Below are positions 1 to 64,000 of a DNA stretch of 64,000 nt, piece by piece. The notes under the pieces were generated by a model. That model saw nothing but the letters and a program-made list of their open reading frames with translations, was not told the origin of the DNA and made no database searches. Each line of letters begins with the position of its first letter. Positions within the stretch are counted from its first letter, which is position 1. This DNA comes from Aquisphaera giovannonii (lineage in GTDB: Bacteria > Planctomycetota > Planctomycetia > Isosphaerales > Isosphaeraceae), in the NCBI RefSeq assembly GCF_008087625.1, contig NZ_CP042997.1, positions 5,208,001 through 5,272,000 of the forward strand, written 5' to 3'. Position numbers and translations under genes: made by a program.

Positions 1-2
1 GA

Positions 3-590
3 TCAGCTCCCTTGCCGGTACGGGCCGTAACCATAATACTTCGGCCGGTCGTCGAGCCGGACGTGCAGCCACGCGACGCCCGCGCCGGCGGTGCTCAGCC
101 AGACGGGCCGCTCGCCGAGGCGGCCCGCCAGGGCCTCGCCGACGGATCGCCACAATTCGTCCCGCTGCCGCTCGGGCGCCTCGCGGACGAACGCGGCGAG
201 GTGCCCGTATGCCGACGGGGCGGCGACCGGGGCCGGCACGACCAGGATCGCGTCCCGGCCGAGGTTCGGGAAGGCCAGAACCTCCTCGCCGCCCGCGGCG
301 CGGAAGCGGTCGCCGAACGCGTCCGGAGCCGGCCTCCGGGCGAGGCCCGGGTCGTCCAGGGCGACGAACTCGAAGGCCCGCGACGACGTCGCCGCGGTCA
401 CCGCGGGCGTCTCCCAGCGGAAGGCCGCGAACGGCAGCCCGGCCAGGACGCCGTTGAACCAGGCGCGGAACGCCGCGTCCTCCCGCCAGCCGCCCAGCAC
501 GTCGGCGAAGCTCGCGGGCCGTCCGCCGCGATCAACGGCGACGAGGAGGCCCCGGCGCGACTCGATCTCGGCGTCTCGGATCGTCCACAT
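3..590 (-). CDS. DUF6940 family protein
   Basis: A 195-residue protein of unknown function that I recognise as the DUF6940 type. The typical run of conserved blocks is present: FRWETPAVT near residue 57, FEFVALDDPGLARRP, AYGHLAAFVREAPE, and the C-terminal block WLHVRLDDRPKYYGYGPYR. There is no signal peptide and no membrane segment, so it is probably cytosolic. The stop codon lies at the very edge of the window, and the gene appears complete. It runs in the same direction as the small genes that follow upstream on this strand (608-1203), with an 18-base gap, so it may be the last gene of a three-gene operon. The reaction is unknown. Confidence 0.8.
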   Translation of the reverse strand: MWTIRDAEIESRRGLLVAVDRGGRPASFADVLGGWREDAAFRAWFNGVLAGLPFAAFRWETPAVTAATSSRAFEFVALDDPGLARRPAPDAFGDRFRAAGGEEVLAFPNLGRDAILVVPAPVAAPSAYGHLAAFVREAPERQRDELWRSVGEALAGRLGERPVWLSTAGAGVAWLHVRLDDRPKYYGYGPYRQGS

Positions 591-607
591 GGTCAGGGCT
601 CGCCCGC

Positions 608-910
608 CTATCGGCCCGATCCCGCGGTCGGCGCGGCGACCAGGGTGGGGCTCCCGGAGATGGACGTATCCGGCTCGCCGGGAGTCCGAGGAGGCGCCGC
701 TTCGCCCTGCAAACGCGCCAGCAGCTCGGCCCTGTGGCGGTAGAGAATGGCAAGGAGCTCATCGTCGTCCAGGCCACCCAGGCCGCGGCCCAGGTGGACC
801 TCGCCGAGGAAGCCCAGGTGCGCGAACAACTGGCCGAGGCGGATATCCGGTGAGAGCGACCAGACCTCGGCGAGCGTCGCCATCGCCTCCTTCTGCATTT
901 CAGGGGTCAT
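608..910 (-). CDS. Small conserved hypothetical protein
   Basis: A 100-residue protein with a helical N-terminal two-thirds (AEVWSLSPDIRLGQLFAHLGFLG, then DDDELLAILYRHRAELLARL) and a disordered Pro/Thr/Ser-rich tail. Its start codon overlaps the stop of the gene at 907-1203 by four bases (ATGA), which implies translational coupling. I do not recognise a named family. The pattern, with residues such as WSLSPDIRLGQLFAHLG, resembles small proteins often annotated as hypothetical in planctomycetes and cyanobacteria. A partner role with the ParB-fold-like neighbour is plausible but is only inferred from the coupling. Confidence 0.7.
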   Translation of the reverse strand: MTPEMQKEAMATLAEVWSLSPDIRLGQLFAHLGFLGEVHLGRGLGGLDDDELLAILYRHRAELLARLQGEAAPPRTPGEPDTSISGSPTLVAAPTAGSGR

Positions 911-1203
911 GGCAGCACGTCTCCGATCCGGGGTTCCGGGGCGAACGCCTTGGGGAGCCTACCGATCACCTCCACCCGGATGCTCGTGCCCGGGGCGAGC
1001 TTGGCGATCCGAGTGGCCCGAGTCACTCCATTGTAGAGCATCAGGACCCCGTCCGTCCCCTCGTAAACCCAGGGCGGTGGCATGCCGACGGCAGAGCGGC
1101 CGAAGAGGGCGATCTGCCTGGCCAGCCTGGTCGGGTCCGCCCCCTGGCGGCGGGACGGAGGTACGCGAAGTTCGCGGGGATCGATGTCGCGGAAGTCGGC
1201 CAT
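907..1203 (-). CDS. Small protein, possible ParB/sulfiredoxin-like fold
   Basis: A 98-residue protein starting at MADFRDIDP. A much longer frame continues upstream, but that part is a shadow of the oppositely oriented ligD, so I chose the internal ATG. The order of motifs is IDPRELRVP, a conserved Arg/Gln pair (SRRQGAD), a helix (RLARQIALFG), then PPPWVYEGTDG and YNGVTRATRIA. That layout resembles the ParB N-terminal nuclease-like domain (I-x-P-x-x-L ... dG-x-x-R-x-x-A). The similarity is by eye only. Its stop overlaps the start of the 608-910 gene, so the two are very likely co-translated. No catalytic function can be assigned. Confidence 0.65.
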   Translation of the reverse strand: MADFRDIDPRELRVPPSRRQGADPTRLARQIALFGRSAVGMPPPWVYEGTDGVLMLYNGVTRATRIAKLAPGTSIRVEVIGRLPKAFAPEPRIGDVLP

Positions 1204-1428
1204 CGGCCAATCCTGCACCCGAGATACCTGAGGATCCCGATCACGCCCGGATCGCCCCCGAGATCGGGTCCGCTCAAGTCCGATGGCGTTGAATCGTCGC
1301 GTCCCGATCCGCCGTCGCGATCCGCCTGGCGTGGTACTCCATGGTATCGAATGTGCACGCGGTGGGACGAGAGACCCGCGGGCTTGCCATCGCCGAGGCC
1401 CGCCCCGCCTCGTCCGGGAGGATCGCCC

Positions 1429-2949
1429 ATGCCGCTGGACGAATACAACGCCAAACGCGACTTCGCCCGGACGCGCGAGCCGTCGGGGGCGGGGAAGGGG
1501 AAGGCCGGGCGGCCGGCGCGGCCGATCTTCGTCGTGCAGGAGCATCACGCCTCGACCTTGCATTACGACTTCCGCCTGGAAGCCGACGGCGTCCTCAAGA
1601 GCTGGGCCGTGCCGAAGGGGCCGTCGATGGACCCCACGGTCAAGCGGCTGGCCGTGCAGGTCGAGGACCATCCGATCGGCTACGCGACGTTCGAGGGGGA
1701 GATCCCGAAGGGCCAGTACGGGGGCGGCACGGTCCGGATCTGGGACCGCGGGACGTATGAGAGCCTCATGGACCGGAAGGACCCGCCGGAATCCGTCGGC
1801 GAGGCCATCGAGGCGGGTCGGCTCGAGTTCGCCCTGGACGGAGCGCGGCTCCGCGGGGCGTTTGCCCTCGTCCGCATGAAGGCCCGCGGCAAGGGCAAGC
1901 CGCAGTGGCTGCTCATCAAGGGGAAGGACGAGTTCGCCCGTGCCGAGCCCGAGCCGGCCGACGAGGCCGGGAGGGCTGCGGCGAAGCCCAGGGCCGCCGC
2001 CGCGAAGCGCCCGAGCCGGCCCCGCGGGCGGCGATCGGTCGGGGCCCCGCGGGCGGTCGAGCTGACCCATGCCGACCGCGTCGTCTTCCCCGAGGCCGGG
2101 CTCACCAAGCGCGACGTCTTCGCCTATTACGAGAAGGTCGCCGACCGCCTCCTCCCGTTCCTGGTGGACCGGCCCATCACGGTCGAGCGCCTGCCCGAGG
2201 GCCTCGCCGAGGGGGCGCCCCATTTCTGGCAGAAGGACACGCCGGAGTACTACCCCGACTGGATCCCCCGCGTCGAGCTGGTGGCCGAGAGCGGGAAGGT
2301 CGTCCGCTACGCGCTGGTCAACGACCGGGAGACGCTCCTGTACCTGGTGAACCAGGGCGCGACCACCTTCCACGCCTGGGCCTCGCGGACGCGGGACCTG
2401 GACCGGCCCGATCTCGTGCTCTTCGACCTGGACCCCGGCGCGGCGCCTTTCGCCGACGTGATCGCCGTGGCGAGGGCCATCGGGGATTCGCTCATAGGGC
2501 AGGGGGCCGGGGCGTTCGTGAAGACCTCGGGCAAGAGCGGCCTCCACGTCCTGACGCCGTGGGACCGGGCCGGCGGGTTCGACGAGGCGCGGGCCTGGGC
2601 ACGCGAGCTCGCCGAGCGGACGGCCGCGGCCCTACCGGCGCTCGCCACGGTCGAGATCCGCAAGGCCAAACGGGGCGGGCGGGTCTACATCGACGTCCTC
2701 CAGAACGCGCGCGGGCATCACGCCGTCCCGCCGTACGTCCTGCGGGCCATCCCGCGCGCGACGGTCTCCACCCCGCTGGACTGGAAGGAGGTCGCCGAGG
2801 GGCTCGACCCCGCGGCGTTCACGACCAAGAAGGCCCTCGCCCGCTTCGCCCGGCGGAGGACGGACCCGTTCGCGGGCCTCCTGGAGGCGATCGGCGGCCG
2901 TCGCGAGCCGGCGGCCTCGGCGCCGGCACTGGCGCCGGCGAGGGGCTGA
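1429..2949 (+). CDS. ligD: LigD-type repair protein: 3'-phosphoesterase plus polymerase, no ligase domain
   Basis: A 506-residue DNA end-processing protein of bacterial non-homologous end joining. The N-terminal phosphoesterase domain (about residues 30-165) shows HHASTLHYDFRLE, with likely metal ligands His39, His45, Asp47 and Arg49, and VEDHPIGYATFEG with His81. After an Ala/Pro/Arg-rich linker comes the primase-polymerase domain (about 205-490). It has the FDLDPG motif (Asp333, Asp335), KTSGKSGLHV, and a third acidic residue in VYIDVLQNARG (Asp422). The ATP-dependent ligase domain found in multidomain LigD is absent, so sealing must rely on another ligase. The start was set at MPLDEYNAKRDF, because upstream frame sequence overlaps the opposite-strand gene. 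The next gene begins 3 bases after the stop, so the two form an operon. No Ku gene is in the window. Confidence 0.92.
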   Translation: MPLDEYNAKRDFARTREPSGAGKGKAGRPARPIFVVQEHHASTLHYDFRLEADGVLKSWAVPKGPSMDPTVKRLAVQVEDHPIGYATFEGEIPKGQYGGGTVRIWDRGTYESLMDRKDPPESVGEAIEAGRLEFALDGARLRGAFALVRMKARGKGKPQWLLIKGKDEFARAEPEPADEAGRAAAKPRAAAAKRPSRPRGRRSVGAPRAVELTHADRVVFPEAGLTKRDVFAYYEKVADRLLPFLVDRPITVERLPEGLAEGAPHFWQKDTPEYYPDWIPRVELVAESGKVVRYALVNDRETLLYLVNQGATTFHAWASRTRDLDRPDLVLFDLDPGAAPFADVIAVARAIGDSLIGQGAGAFVKTSGKSGLHVLTPWDRAGGFDEARAWARELAERTAAALPALATVEIRKAKRGGRVYIDVLQNARGHHAVPPYVLRAIPRATVSTPLDWKEVAEGLDPAAFTTKKALARFARRRTDPFAGLLEAIGGRREPAASAPALAPARG

Positions 2950-2952
2950 GGC

Positions 2953-3681
2953 ATGGGCGTGCACATCGGGACCTCGGGCTGGAGCTACGACCACTGGGTC
3001 GGCGTCCTCTACCCGAAGTCCGCCTCCAGCCTGGAGCGGCTCGACGCCTACGCCCGGACGTTTCAGACGGTCGAGGTGAACAACACGTTCTACCGGTGGC
3101 CCCGGGACGAGGTCTTCTCGACCTGGCGCGAGCGGTCGCCCGACGGCTTCCTCTTCTCGGCCAAGGCGTCGCGGGGCCTGACCCAGTTCCGCAAGCTGAA
3201 CGACCCGCTGCCGTGGCTGGGGCGGATGGAGGCCGGCCTGTCCCGCCTGGGGGAGCAGCGCGGGGTGACGCTCTGCCAGCTCCCGCCCCACTTCCCGCGC
3301 GACCTCGACCGCCTGGATCGCTTCCTGGCCGTTGTCCCGCCGGGCCCTCGCCTGGCCGTCGAGTTCCGCCACCCCTCGTGGGACGTGGAGGAGACGTACG
3401 CCGTCCTGGAACGCCACGGCGCGGCGTACTGCGTCATGAGCGGCGCGAACCTGCCTTGCGTCCTCCGCGCGACCGCGGCCTTCGTGTTCGTCCGCCTCCA
3501 CGGCCCGGACCGCCAGCACCTGTACGCCGGCTCGTATCCCGAGGACGACCTCCGCTGGTGGGCGGAGCGGATCGGCGAGTGGCGTCGGCAGGGCCGGGAG
3601 GTCTTCGCCTACTTCAACAACGACGGCCACGGATACGCCGTCCGCAACGCATTGCGGCTGCGGGAGCTGGCCGGGTCGTAG
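2953..3681 (+). CDS. DUF72 (YecE-like) protein
   Basis: A 242-residue TIM-barrel-like protein of the DUF72/YecE family. Hallmarks are the N-terminal GTSGWSYDHWVGVLYP, the EVNNTFYRWP segment, FLFSAKASRGLTQFRKL, the central VEFRHPSWD block and the C-terminal FAYFNNDGHGYAVRNA. The length matches the family. The biochemical role of this family is not established. It starts three bases after the ligD stop and is almost certainly co-transcribed with it. DUF72 genes often lie near ligD or Ku in bacterial genomes, which is family-level knowledge and hints at a repair-related setting. Confidence 0.93.
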   Translation: MGVHIGTSGWSYDHWVGVLYPKSASSLERLDAYARTFQTVEVNNTFYRWPRDEVFSTWRERSPDGFLFSAKASRGLTQFRKLNDPLPWLGRMEAGLSRLGEQRGVTLCQLPPHFPRDLDRLDRFLAVVPPGPRLAVEFRHPSWDVEETYAVLERHGAAYCVMSGANLPCVLRATAAFVFVRLHGPDRQHLYAGSYPEDDLRWWAERIGEWRRQGREVFAYFNNDGHGYAVRNALRLRELAGS

Positions 3682-3836
3682 GCGCGATCTTCGGGGACCT
3701 TCCCGATCCGTCCCATGGGACGGCGACCACGATCGTCAGGTCGTGGCCCGGACGGGCGTAGCCTCCAGCCTCGCACGTCCGTGCGGTCCGGGGCCGGGCG
3801 GCGTGGCCTTCCGCGTCCGGACCCGCCGCATGCCCG

Positions 3837-3897
3837 TCCGGCTCACGCCGGAGGCTGGGGGCTTCGCCCGTTTGAACCACCGGCTCACGCCGGTGGT
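3837..3897. repeat. Paired REP-like hairpins between convergent genes
   Basis: Two short palindromes share the same core, CCGGCTCACGCCGG. The first spans 3837-3852. The second, at 3876-3897, is a perfect 9-base-pair stem with a TCAC loop. They lie between the convergent DUF72 and DUF3072 genes and could act as a bidirectional terminator, though there is no T tract. The shared TCAC loop suggests REP-like units rather than two unrelated terminators. Confidence 0.55.
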
Positions 3898-3952
3898 CAC
3901 GTGGCTGTCCATGTTCGCCCGGAGAAGGGCCAAGGCGCGGCTTTGGATGGCC

Positions 3953-4201
3953 TCAGGCCTTCCGCGACTTGGCCTTCTTCTTCGGGGCGTCGTCGTCCAG
4001 GCCCGCCTTCTGCCGGAGCTCGTCGATCTTCATCGACGCCTCGGCCTTGGTCATCTCGTCGGGGACCTCCTCACCGGCCTTGCGGGCGAGCGTGTGGACG
4101 TACGACTCCTGGGCCCCGGTCATCGGCTCCTCGCCCGTCGTCCAGTCGGACGGATCCTTGATCGCGTCGTTCTCGGCCTGGGCGTTATTCCGGTCGCTCA
4201 T
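3953..4201 (-). CDS. DUF3072 domain protein
   Basis: An 82-residue protein. The conserved core is WTTGEEPMTGAQESYVHTLARKAGEE, followed by MTKAEASMKIDELRQKAGL, which is the DUF3072 signature. The C-terminus is a basic lysine-rich tail (KKKAKSRKA), the kind of tail found on small nucleic-acid-associated proteins. The start was placed at MSDRNNAQ. The frame extends further upstream, but that part has no conserved features. It is convergent with the DUF72 gene. The function is unknown. Confidence 0.8.
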   Translation of the reverse strand: MSDRNNAQAENDAIKDPSDWTTGEEPMTGAQESYVHTLARKAGEEVPDEMTKAEASMKIDELRQKAGLDDDAPKKKAKSRKA

Positions 4202-4741
4202 CGGTGCGCCTCGCTGTCCTGATAGCCCACGCCACCCCCGCCTCCACGAGGCCGTCGCGCGTGGCGAATGTGGACGTAGGTACAGCAATACGCGTGCCGG
4301 GGCCGCGCGATTCCGCGCCGAGGTCGGGCGGGTGGCGCCGGATCGAGCCGCGACCGTTCGCCTCAGCCCGGAGGGCGTCGTCGGGTGGCGTCGCCGCGGG
4401 GGATGGCGTGCGTTCCCTGGAACGCGCGCTGCTGCCGGTCGAGCAGGTGCCGACGCTCCAGGGCGTGGGCCTGGCTGGCGGGGACGTTGCTGACGCAGGC
4501 CGGGGAGGAGACGGGGGCCGGGCGGAGCGGGGCGCGGTGCATGGGGGCGAGTCCCGGATGAAGATTGGGCGAGTCATCCCGATCGGCGAGAAACAAACCT
4601 TCCCTGCTGAGGCTCCCGGGGCCACAATACTTGCGGGGATTACCCATCTTGACGGGCGTCGGTGTTGGTTCGCCGGTTGCCAGGCATCGGCGTTCGGCCT
4701 GCCCGCGGCTTTCTCGGGAATGGATCGAGGCGAGACAGAGC
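4202..4741. other. Intergenic region without a supported gene
   Basis: About 540 bases between the divergent DUF3072 and HAD genes. Long frames exist here on both strands, as everywhere in this high-GC DNA, but none gives a recognisable or compositionally convincing protein. The promoters of both genes probably lie here. I see no convincing -35/-10 pair and no repeat family member. Confidence 0.5.
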
Positions 4742-5464
4742 ATGCCCATGAGCAATCCACCGAATTGGGACCTCATCTCGGGGATCGTCTTCGACGCGGT
4801 CGGGACTTTAATCAAACCGGTCCCGTCGGTGGCGGACGTCTACACGGACGCGGCGCGGCGGCAGGGGGTGGAGCTGCATCGGGACGAGGTGAAGGCCCGG
4901 TTCCAGGTCCACTTCGGCAGCGACGAGGTGCGGGGCGACCGGGGGATCCACTCGACGGACGAGGCGACGGAGGTCCACCGCTGGCGACGGATCGTGCACA
5001 AGGTCCTGCCCGAGGTGCCGGACCCCGGCCGGGTCTTCGACGACCTCTGGGATCATTTCCGCCATCCCGGCTCGTGGCGGTGCTTCCCGGACGTCGCCCC
5101 GGCCCTGCGCCTGGTGCACGAGGCCGGGATCACGGTCTGCATCGGGTCGAACTTCGACGCGAGGCTCCGCGAGGTGGTCCTCGGCCATCCGGACCTGGGC
5201 TGGGCCCTCGATGCGCTCGTGATCTCGTCGGAGGTCGGCTACCGGAAGCCGCATCCGAAGTTCTTCGAGGCGGTCTGCCGGCGCCTGGGGCTGGCCCCGG
5301 AGCAGGTGCTCTGCGTGGGCGACGACGCCGAGAACGACGTCCGCGGGGCGATGCGGGCCGGGCTCTCCGCGGTCCTCCTGGCCCGCGGCGGCGACGGGCC
5401 GCAGGACCTGCCCCACATCCCCAACCTGACCGACCTGATGGAGTCCCGCCTGGCCGAAGCCTGA
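4742..5464 (+). CDS. HAD-superfamily hydrolase
   Basis: A 240-residue phosphatase-like protein of the haloacid dehalogenase superfamily. Motif I is IVFDAVGTLI with the nucleophilic Asp in the DxxGT pattern. Motif II is GITVCIGSNFD, motif III includes the lysine of GYRKPHPKFFEAV, and motif IV is CVGDDAENDVRGA. The helical cap lies between motifs I and II, as in the REG-2-like/YjjG-type subgroup. The substrate cannot be told from sequence. Two in-frame ATG codons (4742 and 4748) are possible starts. There is no signal peptide. The gene stands alone, with about 270 bases to lpxD. Confidence 0.88.
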   Translation: MPMSNPPNWDLISGIVFDAVGTLIKPVPSVADVYTDAARRQGVELHRDEVKARFQVHFGSDEVRGDRGIHSTDEATEVHRWRRIVHKVLPEVPDPGRVFDDLWDHFRHPGSWRCFPDVAPALRLVHEAGITVCIGSNFDARLREVVLGHPDLGWALDALVISSEVGYRKPHPKFFEAVCRRLGLAPEQVLCVGDDAENDVRGAMRAGLSAVLLARGGDGPQDLPHIPNLTDLMESRLAEA

Positions 5465-5735
5465 AGTTGGTCCGCCCCGCGTGACGATCCACGGTGCAGC
5501 GGAGATCACCGGAGGGGGCCATGAATCGCCTTGCCGGCCCGGGCGACTTGGATTAGAGTCCGCCGGCCAGGATGGCCCCCTTCTTCAGGATCGCAACCGC
5601 CAGGATAACGGAAATCGGCCGGACGGGAGGGCGCTCTTTTCGCGACCGGGCCCGGTGCCAGGGTCATGGCATCGGCCGCGATCGCGGCCGGTCCGCGGCC
5701 CGTCTGCTCCTTTCAGGGAAGAAAGGATATCGCCC

Positions 5736-6872
5736 GTGGTTGCTACGGTCGAACAGCTTGCGGCCCTCGTCCGGGGGCGCCTGGTGGGCGACGGCACGGT
5801 CCCCATCCGCTCGGCCCGGCCCGTCGCCGAGGCGGGGCCCGGCGACATCACGTTCATCGAGAGCGAGCGCTACGCCAAGCTGCTGAAGACCTCGCCCGCC
5901 TCGGCCGCGATCGTCGGCCCGCACTTCCGGGCGGCCCGCCCGGCGGTCAAGGAGGAGCTCGCCGTCATCGAGGTCGAGGATCCGATCGCCGCCTTCGTCA
6001 CCGTCCGCCGGCACCTCGCCGGCGAGCAGAAGCCGCGCTGGACCGGCATCCATCCGCAGGCCTGCGTGATGCCCACGGCGCAGGTCGGCGAGAAGGTGGC
6101 CGTCTATCCGTTCGCGTACGTCGGCGAGGAGGCCGAGGTCGGGGCGGGGACGACGATCCACCCCGGCGCGGTGATCGGCGACCGCTGCAAGATCGGCGAG
6201 GGCTGCGTCATCCACCCCAACGCCGTCCTCTATGCGGACGTGGTGCTCGGCGATCGCGTGGAGGTCCACTCCGGCACGGTGCTCGGCGGCGACGGCTTCG
6301 GCTACCGGCAGGCGGACGGCCGGCACGTGAAGATCCCGCACACCGGCCGGCTCGAGGTGGGCAGCGACGTCGAGATCGGCTCCAACTGCACGATCGACCG
6401 GGCCACGTTCGAGGCCACCCGGATCGGCGAGGGGACGAAGATCGACAACCTCGTCATGATCGGCCACAACAACCAGATCGGCCGCCACAACCTGCTCTGC
6501 GGCCAGGTGGGCATCGCCGGGAGCTGCAAGACCGGCGACTACGTCGTGATGGCCGGCCAGGCCGGGATCAAGGACAAGGTCGAGATCGGCGACGGCGTGA
6601 TCGTCGGCGCCCAGGCCGGCGTGCACCGGAGCATCCCGAGCGGCCAGCAGGTCCTCGGCGCCCCGGCCATCCCGGTCCGCGAGCAGCGGCGGCTCTTCCA
6701 GATGATCGCCCGCCTGCCCGAGCTCTACAAGCAGTTCCGCGAGCTGGCCGCCCAGGTGGGCGTGCTCTCCGCGGCCGCGGGCATCCCGCAGGCCGCCGGC
6801 GACGGGGCGGCCGCCCCGGCCGCCGACGAGGCGTCGGACGGATCCGCCGCCGCCGCCGCCGCCGGATCCTGA
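5736..6872 (+). CDS. lpxD: UDP-3-O-acylglucosamine N-acyltransferase
   Basis: A 378-residue LpxD, which adds the second acyl chain to UDP-3-O-acylglucosamine in lipid A synthesis. The N-terminal uridine-binding domain includes PGDITFIESERYAKLL. The left-handed beta-helix (about residues 105-330) is built from hexapeptide repeats. The catalytic His is in IGHNNQIG, at about residue 244, preceded by GSNCTIDRATFEATRIGEG. A helical C-terminus (LFQMIARLPELYKQFREL) and an Ala-rich tail make it somewhat longer than the usual 340 residues. The GTG start is supported by an upstream GAAAGGA. lpxI follows after 16 bases, so the two form a lipid A operon. Outer-membrane lipopolysaccharide is thus expected in this organism. 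Confidence 0.95.
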   Translation: MVATVEQLAALVRGRLVGDGTVPIRSARPVAEAGPGDITFIESERYAKLLKTSPASAAIVGPHFRAARPAVKEELAVIEVEDPIAAFVTVRRHLAGEQKPRWTGIHPQACVMPTAQVGEKVAVYPFAYVGEEAEVGAGTTIHPGAVIGDRCKIGEGCVIHPNAVLYADVVLGDRVEVHSGTVLGGDGFGYRQADGRHVKIPHTGRLEVGSDVEIGSNCTIDRATFEATRIGEGTKIDNLVMIGHNNQIGRHNLLCGQVGIAGSCKTGDYVVMAGQAGIKDKVEIGDGVIVGAQAGVHRSIPSGQQVLGAPAIPVREQRRLFQMIARLPELYKQFRELAAQVGVLSAAAGIPQAAGDGAAAPAADEASDGSAAAAAAGS

Positions 6873-6888
6873 CCGAGGGAGGCTCGAC

Positions 6889-7854
6889 GTGACGCGTCTG
6901 CTCGCGAATCGCGCCGGCCGGCGACCCGCCCCGCCGGCCCTCGAACCGCCGCCCCGGCCCCGGCATTACGTCGCCTCGCACTGGCGGCCCGACCCGAGCC
7001 ACGTCCGCGGCGACGAGATGATCGGCCTGCTCGCCGGCAGCGGCCGATTCCCGATCCTCTTCGCCGAGGCCGCGAGGCGGCAGGGGCTGAAGGTCGCCTG
7101 CGTCGGCATCCGCTACGAGGCCCCCGACGAGCTCCGCACGCTCTGCGACTCGTTCGAGCGGGTCGGCGTCGCCCGGCTGGGCGGCATGATCCGCGCCTTC
7201 CGCCGCCGGGGCGTGCGCCGGATCGTGATGGCCGGCAAGGTGACCAAGAACGTGATCTACACCCCCTGGCGGGTCGTCCATCTCTGCCCGGACCTGCGGA
7301 CCCTCCGGTGGTGGTACCGCCGGCCCCGGTCGGACAACCGGGACGACTCGCTGTTGCTCTCCATCATCGACGAGTTCGAGAGGGACGGCATGACGTTCGA
7401 CTCGGCCCTGGACTACAGCCCGGAGCTCCTCGTGAAGGAAGGCGTCCTCACGCGGCGGGTCCCGACGCCCTCGGAGCAAAAAGACATCGCCTTCGGCTGG
7501 CGGATGGCCAAGGAGATGGGCCGTCTCGACGTCGGCCAGTCGGTGGCCGTGAAGGAGCTCTCCACCCTGGCGATCGAGGCCATCGAGGGCACCGACCGCT
7601 GCATCGAGCGTGCCGGGGCCCTCTGCCGCGCCGGGGGCTGGACCCTCGTGAAGGTCGCCAAGCCCCAGCAGGACATGCGGTTCGACGTCCCGACGATCGG
7701 CATGACCACGGTGGAGAACCTTCACAAGGCCGGCGCGAGGGTCCTCGCCATCGAGGCCGGCCGGACCATCGTCGTCGACCAGCCCGACGTCGTCGCCCTC
7801 GCCGACCGCCACGGCATGACCATCGTCGCCCTGTCGGACGACGCGGCCGGCTGA
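6889..7854 (+). CDS. lpxI: UDP-2,3-diacylglucosamine diphosphatase LpxI
   Basis: A 321-residue protein of the LpxI (formerly DUF1009) family, which hydrolyses UDP-2,3-diacylglucosamine to lipid X and UMP. It replaces LpxH in many bacteria. The family core starts at MIGLLAGSGRFPILFAEA, and includes FRRRGVRRIVMAGKVTK, SDNRDDSLLLSIIDEFE, TDRCIERAGALC, KVAKPQQDMRFDVPTIG and VENLHKAGARVLAIEAGRT. About 43 residues precede the core. The GTG at 6889 has a good ribosome binding site (GAGGGAGG, spacing 6-8), but the ATG at 7018 would give the standard length. It is the second gene of the lpxD operon. No other lpx genes are adjacent. Confidence 0.93.
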   Translation: MTRLLANRAGRRPAPPALEPPPRPRHYVASHWRPDPSHVRGDEMIGLLAGSGRFPILFAEAARRQGLKVACVGIRYEAPDELRTLCDSFERVGVARLGGMIRAFRRRGVRRIVMAGKVTKNVIYTPWRVVHLCPDLRTLRWWYRRPRSDNRDDSLLLSIIDEFERDGMTFDSALDYSPELLVKEGVLTRRVPTPSEQKDIAFGWRMAKEMGRLDVGQSVAVKELSTLAIEAIEGTDRCIERAGALCRAGGWTLVKVAKPQQDMRFDVPTIGMTTVENLHKAGARVLAIEAGRTIVVDQPDVVALADRHGMTIVALSDDAAG

Positions 7855-8019
7855 ATCTGGACTCACCACAGAGGGCACGGAGAAGGCCGGAAGAGGAGAG
7901 GATGCGGGGAGGACGAGGGGCGAGGTCATGTGGGAGCCGCATCCGCCCGGCGAACGGGTGAGAGTCTGTCCCATAAGCAACGCTTCCTGCAATCCCCCTC
8001 GAGAAGGCGAGCCGATCCC

Positions 8020-8122
8020 GGTTCTCCCCCTTACGAAGGGGGAGCTAGAGGGGATGTATTGATCCAGGCCGAGGCGATCGAAATCACCCCCCTGTATCCC
8101 CCCTTCGCAAGGGGGAAGCGGA
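8020..8122. repeat. Inverted-repeat element, CCCCCTTACGAAGGGGG family
   Basis: About 100 bases with a palindromic end on each side (8025-8043 and 8098-8116), flanking an interior that contains GGCGATCGAAATCACCCCCCTG. A close relative lies at 21385-21498, with the same ends and the same interior motif. The small frame that crosses it (7930-8199) is a by-product of the repeat and is not annotated as a gene. Confidence 0.7.
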
Positions 8123-8302
8123 TCCGGACCTCCCTCTTGCTCGAGGCTAGTCGCGACGAGACGCCGCCTGGGATACAGGACTTGCGGGACAGTCACTGAG
8201 CCGTGGCCGGCGAGCGGGAGGAGAGCGCCCTTCCCGATGCCGCCAAATCGCGAGCGGGGTAAGCTGGAAGGCGTAACCTCCCTATCCGGACGGAGGTGCC
8301 CC

Positions 8303-8512
8303 GTGACGCTGACCATCGACGTGGATCTCCCGGCGGACCTGGCCCGGTTCCGGCTCCCTTCGGGTGTTGCCTCGCGGCTTCAGAACCTGCTGGATCGCCA
8401 GGATGCTGGCTTCCCCCTGACCGTTGAGGAGCGTGCCGAGGCCGAGGGCCTGGCCGATCTGGCGGACCTGCTTACGCTGCTCCGGCTCCGGACCGAGCGG
8501 GCGGGATCATGA
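8303..8512 (+). CDS. Small HNH-partner protein
   Basis: A 69-residue protein with a GTG start preceded by GGAGGT at good spacing. The C-terminal half (LLDRQDAG-PLTVEERAEAEGLADLADLLTLLRLR) matches the C-terminal half of the protein at 61002-61292 in pattern (LLVRNQGDALTPPEKEELETYLRVSMMIDLM). In both places the next gene encodes an HNH nuclease. Here the stop overlaps the ATG of that gene by four bases. The conserved pairing suggests a regulator or antitoxin-like partner, but no function is proven. The HNH gene behind it is truncated in this copy. Confidence 0.7.
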   Translation: MTLTIDVDLPADLARFRLPSGVASRLQNLLDRQDAGFPLTVEERAEAEGLADLADLLTLLRLRTERAGS

Positions 8513-8679
8513 GCGACGTGCCGGCCGCCCTGCACGACGAGGTCGTGCTGCGGGCCGGCCATCGCTGCGAGATTTGTAGAGCGTATGGTTGCGTCGAGGA
8601 ACCTCGCCGCAACCATTTCCTCACTCGGGTTATCGGGCAACTCCGACGTCCTCGGACGCCCGTCATGCCAAGGAATTAG
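8509..8679 (+). pseudogene. Truncated HNH endonuclease remnant
   Basis: The frame begins MSDVPAALHDEVVLRAGHRCEICRA, corresponding to the N-terminus of the intact HNH protein at 61307-61657 (VWRRADGRCEYCH). After the first CxxC the similarity stops and the frame ends at a TAG at 8677. The second zinc Cys pair and the DH catalytic core are missing. Sequence from about 8580 to 8915 has lower GC and no recognisable gene, as if the 3' part had been replaced. Confidence 0.65.
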
Positions 8680-9016
8680 GGGCGTCTCCGAACCGTCTGA
8701 TTTCATTGGACTTGCGACGACAACCATATTAGGGTGCGTCAAGCGCCGGCGCGGACGCACCGGATCGGCTCGTCATTACGGACGGCCGCGACTTCTGGCC
8801 CTCCGATCGCCATTCTTCCCGCATGTCCCTGCTCGCTTCACATGCCGGGGCGATCCGGTGCGTCCGCGCTACGATTGACGCAATATACATATTTGAATAA
8901 GCCGAGGCTGGCCCGGTCGCCGGACGGAGCCGGCTCCCACGTATCTCACTCCTTCCCCTTCCGGGTCTTCTCCTCCCCCTCTTCTCTGTGCCCTCCGTGC
9001 CTCTGTGGTGAGCCCC

Positions 9017-10381
9017 TTACACCGCCACGGTGATGCCCGGCATGGCGACCGGGTAGTGGCCCCTGGCGTCGGGCTGGACGGGGGCGGGGGAGTCCATGGT
9101 CAGGTGGTCCAGGCCCGGGGCCAGCTCGAGCTTCGAGCTCAAGGCCTCGTCCCAGGTGACCATCTTGCCGGACTCGGCGGCCATGCGGCCCATGATGCCG
9201 ACGAGAGCGGCGTGCGCGCAGCGCCCGGCCTCGTTGTACGGCGTGTCCTTGCGGATGGCCTCAAACAGGAGGTCGTGCTCGGCCTGGTAGTGGTCGCAGG
9301 GCGGGCCGGCGTACTTCCAGGTCTGGTTCTTCGGCGTCGGCCGGTGGCCCCGGTACAGCTTCGGCTCGGTGACCCCCTCGCCGAGCAAGGCGCAGCCCTT
9401 CGACCCGTGGATCACGTCGCCGAAGAAGCCCCAGCACTGGTCCATGTGCCGGCCCTCGGCCATGAGGCGGGTGCCGTCGGGGAAGGTGTACTCGACCAGG
9501 TAGTGGTCGAAGAGCTGGTCGGCCGCGTCGCGGACCTGCCGGCCCCCCTGGCCCTGGCACGAGACCGGCCAGGCGCCCTTCGCCCAGCAGCAGACGTCCA
9601 GGTTGTGGATCAGCCAGTCGAGGAGGAAGCTGCCGTTGAGCCAGGTGAAGTTGCTGTAGTTCCGGATCTGGTGCGCCAGCTCGCCCTCGCCGGCCCGCCT
9701 GGGGCTGAAGCCGACGGGCGAGTGCATCCGGTAGGCGTAGCAGGCGATGACGTCGCCGATCGCCCCGCCGTGGATCCGCTCGACGGCCTCCTCCAGCGGC
9801 CGGTAGTGCCGGCTCATCAGGCCGCCGGCGACCTTCAGGTTCTTCCGGCCCGCCTCCTCGCCGGCCGCGAGGATCCGCCGCACGCCCGGGCCGTCGACGG
9901 CGAAGGATTTCTCCATGAATACATGGCAGCCCCTCGACACGGCGTACTCGACGTGGATCGGCCGGAAGGCCGGCGGGGTGGCCAGCAGGACGACGCCCCC
10001 GGGCGAGACGCACTTGATCGCCTCCCTGTAGGCGTCCAGCCCCAGGAACTGCCGGGCCGCGGGCACGTCGACCCGGTGCGAGTGGGAGGCGTTGAGCTGG
10101 TCGAGGCTCGCCTCCAGCCGGTCGGGGAAGACGTCGGCCATGGCGACGAGCCGCGTCGGGCCCTTCGTGCTCAATGCCTGGCCGGCGGCGCCGGTGCCCC
10201 GGCCGCCGCAGCCGACGAGGGCGATCGGGATCGTCGCGTCCTGCCGGGCCCTCGCCGCCGCGGTCGCGGGGCCGGCCAGCGAGGCGGCCGCCGCGGCCGC
10301 GGCCGTCCCCGCGAGGAACTCGCGCCGGGACGGGGTGGAGTTGGAGGGGGAACCGTTCGGGGTCGTCGCTGGAGGTCGCAT
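9017..10381 (-). CDS. Tat-exported Gfo/Idh/MocA family oxidoreductase
   Basis: A 454-residue NAD(P)-dependent sugar-type oxidoreductase, predicted to act outside the cytoplasmic membrane. The N-terminus carries a Tat signal (SRREFLAGTAAAAAAASLA). The Rossmann domain begins at IPIALVGCGGRGTGAA and includes VAMADVFPDRLEA and GCHVFMEKSFAVD, with the family's Glu-Lys pair. The C-terminal domain has GDVIACYAYRMHSP and WLIHNLDVCCWAKGAWP. The chosen ATG is preceded by AAGGAG at nine bases, which rules out the longer upstream start. These enzymes are greatly expanded in planctomycetes and are usually linked to carbohydrate breakdown. The substrate is unknown. The gene is monocistronic. Confidence 0.9.
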   Translation of the reverse strand: MRPPATTPNGSPSNSTPSRREFLAGTAAAAAAASLAGPATAAARARQDATIPIALVGCGGRGTGAAGQALSTKGPTRLVAMADVFPDRLEASLDQLNASHSHRVDVPAARQFLGLDAYREAIKCVSPGGVVLLATPPAFRPIHVEYAVSRGCHVFMEKSFAVDGPGVRRILAAGEEAGRKNLKVAGGLMSRHYRPLEEAVERIHGGAIGDVIACYAYRMHSPVGFSPRRAGEGELAHQIRNYSNFTWLNGSFLLDWLIHNLDVCCWAKGAWPVSCQGQGGRQVRDAADQLFDHYLVEYTFPDGTRLMAEGRHMDQCWGFFGDVIHGSKGCALLGEGVTEPKLYRGHRPTPKNQTWKYAGPPCDHYQAEHDLLFEAIRKDTPYNEAGRCAHAALVGIMGRMAAESGKMVTWDEALSSKLELAPGLDHLTMDSPAPVQPDARGHYPVAMPGITVAV

Positions 10382-10539
10382 CGGGATGTACTCCTTCCTC
10401 GCAAAGGTCGCGTCATCGCGTGGCACGGTGATCTCTTCGAAGCCTCGGGCCCTGACAGCGTGGCCGTGGTGGAGCTGGGTGTCGCGAGCCGCGGTGGTCC
10501 GTCGCGGATTCGGCCACTGGCCGTCGCCGCGCGTGGACA

Positions 10540-10737
10540 GGGTGGCTGGGGAGGAGCCGCAGGCGACGCCCCGGGATCGCCGGGGCGGCCCTATGCGACC
10601 CGGCAGGGGGGGCGGCGCCAGGGCCTTGGCCCACCCGGCCGCCGGGCGGAGCCGGCTCCCACGGAGAGGCCACGGGGCCCGGCGACGGCCCGTCCGACCG
10701 TGGCGTCGCCTCCGGCTCCGCCACAGCCACCCGGGGG
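10540..10737. repeat. GGGTGGCTG...CAGCCACCC palindromic element, long copy
   Basis: A roughly 200-base element. Its left arm is GGTGGCTGGGGAGGAGCCGC followed by AGGCGACGCC. Its right arm is GGCGTCGCCTCCGGCTCCGC followed by CACAGCCACC. The arms are inverted repeats of about 40 bases around a unique GC-rich interior. It occupies most of the 560-base gap between the oxidoreductase and the kinase-like gene (10382-10940), where I see no gene. Relatives are at 26817, 26965 and 60650, with half copies at 27127 and 32853. Confidence 0.7.
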
Positions 10738-10940
10738 TTGCACGGGTTGGGGTTTGGGCATGGTCAGCCCCTCCGTCGGGGGTTGGAAAGTTGCAGCACG
10801 GCGGCGGGACGGGGCGGGGCGCCTTGCTTGCAGCGTGGGGCCGCGGCCGATCCGGCCGGGTCGGGGAGAAGTCAAGGCGGGGCGTGTCGTGGCGGGCGGG
10901 TCGGGGCGGGCGGGTCGGGGCCGGATCGTCGGCGATCCGG

Positions 10941-11939
10941 TCAGTCGGCGGGTCCGGTCCCCGGCTCGTCCGCGAGGGGCGTCGCGTCGGCGGGTCGTGC
11001 CGCGTTCGCGTCGGCGTCGGGATCGATCGCGGCGTCGGCGTCGGCGTTCGTGGCGTCGTCGAGGTCGGCGGGGGGGAACGTCGGGAGGGCGAGCCGGGGG
11101 CCGTCGGCCTCGGGGCGGGGGGCCGCGGCGATCGGGGCCGTCCAGGAGGGGGGCGTCGTCCTCGCGGCGCCGGGGCGGCCGGCCTCGACGGCCCGCACGA
11201 TGACCTCCGCGGCGATGTCCAGCCCCAGGCTGTGCGAGTCCAGCACCAGGTCGTAGTTGTGCGGGTCGCCGGAGACCGCCCGGTGCATCGTGCGGTCGAA
11301 CTGGGCGCGGCGGCGGTCCAGGTCCCGGGCCGCGCGGCGGGCCGTCCAGACGGAGACGCCCATCCGCTCGGCCAGGCGCAGGGCCCGGTGGCGGATCGGG
11401 GCGATGATCCGGACGGAGAGGGTCGTCTCCCTCGGCATCAGGAACCCCGCGCCGCGGCCGACGAGCACCGACTCCCCGGCCCGGCCGATCGCCTCGAGGA
11501 GCTTGGCCAAATGGTCGAGGTACGCCTCCTGGGGCGCGTAGTACTCCTCGCGGAGCGGCAGCAGCCAGTCCTGGACGACGCTCGGCGCCAGCTCGTCGAA
11601 GACGCGGACGTCGTCCACGGGGAGCTCCATCCGGTGGGCGATCGCCTCCAGCAGCTCCTGGTCGTAGACCTTCCAGCCCAGCCGCTGGCCGACCATCCGG
11701 GCGATCGCGCCGCCGCCCGCGCCGGTCTCCCGGCTCACGCAGATGTTCTGGAACCGCGCCACCGTGCGTGGGGCCGCCTGCTCCTCGCGGCCCTCCTCGC
11801 CCTTGCCGAAGAGCCAGCGGACGACCGACCACGGCCAGTCGCGCACGCCGCCGAGGCCCGTGCCCGCGCCGGTGCCGGCGTCGGGCCGGGGCGAGGGGGT
11901 CTCGAAGGCGAAGCTCGCGGTCGTCTCCAGGCTCGACAT
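10941..11939 (-). CDS. Cytidylate kinase-like family protein
   Basis: A 332-residue protein of the cytidylate-kinase-like family. The nucleotide-binding loop lies in ICVSRETGAGGGAIARMVG (about residues 66-84), followed by GWKVYDQELLEAIA. Other family blocks are RAGESVLVGRGAGFLMP, TLSVRIIAPIRHRALRLAERM and YDLVLDSHSLGLDIAAEVI. The first 60 residues are not conserved, and the last 90 are a disordered Asp/Ala/Pro-rich tail, making the protein longer than a simple kinase. The phosphate acceptor is uncertain. CMP is the reference substrate, but this branch may differ. The gene is monocistronic. Confidence 0.85.
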   Translation of the reverse strand: MSSLETTASFAFETPSPRPDAGTGAGTGLGGVRDWPWSVVRWLFGKGEEGREEQAAPRTVARFQNICVSRETGAGGGAIARMVGQRLGWKVYDQELLEAIAHRMELPVDDVRVFDELAPSVVQDWLLPLREEYYAPQEAYLDHLAKLLEAIGRAGESVLVGRGAGFLMPRETTLSVRIIAPIRHRALRLAERMGVSVWTARRAARDLDRRRAQFDRTMHRAVSGDPHNYDLVLDSHSLGLDIAAEVIVRAVEAGRPGAARTTPPSWTAPIAAAPRPEADGPRLALPTFPPADLDDATNADADAAIDPDADANAARPADATPLADEPGTGPAD

Positions 11940-12325
11940 GGGCCCAAATCCTCCCGCGGCCTGTTCCCGGCCGCGTCTTTAGTCTAGATCCCCGGCCGGC
12001 CCCTGAGAAGCCACCGCCGGCCGGCGCGGCGCCATCGCCCCGCGCCGCGATCCCGCGGCCGCCCGTCGCAGGCTGTAATCCTTACAACGAGGCCGCCGGG
12101 GGATGCATTTCCCGGATTTGCTCGATTTTCGCTAAAGTTCCGCGGGATTCCGCGGTTAGGACGCCCTCGGGGGGCCCCCACGGGACGTGGCACGGCACTT
12201 GCGATTTCCTGCCCCTCGAGCAGTCCGGCGAGGCCGCGACGCCTTCCGGCCCCGGCGGGACTCACGCCCTCTATTCTTCGGGTTTTCCCGCGGCCCGTCT
12301 CGAATCCCGTGAAGGATCACCGGCG

Positions 12326-12577
12326 ATGAAAAATCGGCGCAATACGTTGCTCTGGATGAAGGACCTGATCGAGCACATGAGCCGCTGCCACGACCAGCTC
12401 CAGTGGGCCAGCGACGGCGAGATGCGGCAGTACCTGGCCGAGGCCATGCTCGGCGACCTGCAGGAATGCCAGAGGCTCTGCGAGGAGCTCCGCGCGGAGC
12501 CCCGCGAGTCCGACCACGCGGCCCGCGCCTCGCGGCGGGGATCGTCCGCCGCGGCCCCCCGGTTCGCGATGAGCTGA
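12326..12577 (+). CDS. Small conserved helical protein
   Basis: An 83-residue protein starting MKNRRNTLLWMKDLIEHMSRC, with a GAAGGA sequence upstream. The first 60 residues are predicted to be helical and rich in His, Cys, Gln and Met (HMSRCHDQLQWA, LGDLQECQRLCEEL), followed by a basic Ser/Ala tail. I know of no named domain. It lies alone in the gap between the kinase-like gene and the FG-GAP gene. The region upstream (11940-12325) is lower in GC than its surroundings and probably holds its promoter. Confidence 0.65.
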   Translation: MKNRRNTLLWMKDLIEHMSRCHDQLQWASDGEMRQYLAEAMLGDLQECQRLCEELRAEPRESDHAARASRRGSSAAAPRFAMS

Positions 12578-12620
12578 TCGCCCGCCCGGGGGACCCCGCG
12601 AGCCCGCCGGCCCGCGGCGA

Positions 12621-13856
12621 TCAAGGCCGGACGAAGCGATACCGGACGACGTTGTGCGTCGACCCGCCGGCGGCCACGACGTCGGGCATGCCGTCGCCGT
12701 CGAGGTCGCCGCCGCGGAGGTCCTGGGCGGCGACGCCGCGATCGAGGACCGTCCGCTTCCAGGACCTCGACGCGCGGTCGTAGTCGTAGAGCGACACCCG
12801 ATGGCCCTTGCCGCGGTGCCCCGCGAGGATCTCGGAGTCGCCGTCCCCGTCGGTGTCCGCGACCCAGAGGGCGTGGCCGTCGTCCAGCGTGTCGTCGATC
12901 ACCGTCCGCTCGCCGAACTCGGGCGAGCCGGCTTTGGCGCCCGCCTCCGGCCCCGGGTAGACCGCCACCTCCCCGCCGTGCCAGGGCTCGACCGTCGCGA
13001 GGAACGCGCTGCCCCCGCGGCCCGCGCCGAGGCCCCCGAGGTGGACCTCGCTGCACCCCCGCCTCGGCGCCTCGCCGGCGAAGCCCTCGACGAGCCGCCG
13101 GGGCACGAAGGTGACCGATGTCCCGTCCGTGATCAGGCTGTCCACGATCGAGACCCCCTCGTTGCTGGCGACCAGGACGGCCGATCGCCCGGCCAGGCCG
13201 GGGAGGGGCTTCACCTCGATCGCGTGGATCACCGGGCTGCTCAGGAGGTGGACGACCGGCCAGCGCGCGAGCTCCGTCCCCCCGCCGTTGCGCAGCAGCT
13301 CGACCGTCCCCGCGCCCTCGTACCGCGGCGGCTTCGACCCCGGCCCGAAGATCGGCGCGACGACCAGGTCGGGCCGCCCGTCCCCGTCCACGTCGCCCCA
13401 CCGCAGCCGGTGGATGCTCGGGAAGTCCCCGACCGGGGCGAGCTTCCAGGGGGCGTCCGGGCCGGGGCCCTGCGACGCCAGCAGGAGCTTGCCGCGGGCC
13501 GGCTTCGTCATCTCGAAGTCGTAGGCGAGGGCGACCTCCGCCCTGCCGTCGCCGTCCAGGTCGGCCGTCGCGCTGCTGATCACGCCGGGCGACTGCGAGC
13601 CCGTCGCGATGATCCGCTTCCTCCACGACGGGTTCTCGTACCAGGCGCACGTGGAGCCGCCGAGCGCGACGACGTCCGGCCTGCCGTCGCCGTTGACGTC
13701 GGCGACCTCCACCTGGTAGGCGTCGGGGAAGTCCGGGTCGATGACCTGGCGGACGACGCGGGGCTCGTCGCCGCGGGCGTCGCGGTGGGGCGTCGCCAGG
13801 GCCAGCAGCACGCCGGCCCAGGCGATGATCGGGGACGGCCTCGGGTGCCTCATCAT
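12621..13856 (-). CDS. Secreted FG-GAP/VCBS repeat protein
   Basis: A 411-residue exported beta-propeller protein. A signal peptide (IIAWAGVLLALATPHRDARG) is followed by FG-GAP/VCBS repeats. Each carries a calcium-binding loop: DVNGDGRPD, DLDGDGRAE, DVDGDGRPD, DTDGDGDSE and DLDGDGMPD. Such proteins probably bind carbohydrate or other extracellular ligands, and planctomycetes encode many. The double ATG at 13853-13856 follows GAGGAG, so the longer upstream start was rejected. No enzyme domain is seen. Confidence 0.88.
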   Translation of the reverse strand: MMRHPRPSPIIAWAGVLLALATPHRDARGDEPRVVRQVIDPDFPDAYQVEVADVNGDGRPDVVALGGSTCAWYENPSWRKRIIATGSQSPGVISSATADLDGDGRAEVALAYDFEMTKPARGKLLLASQGPGPDAPWKLAPVGDFPSIHRLRWGDVDGDGRPDLVVAPIFGPGSKPPRYEGAGTVELLRNGGGTELARWPVVHLLSSPVIHAIEVKPLPGLAGRSAVLVASNEGVSIVDSLITDGTSVTFVPRRLVEGFAGEAPRRGCSEVHLGGLGAGRGGSAFLATVEPWHGGEVAVYPGPEAGAKAGSPEFGERTVIDDTLDDGHALWVADTDGDGDSEILAGHRGKGHRVSLYDYDRASRSWKRTVLDRGVAAQDLRGGDLDGDGMPDVVAAGGSTHNVVRYRFVRP

Positions 13857-14204
13857 CTCTCCTCGCGTCCGGGGGTTGCGCCGGGGCCCAGGCGCCACGC
13901 GGCGACGCGGCCCGCCGCCGGGCCGGACAGGATCTCTCGCCGAGTACGGATCGATCCCCTCCCCACGAGAAGGGGGTGGGACGAAGGCGCCAGCTTATCA
14001 GATTGCTCGATCGCCCACGCGGGGCTGACGATGTCCGGCCTGCGAAGAGGGAGACCGGCCGGGGCGGATCGCGCAGGCCGGGGGCATGGACGAAGCCCGC
14101 TCGTGAGGGGGAGTGGAAGTGGGGTGTTGAAAAACGGCTGCCTTCGACGGCGTTGCCGTGAGATTGCGATGCCCACCTCTGTCGCGCCAACCGAGACTGA
14201 CGAG

Positions 14205-14400
14205 CGAAGACATCTCCCTCTCCCGCTCGGCGGGAGAGGGGTGGGGTGAGGGCGGATCGGGCCTTCGCCGGCGGGCCAAGTGCGTGTGCCTCCGCTGCCG
14301 CGGCGAGCCCGGGATCGACACCACCTCGCGAAGGTCGAGGCGATCGAAGACCCTCACCCCAGCCCTCTCCCGCCGAGCGGGAGAGGGAGAGAAATGGCGG
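14205..14400. repeat. Facing pair of CTCTCCCGCTCGGCGGGAGAG hairpins
   Basis: Two copies of the same roughly 45-base unit in inverted orientation (14210-14255 and 14350-14396). Each contains CTCTCCCGCTCGGCGGGAGA or its complement, with a GTGGGGTGAGGG tail pointing inwards. About 95 bases separate them. A third copy lies at 38955-38990. Related but diverged hairpins are at 17425-17470 and 17563-17597. The rest of the 13857-14537 gap holds nothing I can support as a gene. Confidence 0.65.
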
Positions 14401-14537
14401 CCCGGCCGCGTGACAAGTTCCGAGGGATGATCCACTCGGCCGATCGCTCTCGTTCCAACACCCCAGAGTAGGAGCGGCCCCCGCGATCCGCTACGCTGGG
14501 CTTCTCCGATCCATCCAACACTCCGAGGCCGCGGACG

Positions 14538-15296
14538 ATGGCCGGTTTCCTCAAGTCGCTGGCGAGTCCTTTCGGGCGGCTCTTCCGCGGGCGTCCGCCG
14601 GGCGACGAGGCCGCCCCGGCCGCGGAGCCGCGACGGGGCCTCGTGATCGCGATCGGCGGCGTGGGCGGGCTGGACTTCTGCGGCCCCGCGCTGCGGCACG
14701 TCCTGGCCGGGTCGGGCCTGCCCTACGACTTGCAACTCTTCCCCTGGGGGCACGGCTTCGGCCGCTGGTACGCGGACCTCTCGCGCGTGGCCGACCGCGA
14801 CGCCCGGGCCGCGCTCCTGGCCGACTCCGTCCGCAAGTTCCGGGCGGACCGCCCCGGCGAGCCCGTCTTCCTCGTCGCCAAGTCGGGCGGGTCGGCCGTC
14901 GCGGCGAGGGCCCTGGAGCAGCTCCCGCCGGGCTCGGTCGAGCGCGCGATCCTGCTGGCGCCGGCGCTCTCGCCCGGCTACGACCTGGGCCCGGCCCTCC
15001 GCGCGGTGGCGCGGGAGATGGTCGTCTTCTGGTCGCCGCTGGACGTGATCGTCCTGGGGGCCGGGACGCTGCTCTTCGGCACCGCCGACCGCGTCCGCGG
15101 CCCGTCCGCCGGGCTCGTCGGCTTCCGCCCGCTCGCGGCGCAGGCCGGGCCCCTGGGCAAGCTGAGGCAGGTCCGCTGGGGCCCCGGGATGGCCGCGACC
15201 GGGAACCTCGGCGGTCACGTCGGGCCGGATTCTCCGGTCTTCCTGAGGAAGTACATTGTGCCCCTGCTGCGCCCCGAGACGGCCGACCGTTGTTGA
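14538..15296 (+). CDS. Alpha/beta-hydrolase-like protein of unknown function
   Basis: A 252-residue protein. The first strand is GLVIAIGGVGGLDFCG. A central FLVAKSGGSAVAARAL segment could be a nucleophile elbow with Ser in a KSGGS context rather than the usual GxSxG. The C-terminal part contains VVFWSPLDVIVLGAGT and a late His in LGGHVGPDSPVFL, in the position where a catalytic His would sit. It resembles uncharacterised planctomycete proteins of alpha/beta-hydrolase shape. There is no signal peptide, so a cytosolic location is likely. The assignment is by fold pattern only. Confidence 0.65.
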   Translation: MAGFLKSLASPFGRLFRGRPPGDEAAPAAEPRRGLVIAIGGVGGLDFCGPALRHVLAGSGLPYDLQLFPWGHGFGRWYADLSRVADRDARAALLADSVRKFRADRPGEPVFLVAKSGGSAVAARALEQLPPGSVERAILLAPALSPGYDLGPALRAVAREMVVFWSPLDVIVLGAGTLLFGTADRVRGPSAGLVGFRPLAAQAGPLGKLRQVRWGPGMAATGNLGGHVGPDSPVFLRKYIVPLLRPETADRC

Positions 15297-17356
<2,060 letters not shown>

Positions 17357-17378
17357 GAGGCCGTCACCGGACGGCCTC
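17357..17378 (+). terminator. Stem-loop directly after eno
   Basis: A perfect 9-base-pair stem (GAGGCCGTC / GACGGCCTC) with a four-base ACCG loop starts at the base after the enolase stop. It lacks a T tract, so it may act as an intrinsic terminator in a high-GC genome or as an mRNA stabiliser. Confidence 0.5.
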
Positions 17379-17638
17379 GTCGGTAGGAAGGGTTGGCTCT
17401 ACGCACGAGCGCGACCACCGCTTCCCGTCCCCTCCCCCCACCGCGGGGGAGGGTTGGGGAGAGGGGGCGACCGCCTCCGACAGGCGAGGGAGACTCTCGG
17501 CGGTCCGTCGAGGCCCCGTCCTGCTTCTCGCCTCCCCTCGCGATCCGCGGCCTGCAAGATCCCCCTCTCCCTGACCCTCCCCCACTGGGGGGAGGGGACC
17601 GGAAGGTCGCGACCGCGCTGATGGCGGACGCGGAGGGC

Positions 17639-18454
17639 TCAGCCGCGCCTCGCCCGCCGGACCGCCGCGAACCCGACGGCCGCGAACCCCGCGGCGAGCA
17701 TCCCGAGCGAGGCCGGCTCGGGGACGGCGTTGATCGTGATGGTCGCGATCAGGTCGCCGGGGCTGATGAGGTGGGAGATGTCGTAGCCGTAGGGCGTGGC
17801 CTTGCCGTCGATCGAGTTGAGGTACGAGGAGAAGTCCGTCCCCCCGCCGAAGACGCTCGTGATCACGCCGTTCTCGGCGACGTGGTCCGTGGCGTCATCG
17901 CCCACGATGAACGCGGCGCCGAAGTTGATGTTGTTGACCTCGCTCCCGGCGTCCCAGACGTCGGTGCCGTAGATCTTGATGGTGAGCGGGCCGGTGAAGT
18001 GGCCGGACGCGTCGAACAGGCGGTACCCGAGCGGGTCCGAGTTGCCGAAGAAGAAGTCGTTGGAGGGGACCACCATCGCGGCGAAGCTCAGGTACCGCTC
18101 GGTCGTCGGGTCGGCGACGTCCAGCAGCGTCGTGGCCGAGCCGCCCGGCCCCATCGGGGCCGAGCCCGCGACCGCCTGCGACCCGTGGCCCGCGAAGGCC
18201 GCCGCCAGCCCGGCGGGGCTGCCCAGCTCGGCGAGCGTCTGGAGCCCCGGGGAGACCGTCTCGCCCGGCGTGAACGTCCGGTAGGTCCCGTCGTGGACCC
18301 CCAGCCAGACCGGGGAGATCCCGAACCCCCCCTGCGGCTGGCTGTTCTGGACGGTGACCGTCAGCTGCGCGGCGGGGGCGGTCCGGACGCCGAGCACCGC
18401 GATGAGGGCACCGAGGGCCAGCACCCGGGCCCGCGCGACGTGATCTCTCTGCAT
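17639..18454 (-). CDS. Spondin-domain protein with PEP-CTERM anchor
   Basis: A 271-residue exported protein. An N-terminal signal peptide (RARVLALGALIAVLGVRTAPAA) is followed by a spondin_N-like domain with FGISPVWLGVHDGTYRTF, GLQTLAELGSPAGLAAAF, AAMVVPSNDFFFGN and the acidic segment VWDAGSEVNNINFGAAF. The C-terminus is a PEP-CTERM sorting signal: VPEPAS, a hydrophobic segment and a basic tail (RRARRG). Such proteins are processed by an exosortase, which is not in this window, and are delivered to the cell surface or matrix. It is transcribed divergently from the ECF sigma gene. Confidence 0.88.
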   Translation of the reverse strand: MQRDHVARARVLALGALIAVLGVRTAPAAQLTVTVQNSQPQGGFGISPVWLGVHDGTYRTFTPGETVSPGLQTLAELGSPAGLAAAFAGHGSQAVAGSAPMGPGGSATTLLDVADPTTERYLSFAAMVVPSNDFFFGNSDPLGYRLFDASGHFTGPLTIKIYGTDVWDAGSEVNNINFGAAFIVGDDATDHVAENGVITSVFGGGTDFSSYLNSIDGKATPYGYDISHLISPGDLIATITINAVPEPASLGMLAAGFAAVGFAAVRRARRG

Positions 18455-18690
18455 GATTCATCCTCTCGTCTGGGATCCTGGAACCAGGCCGCCCCTCCCG
18501 TGAAGCGGCTCGGCGCGGCACGGCCATGATGCCGTCGCCCGGGCATTGGTCGCGGAGATCCGCCGGGCGTTACCCGCGCGGGCGATTTTTCCGAAGGGCC
18601 CCGCCCGCGGCGGGCCGCCCGGATCGCCCCGCGCTATAATGGACCGCCGCGATCCCCCCGGGCATGACGGCACCCGAGGAGCCAGGCGGG

Positions 18691-19320
18691 ATGACCCCCT
18701 TGCCGATGTCGAACCCCCCACGCCAGGCCGAGGCCGACCCCGATCCCGCCGCCTGGCTGGAGGCGCACGGCGACGCGCTCTATCGCTTCGCCAGGGCGCG
18801 CGTGGGCCGCCGCGAGGCGGCCGAGGACCTCGTCCAGGAGACGCTCCTGGCGGCGCTCCAGGCGGCCGGCCGGTTCCGCGGCGAGGCCTCCGTGCGGACC
18901 TGGCTTCTGGGGATCCTCCGCCGCAAGATCGCCGACGCCTACCGCCGCCGGCGCGCGTCCGCGGCGACGACCGAGGCGGACCTCGCCGGGCCCGGCGGCG
19001 GGCCCTCGCCCTCGCCCTTCGACGCGGGCGGGCACTGGAGGAGGGCCCCGGCGAGGTGGCCCGCCCCCGAGTCCGCGCTCGACGACGCGGAGTTCTGGCG
19101 GGCCTTCGACGAGTGCAGCGCGCGGCTGCCCCGGCACCTCGCCCGCGCCTTCCTGCTCCGCGAGGTCGAGGGCATGGACCCCGACCGCCTCCGCGCCGAG
19201 CTCCGCGTCGCGCCGGGCAACCTGAGGGTCCGCCTGCACCGTGCCCGGCTCCTGCTCCGCGAATGCCTCGAGAGGAACTGGTTCGGCCCGGACGCCCCCG
19301 CCCCGGGGAGGCGCCCATGA
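18691..19320 (+). CDS. ECF-type RNA polymerase sigma factor
   Basis: A 209-residue sigma-70 family protein with only regions 2 and 4. Region 2 includes LYRFARARVGRREAAEDLVQ and the core-binding/-10 segment VRTWLLGILRRKIADAYRRR. Region 4 includes LPRHLARAFLLREVEGMD and a helix-turn-helix (LRVRLHRARLLLRECLE). A Gly/Pro-rich linker of about 50 residues separates them. The ATG at 18691 has GAGGAG nine bases upstream, and an in-frame ATG at 18664 lacks this. The next gene overlaps by four bases (ATGA) and looks like its zinc-binding anti-sigma factor. Confidence 0.92.
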   Translation: MTPLPMSNPPRQAEADPDPAAWLEAHGDALYRFARARVGRREAAEDLVQETLLAALQAAGRFRGEASVRTWLLGILRRKIADAYRRRRASAATTEADLAGPGGGPSPSPFDAGGHWRRAPARWPAPESALDDAEFWRAFDECSARLPRHLARAFLLREVEGMDPDRLRAELRVAPGNLRVRLHRARLLLRECLERNWFGPDAPAPGRRP

Positions 19321-19661
19321 CGCGCCGGGGCCATCGGCGGCGACGGGGGGGGATCCTGTCGATCCTCACCCTCCGATGCGCGGACGCCTCCGAGCTGATC
19401 TCGGAGCGGCTCGACGGGCCGCTCCCGCTCGCCGATCGCCTGGCCGCGGGCGGCCATCTGCTCGTCTGCGCCGCCTGCCGGCGGTTCGCCCGCCAGGTCC
19501 GCTTCCTCCACGAGGCCTGCGCCCGCCGGCCCGCCCCCGGGCCCGACCTCGACGCCGAGGCGCCCGACGTCCTCTCCGCCGACGCCCGCGCCCGCATCCT
19601 GGACGCGCTCCGCGATGCGCAGGGCGGCGGGCCCGACGGGGCGGGCGCGACCCCGCCGTGA
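19317..19661 (+). CDS. Zinc-finger anti-sigma factor
   Basis: A 114-residue protein, translationally coupled to the sigma factor through an ATGA overlap. The core contains ISERLDGPLPLADRLAAGGH and HLLVCAACRRF. The latter is the HxxxCxxC pattern of the zinc-dependent anti-sigma (ZAS/zf-HC2) domain. No transmembrane segment follows, so it should be a soluble regulator rather than a membrane-anchored one. The inferred role is to hold the upstream sigma factor inactive until an unknown signal. Confidence 0.8.
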   Translation: MTRRGHRRRRGGILSILTLRCADASELISERLDGPLPLADRLAAGGHLLVCAACRRFARQVRFLHEACARRPAPGPDLDAEAPDVLSADARARILDALRDAQGGGPDGAGATPP

Positions 19662-19750
19662 TCGTCGGGCGAGCACCGCATTGCCCGGGCGCCTCCCCTG
19701 GCCTATAACGGCGGATCGGTCGAGATCCGACCCCTCCCGGGAGCATTCCG

Positions 19751-21154
19751 ATGAAACCGAAGCAGCGACGCCCGGTGGCCGAGTTGAGCGTGCTCGCCCT
19801 CCTCCTCTCGTCGTCCCTCGCCACGGCCGGCGCCGACGAGCCGGGATTTGCGCCCATCTTCAACGGCAAGGACCTGTCCGGCTGGCGGCAGGGCGACGCC
19901 GACCTGGCCGGCAAGGCCGCCTCCGCCGACGGACGGTTCGCCGTCAGGGACGGGGTGCTGGTGATCTCCGGGTCGAACGACAGGCCGCCCCGGATGGCCG
20001 AGATCGACACGGCCGAGGACTACGACGGCGACTTCACCCTCCGCCTGGAGTTCCGCGCCTCGAGGGACGCGAACAGCGGCCTGCACCTGAGGGACAAGGC
20101 CTTCCCGCACCAGCTCCAGATCCGCGACTACCCGCGGGTCGGCCCGTACAAGGCCCTCCGCAACTACAACGACGGCGGCTGGAACGCGATCGAGGTGGCC
20201 GTCGCCGGCGACAAGGCGCGGTGCACCTGCAACGGCGAGGTCCTCGAGTCCGCGCTCGCCATCCCCGAGAAGGGCCCGCTCTCCCTCCAGTCCGAGATCA
20301 ACGTGGTCGAGTATCGGAACATCCGGGTGAGGCGCGAGGATCGGCCTTTCGAGGTCCGTCGCGACATCCCGTATGCCTCCCCGGCGCAGGAGCGTCAGGT
20401 CCTGGACGTCTACTCGCCGAAGGGGGCGAAGGGCCGGCCGGTCGTCTTCTGGATCCACGGCGGCGGCTGGGTGGTGGGCGACAAGTCGGACGTCCAGGCC
20501 AAGCCGCGGGCGTTCACCGAGAAGGGCTTCGTCTTCGTCTCCACCAACTACCGGCTCCTGCCGAAGGTGGACATGGGGACCATCGTCCGCGACGTCGCCG
20601 CGGCCATCCGCTGGGTCCACGACCACATCGCCGAGCACGGGGGCGACCCGCGGCGGCTCCTCGTCATGGGCCATTCCGCCGGAGCGCAGCTCGCCGCGCT
20701 GGTCTCGATCGACGACCGCTACCTGAAGGAGCAGGGGCTGTCGCTGGACATCATCAAGGGTTGCGTGCCCGTGGATGGCGACACCTACGACGTCCCCGCG
20801 ATCATCGAGACCGCGGAGACGCGGTGTCGCGCGCACGGATTTCCCCTGCCGACGAATGGCCACCGGCAGAAGTTCGGCAACGACCCGGAGAAGCACCGCG
20901 ACCTCTCCGCCGTGACCCACGTCGCCGCGGGCAAGGGCATCCCGCCGTTCCTGATCATGCACGTCGCCGGCCATCCCGACACGACCGCCCAGGCCCAACG
21001 CCTGGCCGCGGTGCTGAAGGGCGCCAACGTCCCGGTGCGCGTCTACGGCGCCCCGGAGTCCACCCACAGCAAGCTCAACGACGACATCGGCGTGCCCGGC
21101 GATCCCGGCACGAAGGCGCTGTTCGAGTTCGTGGACGGGGCGCTGAAGAGGTGA
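19751..21154 (+). CDS. Secreted DUF1080 domain fused to an esterase
   Basis: A 467-residue exported two-domain protein. A signal peptide ([17 protein letters not shown]) precedes a DUF1080 (3-keto-disaccharide hydrolase) domain, residues about 30-198, with [24 protein letters not shown] and [10 protein letters not shown]. The second domain (about 205-467) is an alpha/beta hydrolase of the HSL/BD-FAE type: the oxyanion motif [12 protein letters not shown], the nucleophile [11 protein letters not shown], and a C-terminal His in PESTHSKLN. The fusion suggests a carbohydrate-bound substrate carrying an ester group, such as an acetylated glycan. That is inference. The gene is monocistronic and convergent with another hydrolase gene. 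Confidence 0.87.
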
Positions 21155-21267
21155 GGATTCAGCTCGTGAAGCCCCGGAATCCCTGCTCGGTGGCAGCGAT
21201 CCGATCCGGCACTCCCCCTTACCAAAATATGCTTTACCCACGAGTCATGCCTGCGGACTTCCGGGTA

Positions 21268-21345
21268 GGGTGGGTCAGCCGAGCTTGCGAGGCGCAACCC
21301 ACCGCATTTCGGTGGGTTGCGCCGACTCCGTCGGCTGACCCACCC
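21268..21345. repeat. GGGTGGGTCAGCCG hairpin element, first copy
   Basis: A 78-base element that is almost a complete palindrome. Outer arms are GGGTGGGTCAGCCG and its complement, inner arms are GCGCAACCCACCG and its complement, and the loop is CATTTC. The copy at 33010-33087 has the same sequence in the opposite orientation. It is preceded (from about 21230) by ATGCTTTACCCACGAGTC, a relative of the outer repeat seen at the second copy. Confidence 0.8.
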
Positions 21346-21384
21346 TGCCCTTACGATCCCTGCCTCTGCTCGGTGGCGGGGTCC

Positions 21385-21498
21385 ATTCCGGCTCTCCCCC
21401 TTACCAAGGGGGAGTCAGAGGGGGTGCATAGCGCGAGCCTCGGCGATCGAATACACCCCCCTGAATCCCCCCTTGGTAAGGGGGGAAGCGGGATCCGG
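21385..21498. repeat. Inverted-repeat element, CCCCCTTACCAAGGGGG family
   Basis: About 114 bases with ends CTCCCCCTTACCAAGGGGGA and CCCCCCTTGGTAAGGGGGGA, around an interior containing CGGCGATCGAATACACCCCC. A sister copy is at 8020-8122. Just upstream (21185-21226) the same left flank, CTCGGTGGC...TCCGGC-CTCCCCCTTACCA, occurs again and is cut off where the GGGTCAGCC hairpin region begins. This suggests nested insertion. The 21155-21560 gap contains no gene. Confidence 0.7.
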
Positions 21499-21560
21499 CT
21501 CGTTCCCTTACCAGGGGCACAGACGCTCCGTCGCCGCACGTCGGGGCTGGCCTGCGACCA

Positions 21561-23129
21561 TCAGTGCCCGTGGCTCGGACTCTCGCTGGCCTGCCGATTC
21601 CGCTCGTCCACGCGGGCGAGGATGAGATCAACGACCGCCTTCGGATCCCTCGGGGCCGTCGGATGGTGGCCCTTGCCCTCGTCCACGATCACGGTCATCC
21701 GCCCGCCCAGCTCGCCGTAGCGCCTCTCGGCGACGCGGGTCTGCGAATCGAGCCAGGGGTCGAGGCTGCCGCAGGCGTGGATCAGCGGCACGCCCGCCTT
21801 CGCGAGCGGCTCCAGGTGATCGAGGATTGATCCTTTCATCATGAGGCTGCGCAACGCCGGGTTCTCGCCGTAGACGCACGCGACCTTGTCCGGGTTGGCG
21901 ACGGCCCAGGCGTAGGCCTCGCCGGCCGACGTCCCCGCGCCTTCCAGGACCGGCTTCGGCGAGAATCCCCGGGCGACGAGCGTCCGATAGAGCTCGTCCC
22001 ACTGCTCGCGGATCGGGCCGGCCTGGGCGAGCAGGGGGGGGATGACGATGTGGAATCCCGCCCGCAGCAGGGCCCGGTCCACCGCGGCATCCGGGCCGAT
22101 CGCGGCGGCCCGGAACACCCAGGGCTTGCCGGGCGCGGCGGCCTTCGGGACGATCACCGCCATCCCGCCCAGCCCCCAGGGGCCCTTCGTGCGGTCGTCG
22201 TAGCGGTCGTAGCACTCGACGAATCCGGGGCCGCGGCAGGTGGCGTAGGTGTCCTCCCGCTCCAGGCGGACGTACGTGCCGTCGGGCGCGTAGTAATGCG
22301 ACTTCGCGAAGCCGTCCCCGGCGAAGCTCGGCCGATCGGCGGGGGAGGACGGCCTCGCGTACTCGGCGACGAGGTCGACGACCGGCCGCGGGTCCTGCAG
22401 GCTGTGCGGGTGGTGCGCCGGGCCGTCCTTGATCATCACGGTGATCCGCCCGCCGAGCTCGTGGTAGCGGGCCTCGATGGCCAGCGTGTGGCGCTCCAGG
22501 AGGAAGTCCTGGCTGCCGCAGACGTTCACGAGGGCGACGTCATGGCGGGCCAGGTCGGCGAGCTTCGCGAAGGCCTCCGGCCGGATCGCGGGGTTGTCGG
22601 CGTAGATGCACGAGACCCGGTCGGGATGGGCGGCGGCCCAGTCGTAGGCGTTGACGCCCCCCTTGCTCATGCCGACGAACGCCGGCTTCCTCGACAGGCC
22701 GTGCCTGCGCGTGAGATGGTCGTACCAGGCGTCCCAGTGCTTGCCGGGGTCGGCCGCGATGTAGGCGACGTGGAAGCCGCGCCGGAGCAGCTCGACCTCG
22801 GCCTGGGGCTCGTGGTCCCAGTACTCGCCCCGCCACGACCACGGGTTCCCCGGCGCCGGGGCCTTCGGGACGACCACGACGCAACGTCGCCCGCGCCCGT
22901 CCGCCGCCTTGACCCCGAATCCCTCGCCCTCGGGCCGCCGGGACGGGGCGATCGTCAGGCTGCCCTCGTCCATCACGAAGTCGTAGCGGTCGAACCCGCC
23001 GTGCCAGGCTGTCTTCTCCCCCTCGAAGGGGGTGTAGCCGTCGTCGCCCCGGGCGACCGGCGGGGACCACGAGAGCGCGACGAGGAGCGACAGCAGGGGC
23101 GTGGCGACGCGATGCGGGAGGAGCTTCAT
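21561..23129 (-). CDS. Secreted tandem alpha/beta-hydrolase protein
   Basis: A 522-residue exported protein with two similar hydrolase-like halves. A signal peptide (ATPLLSLLVALSWSPPVARG) precedes half one. In this half, CVVVVPKAPAPGNPW leads to LLRRGFHVAYIAA, the nucleophile elbow GMSKGGVNAYDWAAAHPDRV and NVCGSQDFLLE. Half two repeats the order: AVIVPKAAAPGKPW, LLRAGFHIVIPP, GTSAGEAYAWAVANPDKV and HACGSLDPWLD. Both halves end with a His-containing strand (DGPAHHPHSL, EGKGHHPTAP). Each half thus has a Ser, Asp and His in triad order. The substrate is unknown. The start at MKLLPHRV was chosen because it precedes the signal peptide. It is convergent with the DUF1080-esterase gene. Confidence 0.85.
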   Translation of the reverse strand: MKLLPHRVATPLLSLLVALSWSPPVARGDDGYTPFEGEKTAWHGGFDRYDFVMDEGSLTIAPSRRPEGEGFGVKAADGRGRRCVVVVPKAPAPGNPWSWRGEYWDHEPQAEVELLRRGFHVAYIAADPGKHWDAWYDHLTRRHGLSRKPAFVGMSKGGVNAYDWAAAHPDRVSCIYADNPAIRPEAFAKLADLARHDVALVNVCGSQDFLLERHTLAIEARYHELGGRITVMIKDGPAHHPHSLQDPRPVVDLVAEYARPSSPADRPSFAGDGFAKSHYYAPDGTYVRLEREDTYATCRGPGFVECYDRYDDRTKGPWGLGGMAVIVPKAAAPGKPWVFRAAAIGPDAAVDRALLRAGFHIVIPPLLAQAGPIREQWDELYRTLVARGFSPKPVLEGAGTSAGEAYAWAVANPDKVACVYGENPALRSLMMKGSILDHLEPLAKAGVPLIHACGSLDPWLDSQTRVAERRYGELGGRMTVIVDEGKGHHPTAPRDPKAVVDLILARVDERNRQASESPSHGH

Positions 23130-23347
23130 GGGATGCGAGGCCCTCGGGCGGACGCCGGCCCCGGGAGTGCGTGCCGCAACTCGTCCCCTCGCCCCGCGTC
23201 CGCCCGCCACATTGGACAGGCGCCCGGGGGGCCGGTCAAGGCGGGGCCCCGGCCCGGCCGGCCCCGGTACGCACCATGCCGGCCCGGCCGCGTCCGTCGG
23301 CGACGGCCGGCGATGGGCCCGGCGGAGGGCGGCCGGGCCCTGGTCGT

Positions 23348-24055
23348 TCAGCGGGAGGCGCGGCGGCGACGGCCGAGGACGACGCCCGCGATGCCCACGG
23401 CCAGCATCGCCGCGGAGGCCGGCTCGGGGACGGCCGTCAGGGTCGTCGTGCCGGTCAGCCGGAGGGGAGAATACGCGCCGTCGTAGTAGTCGCCGATGCG
23501 GAGCGTCCCCCCGCTCCCGATCGTCCCGCCGTTGGCCGACGCCGCGTTCGTCGGGTCGACGAAGAAGCGGACGACCAGGCTGGAGGCCACCGTCACGTTC
23601 AGGTCCAGGATGGAGTCCGAGTAGAACGTCCCGTTCTGGGTGACCGTCGCGACCTTCGCGAAGGCGCCGCCGTCCACCGAGGCGGCGACCTCGACGAACC
23701 CCGGGCCGGTGCCCGAGGACCTCGTCGCGACGAAGAGCTGGTCCACCGTCGCCGCGTAGCCGGCGTGGACCGTGAAGCCGAGCTGGAAATAGTCGTCGGC
23801 CGACAGGTCGTCCCAGCCGCCGGCGGAGAAGTTGTTGCTCGCCGGGCTCGGCGACAGGCCGGCGCCCCGGGTCAGGTCCAGGGCCGTCAGGCCGGCGGCC
23901 GTGTAGGTCGCCGCCAGGCTGGGCTCATTGCCCGCCGCGCCGGTCGTGTCGTACTCCACGACGGACCCCGCGACGGCCTGCCCGGCCCGACCGGCGAGGA
24001 TCAGGGCCGCAATGGCGAAGGACCGGACGAATGAGATGCTCTCGCGTACGTTCAT
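23348..24055 (-). CDS. PEP-CTERM surface protein
   Basis: A 235-residue exported protein. A signal peptide (IAALILAGRAGQAVA) precedes a beta-rich, Gly/Ser/Thr-rich domain of unknown function (for example FQLGFTVHAGYAATVDQLFV and FVEVAASVDGGAFAKVATV). The C-terminus is a PEP-CTERM signal: VPEPASAAM, a hydrophobic segment, and RRRRASR. It has no catalytic motif and is probably a surface or matrix structural protein processed by an exosortase encoded elsewhere. Confidence 0.85.
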   Translation of the reverse strand: MNVRESISFVRSFAIAALILAGRAGQAVAGSVVEYDTTGAAGNEPSLAATYTAAGLTALDLTRGAGLSPSPASNNFSAGGWDDLSADDYFQLGFTVHAGYAATVDQLFVATRSSGTGPGFVEVAASVDGGAFAKVATVTQNGTFYSDSILDLNVTVASSLVVRFFVDPTNAASANGGTIGSGGTLRIGDYYDGAYSPLRLTGTTTLTAVPEPASAAMLAVGIAGVVLGRRRRASR

Positions 24056-24242
24056 GCTTCGGCTCGTGCCTCCCAGGTGAGGGCCGCCCCCTCGGCGTCG
24101 CGACGGGGGCTCGCCATCGGTGCGGTGATTCGGCCATCCAGGCGGCACCAATATAGGCCGGACGTGGGAGGGTTCCGCGACGGTTCCCTGATGAATCCAT
24201 GAAGAGCTGGGCATTCCGATGGGCGTTAAAATATTTTCATCA

Positions 24243-24974
24243 TCACGCCTGGGACTTTTCGGGACGATTCGCCCGCCTCGCCGCGGGGTCGGTCGCCTGG
24301 GCCCGCGGCTCGCGTTCCATCTCCAGGGCCGCGACGCCGGCCACCGTGATGATGAAGTAGAAGTGGCAGACGCTCGCCGCGACGACGAGGACGTGGAAGA
24401 GCTCGTGCGACTGGAAGACGCCCGGCCAGATCACGGGGAAGTGGAGCAGGTTGAACAGCGCCCCGAGGCTGTACAGGATCCCGCCGATCACGAGCGGCAG
24501 CAGGGCCCGCTGCGAGACCCGGCGGGCGACCTCCAGGTAGCAGACGATGGCGAGCCAGCCCATGCCCAGGTAGAGGCCCGTGGAGAGGCCGCGGGGCACG
24601 ACCGGCCACGTCAGGTGCATGGCGATCCCCGCCGCGGCGCACGCCCAGACGGTCGCGAGCATCGCGAGCCGCCACCTCCGCCGGAGCAGGGCCCAGGCGA
24701 TCGGCGTGTAGGTGCCGGCGATCAGCAGGAAGATCCCGATGTGGTCCAGCCGGTCCAGGGCGAGGATCGTGGCGGGGGCGTCGCGGACCCCGTGGAAGAG
24801 CATGCTCACCCCGGAGCAGAAGACCAGGGTGAGGCCGTAGATCAGCAGCGTCGCGCGCATCGCCGCGCTGCCCCGCCCGCGCCGCCAGAGCAGCACCAGG
24901 CCCGGCAGGGCGAGCAGCATCCAGATCCCGTGGCTCCAGGCGTTGACCGGCTCCCGGAAGTGCAAGAACCCCAT
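24243..24974 (-). CDS. Hemolysin III (PAQR) family membrane protein
   Basis: A 243-residue seven-helix integral membrane protein of the HlyIII/PAQR family. Conserved blocks are FREPVNAWSHG at the start, SGVSMLFHGVRD after helix 2, LDRLDHIGIFLLIAGTYTPI, and HELFHVLVVAASVCHFYFI near the C-terminus. The His, Ser and Asp residues of these blocks form the family's metal site, which suggests ceramidase-like hydrolase activity by analogy with adiponectin receptors. The ATG at 24974 follows GGAGG at five bases. The frame extends upstream, but without conservation. Confidence 0.92.
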   Translation of the reverse strand: MGFLHFREPVNAWSHGIWMLLALPGLVLLWRRGRGSAAMRATLLIYGLTLVFCSGVSMLFHGVRDAPATILALDRLDHIGIFLLIAGTYTPIAWALLRRRWRLAMLATVWACAAAGIAMHLTWPVVPRGLSTGLYLGMGWLAIVCYLEVARRVSQRALLPLVIGGILYSLGALFNLLHFPVIWPGVFQSHELFHVLVVAASVCHFYFIITVAGVAALEMEREPRAQATDPAARRANRPEKSQA

Positions 24975-25255
24975 CCATCCCTCCGGCCGGGGCCCGAAGC
25001 GGACCCATCGACACAAGCCATTATCACATCCCCGGCCGTCGGCGCCAGTCACCGAGCGGATTCGTGGCGGGCCGGCCCCTCGCCCGTCGCGGGCTTTTCT
25101 GATATCCCTGCATGGGCAAAGCCGATGCCGCCCGCCCCGCCCCACCCCTCCATCCCCGCCCTCAAGCGAGGCCGCGGCCCCCTGGCCCCTTGCTCCATCG
25201 CGGAAGAGGGGCGGGGGGAGGGGGCGACCGCCTCGGCCAGGCAGGAAGGTGACCC

Positions 25256-26764
25256 ATGGACCGCCGAGACTTCCTCAAGGCCGCCGCGATCACCGGCGCC
25301 GCGGCCTCCGCCCCCTCGGAGCCGGCCGAGGCCGCCGCGCCGGACGCCCCCCGACCCGCACCGATCCCGGGGCCGGCCCCCGCGGTCCTCGCCGCCTACA
25401 CGGAGGACGACCACCGCCGCCGGCTGCGGAACGTCGGGCTCTGCAACCGGAAGATCCGGAAGTGCCTGCGTCGGCACCTGATCGCGGACTACCTGCCCGG
25501 CCAGTGCGTCTACAACCTGGGCGAGTATCCCAGCCGCACGCCGTGGGAGCCCTCGGAGTACGATGAGCGGGAGCTGGACCGGCTGAAGGAGCACGGGATC
25601 CGGCTGATCCACGTGATGGACGAGTGGAACGACCGCTACGGGCTGTTCGGCCGCAACAAGCTCACCGCGGTCAACCCGGACGGCTTCCGGCGGTTCGTGG
25701 ACATGGTCCATGCGCGCGGGATCAAGGTCCTCGCCTACGCCTCCAGCGGCTACTTCGTCGGCAGCGACCCGGACTATCGCAAGGCGTGGTCCCGCCCCGG
25801 CGACGCCTTCGGCGGCTGGTGGGACCTGACCCGCTGCTCGCCGGCGAGCCCCGGCTGGCGGGCGTACTTCCTGCCCCGGATGCTGAAGATCCTCGACGAC
25901 TACGGCGTGGACGGCCTCTACAACGACTGGGGCTACGTCCCCAACGCCGACCGGAAGATCCAGGCCCCCGCGCCCGACGCGGTGGAGGCCTTCGAGGAGA
26001 CGCCGCAGATCGACGGCGCGGAGGCGGACCTCCTGCACCTGATCTACGCCGAGGTCAAGCGGCGGGGCGGCATCTACAAGATGCACGCCGACTTCTCGAA
26101 CCGGCCCCTGACCGGCGGCCTGAAGGTCTACGACTACCTCTGGGTCGGCGAGGGGGTGGACAGCACCGACGGCCTCCGCCGGGCGGTGAAGGGCCACGAA
26201 CCGTACGTCGTCCCCTGCATCCACGGCTCGATCGCGAAGGTCGAGGGCCCGGACGAGCACTTCCTGCACGCGATCCCCTACATGCAGTTCCCCCTCCTCC
26301 AGGGCGGCCGGCCGCTCACCGGCGAGCGCGGCGTCATCCCCATCCCCCGGCTGCCGGGCGTGAAGGAGAACGGCTTCTACGCGGAGGCCTGGAAGTACCA
26401 CCAGGCCCATCCCGACGGCCCGTACATCTACGGCGGCTGGGACCCGATCCCGCCGGATCCCGAGTCGCGTCCGCTCCACGGGCGCTGGCTGAAGAAGTAC
26501 CTGTAGCTGGCCGAGGACGGCACCTGGGCCTTCCTGGAGATCGCCGACTCCGACCTGTTCGCCGCGCCCCTGCCGGCCGACTGCGTGGCCTCGGCCTTCG
26601 CCAACCGCGAGATGTACCTCGTCCTGGCGAACTACGGCCGATCCCCGCGCCAGGTCGCCACCGCCGACGCCTACGTCCCCGTCGATGAGCCGGCGTCCGC
26701 CCCCGCGAAGGAATGGCCGCTGCCGAAGCGGTCGCTGAGGATCCTCCGGCGGTCCACGTCGTGA
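25256..26764 (+). pseudogene. Tat-exported glycoside-hydrolase-like protein interrupted by an in-frame TAG
   Basis: The Tat-type leader MDRRDFLKAAAITGAAASA is followed by a TIM-barrel-like region: LDRLKEHGIRLIHVMDEWND, VDMVHARGIKVLAYASSGYF, the acidic YGVDGLYNDWGYVPN, GGIYKMHADFS and DYLWVGEGVDS. The layout resembles putative alpha-glycosidase-type proteins of planctomycetes. The frame stops at TAG 26504-26506, giving 416 residues. In the same frame it then continues for 85 more codons of typical coding sequence (AEDGTWAFLEIADSDLF, FANREMYLVLANYGRSP) to a TGA at 26762. The full product would be about 502 residues. The gene is probably recently inactivated or shortened. Readthrough or a sequencing error cannot be excluded. 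Confidence 0.75.
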
Positions 26765-26816
26765 AGGACGACCGACGCCGTGGGGCTGGCCTCGCGGCCC
26801 ATCCCATCACGGCCAC

Positions 26817-27160
26817 GGGTGGCTGTGGCGGAAGCGAAGCGACGCCACGGGACCGCCGCGGACGGCGCGAGAGGCGCGGGCTCGATCGCGGGCCGAGCCG
26901 ATCCCGCGGCATCGCCTCCGGCTCTGCCGCAGCCACCCGGAGTGAGGGCCGCCGATCCTCCTCGGGTGGCTGTGGCGGAATCGCAGCGACGCCACGGGAC
27001 CGCCGCGGACGGCGCGAGAGGCGCGGGCTCGATCGCGGGCCGAGCCGATCCCGCGGCATCGCCTCCGGCTCTGCCGCAGCCACCCGGATGGGCCCTCCTG
27101 CCCTTGAAGTCGCCTGCGCGGGCCATGGGTGGCTGCGGTGGAGGCGCGGCGACGCCACGG
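26817..27160. repeat. Tandem GGGTGGCTG...CAGCCACCC elements
   Basis: Two nearly identical elements of about 124 bases lie head to tail (26817-26940 and 26965-27087), separated by about 24 bases. Each begins GGGTGGCTGTGGCGGAA, followed by GCGACGCCACGGGACC, and ends GGCATCGCCTCCGGCTCTGC followed by CGCAGCCACCCGG. They are imperfect palindromes. A third, left-arm-only copy starts at 27127. The interior of the two full copies is identical, implying a recent tandem duplication. They fill the gap 26765-27257. Confidence 0.8.
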
Positions 27161-27257
27161 GCGGGCGGGCCGGCGCGCTGGGCCAAACCCCGCCCGCGGG
27201 CGGAGCCGGCTCGCACGAGCCCCGGTCCTCATGCACCACTCAGGGGGGGCCGCAGGC

Positions 27258-28028
27258 TTACGATCCCTTCCGAGTCGGAAGTTTCGTCCGCGCCCATGCG
27301 GCATCGTCCGGCGCGAGGGCCGGGGATGGCGCGCCGTCGTAGAGGAAATGCTCGTAGCCGGCGCCGTCGTAGACCTGGTCGAGAATCTCCTGGAGGTCGA
27401 CGCGGGCGTCGCCGTCCGGGGGGTGGAGGGGCACGGCGATCTCGGGGAGGCGTTCGCGGAGGCCGATCGGCCAGAAGTCGGCATGGGGCCGTTGCTCGGC
27501 GCGGCTGACCAGGACCGAGTAGCAGCACGGCGGCCGGGCGACGAGCGGCATCGGCCGCCCTCCCCGCAGAAGGTCGATCTCGACGAAGTGCGCCGGGCTC
27601 GCCAGCACTCCCCTGCGTTTCGCCAGGTACTGTTCCCGGTCGGGGCCGGGCCGCTTGTTGGAGGGGCTCAGGAGCTCGACCACCGCGATCAGGTCCCGGC
27701 TCCGGCGATCGCGGATCTCCAGGAAGGGGGATCGCTCGACGTCCTCTGCCAGCAGCTCCACCCGCGCCGGGGCCGCCACCGCGCCCGCGGCCGCCCCCCC
27801 TTCGGCCCCGGGGGCTTCCGCGAGAGAGACGTCCGCCCGTCCCAGGAGCCGTCGCGGCTCATCGGGCAGGTCTCGCACGTAGAGGTGCTCGTGCAGCAGG
27901 ACGATGTACCGCGGTGCCACCTGCCGGACCAGCCGCTCGCGCATCGCCGGCAGGAAGGCCAGGTGGAAGTCATGCCAGAGGTCATCCTGCTCCAGGTACG
28001 GGTTCATGCCCGGGAACGGCGACGGCAT
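27258..28028 (-). CDS. DUF4058 family protein
   Basis: A 256-residue protein of the DUF4058 family, which is common in planctomycetes and cyanobacteria. Family blocks are the N-terminal MPSPFPGMNPYLEQDDLWHD, RYIVLLHEHLYVRDL, VELLSPSNKRPGPDREQYLAKR, HFVEIDLLRGG and WPIGLRERLPEIAVPL. The core resembles a restriction-endonuclease-like fold (ELLSPSNK is similar in shape to an E-x-x-S-P-x-x-K motif, as in Uma2-type proteins). Nuclease activity is not shown. There is no signal peptide. Confidence 0.92.
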   Translation of the reverse strand: MPSPFPGMNPYLEQDDLWHDFHLAFLPAMRERLVRQVAPRYIVLLHEHLYVRDLPDEPRRLLGRADVSLAEAPGAEGGAAAGAVAAPARVELLAEDVERSPFLEIRDRRSRDLIAVVELLSPSNKRPGPDREQYLAKRRGVLASPAHFVEIDLLRGGRPMPLVARPPCCYSVLVSRAEQRPHADFWPIGLRERLPEIAVPLHPPDGDARVDLQEILDQVYDGAGYEHFLYDGAPSPALAPDDAAWARTKLPTRKGS

Positions 28029-28230
28029 GGCAGGCCTCCTTTCGATCGCGATGGGCGCCAGCCCTCGACAGCATCGCTCTCGGACCGCATGGAGATCACT
28101 CTCGAATGTACCGGCGTCGGGAGGCTACCGGAATCCGAGCCGAAAGGGCGCCGGCGGTCAACCGGCTCTCGGCCTCGCGACGGGCGTTCTTGCCTTTGTA
28201 TCGATCGGCGTGACGTGGTATTCCAGCCTC

Positions 28231-28830
28231 ATGGAACGCCGGCCGTTCTCTCGCTTCATCGATCGGATGGGCGAAGTCGCCAGGGGGCTGCTCCGCCGCG
28301 AGCCGTCGCCGGGGATGATCGGCGCGCCGCCCTCGGCCCGGTCCCCGTGGCACGACCCCGCCCGGCATGCGCGAGACTTTGGGGAGCGCCATGCGGGGTT
28401 GATCGACTATCACGTCGAGAGTCGGATGCTGGAACTCGGCATCGACCCCGTCCGGATCGGCTGGGGCGATGTCGAGGCGGGGATCCGCCACGCCGCATTC
28501 CACCCCCACGTCGGCGACGGCGGCAACGTCTCGCCGGATGGCCGGATCATCGTCGGCTCCGGGGTGTTCAGCGACGAATTGCTGCGGGCCGAGTACGGGG
28601 ACGAGGCGGCGGAGTTGTTCCGGGCGTCGCGGACGCGGGACCGCCTGGACTCCATCCTCGCCCACGAATACGAGGAACACGCCCACGGCATGAGCCACGC
28701 GGAGGCCGTGAAGCACGCGCCCGAAACCGAGTTGCCGATCAGCGACCGCGCCCGCGCGATCGCGAGGGCGATGGAAAAGGGCTGGAAGCGAGAGATTGCC
28801 GGGCGAGGCCTGGGTCAGCCCGAGCGATGA
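28231..28830 (+). CDS. HEYEE-motif hypothetical protein, copy A
   Basis: A 199-residue protein with no named family known to me. It is homologous to the protein at 55871-56347. Shared blocks are PGMIG-PPSAR, an acidic/His-rich middle (AAFHPHVGDGGN and SGVFSDELL), then ILAHEYEEHAHGMSHAEAVK with TELPISDRARAIARAMEKG. The HEYEE segment in a helix followed by His could be a metal site, but this is speculative. It faces the gene at 28838 across 7 bases in convergent orientation, the same arrangement as the second copy. The start at MERRPFSRF is uncertain; other starts exist upstream. Confidence 0.7.
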   Translation: MERRPFSRFIDRMGEVARGLLRREPSPGMIGAPPSARSPWHDPARHARDFGERHAGLIDYHVESRMLELGIDPVRIGWGDVEAGIRHAAFHPHVGDGGNVSPDGRIIVGSGVFSDELLRAEYGDEAAELFRASRTRDRLDSILAHEYEEHAHGMSHAEAVKHAPETELPISDRARAIARAMEKGWKREIAGRGLGQPER

Positions 28831-28837
28831 GGTAAGT

Positions 28838-29281
28838 TCAACACCCGGCCAGCTCGAACCGCTTCTGCCAGCCCCAGTAGGTCCACCGGAAGACGACCTC
28901 ATCGCCCCTGGAGAACGACCCGACGGGGACCATGATCCTGGCCCGGACCAGCTCGCGGAAGGCCGGGCGATTGGATTCATTCCCTTCGGGGATGCCCGCC
29001 GCGGTGCAGGCCCGCAGCAGTTGCCGGGCGGCCTCCGAGAGGTCCCCATCCGGCGGCGCGTAACGCTCCCGCTCGATCCGTCCCTGCTCGCGCTCGACCA
29101 GTTCGGCGCCGCCGGCCCGGCCCTCCTCGGTCAGCCGGAAGCCGTCGCCCACCGGCTCCATGAGCCCGGCGGCGACCAGCTCCCGGTAGGCGGGGTGATC
29201 GACATCCCGGACCTTCCTCGGTCGTTTGAGCTCGAGCCGGAGCATGGCGACCGCGGCTTCAGACAGGATGATGGCCTGCAT
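28838..29281 (-). CDS. Winged-helix-like partner protein, copy A
   Basis: A 147-residue protein with a very good ribosome binding site (AAGGAGGT). It appears to contain two repeats of a winged-helix-like unit. The first is LSEAAVAMLRLELKRP, then YRELVAAGLMEPV and FRLTEEGRAGGAELVER. The second is ARQLLRACTAAGI, FRELVRARIMVPVG and VVFRWTYWG. The protein at 55558-55779 is a one-unit homologue. In both places it is convergent with a HEYEE-motif gene. DNA binding is possible, but this is inferred from the fold pattern only. Confidence 0.7.
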   Translation of the reverse strand: MQAIILSEAAVAMLRLELKRPRKVRDVDHPAYRELVAAGLMEPVGDGFRLTEEGRAGGAELVEREQGRIERERYAPPDGDLSEAARQLLRACTAAGIPEGNESNRPAFRELVRARIMVPVGSFSRGDEVVFRWTYWGWQKRFELAGC

Positions 29282-29502
29282 GCCGGACCTCCTTGTGGAT
29301 CGATCGGGCATGCTACCAGTTCCCGGCCGCCATGGCATCGCCGATCTCGCCGTGGCGGACCTGCGGCCGCGCCGAATCGCGTGGGCCGCGCCGCTCATCC
29401 GAGGAGCATGGGATATGATGGGCGGAACGGGGCCGGCCGACGGCCTCCCATCATCCCCGGCCCGTCGCGGATGAGAACCCGACGCCCCTTCGCGGACCGC
29501 CC

Positions 29503-30930
29503 ATGGACTTCATCAGCACGTTCGACATGTTCAAGATTGGCCTGGGGCCGTCCAGCTCGCACACGATGGGGCCGTGGGCGGCGGCGCGGCGGTTTCTCAA
29601 GGCGATGCGGAAGGAGGGGACGCTCGACCGGGTGGCACGGGTGCGCGTGGACCTGTACGGCTCGCTGGCGAAGACGGGCCGGGGGCACGGGACGGACCTC
29701 GCCGTGATCCTCGGGCTCTGCGACTGGGACCCGACGACGTGCGACCCGGGGGCGGTCCACGAGGAGGTGACGCGGGTGCGGGCCGGGCGGACCCTGCCGC
29801 TGGCGGGCTCGCGGCCGATCCCGTTCGATCGGGAGGACGTCGCGTTCCACATGGACGTGACGCTGCCGTTCCATCCCAACGCGCTGACGTTCGCGGCGAC
29901 GCTCGAAGACGGCTCGGCCCGCTCCGAGACCTACTACTCGATCGGCGGCGGGTTCGTCGTGCAGGAGGGGGAGGACGCGGCGGCCCGGGCCGTGGCGCCC
30001 GGCGTGCCGTTCCCCGTCGAGACCGCGGCCGACCTGCTGCGGGCGTGCCGGGAAGGGGGGCTGACGATCCCCGAGGTCGTCCTCCGGGACGAGCTCGCGA
30101 TCCGCGACGAGGAGGCGGTCCGCCGGGGCCTGGCGCGGATCTGGTCGGCGATGCGGGGCTCGGCGTTTCGAGGGGCGTACGCGGAGGGGATCCTGCCCGG
30201 CGGCCTGGAGGTCGTCCGCCGGGCGCCCCGGCTGAACCGCTCGCTGCTCGGCGATCGGGCGGAGGCGGCGTCGAGGAGTCCGGAGGCGTGGGTCGAGGCG
30301 GTGCGGGCGTCGGCCGGGGGGTTCGAGGCGACGCTCAAGTGGGTCTCCTGCTTCGCCCTGGCGGTCAACGAGGAGAACGCCGCGTTCGGCCGCGTGGTCA
30401 CCGCCCCGACCAACGGCGCCGCGGGGGTGATCCCGGCCGTGCTCCTCTATCGGGCCTGCTTCCACGAGGGGGGCGGCGAGGCCGTCGAGCCGTTCCTGCT
30501 GACCGCCGGCGCGGTCGGCGCCGTGTTCAAGAAGCGGGCGACGATCTCCGCGGCGCTGGGGGGCTGCCAGGCGGAGATCGGGGTCTCCAGCGCCATGGCC
30601 GCGGCGGGCCTGGCCCAGACCCTGGGCGGGACCGCCGAGCAGGCCCTCATGGCGGCCGAGATCGCCATGGAGCACCACCTGGGCCTGACCTGCGACCCGG
30701 TCGGCGGCCTGGTGCAGGTCCCCTGCATCGAGCGCAACACCATGGGCGCCGTGAAGGCGATCACCGCCGCCCAGCTCGCCCTGGAAGGCGACCCGGCCCG
30801 CGCCAAGGTCAGCCTGGACGCCGTCATCCGCTCCATGTGGGAGACCGCCCTGGACATGAGCGCCAAGTACAAGGAGACGTCCGAGGGGGGCCTGGCGGTG
30901 CAGATCCCGGTGAATGTGGTCGAGTGCTGA
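29503..30930 (+). CDS. sdaA: L-serine ammonia-lyase, iron-sulfur type
   Basis: A 475-residue single-chain L-serine dehydratase, which converts serine to pyruvate and ammonia using a 4Fe-4S cluster. The N-terminal (beta) domain has [16 protein letters not shown] and [13 protein letters not shown]. The C-terminal (alpha) domain has [16 protein letters not shown], the cluster cysteines in [15 protein letters not shown] and [19 protein letters not shown], and [14 protein letters not shown]. The length and domain order are standard. No linked serine transporter is seen. Confidence 0.96.
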
Positions 30931-30991
30931 TTGACGCGGCCCGCCGATGCACGGCCGGTCCCGCCGTCGGGACCGGCTCGGGGCGACACGA

Positions 30992-31642
30992 TCAGCGCCC
31001 GCGTCGACCCGCGCGGATGCGACAGGCCAGCAGCACCGGGATTCCGAGGGCCGTCAGGGCGAGCGCGGGGGGCTCGGGGACGGCGGCGCCGAGGTGGATG
31101 TTGCCGAACTGATGGATGCCCTGCGTGCCGTTGCCTTGGTCCCAGCTCACCGAGGTGAGGTTGGTGAATCCCGCGAAGTCGAACGGCTGGAAGACCAGGG
31201 GGGGGCTGGGCGTCGACACGGTGAAGGTCTGGGTGACGGTGCCTCCGCCGGCGAGCGTGCCGGTGAAGGTCACGGACGGGGCGGCATCGAACGCGAAGTT
31301 CCGGGCCAGGTCGATCGAGAGCAGGGAGAAGGGGCCGCCGTCGGTCCGCGTCAGGGTGATGGTCGCCGGCGCGAACGCCGCCAGGCCGTTGGCCCCGGCG
31401 TAGTACGGGTTGTCCCCGACGATCTGGGAGGACCCGTTGCCCGTGTCCGGGCTGTTGAAGACGAAGCCGCCGCTGGTGCTGGTGAGGGTGAACCCCTGGC
31501 TCTGATAGGGGCTGAAGACGGCCAGCGTGCCGGGCGCGACGTCGCTGAAGTCCAGGATCGTGTCCGCCCGGGCCCGGCCGCCGGCCGGGCCGATCAGGGC
31601 CATGATCCCCACGGCGATGAAGATTCCCCGCTTCCCTCGCAT
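30992..31642 (-). CDS. PEP-CTERM surface protein
   Basis: A 216-residue exported protein with a signal peptide (GIFIAVGIMALIGPAGGRARA), a beta-sandwich-like domain (ILDFSDVAPGTLAVFSPYQS, ITLTRTDGGPFSLLSIDLAR), and a PEP-CTERM signal (AVPEPPALA, hydrophobic segment, RAGRRGR). The ATG follows GGAGGAG at six bases, which excludes the long upstream frame. The domain resembles those used for extracellular structural proteins. It is convergent with sdaA and ends about 60 bases from it. Confidence 0.85.
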   Translation of the reverse strand: MRGKRGIFIAVGIMALIGPAGGRARADTILDFSDVAPGTLAVFSPYQSQGFTLTSTSGGFVFNSPDTGNGSSQIVGDNPYYAGANGLAAFAPATITLTRTDGGPFSLLSIDLARNFAFDAAPSVTFTGTLAGGGTVTQTFTVSTPSPPLVFQPFDFAGFTNLTSVSWDQGNGTQGIHQFGNIHLGAAVPEPPALALTALGIPVLLACRIRAGRRGR

Positions 31643-31936
31643 GAGCTGCTCCTCCGTTATGAGATGGGCTGTGTGCCGCACGGGCGTCATGTGCCGAATG
31701 GTTGTCACCTCGACGGCCTCGGACGGGAGTCCTCGATCGTAGCGGGCCGCCGGGCCGATGCAAGCAAGGTGGGCCGATGGGGGCGGTGACGTGTTGCTTC
31801 GACGCATCGTGGCGCGGTGATCACGCCGAGATAGGCGGCAAGGCCGCGAATCGTTTCGCATGTCCTCCGCGGCGCGGATGATGCTACGATCGGGGTCGGC
31901 GTGCGAAGGTGATGCGGGGCGAAAGGGGGGCGGTCC

Positions 31937-32815
31937 ATGCCGGTGCTCGATCGCGAGGAGTACATCGAGCAGGCGTATTTCTTCCAGAGCTTCCGGGAGC
32001 GGCTGATCGACGGCCTGCCGGCGCAGGAGATCCTCGAGCGGGTGGGGGAGGAGCTGCTCACGACCACGAAGCTGCCGCTGGCGGTCTCGTTCCTGGCGAC
32101 GGAGATGAAGGTCTCCGGGCTGATGGCCCCGGCCATGGCCCAGATCGGGCACTACTTCACGGCCTTCCAGGCCCATGTCGTCGGCCAGGCGGAGGTCACC
32201 CACAGCCGGTTCTCCACGGAGCAGGCCCTGCTGATCCTCGAGCGCGAGGCCAAGTACAAGGCCGGCGACCTGTCGCTGCCGGGCCTGTTCGTCTTCCAGT
32301 TCGAGTCCCTCTCCCGCAACCGCCTGGGCTACACCAAGGGCCTCGCCGCCATGTCGAAGGACCCGCACTACGACGAAGACTGGCGCGATTATATCCTCAC
32401 CCTCCAGATGCGGCTCGGGGACGTGGACTTCGCGGACCTGATCTTCGTGCGGTCGTCGTTCTTCGTGGCCGAGCGGCGGAGGCGGGACCCGGACTTCACG
32501 CCCAAGTACCCGACGCTCTTCGGCGACCGGGAGGGGAAGATCGCCCGCGCCAACCGCGGCCGCGACCCGATGTACCTGTTCTCCGCGCTCCAGCGCCAGC
32601 TCGGCTATCCCGAGGTCCCCCGCCCGCGGCGGCCCGACGAGCTGGAGGCGCGCGTGCTGCTGCTGGAGCAGAAGGTCGCCCAGCTCGAGAATCGCCTGAA
32701 GCTCGCCGAGAGCGAGATGAATCAGGACGTGGACCTCTCGCAGGTCATGGTCAAGGCCGAGGAGACCGCCGGCGTCCCCGCCGGCTGGGGCAGGAAGCCC
32801 CGCCCATCCGGCTGA
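31937..32815 (+). CDS. Conserved hypothetical protein with C-terminal coiled coil
   Basis: A 292-residue, probably cytosolic protein. Notable stretches are YIEQAYFFQSFRERLIDGLP, QIGHYFTAFQAHVVGQAE, LFVFQFESLSRNRLGYTKGL and RRDPDFTPKYPTLFGDREG. A coiled coil follows at about residues 236-262 (LEARVLLLEQKVAQLENRL). It is well ordered over its whole length and looks like a conserved planctomycete protein. I recognise no named domain and give no function. It has no close co-oriented neighbour, and repeats follow directly downstream. Confidence 0.75.
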   Translation: MPVLDREEYIEQAYFFQSFRERLIDGLPAQEILERVGEELLTTTKLPLAVSFLATEMKVSGLMAPAMAQIGHYFTAFQAHVVGQAEVTHSRFSTEQALLILEREAKYKAGDLSLPGLFVFQFESLSRNRLGYTKGLAAMSKDPHYDEDWRDYILTLQMRLGDVDFADLIFVRSSFFVAERRRRDPDFTPKYPTLFGDREGKIARANRGRDPMYLFSALQRQLGYPEVPRPRRPDELEARVLLLEQKVAQLENRLKLAESEMNQDVDLSQVMVKAEETAGVPAGWGRKPRPSG

Positions 32816-32852
32816 CGCGTGCGTGCGGGGCGGCGGCCCTCGCGCCGGCCGA

Positions 32853-32901
32853 GGCGATCCCGTGGCGTCGCTGCGCTCCCGCCACGGCCACCCGGAAGGC
32901 C
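32853..32901. repeat. Half copy of the GGGTGGCTG element
   Basis: GGCGATCCCGTGGCGTCGCTGC followed by GCCACGGCCACCCGG matches the right arm of the elements at 26817 and 60650. The left arm is missing. It directly follows the hypothetical gene ending at 32815. Confidence 0.5.
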
Positions 32902-32945
32902 GGCCGCGCCGGGCGACCGAATCCGGCCCTCCTTCTTGCGAAGCT

Positions 32946-33127
32946 ATGCTTCACCCACAAGTCGTAAGTTCTTTCCGGCCATAGGCCCTTGAGGGGTCGC
33001 ATCGGGGTAGGGTGGGTCAGCCGACGGAGACGGCGCAACCCACCGCATTTCGGTGGGTTGCGCCTCGCAAGCTCGGCTGACCCACCCTGCCCGGGAGCTC
33101 GCACGTTCGACTTGTGGGTGAAGCATG
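32946..33127. repeat. Nested palindrome: GGGTCAGCC hairpin inside CTTCACCCACAAG inverted repeats
   Basis: The outer 19-base perfect inverted repeats are ATGCTTCACCCACAAGTCG (32946-32964) and its complement (33109-33127). Between them lies the 78-base GGGTGGGTCAGCCG hairpin (33010-33087), in the opposite orientation to its copy at 21268-21345. The whole 182-base unit has a MITE-like shape and carries no gene. It occupies most of the 32816-33242 gap. Confidence 0.8.
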
Positions 33128-33242
33128 GGCCCATGGGACAGGCACTCGGCCGGATGAGCAGGAAGCCCGGCGGCGGGCCCACACCTTGAGGCGGGCCGGG
33201 CGAGGCCGTCGGCCTCCTGGGCGTCGCCCGTCGCCGGGGGCC

Positions 33243-34271
33243 TCAGCCGGACCTCGGCGGCTCGCCGGGCTTGGCCGCGGGCTTCTCCCTGTCCCTGTCG
33301 CGGTCGCGGTCCCTCCCGTTGTCGCGGTCGGGGCGGGGGGGGGAGGGCTCGGAGTCGGCGTCCTGCCACTTCATGGCGCGGGCGTGGCGCATGGGGGCGA
33401 TGCGGAGGATGACCTCGCCGTCCTGGAAGAGGCGGACGGTGCCGTTGGACTGGCTGACGACCACGGCCAGGGCCTTGGTCACCGCGGTGATCGCGGCGGC
33501 GGCCCAGTGCCGCGTCCCCAGGCCCTTGGTGAGGGTGAGGCCGGCCATCGGGGCGTCGATCAGCCGGCAGGCCGCCTCCACGGTGCCGTCGCGGGCGACG
33601 ACGAAGGCGCCGTCCATCTGGGCGATCTCCTTGATCGCCTCGCGGACCCGCACGTCGCGGACGTTCCGCTCCTTGCGGCGGTAGCCCTTGAACGGGTCGA
33701 AGCCCAGCGGCCGGGTGCGGGCCAGGACGTTGCGGGCGTCGCCGACGACGATCAGGGAGCCGACCGCCTTGCCCTCGCGGCCCTCGCGGCCGATCTCCAC
33801 GGCCGTGTCCACGACGGCCTTGAGCGTCTCGAACGGCACCCACTCCTCGAGCGCCCGCAGGTCCCTCGCGGTGAGCCGCTCCAGGTGCTCGCCCAGGCGG
33901 ATCACGGTCAGGGAGTCGAGCGCCTCGGCCTCGAACCCGGAGTAGACGACGACCACGCGGGCGCCGGCCTTCAGCAGGTCGTTGGCGACCGCCTCGATGA
34001 GGGCCAGGGTGATCCGCTCGGCGATGGCCGCCTCGCTGGGCTCGACCTCGATCGCGACGATGCCGCGCCCGCGGATGGCGTCGAGCTGGCGGTCGGACGC
34101 GGACGCGGCCAGGACCGGCACTCCGCCGCAGGAGGTCGGCACGAGGTCCCAGTCGAGCGGCCCGTCGGGGATGACCAGGATGCCGGCCGCGCCCAGCCGC
34201 TGGGCCGCCTCGCAGGCCAGCGAGAGGACCTGCTGCGGGGTGCCAAGCTTGGGGGCGGCGTTCGGCGTCAC
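33243..34271 (-). CDS. Diadenylate cyclase (DisA_N domain) with a pyruvate-kinase-C-like N-terminal domain
   Basis: A 342-residue protein. The C-terminal half (about residues 165-295) is a DisA_N/DAC domain, which makes cyclic di-AMP from two ATP: VGSLIVVGDARNVL, the DGA motif in QMDGAFVVARDGTVEAACR, and GLGTRHWAAAAIT, where canonical RHR is RHW, then SQSNGTVRLFQDGEV. The N-terminal half (about 10-125) resembles the C-terminal domain of pyruvate kinase (ACEAAQRLGAAGILV, ARVVVVYSGF). The tail is a charged Asp/Arg repeat (DRDRDRDREK). The GTG start follows GAGG at nine bases and avoids a disordered shadow extension. It is downstream of the KPAEPKKDEA-repeat gene on the same strand. Confidence 0.85.
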   Translation of the reverse strand: MTPNAAPKLGTPQQVLSLACEAAQRLGAAGILVIPDGPLDWDLVPTSCGGVPVLAASASDRQLDAIRGRGIVAIEVEPSEAAIAERITLALIEAVANDLLKAGARVVVVYSGFEAEALDSLTVIRLGEHLERLTARDLRALEEWVPFETLKAVVDTAVEIGREGREGKAVGSLIVVGDARNVLARTRPLGFDPFKGYRRKERNVRDVRVREAIKEIAQMDGAFVVARDGTVEAACRLIDAPMAGLTLTKGLGTRHWAAAAITAVTKALAVVVSQSNGTVRLFQDGEVILRIAPMRHARAMKWQDADSEPSPPRPDRDNGRDRDRDRDREKPAAKPGEPPRSG

Positions 34272-34432
34272 TCGGAGCGGCCTCGGGGGATGGGGGGACT
34301 TCGGCGACGGGACGGGGACGGGGGCCGAGACGGGGGTGCGAGACGAGGCCGCCCCGCTCGCGAGGGGCGAGGCGGGGCGGCCTTCGGCGAGGGCGGCGTC
34401 GCGAGGCCGGCGGGACGCGCCGGCCCGGGCGA

Positions 34433-35218
34433 TCAGGACTTCTTGGGCTCGTCCTTCTTCGGCTCGGCGGGCTTGGGCTCGTCCTTCTTGGGCTCGGCGG
34501 GCTTGGCCTCGTCCTTCTTGGGCTCGGCGGGCTTGGCCTCGTCCTTCTTGGGCTCGGCGGGCTTGGCCGCCGCGGCGGGGGCCGGGCCCTTGGCCTTGCG
34601 GACCATCTCGATGTGCCGATTGAGGATGTTGGCGCGCTGGTCGTACCACTCCTTCAGCCCGGCGCTCGGGTTGACGATGCGGATCTCGTCCTGCGGGTTG
34701 ATGGACGTGCCGTCGAGCTTGCCGTAGCCGGTGAACCAGCCGCAGAAGACCTCGGGCGTGACGGCCCAGACGCCGTCCTTCTTGGCGGCGGGGTTCTTCA
34801 GGGTCCTGGCGTCGATCGCGTAGCCCTTGATCAGGATGTCGAGGACCGGCGGCGGGTCGAGCGAGGACTCTACGAGCCCGGCGTCCTGGGCGGCGACGAT
34901 CGCCTCGGCCACCGCGTGGCGGGCCGCCTCGAGCTTCTCCTCGACGGCCTTGGGGACGACCGGCGGCGGGACCTCGGCGGGCTTGGCCTCCTCCTTCTTG
35001 GGCTCGGCGGGCTTGGCCTCGTCCTTCTTCGCGGGCTCGGCGGGCTTCGCGTCGGCCGGCTTCGCATCGGCGGGCTTGGCCGGCTCGGCGGGCTTGGCCT
35101 CGGCCTTCGGGGTCTCCTTCTTGGCGTCCTGGGCGCGGGCGGCGGGGGTCGTCAGGGCGGCGGCCAGGGTGAAGGCCAGGCCCAGGGACACGGCGAACGG
35201 GAGTCGGCGACGGACCAC
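34433..35218 (-). CDS. Secreted protein with Lys/Pro/Ala/Glu repeats on both sides of a core domain
   Basis: A 261-residue exported protein with a signal peptide (FAVSLGLAFTLAAALTTPAARA). A low-complexity region of KPAEPAKPADAKPAD type precedes a core domain (about residues 88-210), which contains VPKAVEEKLEAARHAVAEAI, LDILIKGYAIDARTL, VWAVTPEVFCGWFTGYGKLD and LKEWYDQRANILNRHIEMV. The tail holds 30-base DNA repeats encoding KPAEPKKDEA. Such tails often span or bind peptidoglycan. The GTG start has GGAG at eight bases. The diadenylate cyclase gene follows after about 160 bases on the same strand and could be co-transcribed. Confidence 0.8.
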   Translation of the reverse strand: MVRRRLPFAVSLGLAFTLAAALTTPAARAQDAKKETPKAEAKPAEPAKPADAKPADAKPAEPAKKDEAKPAEPKKEEAKPAEVPPPVVPKAVEEKLEAARHAVAEAIVAAQDAGLVESSLDPPPVLDILIKGYAIDARTLKNPAAKKDGVWAVTPEVFCGWFTGYGKLDGTSINPQDEIRIVNPSAGLKEWYDQRANILNRHIEMVRKAKGPAPAAAAKPAEPKKDEAKPAEPKKDEAKPAEPKKDEPKPAEPKKDEPKKS

Positions 35219-35431
35219 GAGCAATTCTCCTTTGCTTTGCGTTCTGGAATGACCTCGCGAGGCCGCGGCCTCGCGGCCTGCCGGGGCGCAACATCCTCTC
35301 GCCATCCGGCGCGGCCGGCCCCATCTCCCCGGGGGCAGCCACGCCTCGCACGGCGTCCGGAAGACGATCATCCGGACGAGTTTAACGCCCGAGGACGGCC
35401 GTTGCCAGGGATCGGCGTGCTCTCTGCCCGT

Positions 35432-35881
35432 TCACCAGAGCCACTGAACGAGGCTGAGGAATGTACACAATGCCCTGGTCGCCTGCCGGATCGTGACGAC
35501 CGGCGCCGGATTCGCTCGATCGTGGACGAGGACGTTGCGGTATTCGCGGACGCGGTGGACGGCATCCGCCTCCGCCTGCGGGATGTGCCCTCGGGCCCGG
35601 ACGCGGTTGACCAGCGATTCGGTCGTCCCGGGCCTCCGGAGGCCGGACGCACGGATGAAGTGCTGGAGGGCCGTCTCGAGCTCGGAGAAGATGCGGACGA
35701 GGAACGTGCCTTCCAGGTTCGCCGATGCCGTCCGGATGTCCCGCCGACTCACCCGGCCGTCCAGGAGCGAGGGGTCTTCGTTCACCGCCCCGAGGAGGCG
35801 ATCCGTGCCCATCCGGATCGCCGCATACTCGCGTTCCACGGCCTTGATCCGGCTCATCCGGCGGAGCGCCTCATCCGGCAT
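35432..35881 (-). CDS. HEPN-like protein
   Basis: A 149-residue, all-helical protein. The segment VHRVREYRNVLVHDRA near residue 110 has the R-x4-H pattern (RNVLVH) of HEPN ribonucleases, preceded by a helix with FLVRIFSELETALQHFIRA. HEPN proteins often act as toxins or in phage defence. It overlaps the end of the upstream gene (35871-36530) by 11 bases, so the two are a coupled pair. The fit to MAE_28990-type HEPN toxins is by motif and context only. Confidence 0.7.
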   Translation of the reverse strand: MPDEALRRMSRIKAVEREYAAIRMGTDRLLGAVNEDPSLLDGRVSRRDIRTASANLEGTFLVRIFSELETALQHFIRASGLRRPGTTESLVNRVRARGHIPQAEADAVHRVREYRNVLVHDRANPAPVVTIRQATRALCTFLSLVQWLW

Positions 35882-36530
35882 GGATGTGCATCGCGTCGAA
35901 GACGCGGCGAATCGCCGCCTTCGTCAGGGGCCTGGCCGGGGCCCCTCGGCCGTTCCCGGCGGACATGTCCTCGAAGACATAGCGGACCTTCCAACGATCG
36001 CCATCGGTGGTGAGCCTGGCGACGTCGTCGTAGGACGGCATCAGGCAGAGGTCCACGACGCCCTCGATGCCCGGCGCGTCCCGACCGATAGGCTCCAGAT
36101 AGAGCCGGGTCGCTTCCTTCTGGAGGAGCAGGCTGGGCGCCCGGTAGTCGCCTATCTCCGGATCCTGCATCCTCTTGTCCACGAGCCTCGTCGCCCAGCC
36201 GAGCTCTTCGGCCCAGCCCTTGACCGTCGCCATCAGATCCCGGAGCCTTTCCAGCCACCCGCTCCGCTCCAGGAGACGGCGACGGACGAGGTCCTCCAGC
36301 TCCTCTCGGACGGATTCCCGATCCGGCGCCCGGAGCCAGCGTATCTCCACCGCGCCTCCGGGGCCGCGGGCCGAAGCGACATACCGAGGGGCGGCCGAGA
36401 GCGGCTCTACGCCGGTCTGCAACGGCCTGCTGACCCCCGGCATGAATGTGAATCGGAATGCCCCGTCGACATCAGGATCGATATTCACCCTCACCGCCAA
36501 GTCAGCCCGGGCGGATCGTTGACGGGCCAT
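35871..36530 (-). CDS. Hypothetical protein coupled to the HEPN-like gene
   Basis: A 219-residue protein starting at the ATG that follows GGAGG at six bases. Its blocks are DLAVRVNIDPDVDGAFRFTF, AVEIRWLRAPDRESVREEL, WAEELGWATRLVDKRMQDPE, APSLLLQKEATRLYLEPIG, GVVDLCLMPSYDDVARL and WKVRYVFEDM. The segment GDYRAPSLLLQKEATRLYLEP is an ordered strand-helix pattern like that of small nucleic-acid or antitoxin proteins. I do not recognise the family. The overlap with the HEPN gene suggests one functional unit, possibly antitoxin and toxin or a two-part defence system. Confidence 0.65.
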   Translation of the reverse strand: MARQRSARADLAVRVNIDPDVDGAFRFTFMPGVSRPLQTGVEPLSAAPRYVASARGPGGAVEIRWLRAPDRESVREELEDLVRRRLLERSGWLERLRDLMATVKGWAEELGWATRLVDKRMQDPEIGDYRAPSLLLQKEATRLYLEPIGRDAPGIEGVVDLCLMPSYDDVARLTTDGDRWKVRYVFEDMSAGNGRGAPARPLTKAAIRRVFDAMHIHAG

Positions 36531-36892
36531 GGTCATCCTCCGGTCGGGCCGCGTCACGCCGGGACCGGGCGGGAAACGGGCGTTCCTTTCGAGAACTCCC
36601 CCGCAATCCATGGTAGGCGTGATGCCGGCCCTCCGCCAGGGTCCCAGGTTGCCGGCGCTCGCGCGATCCCCATGAAGCCTTCGCCAGGCCGGCCAGGCGG
36701 CCCATCTTCGCTCGAACCTCCCGAGAGTGTCGCAGGGCTCACGCCGGGTTTGCCGCCAGGCCGGGTTATGCCGGAGGGCCGGATTGCCGAAAAGAGAAGC
36801 ATCGAGGATGCGGCGGCGGGCCGCAGCGGTCGGATGGCACGTTCGCTCATGGGCGGCGAGGGCGTGCGATGGTGTCGGTCAGGAGGATCGCG
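36531..36892. other. Intergenic region between divergent genes
   Basis: About 360 bases separating the HEPN-pair operon from the large exported protein gene. No ORF here is convincing and no repeat family member is present. Both promoters should lie here. I cannot point to specific boxes. Confidence 0.4.
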
Positions 36893-38833
36893 ATGGGGCT
36901 TTCACCGTCGAGCGGGCCCGGGGCGTCGAGGCGGAAGGTGCGGCCGATGCTGGAGGGGCTCGAGGCCCGCTGGGTCCTCAGCGCCGCCTCGGCGGGCGCC
37001 GTCGCCGGCGCGGCGGCGGGGGGGACCTTCTCGGAGGGGTTCCGGTCGTTCCGGTACACGACGCCCCAGGGGACGCACGTCCAGATCCAGATGGTGGGCG
37101 TCGGCAGCCTGGAGGGCACGACCGTGGACGCCTCCGGCGCGCTCCACCTGCTGTACAGCAAGACGAACTCCTACAGCAAGATCACGTCGAGCGTGCACGG
37201 CGGCACGGGGAAGGCGAGCCTGGCGAGCATCTATCACCGCGACCAGTACCTCCACGGCGCGACGAACTCGCTCAGCGGCGTCGGCGCCAGCGTGATCAAG
37301 ATGATCAACCTCAACTCGTTCAACCTGGTCGCCGGCGGGCACATCAACGCGACGGGCGGGATCAACACCCTGTCCCTCAACTCGGTGGGCCCGGCGACGC
37401 AGATCCAGCTCCGGGCGCTCCCCTCGGACGTCACGGCCGGCTCCACGAGCGGGACCACCACGAGCACGAGCGAGGGGACCTCGACGAACGTCATCAGCGA
37501 CGTGTTCCTGGTCCAGAGCCTCGCCGGGGTCACCGGCGAGTTCGTCTCGGCCGGCAACATCCTGCTCCAGAGCGACCCGACCAGCCCCAGCCCGCCCCCC
37601 GCGCCGCCGGGCGTGATCCTCAAGATCAACCGGATCAACGGCAACGTGTCGTCGGTGCCCGACCTGCTGACCGACGCGAGGATCTTCGGCTACGACGCCG
37701 CCAGCGGCCAGATCTACCGGTTCAGCCTCGACCTGGCGCAGAATTCCGGCGCGGTGGACCCGACCTTCGCGCCGATCCAGGTCCAGCCGGCCGGCTCGAC
37801 GGGCCAGGTCGCGCTGTCGGTGGGCCGCGACGGCAACGAGCTGGTGCTGATGGCGGCCACGGGGTCGCGGGTCGCCGTCTACAACGCCACGACCGGCGCG
37901 CCGGTCGGCTCGTTCGCGATCCCGGCGGGCATCGACATGCTCGGCTCGACGGACACGGTCACGGTGATGGGCAGCGTGCAGGCCAACCAGCTCCAGATGA
38001 TCGACGTGGCGGCCAGCCTGGCGGCGGGCTCGGCCGTGCCGGCGGCCGGCTCGTCCGCGGCGACCTACTCGCCCCAGGCCGGCGTCGGCTTCGTCGGCGG
38101 GCTCACGGGCCACCCCGGCTCGAACCAGGTCTACTCCACGATCGCCGCCACGTTCAACAGCCTGACGCCGACCGTGACCCAGCTCGGCGAGCTGACGGTC
38201 AACACGTCCGCGGCGGTGCCGAACCCGACCGGCGGCCTCACGCTCAAGCAGGTCTTCAGCACGGCGTCGCAGAACCCGATCCAGGTGGGCGGGCAGTACG
38301 TCCCGGTCAGCCCGTCGAACAACCCGTCGCTGACCGGGGTGCCCCTGGGGTCGATCGACGCCTACCTGGCCTTCAACAACATCGGCCTCAGCTCGGGCCA
38401 GTACACCAACACGATCGGCGTTCTCGGCCCGCAGTCCCTGAAGACCTACGCGACGATCAAGCTGAACGCCCCCGGGCCGATCACCGACCTGAGCGAGTCG
38501 TTCCGCCCGGACCTCAACGGCTCGGCCGCGTCCGGCACCGGCCCGGCCCTGATCGACGTCCAGGGCGACATCCAGTCGCTCCGCGGCCTCTCCGCCAACG
38601 GCCTGGTGCTCAACGACACCGGCTACCTCAACCTGATCCGGACCGGCACGCTCACCAACTCCACGATCGTGGCCCAGCCGATCGGCCACGTGAAGACGTC
38701 GCCCGCCAACCGGAAGAACGTCACCCTGATCTCCACCAGCAACCGCGACTACGGCACCAGGGGCGGCGTCACCCTGGTCAAGAACCTGCGGCAGATCGGC
38801 CCGCTCTCGTTCACGAACGACCCGACGAGCTGA
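36893..38833 (+). CDS. Large secreted protein with LEPR-XLL-type N-terminus
   Basis: A 646-residue exported protein. The N-terminus contains SRRKVRPMLEGLEARWVLSAA, a form of the planctomycete LEPR-XLL-type motif (R-x-x-x-E-x-L-E-x-R-x-x-L-S) thought to target surface proteins. The rest is Thr/Ser/Asn/Gly-rich and beta-structured, with recurrent patterns such as GYDAASGQIYRFSLDLAQN, VALSVGRDGNELVLMAATGS and VAVYNATTGAPVGSF that resemble beta-propeller blades. There are long Ser/Thr stretches (TSGTTTSTSEGTST). It has no catalytic motif. The ATG with AGGAGG at six bases was chosen over one 24 bases upstream. It is followed by a strong GC hairpin. Confidence 0.82.
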   Translation: MGLSPSSGPGASRRKVRPMLEGLEARWVLSAASAGAVAGAAAGGTFSEGFRSFRYTTPQGTHVQIQMVGVGSLEGTTVDASGALHLLYSKTNSYSKITSSVHGGTGKASLASIYHRDQYLHGATNSLSGVGASVIKMINLNSFNLVAGGHINATGGINTLSLNSVGPATQIQLRALPSDVTAGSTSGTTTSTSEGTSTNVISDVFLVQSLAGVTGEFVSAGNILLQSDPTSPSPPPAPPGVILKINRINGNVSSVPDLLTDARIFGYDAASGQIYRFSLDLAQNSGAVDPTFAPIQVQPAGSTGQVALSVGRDGNELVLMAATGSRVAVYNATTGAPVGSFAIPAGIDMLGSTDTVTVMGSVQANQLQMIDVAASLAAGSAVPAAGSSAATYSPQAGVGFVGGLTGHPGSNQVYSTIAATFNSLTPTVTQLGELTVNTSAAVPNPTGGLTLKQVFSTASQNPIQVGGQYVPVSPSNNPSLTGVPLGSIDAYLAFNNIGLSSGQYTNTIGVLGPQSLKTYATIKLNAPGPITDLSESFRPDLNGSAASGTGPALIDVQGDIQSLRGLSANGLVLNDTGYLNLIRTGTLTNSTIVAQPIGHVKTSPANRKNVTLISTSNRDYGTRGGVTLVKNLRQIGPLSFTNDPTS

Positions 38834-38854
38834 CGGGCGGGCCCGGGGGGGCCC

Positions 38855-38870
38855 GGGTCCGCGGGACCCC
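38855..38870 (+). terminator. GC-rich stem-loop after the large surface protein
   Basis: GGGTCC and GGACCC form a stem with a GCG loop, 22 bases after the stop. An overlapping GGGCCCGGGGGGGCCC palindrome precedes it. There is no T tract. It is a plausible terminator or transcript-end stabiliser. Confidence 0.4.
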
Positions 38871-38954
38871 AACGGCTCCCCCAACCGTGGCCATGCTCGG
38901 GGCCCGCCAGGGGCCGCCCAGCTCTTCATGAGCTGGAATCGGGACGGAAGTCCC

Positions 38955-38990
38955 ATCTCCCTCCCCCGCTCGGCGGGAGAGGGGACGGAG
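38955..38990. repeat. CTCGGCGGGAGAGGGG hairpin, third copy
   Basis: CATCTCCCTCCCCCGCTCGG followed by CGGGAGAGGGGACGG is the same unit as the facing pair at 14205-14400, here as a single copy between the LEPR-XLL-type gene and the ferritin gene. Confidence 0.65.
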
Positions 38991-39053
38991 GGTCACGGCC
39001 CCGCTCGCCGGCAGGGCCCGGCCCGTCGAGGGGGAAGTCCGACCTGCTCCCTC

Positions 39054-39539
39054 TCACTTCGTCTCGTGCACGAGGTAGGCCTCGACCATCAGCACGCTCG
39101 GCCCGGCGCGGCGGATGATCGCCAGGCGGCTCTCGGCGCTGGCGACCTCCTCGAGCTGCTCGCTGAGGAACCACTGGAGGAAGTTCAGCGGGATGAACTC
39201 GCGGCCCTCGGTCGCCAGCTCGACCAGGTCGTAGATCTGGCGGGTGGTGGCCAGCTCCGCGTCGAGCGCGAGCTGGGCCGCCTCCAGGGCCGAGGCGAAC
39301 TCGTTCCTGGGCTCGCGGACCGCCGGGATGATCGGGCTCCGCCCGGCGTCGAGCAGGAACTTGTTGAACTTCATCGCGTGTTCGCGCTCCTCGTCGGCCT
39401 GCTTGGAATAGAGCCGGGCGAGGGCGAAGAGGGACTCCTTCTCGCAGTAGTTGGCGATCGCCTGGTACTGGAGGTAATTCGCCAGCTCGTGGCCGATCTG
39501 CCGGTTGAACGCCTCGGTGAGCTTCTCGCTGATGAGCAT
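39054..39539 (-). CDS. ftn: Ferritin
   Basis: A 161-residue iron-storage ferritin (non-heme, bacterial Ftn type). The ferroxidase-site residues are visible: Glu18 in QIGHELANYLQYQ, and Glu51 and His54 in ADEEREHAMKF. A further Glu occurs in TTRQIYDLVELATEG, and Gln in LQWFLSEQLEEVASAE. The length and four-helix pattern fit a 24-subunit cage. It is cytosolic, stores iron and limits oxidative stress. The gene is divergent from the MFS transporter gene, with about 270 bases between them. Confidence 0.95.
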   Translation of the reverse strand: MLISEKLTEAFNRQIGHELANYLQYQAIANYCEKESLFALARLYSKQADEEREHAMKFNKFLLDAGRSPIIPAVREPRNEFASALEAAQLALDAELATTRQIYDLVELATEGREFIPLNFLQWFLSEQLEEVASAESRLAIIRRAGPSVLMVEAYLVHETK

Positions 39540-39807
39540 CGGTCGCCTTTCGTCCTGGGCATTCGGGGCGCCGCGCGGGCGGTCATCGCCCCGGGGCCGC
39601 GCCGGCGGGGACCACCGCCGCCCGGCCTCTCGCGTCGCGATCGGGACCGATTGTCGCCCGCCCGCGGCGGCTTCTCAAGCCCGGGTTCCCGCGGCAGGCC
39701 GGCGCCGGCTCGTTGTCCCGCCGGCGCGGCCGTGATAGATTCGGGCATCGACGCGGGCGTTCGTCCCGCGAGGCCTGGTCGGGTCGCGTTCGAGGGGCGG
39801 GGCGGAC

Positions 39808-41157
39808 ATGGCGGACAGCGGCGGTGCGGCCGGGGCCCCGGCCGCGACGGCGACGCGGCCGAGGCTGGGCTTCTGGCCGATCTGGAACATGAGCTTCGGG
39901 TTCCTGGGCATCCAGTTCGGCTGGGGCCTTCAGCTCGCGAACATGAGCGCCATCTACGCGAAGCTCGGCGCCGACCCGGACCGGATCCCGATCCTCTGGC
40001 TCGCCGGGCCCGTCACGGGGTTGCTCATCCAGCCGGTCATCGGCTCCATGAGCGACCGGACGTGGAACCGCCTGGGGCGGCGGCGGCCGTACTTCCTGGC
40101 CGGGGCCGTGCTCTCCAGCGTCGCGCTGTTCCTCATGCCGGATTCCTCCGCGCTCTGGATGGCGGCCGGGCTGCTCTGGGTCCTCGACGCGAGCATCAAC
40201 ATCAGCATGGAGCCCTTCCGCGCGTTCGTCGCCGACAAGCTCGACGAGTCCCAGCGCACGGCCGGCTTCGTGATGCAGAGCTTCTTCATCGGCGTGGGGG
40301 CGACGCTCGCCAACGTGCTGCCCTACCTCTTCCACAAGATGGGCGTGGCCGGGACGACGGCCGGCGGCATCCCGCTGACGGTCCAGTACACCTTCAAGCT
40401 GGGCGCCGGGGCGTTCCTCCTGGCGGTGCTCTGGACCGTCCTCACGACGGGCGAGGATCCGCCGGCCGACCTCGAGGCCTTCCGCCGCCGCCGGGCCGAG
40501 ACCGGCGGCCTCCGCCGCGGGCTGGCGGAGATCGTGGACGCGATCGGGGCCATGCCGCGGGTGATGCGGCAGCTCGCCGTCGTCCAGGTCTTCACCTGGC
40601 TGGGCCTCTTCTGCATGTGGATGTTCTTCGGCCTGGCCACCGCGCGGTACGTCTTCGGCGCGACCGCCAGCGGCTCGCCGGAGTTCGACCGCGGCACGGA
40701 ATGGGGCGGGATCGCCTTCGCCGTCTACTCGGTCGTCTGCTTCGCGGTGGCCTTCGCGCTGCCGGGGCTGGCCGCGCGGCTGGGGCGGACGCGGACCCAC
40801 GCGGCCTGCCTGGCCTGCGGCGGGCTCGGCCTGCTCTCGACGTGGTTCCTCCGCGACCCGTACCTCTGGCTGCTCAGCATGGTCGGCGTCGGCATCGCCT
40901 GGGCGTCGATCCTGTCGATGCCCTACGCGATGCTCGCCGGCGCGCTGCCGCCGGAGCGCGTCGGCGTGTACATGGGCGTGTTCAACTTCTTCATCGTCAT
41001 CCCCGAGATCATCGCGTCGCTGTCGTTCCAGCCGCTGGTCAAGCACCTCTTCGGCAACGACCCGCTGGCCGTCGTCCTGCTCGGCGGCTCCAGCCTGCTC
41101 GTCGCCGCCGCGCTGACCACCCGGGTCCACGACGTCACCGCGACGGCCGCATCCTGA
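39808..41157 (+). CDS. MFS transporter, SLC45-like sugar permease
   Basis: A 449-residue integral membrane protein with about 12 transmembrane helices. It has the family's [21 protein letters not shown] start, the DR-x-x-x-R-x-GRRRPY loop ([19 protein letters not shown]) after helix 2, and [20 protein letters not shown]. It resembles the GPH/SLC45-type oligosaccharide transporters (sucrose, maltose). The gene for a secreted alpha-amylase family enzyme starts 25 bases downstream, so this operon probably breaks down alpha-glucans outside the cytoplasm and imports the product. The substrate is inferred from context. Confidence 0.9.
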
Positions 41158-41182
41158 GGCCGCATCCCCCGGAGTCCCCGCC

Positions 41183-42637
41183 ATGCCCGCGCCCCTCGCG
41201 AACGGCTTGCCCCGCCGCCTGCTCCTCGTGCTCTCCACGCTGGCCATCCTGGCCGCCGCGGCCGCCCCGGCCCCGGCGCAGCAGGCGACGGCGAAGGACG
41301 TCGCCAAGCTCCCCGCGCGGCCCCGCCCGCAATGGGTGACCGACGCCGTCATCTACGAGCTCTTCCCGCGCAACTTCTCGAACGAGGGCAACTTCGCGGG
41401 CGTCACCGCGAGGCTGGACGAGCTGAAGGACCTGGGCGTCGACGTCCTCTGGCTGATGCCGATCCACCCGATCGGCCAGAAGGGCAAGAAGGGGACCGTC
41501 GGCAGCCCCTACGCCGTCCGCGACTACGACGCCATCAACCCGGACTACGGCACGGCCGAGGACCTGAAGCGCCTGGTCGCGGAGGCCCACAAGCGGGGGT
41601 TGAAGGTCATCCTGGACATCGTCGCCAACCACACGGCGTGGGACTCGGTGCTGATGGAGAAGCACCCGGACTTCTACACCCGCGACGCCTCCGGCAAGGT
41701 CCTGCCGCCGAACCCCGACTGGACCGACGTCGCCGACCTGAACTACGACAACCCCGCGCTCCGCGACTACATGGTCGGCATGCTCAAGCGTTGGGTGAAG
41801 GAGTTCGACGTGGACGGCTTCCGCTGCGACGTGGCGATGGAGGTCCCGACCGACTTCTGGGAGCGGGTCCGCGACGAGCTGGCGGCGATCAAGCCGGACA
41901 TCTTCCTGCTGGCCGAGGCCTCCAAGCCCGAGCTGCTGGTGAAGGCGTTCGACGCCGACTACGCCTGGCCGCTGCACGGCACGCTCGCCGAGGTCATGAT
42001 GAGCGGCCGGCCGGCGACGGCGATCCGCGACGCCTGGAAGGAGCAGAAGGCCGCCTTCCCGAAGGGCGCGGTCCACGTCGTCTTCAGCGACAACCACGAC
42101 GAGCGCCGGGCCATCGTCCGCTTCGGCGAGCGCGGGGCCATGGCCGCGGCCGTGCTGATCTTCACCCTGGACGGGATCCCGCTCATCTACAACGGCATGG
42201 AGTTCGGCGACTCGACCGAGTCCGGCGCCCCGGCCCTCTTCGAGAAGCTCCCCATCCTCCGGCCGATCTCCGAGCGGCGGCCGGAGTTCGCCATCCTCTT
42301 CCGGCAGCTCATCGCCCTCCGCCGCGACCACCCGGCGCTGCGATCCGGCGACCTGGCCTGGCTGCCGACCTCCGACGAGGACCGGATCGTCGCGTTCCTC
42401 CGCCGCGACGCGAAGGAGGAAATCCTCGTCGCGATCAACCTCTCCAACCGCCCGTTCCGGGGCAGGATCGCGGACCTCCCCGCGCAGGCCGCGGCCTTCC
42501 GCGACATCACGCCGACCCTGAAGGCCGGCGTGCCCTCGGCCAGGGCCAGCGGGCGCTCCGGGGCCCAGCCGCCCGCCCTGCCCGAGCTCTCGCTGCCGGC
42601 CTGGGGCTTCCGCGTCCTCCAGCGGATGCTGCCCTGA
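41183..42637 (+). CDS. Secreted alpha-amylase family glycosyl hydrolase (GH13)
   Basis: A 484-residue exported enzyme. A signal peptide (LLLVLSTLAILAAAAAPAPA) precedes the GH13 barrel, which begins WVTDAVIYELFPRNFSNEGN. Conserved regions are ILDIVANHTAWD (I), VDGFRCDVAMEVP with nucleophile Asp216 (II), IFLLAEAS with acid/base Glu245 (III), and VVFSDNHDERR with Asp306 (IV). The C-terminal beta domain ends at WGFRVLQRMLP. It should cleave alpha-1,4-linked glucans. It follows the sugar permease in the same operon. A CCCC-TTC-GGGG hairpin follows the stop. Confidence 0.94.
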   Translation: MPAPLANGLPRRLLLVLSTLAILAAAAAPAPAQQATAKDVAKLPARPRPQWVTDAVIYELFPRNFSNEGNFAGVTARLDELKDLGVDVLWLMPIHPIGQKGKKGTVGSPYAVRDYDAINPDYGTAEDLKRLVAEAHKRGLKVILDIVANHTAWDSVLMEKHPDFYTRDASGKVLPPNPDWTDVADLNYDNPALRDYMVGMLKRWVKEFDVDGFRCDVAMEVPTDFWERVRDELAAIKPDIFLLAEASKPELLVKAFDADYAWPLHGTLAEVMMSGRPATAIRDAWKEQKAAFPKGAVHVVFSDNHDERRAIVRFGERGAMAAAVLIFTLDGIPLIYNGMEFGDSTESGAPALFEKLPILRPISERRPEFAILFRQLIALRRDHPALRSGDLAWLPTSDEDRIVAFLRRDAKEEILVAINLSNRPFRGRIADLPAQAAAFRDITPTLKAGVPSARASGRSGAQPPALPELSLPAWGFRVLQRMLP

Positions 42638-42961
42638 GAGGGCTCGCCCCTTCGGGGCCCCATCGAGCCCGCCATGCGGCAATCTTTGCGCGGTTTTACA
42701 ATCGGCGTAAGGTCCTGGGGGCGAGGCGCTTGTGGATGATGTGTGGGGCGGTCCGGCCGGATCGCCCCGTCCTCGGGCTGGCCTGGACGCGCGGCCGCGC
42801 CTAAACTCGCCCCGGTGACCTAAGGAATTCGGGGTCGCGACCCGTCGCGAGGAGGCCGAAAGGGGCCCGGCCTGCCCGCGAGGCGGCGGCCCCATGACGG
42901 ACGCGCCCGCGCGGGCCTGCGGCGGCCGGCGTGCGCGCGTCGTCGGCGCGAGGCCGCGGCG
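42638..42961. other. Intergenic region upstream of the CRTAC1 gene
   Basis: About 320 bases. Apart from the hairpin near its start, it contains a locally AT-richer patch (TTTGCGCGGTTTTACAATCG, around 42685-42704) that could hold a promoter. No gene is supported. Long frames on both strands are high-GC artefacts. Confidence 0.4.
42646..42658 (+). terminator. Short hairpin after the amylase gene
   Basis: GCCCC and GGGGC form a five-base-pair stem with a stable UUC-type loop, nine bases after the stop of the MFS-amylase operon. It is short and has no T tract, so the call is tentative. Confidence 0.35.
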
Positions 42962-45394
42962 ATGATCAGAAGAGCGTTGGGCGTCCTCCTCACCGCCGGG
43001 CTCCTCGGCCTCGCGGCCTCCTGGATCCTGATCGGGCCGACGATCTGGCGGAGAGCCGGGGCGAGGTTTTCGGCCATTGCCGCGCGGGGCCGGGCGCCCG
43101 GATCGACGTCGCCCGTGGACGTCCGGCCCGCCGCCGGGGCCCGGGCGGCCGAGCCGACGGTGGCGATCGTCAGCCAGGGGTTCCTGGACGCCAGCGGCTA
43201 CAACCTGGCGTATCCCTACACCGCCCCCATCGCCGACCGCGGCTCGCTGGCCGAGTGCCTGGCCGCGGCCCGGGGCCGGGCGGATCGGGGCATCGCCGAG
43301 ATCGAGGGCCAGCTCCGGCTCTGGTCCGAGTCCGGGCCCGGGGGCGCGGCCGGCGCGATCGGCAAGGCCCGGCTGGAGACCTACGCCGCGCTGCTCTGCA
43401 TGTACGACGGCCGCTTCGCCGAGGCCGAGGCGCGGCTGGGGCGGGCGATCGCCACGCTGAGGGTCCCGGGGGTGCCCGCGAACCTGATCGCCAACCTCAC
43501 GGCCATCCGCGGCGCGGCGGCCCTGCGGCGGGGCGAGGAGGACAACTGCGTCGCCTGCCTCGGCCCCTCGAGCTGCCTCTTCCCGCTCTCCCCAGAGGCC
43601 GTGCACGCGAGGCCCGACGGCTCGCGGGCGGCGACGGGGTATTTCCTCGAGTACCTCCACGCCCGGCCCGAGGACCTCGGCATCCGCTGGGTCCTGAACA
43701 TCGCGGCGATGACGCTGGGCGAATATCCCGACGGCGTGCCGCCGGAGTTCCGGATCCCGGCCCGATCGCCGGCCGCCGGGTCCGACCTCGGCAGGTTCCC
43801 CAACGTCGCCATGGCCGCCGGCCTGGGCGTGCGCGGCCCGAACATGTCCGGCGGCTCCCTCTTCGACGACTTCAACGGCGACGGCTGGCCGGACGTCGTC
43901 ACCACGACCACCGACTGGGACCAGGGTGCCTCGTTCTACCTGAACCGCGGCGACGGCACGTTCGAGGACCGGTCGGTCCCCTCCGGCCTGGACGCGCAGC
44001 CGATGGCGCTGAACCTGTCGCACGCCGACTACGACAACGACGGCAAGCTCGACATCCTGATCATCCGGGGCGGCTGGGAGGACCCCTACCCGCTGACCCT
44101 GCTGCACAACGCGGGCGGCGGGCGGTTCGAGGACGTGACCCGGGCCGCCGGCATGGCCGAGCCGATCGCCTCCAAGTCCGCCGCCTGGGGCGACTACGAC
44201 GACGACGGCCTGGTGGACGTCTACGTGGCCGGCGAGTTCTACCCCAACGCGGACCGCCGCGTGGCCGACACCAACCCGGCCCCGCGCGCGACGGACCCCC
44301 GCAACCGGGGCCGGCTCTACCGCAACAACGGCGACGGCACGTTCACCGACGTCGCCGCTCGCGCCGGCGTGCTCAACGAGCGCTGGGCCCAGGGGGCGGC
44401 CTGGGGCGACTACGACGACGACGGCAAGCTCGACCTGTTCGTCTCCAACCGGCAGGCCGGCAACCGGCTCTACCGCAACAACGGCGACGGCACATTCGCC
44501 GACGTCGCCCCCGAGCTCGGGCTGCTGGGGCCCTCGGAGTGCTTCGCCTGCTGGTTCTGGGACTACGACAACGACGGCCGGCTCGACCTCTACGTCAACG
44601 GCTCCTTCGCCCCCATGCAGGTGGTCGCGGCCGACCTGCTGGGCAAGGGCACGCCGCCGTCGCGGTTCCTCCCCCGGCTCTACCGCAACGTCGGCGGCGG
44701 GAAGTTCGAGGACGCGACCGCGGCGGCCGGCTTGAATCACGCCTGGCTGCCGATGGGCGCCAGCACCGGCGACATCGACAACGACGGCTACCCGGACGTC
44801 TACCTCGGGACCGGCAGGCCGCAGTACGAGGCCCTGGTCCCCAACGTCCTGCTCCGCAACGTCGGGGGCGCCCGCTTCGAGGACGTGAGCGAGGCGACGG
44901 GCACCGGCCACCTCCAGAAGGGCCACGGCGTCTCGTTCGCCGACTACGACCGCGACGGCGACCTCGACCTGTTCGTGGAGCAGGGGGGCGCCACGCCGGG
45001 CGACAAGGCCTACAACCTCCTCTTCCGGAACCCCGGCCGGCCGGGGCGGCACTGGCTGGAGGTCCGCCTGGTCGGCACCCGGACGAACCGCGCGGCGCTC
45101 GCGGCCACGTTGCGGGCCGACCTCGCCGCGACGCCGAACTCGCCGGCGCGGTCGATCTTCCGCCAAATCGGGCCGGGCTCGAGCTTCGGCGGCAACAGCC
45201 TCGCCGCCTGGATCGGCCTGGGCGAGTCGGATCGGGTCGAGTCGCTCACCGTCTCCTGGCCGACGAGCCGCACCCGCCAGACCTTCCGGGACGTCCCCGC
45301 CGATCGCTCGCTGGAGATCACCGAGGGGGCCGCGTCCTATCGCACCCTCGCCCGCGAGCCCGCCCGGATCGACCCGCCCCCGCGGGCCCGCTGA
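42962..45394 (+). CDS. CRTAC1/ASPIC-UnbV family FG-GAP protein
   Basis: An 810-residue exported or membrane-anchored protein. It has one N-terminal membrane segment (ALGVLLTAGLLGLAASWILI), then a helical TPR-like region (about residues 85-250, with ETYAALLCMYDGRFAEAEAR). Next come seven FG-GAP blades with calcium loops (DFNGDGWPD, DYDNDGKLD, DYDDDGLVD, DYDDDGKLD, DYDNDGRLD, DIDNDGYPD, DYDRDGDLD), and a C-terminal ASPIC/UnbV domain ending GLGESDRVESLTVSWPTSRT. Planctomycetes have many such paralogues, often in operons with TPR proteins, as here. The function is unknown. Ligand binding at the surface is likely. Confidence 0.92.
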   Translation: MIRRALGVLLTAGLLGLAASWILIGPTIWRRAGARFSAIAARGRAPGSTSPVDVRPAAGARAAEPTVAIVSQGFLDASGYNLAYPYTAPIADRGSLAECLAAARGRADRGIAEIEGQLRLWSESGPGGAAGAIGKARLETYAALLCMYDGRFAEAEARLGRAIATLRVPGVPANLIANLTAIRGAAALRRGEEDNCVACLGPSSCLFPLSPEAVHARPDGSRAATGYFLEYLHARPEDLGIRWVLNIAAMTLGEYPDGVPPEFRIPARSPAAGSDLGRFPNVAMAAGLGVRGPNMSGGSLFDDFNGDGWPDVVTTTTDWDQGASFYLNRGDGTFEDRSVPSGLDAQPMALNLSHADYDNDGKLDILIIRGGWEDPYPLTLLHNAGGGRFEDVTRAAGMAEPIASKSAAWGDYDDDGLVDVYVAGEFYPNADRRVADTNPAPRATDPRNRGRLYRNNGDGTFTDVAARAGVLNERWAQGAAWGDYDDDGKLDLFVSNRQAGNRLYRNNGDGTFADVAPELGLLGPSECFACWFWDYDNDGRLDLYVNGSFAPMQVVAADLLGKGTPPSRFLPRLYRNVGGGKFEDATAAAGLNHAWLPMGASTGDIDNDGYPDVYLGTGRPQYEALVPNVLLRNVGGARFEDVSEATGTGHLQKGHGVSFADYDRDGDLDLFVEQGGATPGDKAYNLLFRNPGRPGRHWLEVRLVGTRTNRAALAATLRADLAATPNSPARSIFRQIGPGSSFGGNSLAAWIGLGESDRVESLTVSWPTSRTRQTFRDVPADRSLEITEGAASYRTLAREPARIDPPPRAR

Positions 45395-45668
45395 GGCGGC
45401 CGCGACGGCGGGCCGCCGGGGCCGGCCCGGCCCCCTCGCCCCGGCCCCGCCTCCTCGTTCCCGGCTTCTTGCGATCCGCGATACTCGGCATTGACCGTCC
45501 CGGGCTCGCGGCTTAAGGTGCCCGGGATGGCCCCGAGGGGCGGGCGTCGGCGTGCCGGGAAGGCGGGCCGGGCGGCCGCGCGGGGCGCGGGGCATGTCGC
45601 GGTCCTCTCGTCGCAAGTCATTTCGATTCCCAACGATCCGCCCGCCCCGGGGAGGGGTGCGACTCGTC

Positions 45669-46553
45669 ATGTGGCGTGCGGCCTCGATCGCTGCCTGGAG
45701 CGCCTGGCTCGTCCTGCTTGCGGCGTCCGCCGGATGCAGCTGGCACGACACGCGCAAGGGGGCTCCCGCGGTGCCGCTCTCGCCCGAGCAGGCGGCGCGG
45801 GCCCAGGCGATCAGCGAGCAGGCGCGGGCGGCGCTCGACCGGAAGGACCTGGAGGGGGCGCGGCTCGCGCTGCTCCAGCTCGTGGCGGTGACCCCCGCGT
45901 CGTCCGAGGCCCAGCAGCGGCTGGGCAAGGTGCTCCAGCTCCAGGGGCGGTTCGGCGAGGCCGAGGCCTGCTTCCGCAAGGCGCTGGCCCTGGACCCCGA
46001 CTACGTCGCCGCGCTCATCGGCCTGGGGACGGTCGAGGCGGCCCGGGGCGACACGGCCTCCGCCCTCCGGCGGTTCGACTCGGCCATCGAGGTCGAGCCC
46101 AGGGACGCCGAGGCCCGCTTCGTCGCGGCGGGCGTCCTGGAGTCGATCGGCCGGACCGACGAGGCGCTGGCCGGCTACTTCCGGACGATCGAGCTCAACC
46201 CGCTCCAGGCCGAGGCCAGCCGCCGGATCGGGGCGATCGAGCTGGCGCGCGGCCAGCCCGACCTGGCCCTCGCCCGCCTCGACCAGGCGGTGGAGCTCGC
46301 CCCGGAGGACGGCGAGGCGCGGCTGCTCCGCGGCCGGGCCCACCGGATCCTCCGCCACGCGACCGAGGCCCTCGCCGACCTGAAGATCGCCGCGAACCTC
46401 CTGCCGGACCGCCCGGAGGTGCACCTCCAGCTCGCTTTGGCCCTCGAGGCCGTCCAGCAGAAGCCCGCGGCCCTCGCCGCCGCCGAGAAGGCCCTCCAGC
46501 TCGCCCCCAACGACGCCGACGCCCGCGACCTCACCCGGCGGCTCCGGCGATGA
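45669..46553 (+). CDS. TPR-repeat lipoprotein
   Basis: A 294-residue lipoprotein. The signal peptide ends in the lipobox LAASAGC, with the lipidated Cys at residue 23. It is followed by about seven tetratricopeptide repeats (for example QQRLGKVLQLQGRFGEAEAC, LDPDYVAALIGLGTVEAARG, VHLQLALALEAVQQKPAALA). TPR scaffolds mediate protein contacts. It lies 274 bases after the CRTAC1 gene in the same direction, and the two protein types are often neighbours, so joint function is plausible. The stop codon lies at the edge of the inverted-repeat unit 46552-46888. Confidence 0.9.
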   Translation: MWRAASIAAWSAWLVLLAASAGCSWHDTRKGAPAVPLSPEQAARAQAISEQARAALDRKDLEGARLALLQLVAVTPASSEAQQRLGKVLQLQGRFGEAEACFRKALALDPDYVAALIGLGTVEAARGDTASALRRFDSAIEVEPRDAEARFVAAGVLESIGRTDEALAGYFRTIELNPLQAEASRRIGAIELARGQPDLALARLDQAVELAPEDGEARLLRGRAHRILRHATEALADLKIAANLLPDRPEVHLQLALALEAVQQKPAALAAAEKALQLAPNDADARDLTRRLRR

Positions 46554-46888
46554 AAATGCGGTCTAACCACAGAGGCACAGAGGGCACAGAGAAGCGGAAA
46601 CGAGAAGAACGGGAAGCCCTGCGGAGTGCCCCGTTTCAACAAGCCCGCTCGACACAACAAAACATCCTCTAATATTAGCAATCCCGTTTACGATCCCTTT
46701 CCTCTTCTCTCATCCCTCATCCTCTCCTCTCATCCCTCTCCTCTCATCCCTCTCCTCTCATCCCTCTCTTCTCATCCCTCTCCTCTCATCCTTCTCCTCT
46801 CATCCCTCTCCTCTCATCCCTCATCCCTCTCCTCTCTTCCCCCTTCTTCTCTGTGTCCTCTGTGCCTCTGTGGTTAGTCCGTATTTTC
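46552..46888. mobile_element. CCACAGAGGCACAGAG inverted-repeat unit with internal minisatellite
   Basis: Near-perfect inverted repeats of about 43 bases bound this unit: GAAAATGCGGTCTAACCACA followed by GAGGCACAGAGGGCACAGAG on the left (46552-46594), and the complement on the right (46846-46888). The right arm includes the last codons and stop of the FAH-hydrolase gene. Between the arms, 46704-46835 is a C/T-only array of about nine imperfect copies of CTCTCATCCCTCTC. The same terminal motif bounds the block at 7862-9012. No gene is present inside. Confidence 0.65.
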
Positions 46889-47743
46889 CGCCACGACCGT
46901 ATTGCTCAGTGTGCCCAGCCGGTCGATCTCGACCTCGACGACGTCCCCCGCCTTCAGCCAGACCGGCGGCTTCCTCGCCATGCCGACTCCCGGCGGGGTG
47001 CCCGTATAGATCAGGTCGCCGGGCTCCAGGGTCATGACCTGGGAGAGGTACGCGATCAGGACGTCGATGCCGAAGATGAGCTGCGTCGTGCTCGAATCCT
47101 GCATGACCTGCCCGTTGAGCCTGAGGCGGATCCCCAGGTCGTGCGGGTCGCCGGCCTCGTCGGGGGAGACGAGCTCCGGGCCGGCCGGGGCGAAGGTGTC
47201 GAACGTCTTGCCGATCGTCCACTGCCTCGCCGGCCCGCGGAACTGCCAGTCCCGCGCCGAGACGTCGTGGCCGACCGTGTACCCGCCGACGTGCTCGAAC
47301 GCCCGGTCGCGGGGGATGTGCCGCCCCCCCCGGCCGATCGCCACCACGAGCTCCGCCTCGTAATCGACCTCGCGGCAGGCCCTCGGCAGGACGATCGGCG
47401 CGCCGTGGCCGATCAGCGTGGTCGCATACTTGGCGAAGAGCACCGGCTCGCCCGGGATCTCCGCCCCGCTCTCGATCGCGTGGTCGCGGTAGTTCAGCCC
47501 GATGCAGAGGATCTTCCGCGGGTCCGGCACCGGCGCGAGCAATCGGGCCGTCGCCGGGTCGTATCGCACCGGGCCTCCCTCCAGCGCCTCCCACGCCGCC
47601 CGCCGCTCGCCCTCCCCCAGCGCGAGCAGCCCGCGGACCGTCGCCGGCCGCCGCGGGTCCGCCGCGTTCACGTCCACGTAGCTCCCCCGCACCACCCCGC
47701 AGGCCCTCGGCCCGTCCTCCGTCGCCACCGTCACCCAGCGCAC
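46874..47743 (-). CDS. Fumarylacetoacetate hydrolase family protein
   Basis: A 289-residue protein of the FAH family (C-C bond hydrolases or decarboxylases acting on 2-oxo acids). The core begins KILCIGLNYRDHAIESGAE. Metal-binding acidic residues lie in VDYEAELVVAIGRGG and in GYTVGHDVSARDWQF. Other blocks are GKTFDTFAPAGPELV, LNGQVMQDSSTTQLIF and GDLIYTGTPPGVGMAR. The N-terminal 70 residues form the usual cap. The GTG start has GAGGAG at seven bases. The exact substrate is unknown. The final codons lie inside the inverted repeat 46846-46888. Confidence 0.93.
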   Translation of the reverse strand: MRWVTVATEDGPRACGVVRGSYVDVNAADPRRPATVRGLLALGEGERRAAWEALEGGPVRYDPATARLLAPVPDPRKILCIGLNYRDHAIESGAEIPGEPVLFAKYATTLIGHGAPIVLPRACREVDYEAELVVAIGRGGRHIPRDRAFEHVGGYTVGHDVSARDWQFRGPARQWTIGKTFDTFAPAGPELVSPDEAGDPHDLGIRLRLNGQVMQDSSTTQLIFGIDVLIAYLSQVMTLEPGDLIYTGTPPGVGMARKPPVWLKAGDVVEVEIDRLGTLSNTVVAENTD

Positions 47744-48013
47744 GTCGCGGCTCCTCTCGTCGGCGATGACTCCCGGCCATGCGTCTCGAACCGCGTCAGT
47801 CTACCGCAGGGAAGAACGCGCGGCTATAGATTAATACACTGTCAAATGATCATGTGTATGGTGTTTCGGTCGCGGTGCGCCCGCGCCGGACCGCCTCGGC
47901 ATGCGGGGGCGAGCCAGGACGTACAGGGACGGGGACAGTTGGGGACGGTGAAGCCGGTGCCGCCCGCGATGACGAGCCGGCCCGACACCGCCGGGCGACA
48001 AGAAGCGTCCGCA

Positions 48014-48316
48014 CTACCTCAACCGGGTTCCGAGTGCGACGAGCAACCCGAACGCGATAGCCATCGCCGTGATGAAGGCCATGTCGACGTCCGACAGAAC
48101 TCCGAGATACCAGGGTCTTGGGGCTGGCGGCAGTTGGTCCAGATAGTAGTCGATCTGGGCCATCTGCTCCGACAGCGTGAACTTGGGACGATCGTCAAGT
48201 CCGTCGCGCTTGAGCGCGGGCAGGACCTTGAAGAAATACACGTAGTTCCGGAGTACCACGGACACAATGAGAAAAGCCAAGACGCATGCAAAAATAAGGT
48301 TCAATACGACTTGCAT
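48014..48316 (-). CDS. Small membrane protein
   Basis: A 100-residue protein with two predicted membrane helices: LNLIFACVLAFLIVSVVLR at the N-terminus and MAFITAMAIAFGLLVALG at the C-terminus. The connecting loop is charged (RDGLDDRPKFTLSEQMAQIDYY). It is lower in GC than its neighbours, and the upstream region (47744-48013) is also AT-richer, with TATAGATTAATACACTG near 47824. This may mark an acquired segment. I recognise no family. Confidence 0.65.
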   Translation of the reverse strand: MQVVLNLIFACVLAFLIVSVVLRNYVYFFKVLPALKRDGLDDRPKFTLSEQMAQIDYYLDQLPPAPRPWYLGVLSDVDMAFITAMAIAFGLLVALGTRLR

Positions 48317-48355
48317 GTGACCACTCCACTCGATGACCGGGGGCGACGAATCGGC

Positions 48356-48777
48356 TTACCGGCTGACCGAAGCCGGGACTACCTTCCTCTCCGGCCGTCC
48401 CGCATCTTCCTGGGCATCTCTCGCCGTTTCACGGATCGCCCCACTCGCCCTCGAGGGCTCGATCTCGCCTCGATCCATCTTCCATCGTCGTCGGTCCTCC
48501 CTGAGATACTCGCCCAACTCGGCGGCATCCTCGGCCCAGGCCCCGGAGCTGCGACGCTGACTCTCGCCCGGGGGAAGGTCCTTGACCTCGGCCAAGGCCT
48601 CGGCGAGACGAGGGGCCAGTTTGTGCGGGGCATCGCGAACGGTCGGAAGAGGGACGACGGGCCGTCGGACGTCAATGTGACCGAGACCACACGGCCGTTG
48701 GGCAGCCTCGGCTCATTCTCAAGTTCGATGGTCTTGCCTCGGATGATGCCCCTCAGGCGTGTCGAAGGCGTCATCAC
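48356..48777 (-). pseudogene. Frameshifted antitoxin-like gene
   Basis: The upstream part reads TRLRGIIRGKTIELENEPRL and NGRVVSV in one frame. From about 48680 the coding sense switches frame to DVRRPVVPLPTVRDA, AEVKDLPPGESQRRSSGAWA and EDAAELGEYLREDRRRWKMD. Together they match the layout of small antitoxin-like proteins of the DUF104 kind: an R-G-x-x-x-G-x-x-I-E-L start, then G-E-x-x-R-R-S-x-G-A-W-A. Neither frame alone gives a sensible protein. A single-base insertion or deletion near 48675-48690 would restore it. No toxin gene follows. Confidence 0.6.
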
Positions 48778-48982
48778 GACCGACCTCCCGCCCGTCTCGC
48801 AAGCTCGATGTCCCCGGATCGGGCAACGATCTCGACCCTCCTCATTGTAGCAAGGCGATCACCGAGATCCGCTCATCAGCCACCATGCCTCTCGGTCGGG
48901 CGGACTGGATTGGCTGCCAGAACCTTCCCCTCACCGGGTTCATTCGACCCCGTTCGTTCGAGGTAACGCCTGGTCCGCTCCA

Positions 48983-49260
48983 TCACCCCGGCTCGCCTCC
49001 GCCTCCGGCCGACTCCGGGGCGTGCTCCGCGAGCGATCGCGCGAGCATCTCGATCCTCGGGCTCCGCCCGCCGGGCTTGATCCGGCCGGTCCGCTCGAGC
49101 TGGGCCAGGCCGTGCAACGCGCCCCAGGCGAATCCGGTCGCGACGTCGAGGTCGGGCGCGAAGGGGGGAGACCACGGCCGCCAGGGCGGCGAAGGCCGCG
49201 CGCATGACGGGGTCGGTGTCGGCCTCGGCGAAGCGGAGGTCGGTGGAGAGTGCGAACATC
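48983..49260 (-). pseudogene. C-terminal fragment of a TetR-type regulator, frameshifted
   Basis: Read on the minus strand, MFALSTDLRFAEADTDPVMR followed by AAFAALAAVVSP continues, after a shift at a run of six G/C bases (49163-49168), as FAPDLDVATGFAWGALHGLA and QLERTGRIKPGGR to a TGA at 48983. This is the layout of a TetR C-terminal ligand domain of the WHG type. The helix-turn-helix part is absent. Its upstream edge abuts the acyltransferase fragment at 49267. Confidence 0.6.
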
Positions 49261-49266
49261 GCGTCG

Positions 49267-49515
49267 ATGCGATACCTCTCCGACCCCGCCTACTGGCTCT
49301 ACCTCGCCCATCTGCCGCTGATCATCGCGGCCCAGCTCGCGGTTAAGGACTGGCCGATCCCGGCCTTCGCCAGGTGTTTGCTCATCGTCACCGTCGTGAC
49401 AGCATTCCTGTCGTGGACATACCAGACCCTGGTGCGCTACACGTGGGTGGGACGAGTCCTGAACGGGCCACGCGCCCGGCCCTCGCGAGCGGGTGCGCCC
49501 GCCGCAGTGGCGTGA
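49267..49515 (+). pseudogene. C-terminal fragment of an acyltransferase-3 type membrane protein
   Basis: RYLSDPAYWLYLAHLPLIIA and the following helices, ending in SWTYQTLVRYTWVGRVLNG, match the C-terminal end of acyltransferase-3 family proteins. These have ten or so helices and usually about 350-400 residues. Only the last 82 residues remain. The N-terminal catalytic His region is lacking. It joins head to head with the TetR fragment, which indicates a rearrangement junction at about 49262-49267. Confidence 0.65.
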
Positions 49516-49578
49516 AGCCGTCCCGCGAAATCGGCATGGCCCCATCCAGGGCCAACCTCCGCGGCTCACCGCGGGGAA

Positions 49579-50076
49579 TCAGGACGTCCCCTTGAATGGC
49601 GGCTGACCCTCGAATGCCTGCGCCTTCAGCCGCTCACACTCCTCGCGCATGACCCCGCCGATCACGGCCGGGGCCGGACGCCAGGCGTCCAGGTGAGGGT
49701 CGGTCAGGATCGGATGGATCGAGGTGACCGCCCCGATGATCGGCGTCTCCTTGCCGTAGACGACCAGGCCGATGCGCAGCTGGCGGATCGCGTACCCGCA
49801 CAGGAAGCAGGGCTCGGCGGTGGTGTAGAGCGTGGCCCCGGCGAGGTCCCTGCGGCCCGTCGCATCGAGCGCCGCCTGGCAGGCGAGGGCCTCGGCATGG
49901 CCGATGATGGAGGTGCCGTTGGGGAGGGCCTCGATTCCCTCCCCGATGATCGTGCCGTCGAGGACGACGACGCTCCCGACCGGCGTGTTGCCCAACTCGC
50001 GGGCCACCCTCGCCAGGTCGAGGCACCGCCGCATGAAGCGTCCGTGGTCGTCGGCGACCGCATCGAGATCCGGCAT
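49579..50076 (-). CDS. Nucleoside/CMP-type deaminase
   Basis: A 165-residue zinc-dependent deaminase of the cytidine/deoxycytidylate deaminase superfamily. The zinc and proton-shuttle motif is GHAEALACQAAL (HAE), and the second motif is TTAEPCFLCGYAIRQL (PCxxC). The strands around GSVVVLDGTIIGEG and IGLVVYGKETP fit the fold. The substrate may be a free base or nucleoside such as guanine or cytosine. It is longer than a typical TadA C-terminus and unlikely to be TadA itself. The ATG at 50076 has GGAGGGG at about eight bases. It is followed closely upstream by a SnoaL-like gene on the same strand (17-base gap), so the two probably form an operon. Confidence 0.88.
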   Translation of the reverse strand: MPDLDAVADDHGRFMRRCLDLARVARELGNTPVGSVVVLDGTIIGEGIEALPNGTSIIGHAEALACQAALDATGRRDLAGATLYTTAEPCFLCGYAIRQLRIGLVVYGKETPIIGAVTSIHPILTDPHLDAWRPAPAVIGGVMREECERLKAQAFEGQPPFKGTS

Positions 50077-50093
50077 CCGGTGATCCCCTCCCG

Positions 50094-50486
50094 TCATCCC
50101 TCGACCGGGGACAGCACATTCGCGTCCCGGGCCAGGAGCCAGCGGCCGTCGGGCTGCTTGCGGTAGATCGTCATGCGATCGCCGGCAAGCCGATCCTCGT
50201 CCCCGCCGGCGCGGGGGGACACGGCGAGCGAGTCCCGGCTGCGCGTGTAGGCCACCTCGCCGACGACCACGACCTCCATCAGCTCGCTCAGGCAGCGGAT
50301 CCGGAGCTGCCGGTGAGCGGCGGAGAACTTGGCGGACAACCCATCCCGCCCGATGCATTCCTCGCCCGGGATGAGGAACGCGGCATCGTCCGCCATCAGG
50401 GCGAGCAGGCGGTCGAGGCCGCCGGCGTTGACGGCGTCGATCCAGGCCTCATGCACCTCCCGGATCGCTCGTTCATCCGATCCCAT
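50094..50486 (-). CDS. SgcJ/EcaC (SnoaL/NTF2-like) protein
   Basis: A 130-residue protein of the SnoaL-like NTF2 fold (SgcJ/EcaC type). The pattern is IREVHEAWIDAVNAGGLDRL, then LLALMADDAAFLIPG, FSAAHRQLRIRCL, and GDRMTIYRKQPDGRWLLARD. Such proteins bind small hydrophobic ligands or act as isomerases or hydrolases; here the role is unknown. The ATG follows GGAGGT at five bases. It lies directly upstream of the deaminase gene, and both are probably co-transcribed. Confidence 0.85.
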   Translation of the reverse strand: MGSDERAIREVHEAWIDAVNAGGLDRLLALMADDAAFLIPGEECIGRDGLSAKFSAAHRQLRIRCLSELMEVVVVGEVAYTRSRDSLAVSPRAGGDEDRLAGDRMTIYRKQPDGRWLLARDANVLSPVEG

Positions 50487-50555
50487 CCGCAACCTCCGTC
50501 GCCAAAGGAATGATCGCCCGTTTCGCCCTTCGCTCGAGGGGGCCGTCCGGCCTGC

Positions 50556-51410
50556 TCATGGCTTCAGCGGCCGGGCATCGAGGAAGTCATTCACCATCGG
50601 GACGATCACGGCCGATCGCTCCATCAGGCTGACGTGCGTGGTGTTGGGCAGGATGGCCAGCCGCGACGTCGACCGCGGCTGCATGTCGCCGAAGACGTCG
50701 CCGCCCTTCAGGCGGAACATCTCCGCGATGTGCTCGAGCCGCACGCCGTCGGCATCGCCGTGGATGAAGAAGATCGGCGCCCTGGTGGCCTTGAGCCTGT
50801 CGGCGCCGAGGTCGTACGGCTTCGAGGCCAGCGCGATGACGTGCTTGACGAATTCCGGGAACGCGTCGGGCGTCGGGCTCAGCTTCCTGTACTCGGCCTC
50901 GATCGGCGAGCCCTTGAAGGCCTCCGCCGTGAGCTTGGGGAGCGCCTCGACGGCCTCCTTGACCCAGCCGTCGTGGCGGAGCACGGCCGAGATGCTGACG
51001 ACCTTGCGCACCTTATCCGGATGCCGGATCGCGCATTCCATCGCGACTCCGCCGCCCAGGCTGAAGCCGATGACGTCCGCGCTCGGGATCTTGAGGTGGT
51101 CGAGCAGCGCCGCCACGTCGTCGGAGAGGTTCTCGAAGCTCAGGTCGCGATCGATGTCGGCCGTGCGCCCGTGGCCCTGCATCTCGACCGCGATCACCTT
51201 CCGCGTCCTGGAGAGCTCGCCGATCCACCCGGTCCAGTTGCCCGGGATGGACATGTACGCGCCGTGGAGCAGCACCACCGGGTCGCCGCTCCCGTGGACC
51301 TCGTAGTACATCTTGAGCCCGTTGACCGGCGCGTAGCCCACGGTTGGCGTCTCCTGCGCGATGACGATGGCCGGCACGAGCATTGCCAGGGAAAACGCGA
51401 TGACCTTCAT
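50556..51410 (-). CDS. Secreted alpha/beta-fold hydrolase
   Basis: A 284-residue exported hydrolase. A signal peptide ([17 protein letters not shown]) precedes the classical fold: [12 protein letters not shown] (oxyanion region), the nucleophile in [15 protein letters not shown], Asp in [11 protein letters not shown], and His in [12 protein letters not shown]. The pattern is that of small haloperoxidase/esterase-like hydrolases. The substrate is unknown. The start at MKVIAF directly precedes the signal peptide. The longer upstream frame is not conserved. Confidence 0.9.
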
Positions 51411-51777
51411 GTTCGGCTCCACGACGCTGGAACTGGACCGTCCCCTTGGATGGTCGAACGGCATCCCCCGCCTTCGACAGGGAAATCGGACTTTCTTCCT
51501 CACCGCGGTCGGGCAGGTCGGAACGGTGCTCGGAACCTCTCCCCACGCCGTCGGGCCCGGGGACAGGCACCGACGGACCTCGAAACGGAGTACCCGCACG
51601 ACGGGCCCCGTCCGAAGCGAGTCTACCTGCATCTCCCAAGTTCCCGGAGAGTTGAGTGATGTCCTCATTTTGCTCCCCGCGGATTAGAGTGATGTCCCCA
51701 TCCGGTTCGTGGAGTGATGGCCCCGTCTGGCTCCATCCGGGCCCCCCTGTCACCTACGCCGCGGAGGCGAGACTCGC
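51411..51777. other. Intergenic region with degenerate short repeats
   Basis: About 370 bases between divergent genes. Around 51652-51728 three degenerate copies of GAGTGATGTCCCCAT occur at roughly 35-base spacing (GAGTGATGTCCTCAT, GAGTGATGTCCCCAT, GAGTGATGGCCCCGT). They may be remnants of a direct-repeat array like those at 56541 and 61722. No gene is supported here. Confidence 0.45.
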
Positions 51778-52179
51778 ATGCTGTCCTTCACCCTCGACTG
51801 CGGCCGGCGCGTGACGCTCGACGCGTTCGACTACGCTCGCACCTATTCAGGGCTGCTGGAAGGACTCCCCACTCCGGCCATCAACGCCCGAATCATCGAA
51901 CACGCGCTCTCGGAGAGGGATGGCACCTGGGGGCGGCGAAGGACGCACCTCATCCCTCCCGCGGTCGATGACAGCGACCCCGACCATCCGCTCTTGCCGC
52001 CCGCCTGCCTCCGGGCCTGGCTCTGGTGCAACGACCCGATCGACCCGGCGTTCATGGGGTCTTCCCTCGTGGTCGTCTGGTTCGCCGAGGACTGCTTCGG
52101 CGAGTCGATCGCCCGGGTGGTGCTGCGGGATCTCCGAGGGCTCCCGTGGGAGCGGATCGCCGAGGATTTTGACTGGTAA
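51778..52179 (+). CDS. Conserved hypothetical protein
   Basis: A 133-residue cytosolic protein. Its blocks are FTLDCGRRVTLDAFDYARTY, SGLLEGLPTPAINARII, LPPACLRAWLWCNDP and SLVVVWFAEDCFGESIARVV, and it ends LPWERIAEDFDW. The same pattern recurs in uncharacterised bacterial proteins I associate with polymorphic or contact-dependent settings, but no function is established. The next gene follows 56 bases downstream on the same strand. Confidence 0.65.
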   Translation: MLSFTLDCGRRVTLDAFDYARTYSGLLEGLPTPAINARIIEHALSERDGTWGRRRTHLIPPAVDDSDPDHPLLPPACLRAWLWCNDPIDPAFMGSSLVVVWFAEDCFGESIARVVLRDLRGLPWERIAEDFDW

Positions 52180-52235
52180 CCACGCCGGGCCGGCCCCGAA
52201 GGGATGATCATGCATCGAGGACCGAGTCAAGGCCC

Positions 52236-52694
52236 ATGCTGGGGATGGCCATGATCGAAGAATTCGAAGGCTACCGCCTGGACGACGTCACCTACTGCAT
52301 CGACCCTCGGACGAACGACTTCTTCCCCGTGCGAGTCGTCAAGGTCGGGCGCAAGTTCCTGGACGTAGAGCCGCTGGATGAGGAGTTGGCGGCCGCCGTC
52401 GCACCGGAATTCGGGGCGGATCGGGAGAACCGTCGATTCCTGCGGCCCAAGCTCCCGAGCCACTCGCGATTCGGCGGGTGCGACGAGCGCACGGTCAATG
52501 CGGGACGGCGGTCGGGCCAGCAGCTGCGAGTCCTCCCCTATCACTACTGGACCTACACGGGGAGCGACATCATCGAGCGGCACGAGGAGGATGCGGCCCG
52601 GTGGCCCCTGCCGACGGGTGTCGTGTACGAACGCTGGTTCGGCAGGGTGCTGAAGGCCCGGCGAAGGGGGGGCGGCGCCGATCGAGAGGCGTGA
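52236..52694 (+). CDS. Hypothetical protein
   Basis: A protein of about 150 residues with YRLDDVTYCIDPRTNDFFPV, FLDVEPLDEELAAAV, and a Trp/Tyr-rich end (LPYHYWTYTGSDIIERHEED, VVYERWFGRVLKARR). There are three possible ATG starts (52236, 52245, 52251), and the last directly precedes the conserved-looking EEFEGYRLDD. It is soluble, with no recognised domain. It may be co-transcribed with the gene at 51778. Confidence 0.6.
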   Translation: MLGMAMIEEFEGYRLDDVTYCIDPRTNDFFPVRVVKVGRKFLDVEPLDEELAAAVAPEFGADRENRRFLRPKLPSHSRFGGCDERTVNAGRRSGQQLRVLPYHYWTYTGSDIIERHEEDAARWPLPTGVVYERWFGRVLKARRRGGGADREA

Positions 52695-52817
52695 GGGTTG
52701 CAGACTCCTCGATGCGTCGGGGGCCGCTCGCCCGACTTCGCCTGCCGTCGATGACCGGTCGCCATTCCCCCTCCGAAGCCCCGGACGGCCGGCCGGCCGC
52801 CCGGGGCCGCCGGCGAT

Positions 52818-53252
52818 TCAGCCGAGCCGCTCGGCGAGCCCGACGATGATGCCCTCGGGCCCCCGGATGTAGGCCAGCCGGTACGACTCGCCATATGTCA
52901 TCTCGCCGATGATCTCGGCCCCGCGCGTCCGCATCCGCGCGACGAGTTCGTCGATGCCGTCGACATCGAACATGACGCGGCGGTAGCCCATCGCGTTCAC
53001 CGGCGCGTCCACCGGGCCGAGCCTGAACGGATCGGGCGTGTGGAATTTGTCCAGCTCGATGCCCTGGCCGTCGGGGGTCCGGAGCATCGCGATCGTGGAC
53101 CGGACGTCCTCGAGCCCGATCAGCGCCCCGACCTCGGGCCCTCCGACCGTCGTCTCGCCCTCGAGCACGAGGCCGAGCTCGAGGAAGAACGCCTTCACGG
53201 CCTCGAGGTCGTCGACGACGATCAGCACATTGTCCATGCGCCGGACCGGCAT
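52818..53252 (-). CDS. VOC-family (glyoxalase/dioxygenase-like) protein
   Basis: A 144-residue protein with two beta-alpha-beta-beta-beta modules of the vicinal oxygen chelate fold: DNVLIVVDDLEAVKAFFLEL and GYRRVMFDVDGIDELVARM. The module ends IRGPEGIIVGLAE, with Glu in the usual metal-ligand position, and IELDKFHTP lies in module one. The family includes glyoxalases, fosfomycin/bleomycin resistance proteins and dioxygenases. The substrate is not predictable. Cytosolic. Confidence 0.9.
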   Translation of the reverse strand: MPVRRMDNVLIVVDDLEAVKAFFLELGLVLEGETTVGGPEVGALIGLEDVRSTIAMLRTPDGQGIELDKFHTPDPFRLGPVDAPVNAMGYRRVMFDVDGIDELVARMRTRGAEIIGEMTYGESYRLAYIRGPEGIIVGLAERLG

Positions 53253-53359
53253 GGGCTCGCCTCCTTCCCGTGACCGTGGTTCCGGAAGTCGAGGAGGGAC
53301 CGCCCCGTCCCACGTTCCGGCCGGGCTCACCCCTCGCTCGCCCCCCCCGGCGCGCCCGG

Positions 53360-53854
53360 TCAATGTGGTCCCGTGACCTGCTTCTCATCCTTCTCGCGAC
53401 GGAACTCGGACAGGGCGCGTACGCTCCCCTTGCCCGCGGAGAATTCGGTGGGACGCACGGGCCGGTCCGGCATGGCGAAGCAGATCCGCAGCGTGTCGCC
53501 GTCGAGCTCGTAGATGGCGAGGTAGACCACTCCCTTGTACGAGCCGCTGGCCACCTCGATGTCGATCGCCTTCGGCGTCCTGGTCGGGTCGAGCGCCTTC
53601 ACCTTCCATTCGAGGACGGTCTCGTCGCCCCGGCGCATGGCCCACTTGCCGTCCGCGTCGAGGACCCTTCGGGTGTCCTTCAGGTCGTCCTCGGATGCCT
53701 TGAACCCGTTGTTCTCCGCCGACACCGGCCTCCACGTGCCGGCCATGGCCTTCAGCTCCTCCTTGATCGCATCGTCCTTCGCGTCGCCGGAGGCGTTGGG
53801 CAGGCCCGCCAGGGACAAGGCAGCACCCAGGAGCAGGGCGGCCGTTCGAGGCAT
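53360..53854 (-). CDS. TIGR03067 domain protein
   Basis: A 164-residue exported protein. A signal peptide (TAALLLGAALSLAGLPNASG) is followed by the TIGR03067 domain typical of planctomycetes: EELKAMAGTWRPVSAENNG, VLEWKVKALDPTRTPKAIDI, GVVYLAIYELDGDTLRICFA and RPTEFSAGKGSVRALSEFRR. It has a lipocalin-like beta-barrel pattern. The function is unknown. It is probably transcribed alone. Confidence 0.9.
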   Translation of the reverse strand: MPRTAALLLGAALSLAGLPNASGDAKDDAIKEELKAMAGTWRPVSAENNGFKASEDDLKDTRRVLDADGKWAMRRGDETVLEWKVKALDPTRTPKAIDIEVASGSYKGVVYLAIYELDGDTLRICFAMPDRPVRPTEFSAGKGSVRALSEFRREKDEKQVTGPH

Positions 53855-54056
53855 GATGGGGACTCCAAAGGGCGGGCCGATCGTCCTGCCGTTCCACCTC
53901 CGGCTGCGTCCGGGAACAGCCTAACACAGGCCGCGCGTCCGGGAGAATCGCCCAGCCGCAATGTCCCGGAATCGGGCTCGACTTCTCCGACGCGGGAAGA
54001 CCAAGGACCAGGTCTGACCCCGCCGGCCCCGGGCTCGACCCCGGGCCGCAAGCCGC

Positions 54057-55154
54057 TCAATCGCGGCCTTTGCCGGCCGTCGCGGCGAAGTCCAGATGAC
54101 GCCGGAAGAACGGCAGGACGTCGGTATAGATCCGGCTGTCCTCGTCCCAGTTCCGCCCGGCCCAGGTCCCGTTATATTCCTCGGCTTCGTGCACGATGCC
54201 GAACTCGTTCAGCTTGTGGGTCAAGGCGTGATTCGAGTAGATGTGGTCCATGTTGGTGTCGCTCCGGGCCCAGTCGAACTTGAAGCCTCGGAGCGACTTG
54301 AGGTTCGCCGCGTACCGAGGGACCAGCGCCTCGATGAAGAAGCTGTTCCGCAGGCGGTCGGTCAGCTCGACGTCGATGACGAGCTTGCCGTCGACCTTCC
54401 GTGCCGGCAGGTCCACGAACAGGGGCGGCCTCGACGTGTTGGGCAGGTGGGCCTGGAAGATCGTCGTGAAGATCAACGCGAACCCATTGCCCTTCAGGTC
54501 GTCCAGCGACCTGGCGGAGGCCAGCAGGTCCCAGTCCGGGCGGGCGTGCATGATCTGCACGCCCGATCCGGTGCCGACGGGATGCATGGCGTAGACCGAG
54601 CCGAAGACGTCGGGGTGGGCCATGCCGAGCCGGATGGCGCCGTAGGCCCCCATGAAGTCCCCGACGATGCCGCGCGAATCGCGGGTCGCCAGCGTCCGGA
54701 AGCTCGCGTCCACGTGGGGGACCAGCTCCCGGACGGCGAAGTCCTCCCAGTTGCCCGTGACCGGGGAATTGACGCACCAGGAGGCCCCGATGCGGGTGTT
54801 CATGTCCACGCCGACCAGGATGAACTTGCCGATGACCCCGGCGTCGATGGCCCGATCGAGCAGGCCCCGGGCCCCGCGCCGGTCGAACGAGGCCCAATAG
54901 TCGTCGAAGGAGGTGGGGAGGTAGTACACGACCGGGTAACGCTCGTTCGAGGCCTCGTAGCCCGCGGGCAGGTAGACGGCGAATCGCCTCACGGGATCGG
55001 TGCCGATGGCGCTGCCCGTGAAGCTCGCCGACCTCAGCTCGCGGGCGACGACCTGGCTGTCCGGCCCCCCGGCGAGGCACGCGGTGCGGCCCGACGCTGC
55101 GTGAGCGAGGAAGGAGGCCAGGATCGCCACGCGGAGGAGCCTCATCCACTTCAT
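54057..55154 (-). CDS. Secreted esterase-like protein lacking the usual catalytic serine
   Basis: A 365-residue exported protein of the esterase D/enterochelin-esterase type. A signal peptide (LLRVAILASFLAHAASG) is followed by RRFAVYLPAGYEASNERYPV, VVYYLPTSFDDYW, VGVDMNTRIGASWCVNSPVT, and the elbow IVGDFMGAYGAIRLGMAHPD. In active relatives the elbow is G-x-S-M-G-G; here Phe replaces Ser. Downstream FDWARSDTNMDHIYSN and the C-terminal acidic region are retained. It may be a non-catalytic binding protein, or may use another residue. The gene is monocistronic. Confidence 0.82.
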   Translation of the reverse strand: MKWMRLLRVAILASFLAHAASGRTACLAGGPDSQVVARELRSASFTGSAIGTDPVRRFAVYLPAGYEASNERYPVVYYLPTSFDDYWASFDRRGARGLLDRAIDAGVIGKFILVGVDMNTRIGASWCVNSPVTGNWEDFAVRELVPHVDASFRTLATRDSRGIVGDFMGAYGAIRLGMAHPDVFGSVYAMHPVGTGSGVQIMHARPDWDLLASARSLDDLKGNGFALIFTTIFQAHLPNTSRPPLFVDLPARKVDGKLVIDVELTDRLRNSFFIEALVPRYAANLKSLRGFKFDWARSDTNMDHIYSNHALTHKLNEFGIVHEAEEYNGTWAGRNWDEDSRIYTDVLPFFRRHLDFAATAGKGRD

Positions 55155-55557
55155 GTCGTTGAACCTTCCTCGTCGCCCCGGGGGCGAGTGACCGGGCCTG
55201 GTGTTGCTGATCGACGCCGACTGCATCGAGCCCGCCTGCGAGCGGCCCTTCCGAGACGACGCGGCGACGCGGGGCCCGGGAGATCATACGCCGAGGGTTG
55301 GGGGGGGGCGAGGATGAATCGGTACGCCAGGGATTTTCGGCCGGCTTCGAAGCGATGGCCTTCGGAGATCCCCGGCATCGACCTCGGACCGGGGCGACGC
55401 CTCGGGGTCCTGCCGGGAGGAGTTGCGGGGTCAGGTCGGCGCTCCGGGGTCAGGGCTGGCCCCTGGGCGGTCAGGATGACCGCGTTGGCGGTCTTGCGAG
55501 GCGAAGTCGCTTGGCGAGCCCGCCCGAGCCCGGTACGATTCGGACGGGAGGTGCGCG
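55155..55557. other. Intergenic region
   Basis: About 400 bases between divergent genes. Frames in it are GC-driven and show no conserved pattern. Short GGGGTCAGG repeats (near 55430-55480) occur but do not form a clear element. Promoters for the esterase-like gene and for the small gene at 55558 are expected here. Confidence 0.4.
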
Positions 55558-55779
55558 ATGCTTTCTCACGAGGCCCTGAACCTGTTCCGGCTGCACGTCG
55601 AGCGGCATGGGGACATTGACGTAGCCGCGAATCGCGAGACGTACCGTGAACTCCAGCGAGCCGGGCTGGTGCGTGCCGTGAGCACTTATGCCGGCGGTCC
55701 GGAATCCGCCTATCGGATGACCAGGGAAGGATTCGAACGGAGGGCGGAACTCCTCGCCCGTGCGAAGGCGGCGGGGTGA
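55558..55779 (+). CDS. Winged-helix-like partner protein, copy B
   Basis: A 73-residue protein with a strong ribosome binding site (GGGAGGT at five bases). LSHEALNLFRLHVERHG, then TYRELQRAGLVRAV and YRMTREGFERRAELLARA matches one unit of the two-unit protein at 28838-29281. It is convergent with the HEYEE-motif gene at 55871, separated by about 90 bases, mirroring the copy-A arrangement. DNA binding is possible but not shown. Confidence 0.7.
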   Translation: MLSHEALNLFRLHVERHGDIDVAANRETYRELQRAGLVRAVSTYAGGPESAYRMTREGFERRAELLARAKAAG

Positions 55780-55870
55780 CCGATCGACGGCTCGCCCTCG
55801 GAGCCCCGGGCCTGCGGCGCGGCGCCGGACATGATGCCCGTCCGTGCGGACGGGCCGGGGGGATCGCGGC

Positions 55871-56347
55871 CTATCTCGCCCTGGCCTTGTTGATCCGCCT
55901 CGCCATTTCCGCGATCGGAAGCTTCGTCTTCGCCGCCATCCTGATCGCCGACTTGTGGTCCCCGCCTGCCAGCAGCTCCTCGTATTCGTGAGAGATCGCC
56001 GCGTCGATCCTGTCGCGCAGGGTGGCCTTCGCCCAAAGCCTGCCGCCCTTGCGGCCCTTGAGCAGGTCCGGGTTCAGCACGCCGGAATCCACCACCTCCG
56101 TGGTGTTCTCGCCGCCCTGGCGGCCGTGGGGATGGAACGATCGCCACCGCCCGTCGCCGTCGAAGTCCGGCTGGCCATTCATGCCGTCGGGGATGCCGAG
56201 TTCCTTCTCCCGCCTGTGGACATAGCTCTCGCCGACGTCCTCCCATTCTCGGGCGATCTGCTGGGCGTGCAGGCCGGGATCGGCCGGCCGCCCGCCCCGC
56301 GCCGAGGGCGGCTCGCCGATCATCCCCGGCGGCGGCTTCTTGCTCAT
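55871..56347 (-). CDS. HEYEE-motif hypothetical protein, copy B
   Basis: A 158-residue protein homologous to 28231-28830. Shared segments are PPPGMIGEPPSARGG, RWRSFHPHGRQGGENTTEVV, DSGVLNPDLLKG, AAISHEYEELLAGGDHKSAI and KTKLPIAEMARRINKA. The HEYEE helix and the TKLPI/TELPI segment are the best-conserved parts. The start at MSKKPPPG is the best guess; the frame is open further upstream. No function is known. It is convergent with its winged-helix-like partner. Confidence 0.7.
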   Translation of the reverse strand: MSKKPPPGMIGEPPSARGGRPADPGLHAQQIAREWEDVGESYVHRREKELGIPDGMNGQPDFDGDGRWRSFHPHGRQGGENTTEVVDSGVLNPDLLKGRKGGRLWAKATLRDRIDAAISHEYEELLAGGDHKSAIRMAAKTKLPIAEMARRINKARAR

Positions 56348-56540
56348 CGAGCCATGATCGCAGAGGGCCGTTCCTGGGGAAAGCTGGTCGCCGACCGATC
56401 GCGGGAAGCCGAAACGGAGCCGATGCGCGGGGCCCGCGGGGTCAGGCCTTGCTGTGCACCGCGAAAACTCGCGGATCTTCAAAGGTCCACGGGGGCTGAC
56501 CGAGTTCCGGGGGACGACGGGGCCCCGGACGCCGCTCCCG

Positions 56541-56700
56541 CCTCGGGGAAATCTGGGTGGCCCCGTTTACCCCGCCTCGGGGAAATCTGGGTGGCCCCGT
56601 TTACCCCGCCCTCGGGGAAATCTGGGTGGCCCCGTTTACCCCGGGTGGCCCCGTTTACCCCCCGGGTGGCCCCGTTTACCCCGCCCCGTTCACCCGCCCT
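56541..56700. repeat. Direct-repeat array, GGGGAAATCTGGGTGGCCCCGTTTACCCC
   Basis: Three consecutive copies of a unit of about 36 bases (CTCGGGGAAATCTGGGTGGC followed by CCCGTTTACCCCGC) are followed by three truncated copies of GGGTGGCCCCGTTTACCCC. Copies are nearly identical and directly abutting, with no spacers. The layout GGGGAAA...CCG-TTACCCC also occurs in the array at 61722-62022. It takes up the second half of the 56348-56742 gap. Confidence 0.8.
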
Positions 56701-56742
56701 GGCTGTGACCCCGCCGGCCGCGGGATCGCCCCCGCGGGCGGG

Positions 56743-58212
56743 TCAGGATCCGGACGGCCCGAGCAGGCCGCGGGCCTTCCAGGACGCGATCGCGGCGTCG
56801 ATCGCCTTGTGGGACGGGCGGCGGTTCGGCTGGTGGACGGCGGGGATCGCCGCGGTCGAGGCCCCGGCCGAGGCCGGGCGGCCCCGGTTCGGCTTCGCGG
56901 GGCCGTGCGACGACCAGGGGCCCGGATCGATCGCGGCGGCCGAGGTCGAGCCCTGACCGGGGGCCGAGGGGCCCGCCGCCGGGGGCGGCGGCGCATCGCG
57001 GCGCCCGCGCAACTCGGATGCCTCCAGGGCGTCGCCCTGGGCCGTGTAGTCGCCCACCGTGGCCGTCTCCGCCTCCATGCTCGAGCTCCCGCCCCCCAGG
57101 TCCGCCTGCTCCGCGACCGCGGTGTACGGCGGGCTGATGAGAGGCTGGGTCGCGGAGCCGAAGTTGAGCAGCAGCCCATATCCGCCGAACGCGCTGCCCG
57201 CGGTATTGCCGGCGACGCGGATCAGGTACGTCGTGCCGGCGGTGACGCCGGTCAGCGTGATGCCCACCGTGTCCCCGAAGTTCGCGGAGGCCACGCTCCC
57301 GAGCAGCGAGAGCGAGGGCGTGAGGACCTGGAGCTTCGGGCTCAGGATGCTCAGGCCCGTGGACTGGACCCTGGCCACGAACGTGCCGGTCGTGGTCGAG
57401 GGGACCGTGACGCTGAACCACTCCGACTGCCCCGTCTTGCCGATGGTCAGGTTCGGGATCGCGGCCTGGCCGTTGGAGCCGATGTAGCCGTTGAGGTTCG
57501 CCGCGGTGGTGTTGAGCCCGTTGCTCTGGCCATTGCTGTTGAAGATGTCCGACCTCGCGGGGCCCCAGATGGACTGGATGCCGTTCACGTCGTCCGTGTT
57601 CAGGGACTGCTTCGTGCCGTTGTAATAGGCGTACAGGCAGGCGGCCTGGATCGCCGAGTGGCCGAGCCCCAGCGCGTGGCCGATCTCGTGGATCGCCACG
57701 GTCTCCAGGTCGTAGCTCGTGTTGACGCCCCAGTTCGACGTCGAGTTCAGGATGATGTCGCCCGCGTCGGTCCCGCCGTTGACCGGCGGGGGCGTCAGGC
57801 AGACCGCCAGCGTGCCCGAGGCCTGCGGGATCGCGCTGATGCGGATGTCGCCGAACCGAGGGTCCCCCTGCTGGTTGCCGTTGACGCCCAGCGCGCTGCC
57901 GTCGTCGCCGACCTGGCAGAGGTTGATGCCGGCGACCGCCTGCCAGGCCGCGGCGGCCTTCTGGAACTGGAGCTGCCAGGTGGCCGTCGCGTACTTCGCG
58001 TTGAGGGTCGCGAACAGGGAGCTGGAATAGCCCCCGATGTTGGCCCCGTCGGGTACGAAGCTGTACGTGATCCGGCTCGCGTAGGGCCACTGGGCCCCCA
58101 GCGTGGAATACAGGACGAGCCGGTCCTCGAGCCCCTCGATCCGCGGGCGGGCGCGACGCTTCGGCGCCGCGGGCTTCCTCGAGGATCGGGATCGGATGAC
58201 ATCGGTGAGCAT
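56743..58212 (-). CDS. Secreted matrixin-like zinc metalloprotease with LEPR-XLL-type N-terminus
   Basis: A 489-residue exported protease. The N-terminal RRARPRIEGLEDRLVLYST motif is of the LEPR-XLL type. The catalytic domain (about residues 40-230) begins WPYASRITYSFVPDG and contains the zinc site HEIGHALGLGH (His175, Glu176, His179, His185), followed by DDVNGIQSIWGP, as in matrixins (M10A). A bacterial pre-peptidase-like beta domain follows (FSVTVPSTTTGTFVARVQST, TYLIRVAGNTAGSAFGGYGL). The last 120 residues are disordered and Ala/Pro/Ser-rich. It has no propeptide Cys switch that I can identify. Confidence 0.9.
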   Translation of the reverse strand: MLTDVIRSRSSRKPAAPKRRARPRIEGLEDRLVLYSTLGAQWPYASRITYSFVPDGANIGGYSSSLFATLNAKYATATWQLQFQKAAAAWQAVAGINLCQVGDDGSALGVNGNQQGDPRFGDIRISAIPQASGTLAVCLTPPPVNGGTDAGDIILNSTSNWGVNTSYDLETVAIHEIGHALGLGHSAIQAACLYAYYNGTKQSLNTDDVNGIQSIWGPARSDIFNSNGQSNGLNTTAANLNGYIGSNGQAAIPNLTIGKTGQSEWFSVTVPSTTTGTFVARVQSTGLSILSPKLQVLTPSLSLLGSVASANFGDTVGITLTGVTAGTTYLIRVAGNTAGSAFGGYGLLLNFGSATQPLISPPYTAVAEQADLGGGSSSMEAETATVGDYTAQGDALEASELRGRRDAPPPPAAGPSAPGQGSTSAAAIDPGPWSSHGPAKPNRGRPASAGASTAAIPAVHQPNRRPSHKAIDAAIASWKARGLLGPSGS

Positions 58213-58867
58213 CACTGGCCTCCTGGTGCGGCGCCCCGATCGCGGCATTCCATCGCGTCGACGGCCGGGCGGTCGCGGCGATCGCCCTGGCGGCGAGGCA
58301 CCGGTCCTCCGGCGGGGTCGGACGCGAGGTCGGACATTTTTGAACAACATAAGACATCGCCCCGGGATGCCGCGGGAGCGATGTGTTTTATCAACAATGA
58401 GGCGAACCGCAAACCATCGCCGCGGGCCCGTGAGTCGCCATAACATCGCGACGCCCAACTGTGTTCCGATCGGTGACGGATGGAACGCCCGGCACCGTCC
58501 CGAGACGCCGCGGGGTGGCCCCCGGGACGTCGTCAGTCGGCGCGGCCCCGCGCACGGGTGACCACGGCCGCGACGCCAGAGCGAGTCGGCGGGATTCAGG
58601 GCAGCCGGAGGGGCCGTTGCGACATTCGGACCCGGCATTCGAGGCCACCCACCATCCGGGGCCCGGAAGGAGCGGGTCCTGATGAGCCGGGCCGACATGA
58701 CGCCGACGAGCCCTGAGCTTCCCGCCCAGAATGCCGGATCCGCCGGAGGGAATCCGAATGACCCCGTTGGCGTCCCCCCGAGGCATGACCGCTGACGCCG
58801 ATCTCCCCCGGTCGGGCGAGCCCGCTGCGAGGCCTCTTCCCGGCGGCCGCCGGATCCCTCCCGCCGC
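58213..58867. other. Intergenic region upstream of the metalloprotease
   Basis: About 650 bases. The part at 58330-58450 is AT-richer (for example TTTTTGAACAACATAAGACA near 58337 and GTTTTATCAACAATG near 58384) and is a good candidate for the protease promoter. The remainder has only GC-driven frames, and I see no repeat family member. Confidence 0.45.
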
Positions 58868-59983
58868 TCATCGCGGACCGGCCCGGCTTGCCTTCAACTC
58901 ATTCAGTTCCGAGGTCTTCCCGGCGATCGCGCGGTCCAGGTCGCCGGCGAGGCCCGGGTCATCGGCGTGCCGCGTCCGCGCCTTCTTCAAGGCCAGGAGG
59001 TGGGCCGTGAGCAGCGCCTGGTCGGCCGGGACGGCGACGTCGGGCTTCACGCCGATCCCCTCCCAGTCCGTCCCGGTCACCGGGTTGATCGAGCGGGAGA
59101 ACGGGATGCTCGCGCGGAAATGGTCGGAGATCCGATGCGGGGTCGTCCCGTGGGCGCCGCCGCCGGTCGTCTCGCCGACGATCGTCGCCCGCCCCAACGC
59201 CCGCAGGTCGTACGCGAGCGACTCGGGGGCGGAGAACGTCCGGCCGCTGGTCAGGATGTACAGGTCCTGATTCGCCAGCTTCCGCCCCGGGACGACGGGA
59301 TAGGTCCAGTACTGTCGCGTCGCGTTCTCGGCCCGGTTGAACTGGTCCTCGAGGTGGGTCTCCTCGTCGAAGAAGTAGCTGGCGAGCAGGGCCACGCCGG
59401 TCGGCGCCCCGCCGCCGTTCTGCCGGAGGTCGAGGATGATCGCCTCGCTGTTGGCGAGGAACGACGCGGCCGCCGCGACCGTATCGCCGGCCCACTCGCC
59501 CGGATAGAAGCCGTCGACCTGGAGGAGCCCGACGCCCCCGTCCAGCCGCTCGACCTTCCGATACTCGTAGTTCCGTCGCCTCCCCGCCTCCCGGAACCGG
59601 GCGACGTCCCCGGGGTCGGGCGGCCTCCGGCCCGGATCCTCGGGGATCACCGCCGCGGAGTATTCGACGTCGAGGTGCCCGTCCTTGCAGACCTCGCGGA
59701 GATGCGCGGTCAGGATTCGCGCGAACTCCCGGCCGCTCGTGACGGCGTCGTACTCCTTCCTCGCCTGCCGATCGCGGATCGCCCGCTCCATCGCCTTCGC
59801 CATGTCCGGGAACACGTAGATGCGGCCGATCTTCTCGAGCAGCCCGTCGATGACCGCGGCCCGCGCGGCCTCGTCGAGTGCGATGTCGGGGGGATCCGCG
59901 GGGGCCTGGGCGGTGGCGATGCCCGCCGGCAGGGGCGACAGGATCAGGGCCAGGACGAGGAGGGCCGCGCGGGCGTTCATCAT
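58868..59983 (-). CDS. Secreted S41 family peptidase
   Basis: A 371-residue exported peptidase. A signal peptide (LLVLALILSPLPAGIATAQA) precedes a helical N-terminal domain of the Peptidase_S41_N kind (IDGLLEKIGRIYVFPDMAKA). The S41 core follows: YEYRKVERLDGGVGLLQVDG, AIILDLRQNGGGAPTGVALL, the Ser-bearing LTSGRTFSAPESLAYDLRAL, and VGETTGGGAHGTTPHRISD. It lacks a PDZ domain, like the IRBP-type branch. The natural substrate is unknown. It starts at the double ATG after GGAGGT. The C-terminus is a charged helix. Confidence 0.9.
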   Translation of the reverse strand: MMNARAALLVLALILSPLPAGIATAQAPADPPDIALDEAARAAVIDGLLEKIGRIYVFPDMAKAMERAIRDRQARKEYDAVTSGREFARILTAHLREVCKDGHLDVEYSAAVIPEDPGRRPPDPGDVARFREAGRRRNYEYRKVERLDGGVGLLQVDGFYPGEWAGDTVAAAASFLANSEAIILDLRQNGGGAPTGVALLASYFFDEETHLEDQFNRAENATRQYWTYPVVPGRKLANQDLYILTSGRTFSAPESLAYDLRALGRATIVGETTGGGAHGTTPHRISDHFRASIPFSRSINPVTGTDWEGIGVKPDVAVPADQALLTAHLLALKKARTRHADDPGLAGDLDRAIAGKTSELNELKASRAGPR

Positions 59984-60113
59984 GACGGATGGTACCTCCG
60001 AGCCCGGGCCGTGCGGCTCGTTCGGCGAGGCGGGGCACGCGCACCCGCCGCGGTCGTCCAATCGCGGGAGACCGGAGCAGCCTGCTCCGCGACAGGCCCT
60101 CCCTTCTACCACA

Positions 60114-60329
60114 GCCGGGCGGGGCCGCGCAGGCCCTCGGGCCGTGATGCCCGTCCAGGACGCCATGGCTCGAACGCGGACCGTCTTCCGGGTCCGACGC
60201 GGCGACCCCCTCCGGATCGATGCCGAACTCGCTCCGAGTCTCGGCCGCGGCGATGACCCACTCCCGGACGCAGCGCCGTCCGAAGTCCTCGGCATGGCCG
60301 GCGGGATCCGAAGGCGGGCTGTCGAGCAT
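60114..60329 (-). pseudogene. Remnant of a HEYEE-motif family gene (copy C)
   Basis: On the minus strand, MLDSPPSDPAGHAEDFGRRC, VREWVIAAAETRSEFGIDPE and GVAASDPED align in pattern with the beginning of the proteins at 28231 (IGAPPSARSPWHDPARHARD, ESRMLELGIDPVR) and 55871. The rest, including the HEYEE helix, is not recovered. No winged-helix-like partner is visible nearby. This looks like a third, decayed copy of the module. Confidence 0.5.
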
Positions 60330-60649
60330 CCGGCCAGGGCAGCAGGCCGCGGGGGGCGAAAGGGGCCATTTCCCCAGATATCCGATTTCGCCCGGGAGAA
60401 TCAGTATGTCCCCGTGGAGTACCTGTCCCCGTGGACTCCCCTGGTGCAATTGCTCACCCTCCGGGGCCGGCTCCTGGCAGAGTCGCGTCGCCACGTCCCC
60501 GGCGCGCCATGACGGGCGTCTGATTGCGGCCTTCCGCGGAGACGGCCCATCCGGGCCCGGTCGGTCGCGTCGTCCGGGCCTTGATCCGAGTCTCGAAGGA
60601 CGATCGACGCCGCCGCGGTGGCCTCACAGCCTCATCGAGTCGCCGCGCC

Positions 60650-60768
60650 GGGTGGCTGTGGTGGAAGCGCAGCGACACCACGGGATCGCCCCGGCGAGGG
60701 ACCGGGCCGGGCTCGCGGGCCATGGCGATCCCGCGGCATCGCCTTCGGCCCTGCCGCAGCCACCCGGG
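60650..60768. repeat. GGGTGGCTG...CAGCCACCC element
   Basis: About 119 bases beginning GGTGGCTGTGGTGGAAGCGC, followed by AGCGACACCACGGGATCGCC, and ending GGCATCGCCTTCGGCCCTGC, followed by CGCAGCCACCC. It is an imperfect palindrome and the most diverged full copy of the family also found at 10540, 26817 and 26965. No gene lies in the surrounding gap (59984-61001) apart from the remnant at 60114. Confidence 0.75.
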
Positions 60769-61001
60769 GGGCCCGCGATCTCGACTCCGAGAGCCCCCCT
60801 CGCTGCCACGCACGCTTCAGCCGGATGAGCCAGTCATATCCCCGTCTCCCATCCCCCGTTTCCCATCCCGAGAGTGACCCCGCTGACCCCCGTGCCCGCT
60901 GGCCTCCGTCGTTGGCGTCGTCGCCCCAACCGTGGTTGGCATCACCGCCCGATTCCGCTAGAATGACCACGGCTTGGCAAAGCACTTCGAGGATATGACT
61001 T

Positions 61002-61292
61002 ATGGCGTCCCAACGACACGCCGACATCGACAGTAAGAGCGAGGCGGCGATTCTGACCCGCATGATTCATCCCGAGCGGGCCGATTTGCCGGAGGCAGCC
61101 GCCGAAGCCGTGCTCAAGCTGTTCGGCCTGGACCAGGGCGATGCGGACCGCTTCCATGACCTGCTGGTGCGCAATCAGGGCGATGCGTTGACGCCCCCGG
61201 AGAAGGAGGAGCTTGAGACGTATCTCCGCGTCAGCATGATGATCGACCTGATGCACGCCAAGGCCCGCTATTCTCTCAAGAAGCACGCCTAG
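61002..61292 (+). CDS. Small HNH-partner protein (intact module)
   Basis: A 96-residue, all-helical acidic protein starting MASQRHADIDSKSEAAILTR. Its C-terminal half (RFHDLLVRNQGDALTPPEKE, then LETYLRVSMMIDLMHAKA) parallels the protein at 8303-8512. It is followed 14 bases later by the HNH endonuclease gene, an arrangement that recurs at 8303-8679. It could be an antitoxin or inhibitor of the nuclease. This is inferred from the conserved pairing only. Confidence 0.75.
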   Translation: MASQRHADIDSKSEAAILTRMIHPERADLPEAAAEAVLKLFGLDQGDADRFHDLLVRNQGDALTPPEKEELETYLRVSMMIDLMHAKARYSLKKHA

Positions 61293-61306
61293 GACGCCTG
61301 ACCGGC

Positions 61307-61657
61307 ATGGAAGCCGCATTGCAGCGACGGGTCTGGCGGCGGGCGGATGGGCGTTGTGAATACTGCCACCTGCCGCAAGCCGGGTCGCAGGCCGCATTCG
61401 AGATCGATCATATCGTCGCCCGCCACCACCACGGCCGCACGGTGCCGGGCAACCTGGCCCTCTCCTGTGCCGTTTGCAACGGGTACAAGGGGCCGAACCT
61501 GACCGGCCGCGATCCGCGCAGCGGCAAGATCACGCCGCTGTTCCACCCGCGGAGGCACAAGTGGAGCTATCACTTCCGCTACGAGGGCGGCACGCGGATC
61601 GGCCGCACGGTCATCGGCCGGACGACGGTTGGCGTGCTCAGGATCAATCACCCGTAG
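61307..61657 (+). CDS. HNH endonuclease
   Basis: A 116-residue HNH-family nuclease. Zinc Cys pairs are in GRCEYCH and LSCAVCNGYKG. The catalytic core is AAFEIDHIVARHHHGRTVPG with the DH dyad, followed by NLALSCAVCN and the Asn/His region KWSYHFRYEGG. It is the size of stand-alone HNH proteins that accompany small partner genes. DNA cleavage is the family's activity; the target is unknown. It is in an operon with the gene at 61002. A direct-repeat array begins about 65 bases downstream. Confidence 0.92.
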   Translation: MEAALQRRVWRRADGRCEYCHLPQAGSQAAFEIDHIVARHHHGRTVPGNLALSCAVCNGYKGPNLTGRDPRSGKITPLFHPRRHKWSYHFRYEGGTRIGRTVIGRTTVGVLRINHP

Positions 61658-61721
61658 CGCGTGGCCCTACGCGAGATCCTGATCGCGGCCGGGGTGTTCT
61701 AGACCGCGGCTGACCTGCATT

Positions 61722-62022
61722 CGCTCTCCCAGTCCCCGGGGAAAATTGAACTGACACCGATTACCCCCGCTCTCCCAGTCCCCGGGGAAAATTGAACTGA
61801 CACCGATTACCCCCCGCCGATTACCCCCGCTCTCCCAGTCCCCGGGGAAAATTGAACTGACACCGATTACCCCCCGCTGACACCGATTACCCCCCGCGGG
61901 GAAAATTGAACTGACACCGATTACCCCCCGATTACCCCCTGCTGACACCGATTACCCCCTGACACCCATTACCCCCGCCCCTGACACCGATTACCCCCGC
62001 CCTGACACCGATTACCCCACGA
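61722..62022. repeat. Direct-repeat array, GGGGAAAATTGAACTGACACCGATTACCCCC
   Basis: Three copies of a roughly 47-base unit (CTCTCCCAGTCCCCGGGGAA followed by AATTGAACTGACACCGATTA and CCCCC) decay into about seven truncated copies, each keeping the end CTGACACCGATTACCCC. Truncations begin at different points of the unit. No unique spacers are present, so it is not a CRISPR array. It shares the GGGGAAA...TTACCCC layout with the array at 56541-56700. It lies between the HNH module and the low-GC gene. Confidence 0.8.
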
Positions 62023-62250
62023 CGTCGATCCTCTCGAGGGCCTGGGCGCATCGATCTACGACACAAGCCCATGCAGATTCTGCTTTTGTGGATTACTCAG
62101 AATTAGCTTGAGGCAGAACAACGTGTTTGATAAAGATACATTGAGTCACCACGTCCGGTGCTTGACGGTGAAATCCTCGACCGCACGAGAATGACGGATA
62201 CTCTGCCGGTTGCCCTTAACACAAACATTTTGAAATGAGTGTCGGCTAAA
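62023..62250. promoter_or_regulatory. AT-rich upstream region of the terminal gene
   Basis: About 230 bases of clearly lower GC than the rest of the window, with stretches such as TTTTGTGGATTACTCAGAAT and CAAACATTTTGAAATGAG. It probably contains the promoter and leader of the gene starting at 62251. No specific -35/-10 pair can be defended. Confidence 0.4.
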
Positions 62251-64000
62251 ATGATTATCATGCACAGGTACTCAAACCCCTGCGCGTATCTTTATCTTGC
62301 CCTTACCGTGTTCGCCCTTAGCATTTGGACATCGCAGGCACAGGATCGGGGCCGCGCCAACAGTAACTCGCGGGAAGCTGCCGCCAACCTTTACTTGATG
62401 CGCAACTTGGAACACACCCTTGAGTCGTGGAAACCGCCGTCGGACGATCCCGTCGAGATGGGGAATTGGGTGTACACGACACGAAGACGGTTGAAGACCC
62501 TGAAGACCACCGCGGAAGCGTACAACTTGGATGGAGATGTAATTCGTGCTTACGATGAAGTGCTGGTTCTTCTCAAGGAATATGAGGCGTTCCTCAAGGA
62601 AGTGGTCCTGTACGACTTGGTTGCGGACGTGGCCCGCCCCACACAGAAGCATTTCGCAATCATTGCCGCAGGAGAGACAACTGACTTCATCGGCACCACC
62701 GCATCAGGTGCTGGTGCCGGGGGGGCAATCGGCAGCTTCTTCCCGGGTGTAGGGACTGTGCTCGGAGGAATCACCGGGGCAGGAATTGGGGGGGCTGCGG
62801 CGATCGGGAAGACAGCACTGAATGTCATCCTCGATTGGAGAGATAAAGTCTCGAACGAGGCTAAGGACGAGGCGGTCAAGCAGGCCAAATATCAACACGT
62901 CGAGATTCTTGCAAAGAATTTTGCCGCGACGAGAGACAACCTTCAGGTGCTCGCCAAGATTCTCGGCGGAAGAGAGAAGTACGGATGGGGCAGCCAAGTC
63001 GGGTTCGATGGATCGCTCGTTCAGTCCTTCACCAATCAACTGTCGTTGCGGCCCAACGACTCATTCCTTCATGCTTCGATTGGCACTCAGAGCGCCGAAG
63101 CGAATCCGGCCGCAGCAGCTAGGTCGCTCGCGAAGGCGGCGGAACTCGTGCCCCAAGACTTCGATGCACAGGCGGATGTATTTGATCTGGATCGCATGGA
63201 GCTTCTCCTTATGGCCGCGAGGGTTGCCGAAATCGGTGCTCGCCGATTAGGTGACAGAGGGCATGAGCTTGCGGGTCTCTCGGCGTCTTACTATCGCCAG
63301 GCACGCGACTGCGTGGAGAAGAAAGACGCGGGGTGGCCGCGCGAAATCAAAGTCGTATACGCCAGAGCTTGCGCCCTCGCCGGAGAAGCTCAAGAGGCTA
63401 ACGACACGATGGATCGATTGCTCAAGAATTCGCCTGACGATCCGTGGCTGCTTTACGATTATGCTTGCGTCAAATCTATGATGCACGAGCCGTCTACGCC
63501 TCTCTACCATTTAAGGAGATCCTTCTCAATTCTGCCCCGATGGCAGCCTTATGCACTCGAAGACTCTCGCCTTGCCTTCGCCGTCGTGCGTGACAAGAGC
63601 GTGATCGAGCGTATCTGCGCGAATCGGCTCGTCGGCTCGTGGAAAGATGCCAAGGGACTCACCCTCGAATTCTTTGAGGATGGAACGATGCGGCAAACCT
63701 CGGGCTACGAGGTTAAGGATGGAAATTTTGAGCAGGTCGGTGACAGCATCATCAAACTGAATACGAAAGACACCAGCAAGAGTTATATATATGATGTGGA
63801 CGACACTCGATTGAAAATCGAGGGCGGTGGAAAAGCTTACGAGTTATCACGCGTCCCCGCCCCGCTAATTGGTAAATGGAAGTACGGGTACGACGAGTTC
63901 GAGTTTCGAGCCAATGGCACTTGGCGGAGGCGACGCAAAGATGTGTTGACATCTGGTACTTACCTCACAATTTCACGCAGGGGTGACAACAGCATCGAAC
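62251..64000 (+). CDS. Low-GC secreted glycine-zipper protein, partial
   Basis: Open from the ATG at 62251 to the window end (583 codons, no stop). The signal peptide (YLYLALTVFALSIWTSQAQD) is followed by a helical region (YDEVLVLLKEYEAFLKEVVL), and a glycine-rich hydrophobic segment (GTTASGAGAGGAIGSFFPGV, GTVLGGITGAGIGGAAAIG) of the glycine-zipper type. A TPR-like helical region follows (ARACALAGEAQEANDTMDRL, DPWLLYDYACVKSMM). Two or more small beta units follow (LVGSWKDAKGLTLEFFEDGT, LIGKWKYGYDEFEFRANGTW), of the kind seen in TIGR03067/lipocalin-like domains. GC is much lower than in the rest, which hints at transfer. A membrane-active or toxin-like role for the zipper is possible but unproven. 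Confidence 0.8.
   Translation, partial: MIIMHRYSNPCAYLYLALTVFALSIWTSQAQDRGRANSNSREAAANLYLMRNLEHTLESWKPPSDDPVEMGNWVYTTRRRLKTLKTTAEAYNLDGDVIRAYDEVLVLLKEYEAFLKEVVLYDLVADVARPTQKHFAIIAAGETTDFIGTTASGAGAGGAIGSFFPGVGTVLGGITGAGIGGAAAIGKTALNVILDWRDKVSNEAKDEAVKQAKYQHVEILAKNFAATRDNLQVLAKILGGREKYGWGSQVGFDGSLVQSFTNQLSLRPNDSFLHASIGTQSAEANPAAAARSLAKAAELVPQDFDAQADVFDLDRMELLLMAARVAEIGARRLGDRGHELAGLSASYYRQARDCVEKKDAGWPREIKVVYARACALAGEAQEANDTMDRLLKNSPDDPWLLYDYACVKSMMHEPSTPLYHLRRSFSILPRWQPYALEDSRLAFAVVRDKSVIERICANRLVGSWKDAKGLTLEFFEDGTMRQTSGYEVKDGNFEQVGDSIIKLNTKDTSKSYIYDVDDTRLKIEGGGKAYELSRVPAPLIGKWKYGYDEFEFRANGTWRRRRKDVLTSGTYLTISRRGDNSIE

Follow-up and report, generated by a model that had tools for sequence, protein, structure and literature searches.

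Polar tandem arrays in Aquisphaera giovannonii as probable terminal repeats of two classes of RAYT-type elements

HUH chemistry is used in IS200/IS605 transposition as well as in the one-ended transposition of the IS91/Helitron type, where one end is fixed and the other is variable and may reach into neighbouring DNA. It is known that Y1 HUH enzymes leave a 3′-OH and that TnpAREP cuts near REPs; how RAYTs spread and multiply the repeats is stated to be unresolved (PMC8266576). Two groups of RAYTs are closest to the sequences described here. In the parts of the papers used, the 2.1-type class appears as the one earlier called TIRYT, with the end motif GGGGWSAS (Di Nocera et al. 2013, PMC3733652; Quentin et al. 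2018, PMC6006769). A TIRtron is a RAYT-like gene with short, outward-pointing inverted repeats at its flanks, many of them GGGGWSAS; according to the same parts, these repeats form moderately abundant families, as dimers or clusters (PMC3733652). A C-terminal HTH domain (DnaA_C-like) is among the features of subclass 2.1. The TnpA-Y1 subclass 2.3 (NHYH and YVDLNP motifs, ∼325 aa) is listed with REP ‘no’ in the table seen (Quentin et al. 2018, PMC6006769). Our class names follow this nomenclature by motif and length and are not a rerun of the published classification.

Arrays A and B and the RAYT genes with matching cores

The window, i.e. the whole 64-kb stretch of DNA that was analysed, carries two direct-repeat arrays on the plus strand, ∼5 kb apart. 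Both had been reported in a preliminary description; TRF confirmed that they are real and lie where they had been placed, with almost no matches in shuffled sequences. Array A (61722–62018; TRF and sequence) is made of putative tandem end repeats of a 2.1-type RAYT, with core CTGACACCGAT and tail TACCCC. Its 11 copies have a common 3′ end; four are of full length (GGGGAAAATTGAACTGACACCGATTACCCC; 61738–61767, 61784–61813, 61844–61873 and 61898–61927) and seven are truncated from the 5′ side. The first unit has a 16-nt 5′ extension, CGCTCTCCCAGTCCCC (61722–61737, plus strand, read directly from the sequence), which is found 5′ of three of the four full units, the first and two later copies. At up to two mismatches TGACACCGATTACCCC occurs nine times in the window, with 0.02 occurrences expected from shuffled windows. 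Array B (56537–56699) probably consists of tandem end repeats of a 2.3-type RAYT, with core CTGGGTGGCCCC and tail GTTTACCCC; complete 29-mers start at 56545, 56579 and 56614 and truncated copies come after them, GGGTGGCCCCGTTTACCC being found five times in the window versus none expected from shuffles. Thus the truncation described earlier is present in both arrays, while the figure of about three full units is right for array B and should be four for array A.

A decayed relative of the arrays had been suspected at 51652–51728 (plus strand). The match is weak: we found three diverged AGTGATG[TG]CC units (0.1 expected from shuffles), with a ATGTCCCC-like centre matching the 2.1-type core, and the suggestion is plausible although there are just three copies. 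Since the units of the arrays abut directly and spacers are absent, a CRISPR reading was ruled out. Among the other features of the window, at 61307–61657, is a gene for an HNH endonuclease that ends 65 bp before array A; in front of it lies a small gene without assignment to any known family, and the congener G002 has a similar pair. An array of ATCCCTCTCCTCTC units at 46693–46837 had no detectable link to a RAYT. At 26816–27088 there is a 147-bp tandem duplication with the palindromic repeat GGGTGGCTGTGGCGGAAGCGAAGCGACGCCACGGG, which also adjoins several RAYT genes (flanks of L245 and L089).

The preliminary description had advised looking for a recombinase gene close by; there is none near A or B. 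As no RAYT gene is present in the 64-kb window, A and B are orphan arrays, and RAYT genes with matching cores are located elsewhere in the chromosome. The core of array A, CTGACACCGAT, is the motif adjoining a gene for a 2.1-type RAYT/Y1 HUH transposase at about C1:8352836–8353528 on the minus strand. In a genome search with up to two mismatches, TGACACCGATTACCCC was found once upstream of this gene, at a distance of a few tens of bases (C1:8353575), in array A, in a second array (C1:6076102–6076343, tail GATTTCCCC) and at two isolated places with weak matches. No downstream copy of the core was seen beside this RAYT in this genome at the same threshold; a related RAYT, L216, has the core on both sides. 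The protein has intact HUH and Tyr motifs (NHFH and YIEANP) and its sole match in PDB, a weak one (E = 0.0012), is E. coli TnpAREP (4er8). One base separates CTGACACC from the TIR motif GGGGWSAS (reverse complement STSWCCCC); the 2.1-type cores in our data read TG[AT]CCCC, CGTCCCC and TGACACC, with TG[AT]CCCC or CGTCCCC in other 2.1-type RAYTs. By sequence, array A would fit TIRtron-type ends apart from that one motif base and the absent downstream copy. Directly beside the second CTGACACCGAT array there is a small array (C1:6076360–6076480, L065) of a third core family, CTAGCTGCGTCCCCGTTTCGG, whose core is also found upstream of a RAYT at C1:6648932.

The core of array B, TGGGTGGCCCC, occurs 114 times in the genome, versus three times for the reversed control. 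Among the matches listed most fall into arrays flanking two genes for long RAYTs, C1:1042739–1043887 and about C1:5040440–5041715. Each gene has one array on either side, the left on the minus strand and the right on the plus strand, so that the cores point outward from the gene. Smaller groups are located at C1:247k and C1:452k. The protein encoded at C1:1043k matched the NF047646 model (REP-associated tyrosine transposase) with E = 2e-11, below the curated cut-off of the model. Its named relatives, 299–382 aa long, carry YVDLNP in 24 cases out of 24, with an HUH motif that is mostly NHYH and in some cases NHLH or NHVH.

The link between core and RAYT class was also seen in other genomes. We considered the relatives of the long RAYTs from named genomes (the best 80 of at least 588 confirmed loci), and RAYT loci were also taken from 32 genomes of the family to which the window belongs. 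In these best 80 loci GGNTG[GT]C pointed outward in 57 of 70 upstream and 43 of 72 downstream flanks and inward in three and eight, respectively. Flanks of 2.1-type RAYTs had TG[AT]C[AC]CC or CGTCCCC outward in 17 of 26 upstream and 13 of 25 downstream cases (inward, 4 and 2); the remaining RAYTs showed a preference for neither motif. Most 2.3-like relatives, from Planctomycetes, Verrucomicrobia and Gammaproteobacteria, are flanked by the array B core in the form TGG[GA]TG[TG]C. Outward motifs of at least 12 nt common to both flanks of a gene were found at 40 of 141 loci (1.3 with shuffled partners), while at 17 of 141 the flanks shared a motif that had the direct orientation, palindromic repeats accounting for some of these cases. 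That the core identifies the RAYT class, and that the arrays represent RAYT end repeats, is well supported by these sequence comparisons. The tabulation of subclass 2.3 without REP is contradicted by our 2.3-like set, in which most flanks examined carry the outward core. This core gives a large class of RAYTs without known sites a testable recognition sequence. The recombination or binding-site family suggested in the preliminary description is borne out in that matching cores flank RAYT genes, whose products are predicted to bind them.

Polarity of the arrays and ends of the mobile units

Read along the C-rich strand, a unit consists of an A-rich arm, the class core and a single base, followed by three positions that are mostly A/T (2.61 of 3, with a background A+T of 0.385 per base) and then by a few local bases. 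This layout, with an A-rich arm, a class-specific core and N-TTT, recurs in many arrays. The copies keep the 3′ end while their 5′ cut points vary. Counting end seeds in 29 arrays, we found 146 copies with the 3′ end only versus 10 with the 5′ end only; 27 arrays were of the 3′ type and none of the opposite type. As these seeds had been set by hand from full units, we made a seed-free test, in which the extension of all copies into the native sequence left of the first copy was compared with that into the native sequence right of the last copy. Here 22 of 24 core arrays were 3′-anchored (P = 3.6e-5), while other repeats from the same flanks gave 13 of 28. Besides the seed count, three polarity statistics were tried and this one, with other repeats as the comparison, was significant; the boundary-diversity and the first pair-extension statistics did not discriminate, one boundary statistic giving 10 versus 7. 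The arrays used in the polarity tests were partly hand-selected. With these figures we regard the polarity of the arrays as well supported.

In 11 of 13 arrays the copies become shorter with increasing distance from the gene (combined P = 2e-7). The longest copies adjoin the gene and some of them contain RAYT coding DNA. Copies with founder-side DNA comprise those with part of the RAYT coding sequence (C1:8354500–8354720), those with gene-start DNA (L245) and the 91-bp copies of Thalassomonas L127. Arrays of the same kind occur in Marinomonas, Ca. Venteria and an Oceanospirillales MAG. Array boundaries jitter, and the constant end holds to within a few bases. Homology at the junctions was 0–1 nt in 76 of 112 cases, i.e. 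near chance, and the C|T preference of E. coli TnpAREP was not seen at array junctions. Two possible routes of copying were rejected accordingly, namely microhomology-driven re-priming as a requirement, with junction homology near chance, and the C|T-to-C|T excision known for TnpAREP of E. coli, with C|T not enriched.

The ends of the elements were also defined by comparison of close copies. Three 2.1-type RAYT elements of G027, 97.8–98.6% identical, lose homology directly after TATGTCCCC or within about 5 bases of it; for two 2.3-type elements of the same genome (90.6%) and for the two of A. giovannonii (about 82%) homology stops no more than a few bases from the cores. The bases beyond the core are local, which is why tails differ between arrays. 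The presence of the G027 copies at unrelated loci indicates that RAYT elements are able to move as a unit. Neither empty sites nor array-length differences were found in congeners, where the flanks are ∼70% identical or not syntenic.

Some arrays have additional features. An IS with end CAATAGTGTTCGGCAC and a transposase gene inside abuts ATGTCCCC or GGGTGGCCCC cores both in this genome (L067:3400–3450 and 3775–5097, i.e. C1:247400–249095) and in G027 (L240). RAYT end repeats thus seem to be a target of this IS, whose end now forms part of the tail of the repeated unit at C1:247k. Next to a 2.3-type RAYT, in the upstream flank of L256 (G027:C5, about 114.7 kb), >30 copies of the ∼10-nt TGTCATCCCG come after a run of CCCCTCAT repeats, itself directly after the ATGTCCTTG end of the element.

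Growth of the arrays and alternative explanations

In our view A and B are probably tandemly repeated terminal sites from RAYT-type elements (TIRtrons) of two classes, which would have been amplified in one-ended duplications that start near a nick made by the RAYT. The arrays on the two sides of a gene grow outward as mirror images of each other, and this calls for a process that is defined by the sequence of one strand; given that HUH enzymes leave a 3′-OH on one strand and that TnpAREP cuts near REPs, a nick 3′ of the core with duplication of upstream DNA fits best. We infer that, on the C-rich strand, the core is bound by the RAYT, which would nick about 6–13 nt 3′ of the core and would act in trans on cores at other chromosomal sites, those of A and B included. 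DNA ending at the 3′-OH of the nick would be duplicated, starting at a variable point upstream, with each copy set immediately behind the original; the copies are probably made by synthesis or strand transfer from the nick. Repeated rounds would yield copies with a common 3′ end and a variable 5′ end, shorter away from the founder. The specific expansion mechanism suggested in the preliminary description thus has a counterpart in the polar expansion process that the arrays indicate, and arrays of the same layout, whose absence would have spoken against its reading, are present elsewhere in this genome as well as in related genomes and further phyla.

The more general claim, that RAYT HUH transposases drive one-ended, 3′-anchored tandem duplication, with upstream DNA of variable length copied in place again and again from a nick just beyond the binding core, and that the whole 2.3 subclass has conserved end sites that were missed, we put forward tentatively, its chances being slightly short of even. 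If it is true, Y1 enzymes would make arrays grow in a way not so far described for them. Polar arrays are likely to be records of repeated events at a single site, indicating the strand, the approximate cut position and the direction of copying.

The cores could be RAYT ends with the RAYT idle after the first insertion, the arrays having grown by ordinary slippage during replication or by unequal crossing-over at repeats that tend to form hairpins. Slippage is a general route of tandem-repeat expansion, block duplications of several units are present in the arrays, A and B are far from any RAYT, and the units have a weak hairpin potential (arms pair weakly; folding gave −1.69 for own arms versus −1.40 ± 0.09 for swapped arms, own arms being slightly better). 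Still, either nascent strand could slip, and both polarities would then be expected, whereas nearly all arrays have a single polarity, mirrored across the gene, though both strands are copied at each locus. The reach of copies into non-repeated founder flank and the near-chance junction homology also speak against slippage, which we think unlikely, at a chance well below even.

It is very improbable that the arrays are protein-binding or regulatory repeats with a host function, linked to RAYTs as a by-product of insertion beside repeats. Host roles have been assigned to REP-type repeats before, and the IS located directly at such cores demonstrates that other elements are attracted; however, mirror-oriented cores are found on both sides of RAYT genes in three phyla, and near-identical RAYT elements take their cores along to new loci.

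The preliminary description saw in the arrays a common frame with a variable core. We found the opposite: the cores are conserved and specific to a RAYT class, one per class, while the outer GGGG/CCCC are local. The literal GGGGAAA-N-TTACCCC occurs seven times in the 10.5-Mb genome, every time within A or B, and was not found in two congeneric genomes; the frame itself is thus local. That A and B form one family, with GGGGAAA...TTACCCC as the functional site and an interior free to vary, is hardly credible: the two arrays share the outer bases and lie close together, but the frame is present in no other array, the same cores occur elsewhere with other outer bases (C1:6076100, C1:1041500 and C1:1044000) and the core type tracks the RAYT class.

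Comparison with described systems

An open-access literature search, which is not a proof of absence, gave no description of the cores or of the polar arrays in the texts retrieved. TIRYTs/TIRtrons of subclass 2.1 are alike in having a RAYT-like gene with flanking inverted repeats; the parts of the two papers used (PMC3733652, PMC6006769) mention neither polar, 5′-truncated tandem arrays nor copies with RAYT coding DNA. Members of subclass 2.3 resemble our set in having long RAYTs (about 300–380 aa), NH[YLV]H and YVDLNP, and several genes per genome in some hosts. They are tabulated without REP in the part of the source seen, while most of the RAYTs studied here have outward TGG[GA]TG[TG]C, some have arrays, and they are found also in Planctomycetes and Verrucomicrobia.

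Like the GTAG REPs and BIMEs with their REPtrons (subclasses 2.2, 2.4 and 2.5; TnpAREP, 4er8), the present sequences are short multiplied repeats flanking a Y1 HUH gene. Unlike classical GTAG REPs, the units have no GT[AG]G foot at a stem–loop of at least 7 bp, their hairpins are weak, and polar tandem arrays with 5′ truncation are a feature of the present arrays. In comparison with elements of the IS91/Helitron type, the copies here are tens of bases long, tandem and local, inverted cores are present at both ends, and the enzyme is Y1, not Y2.
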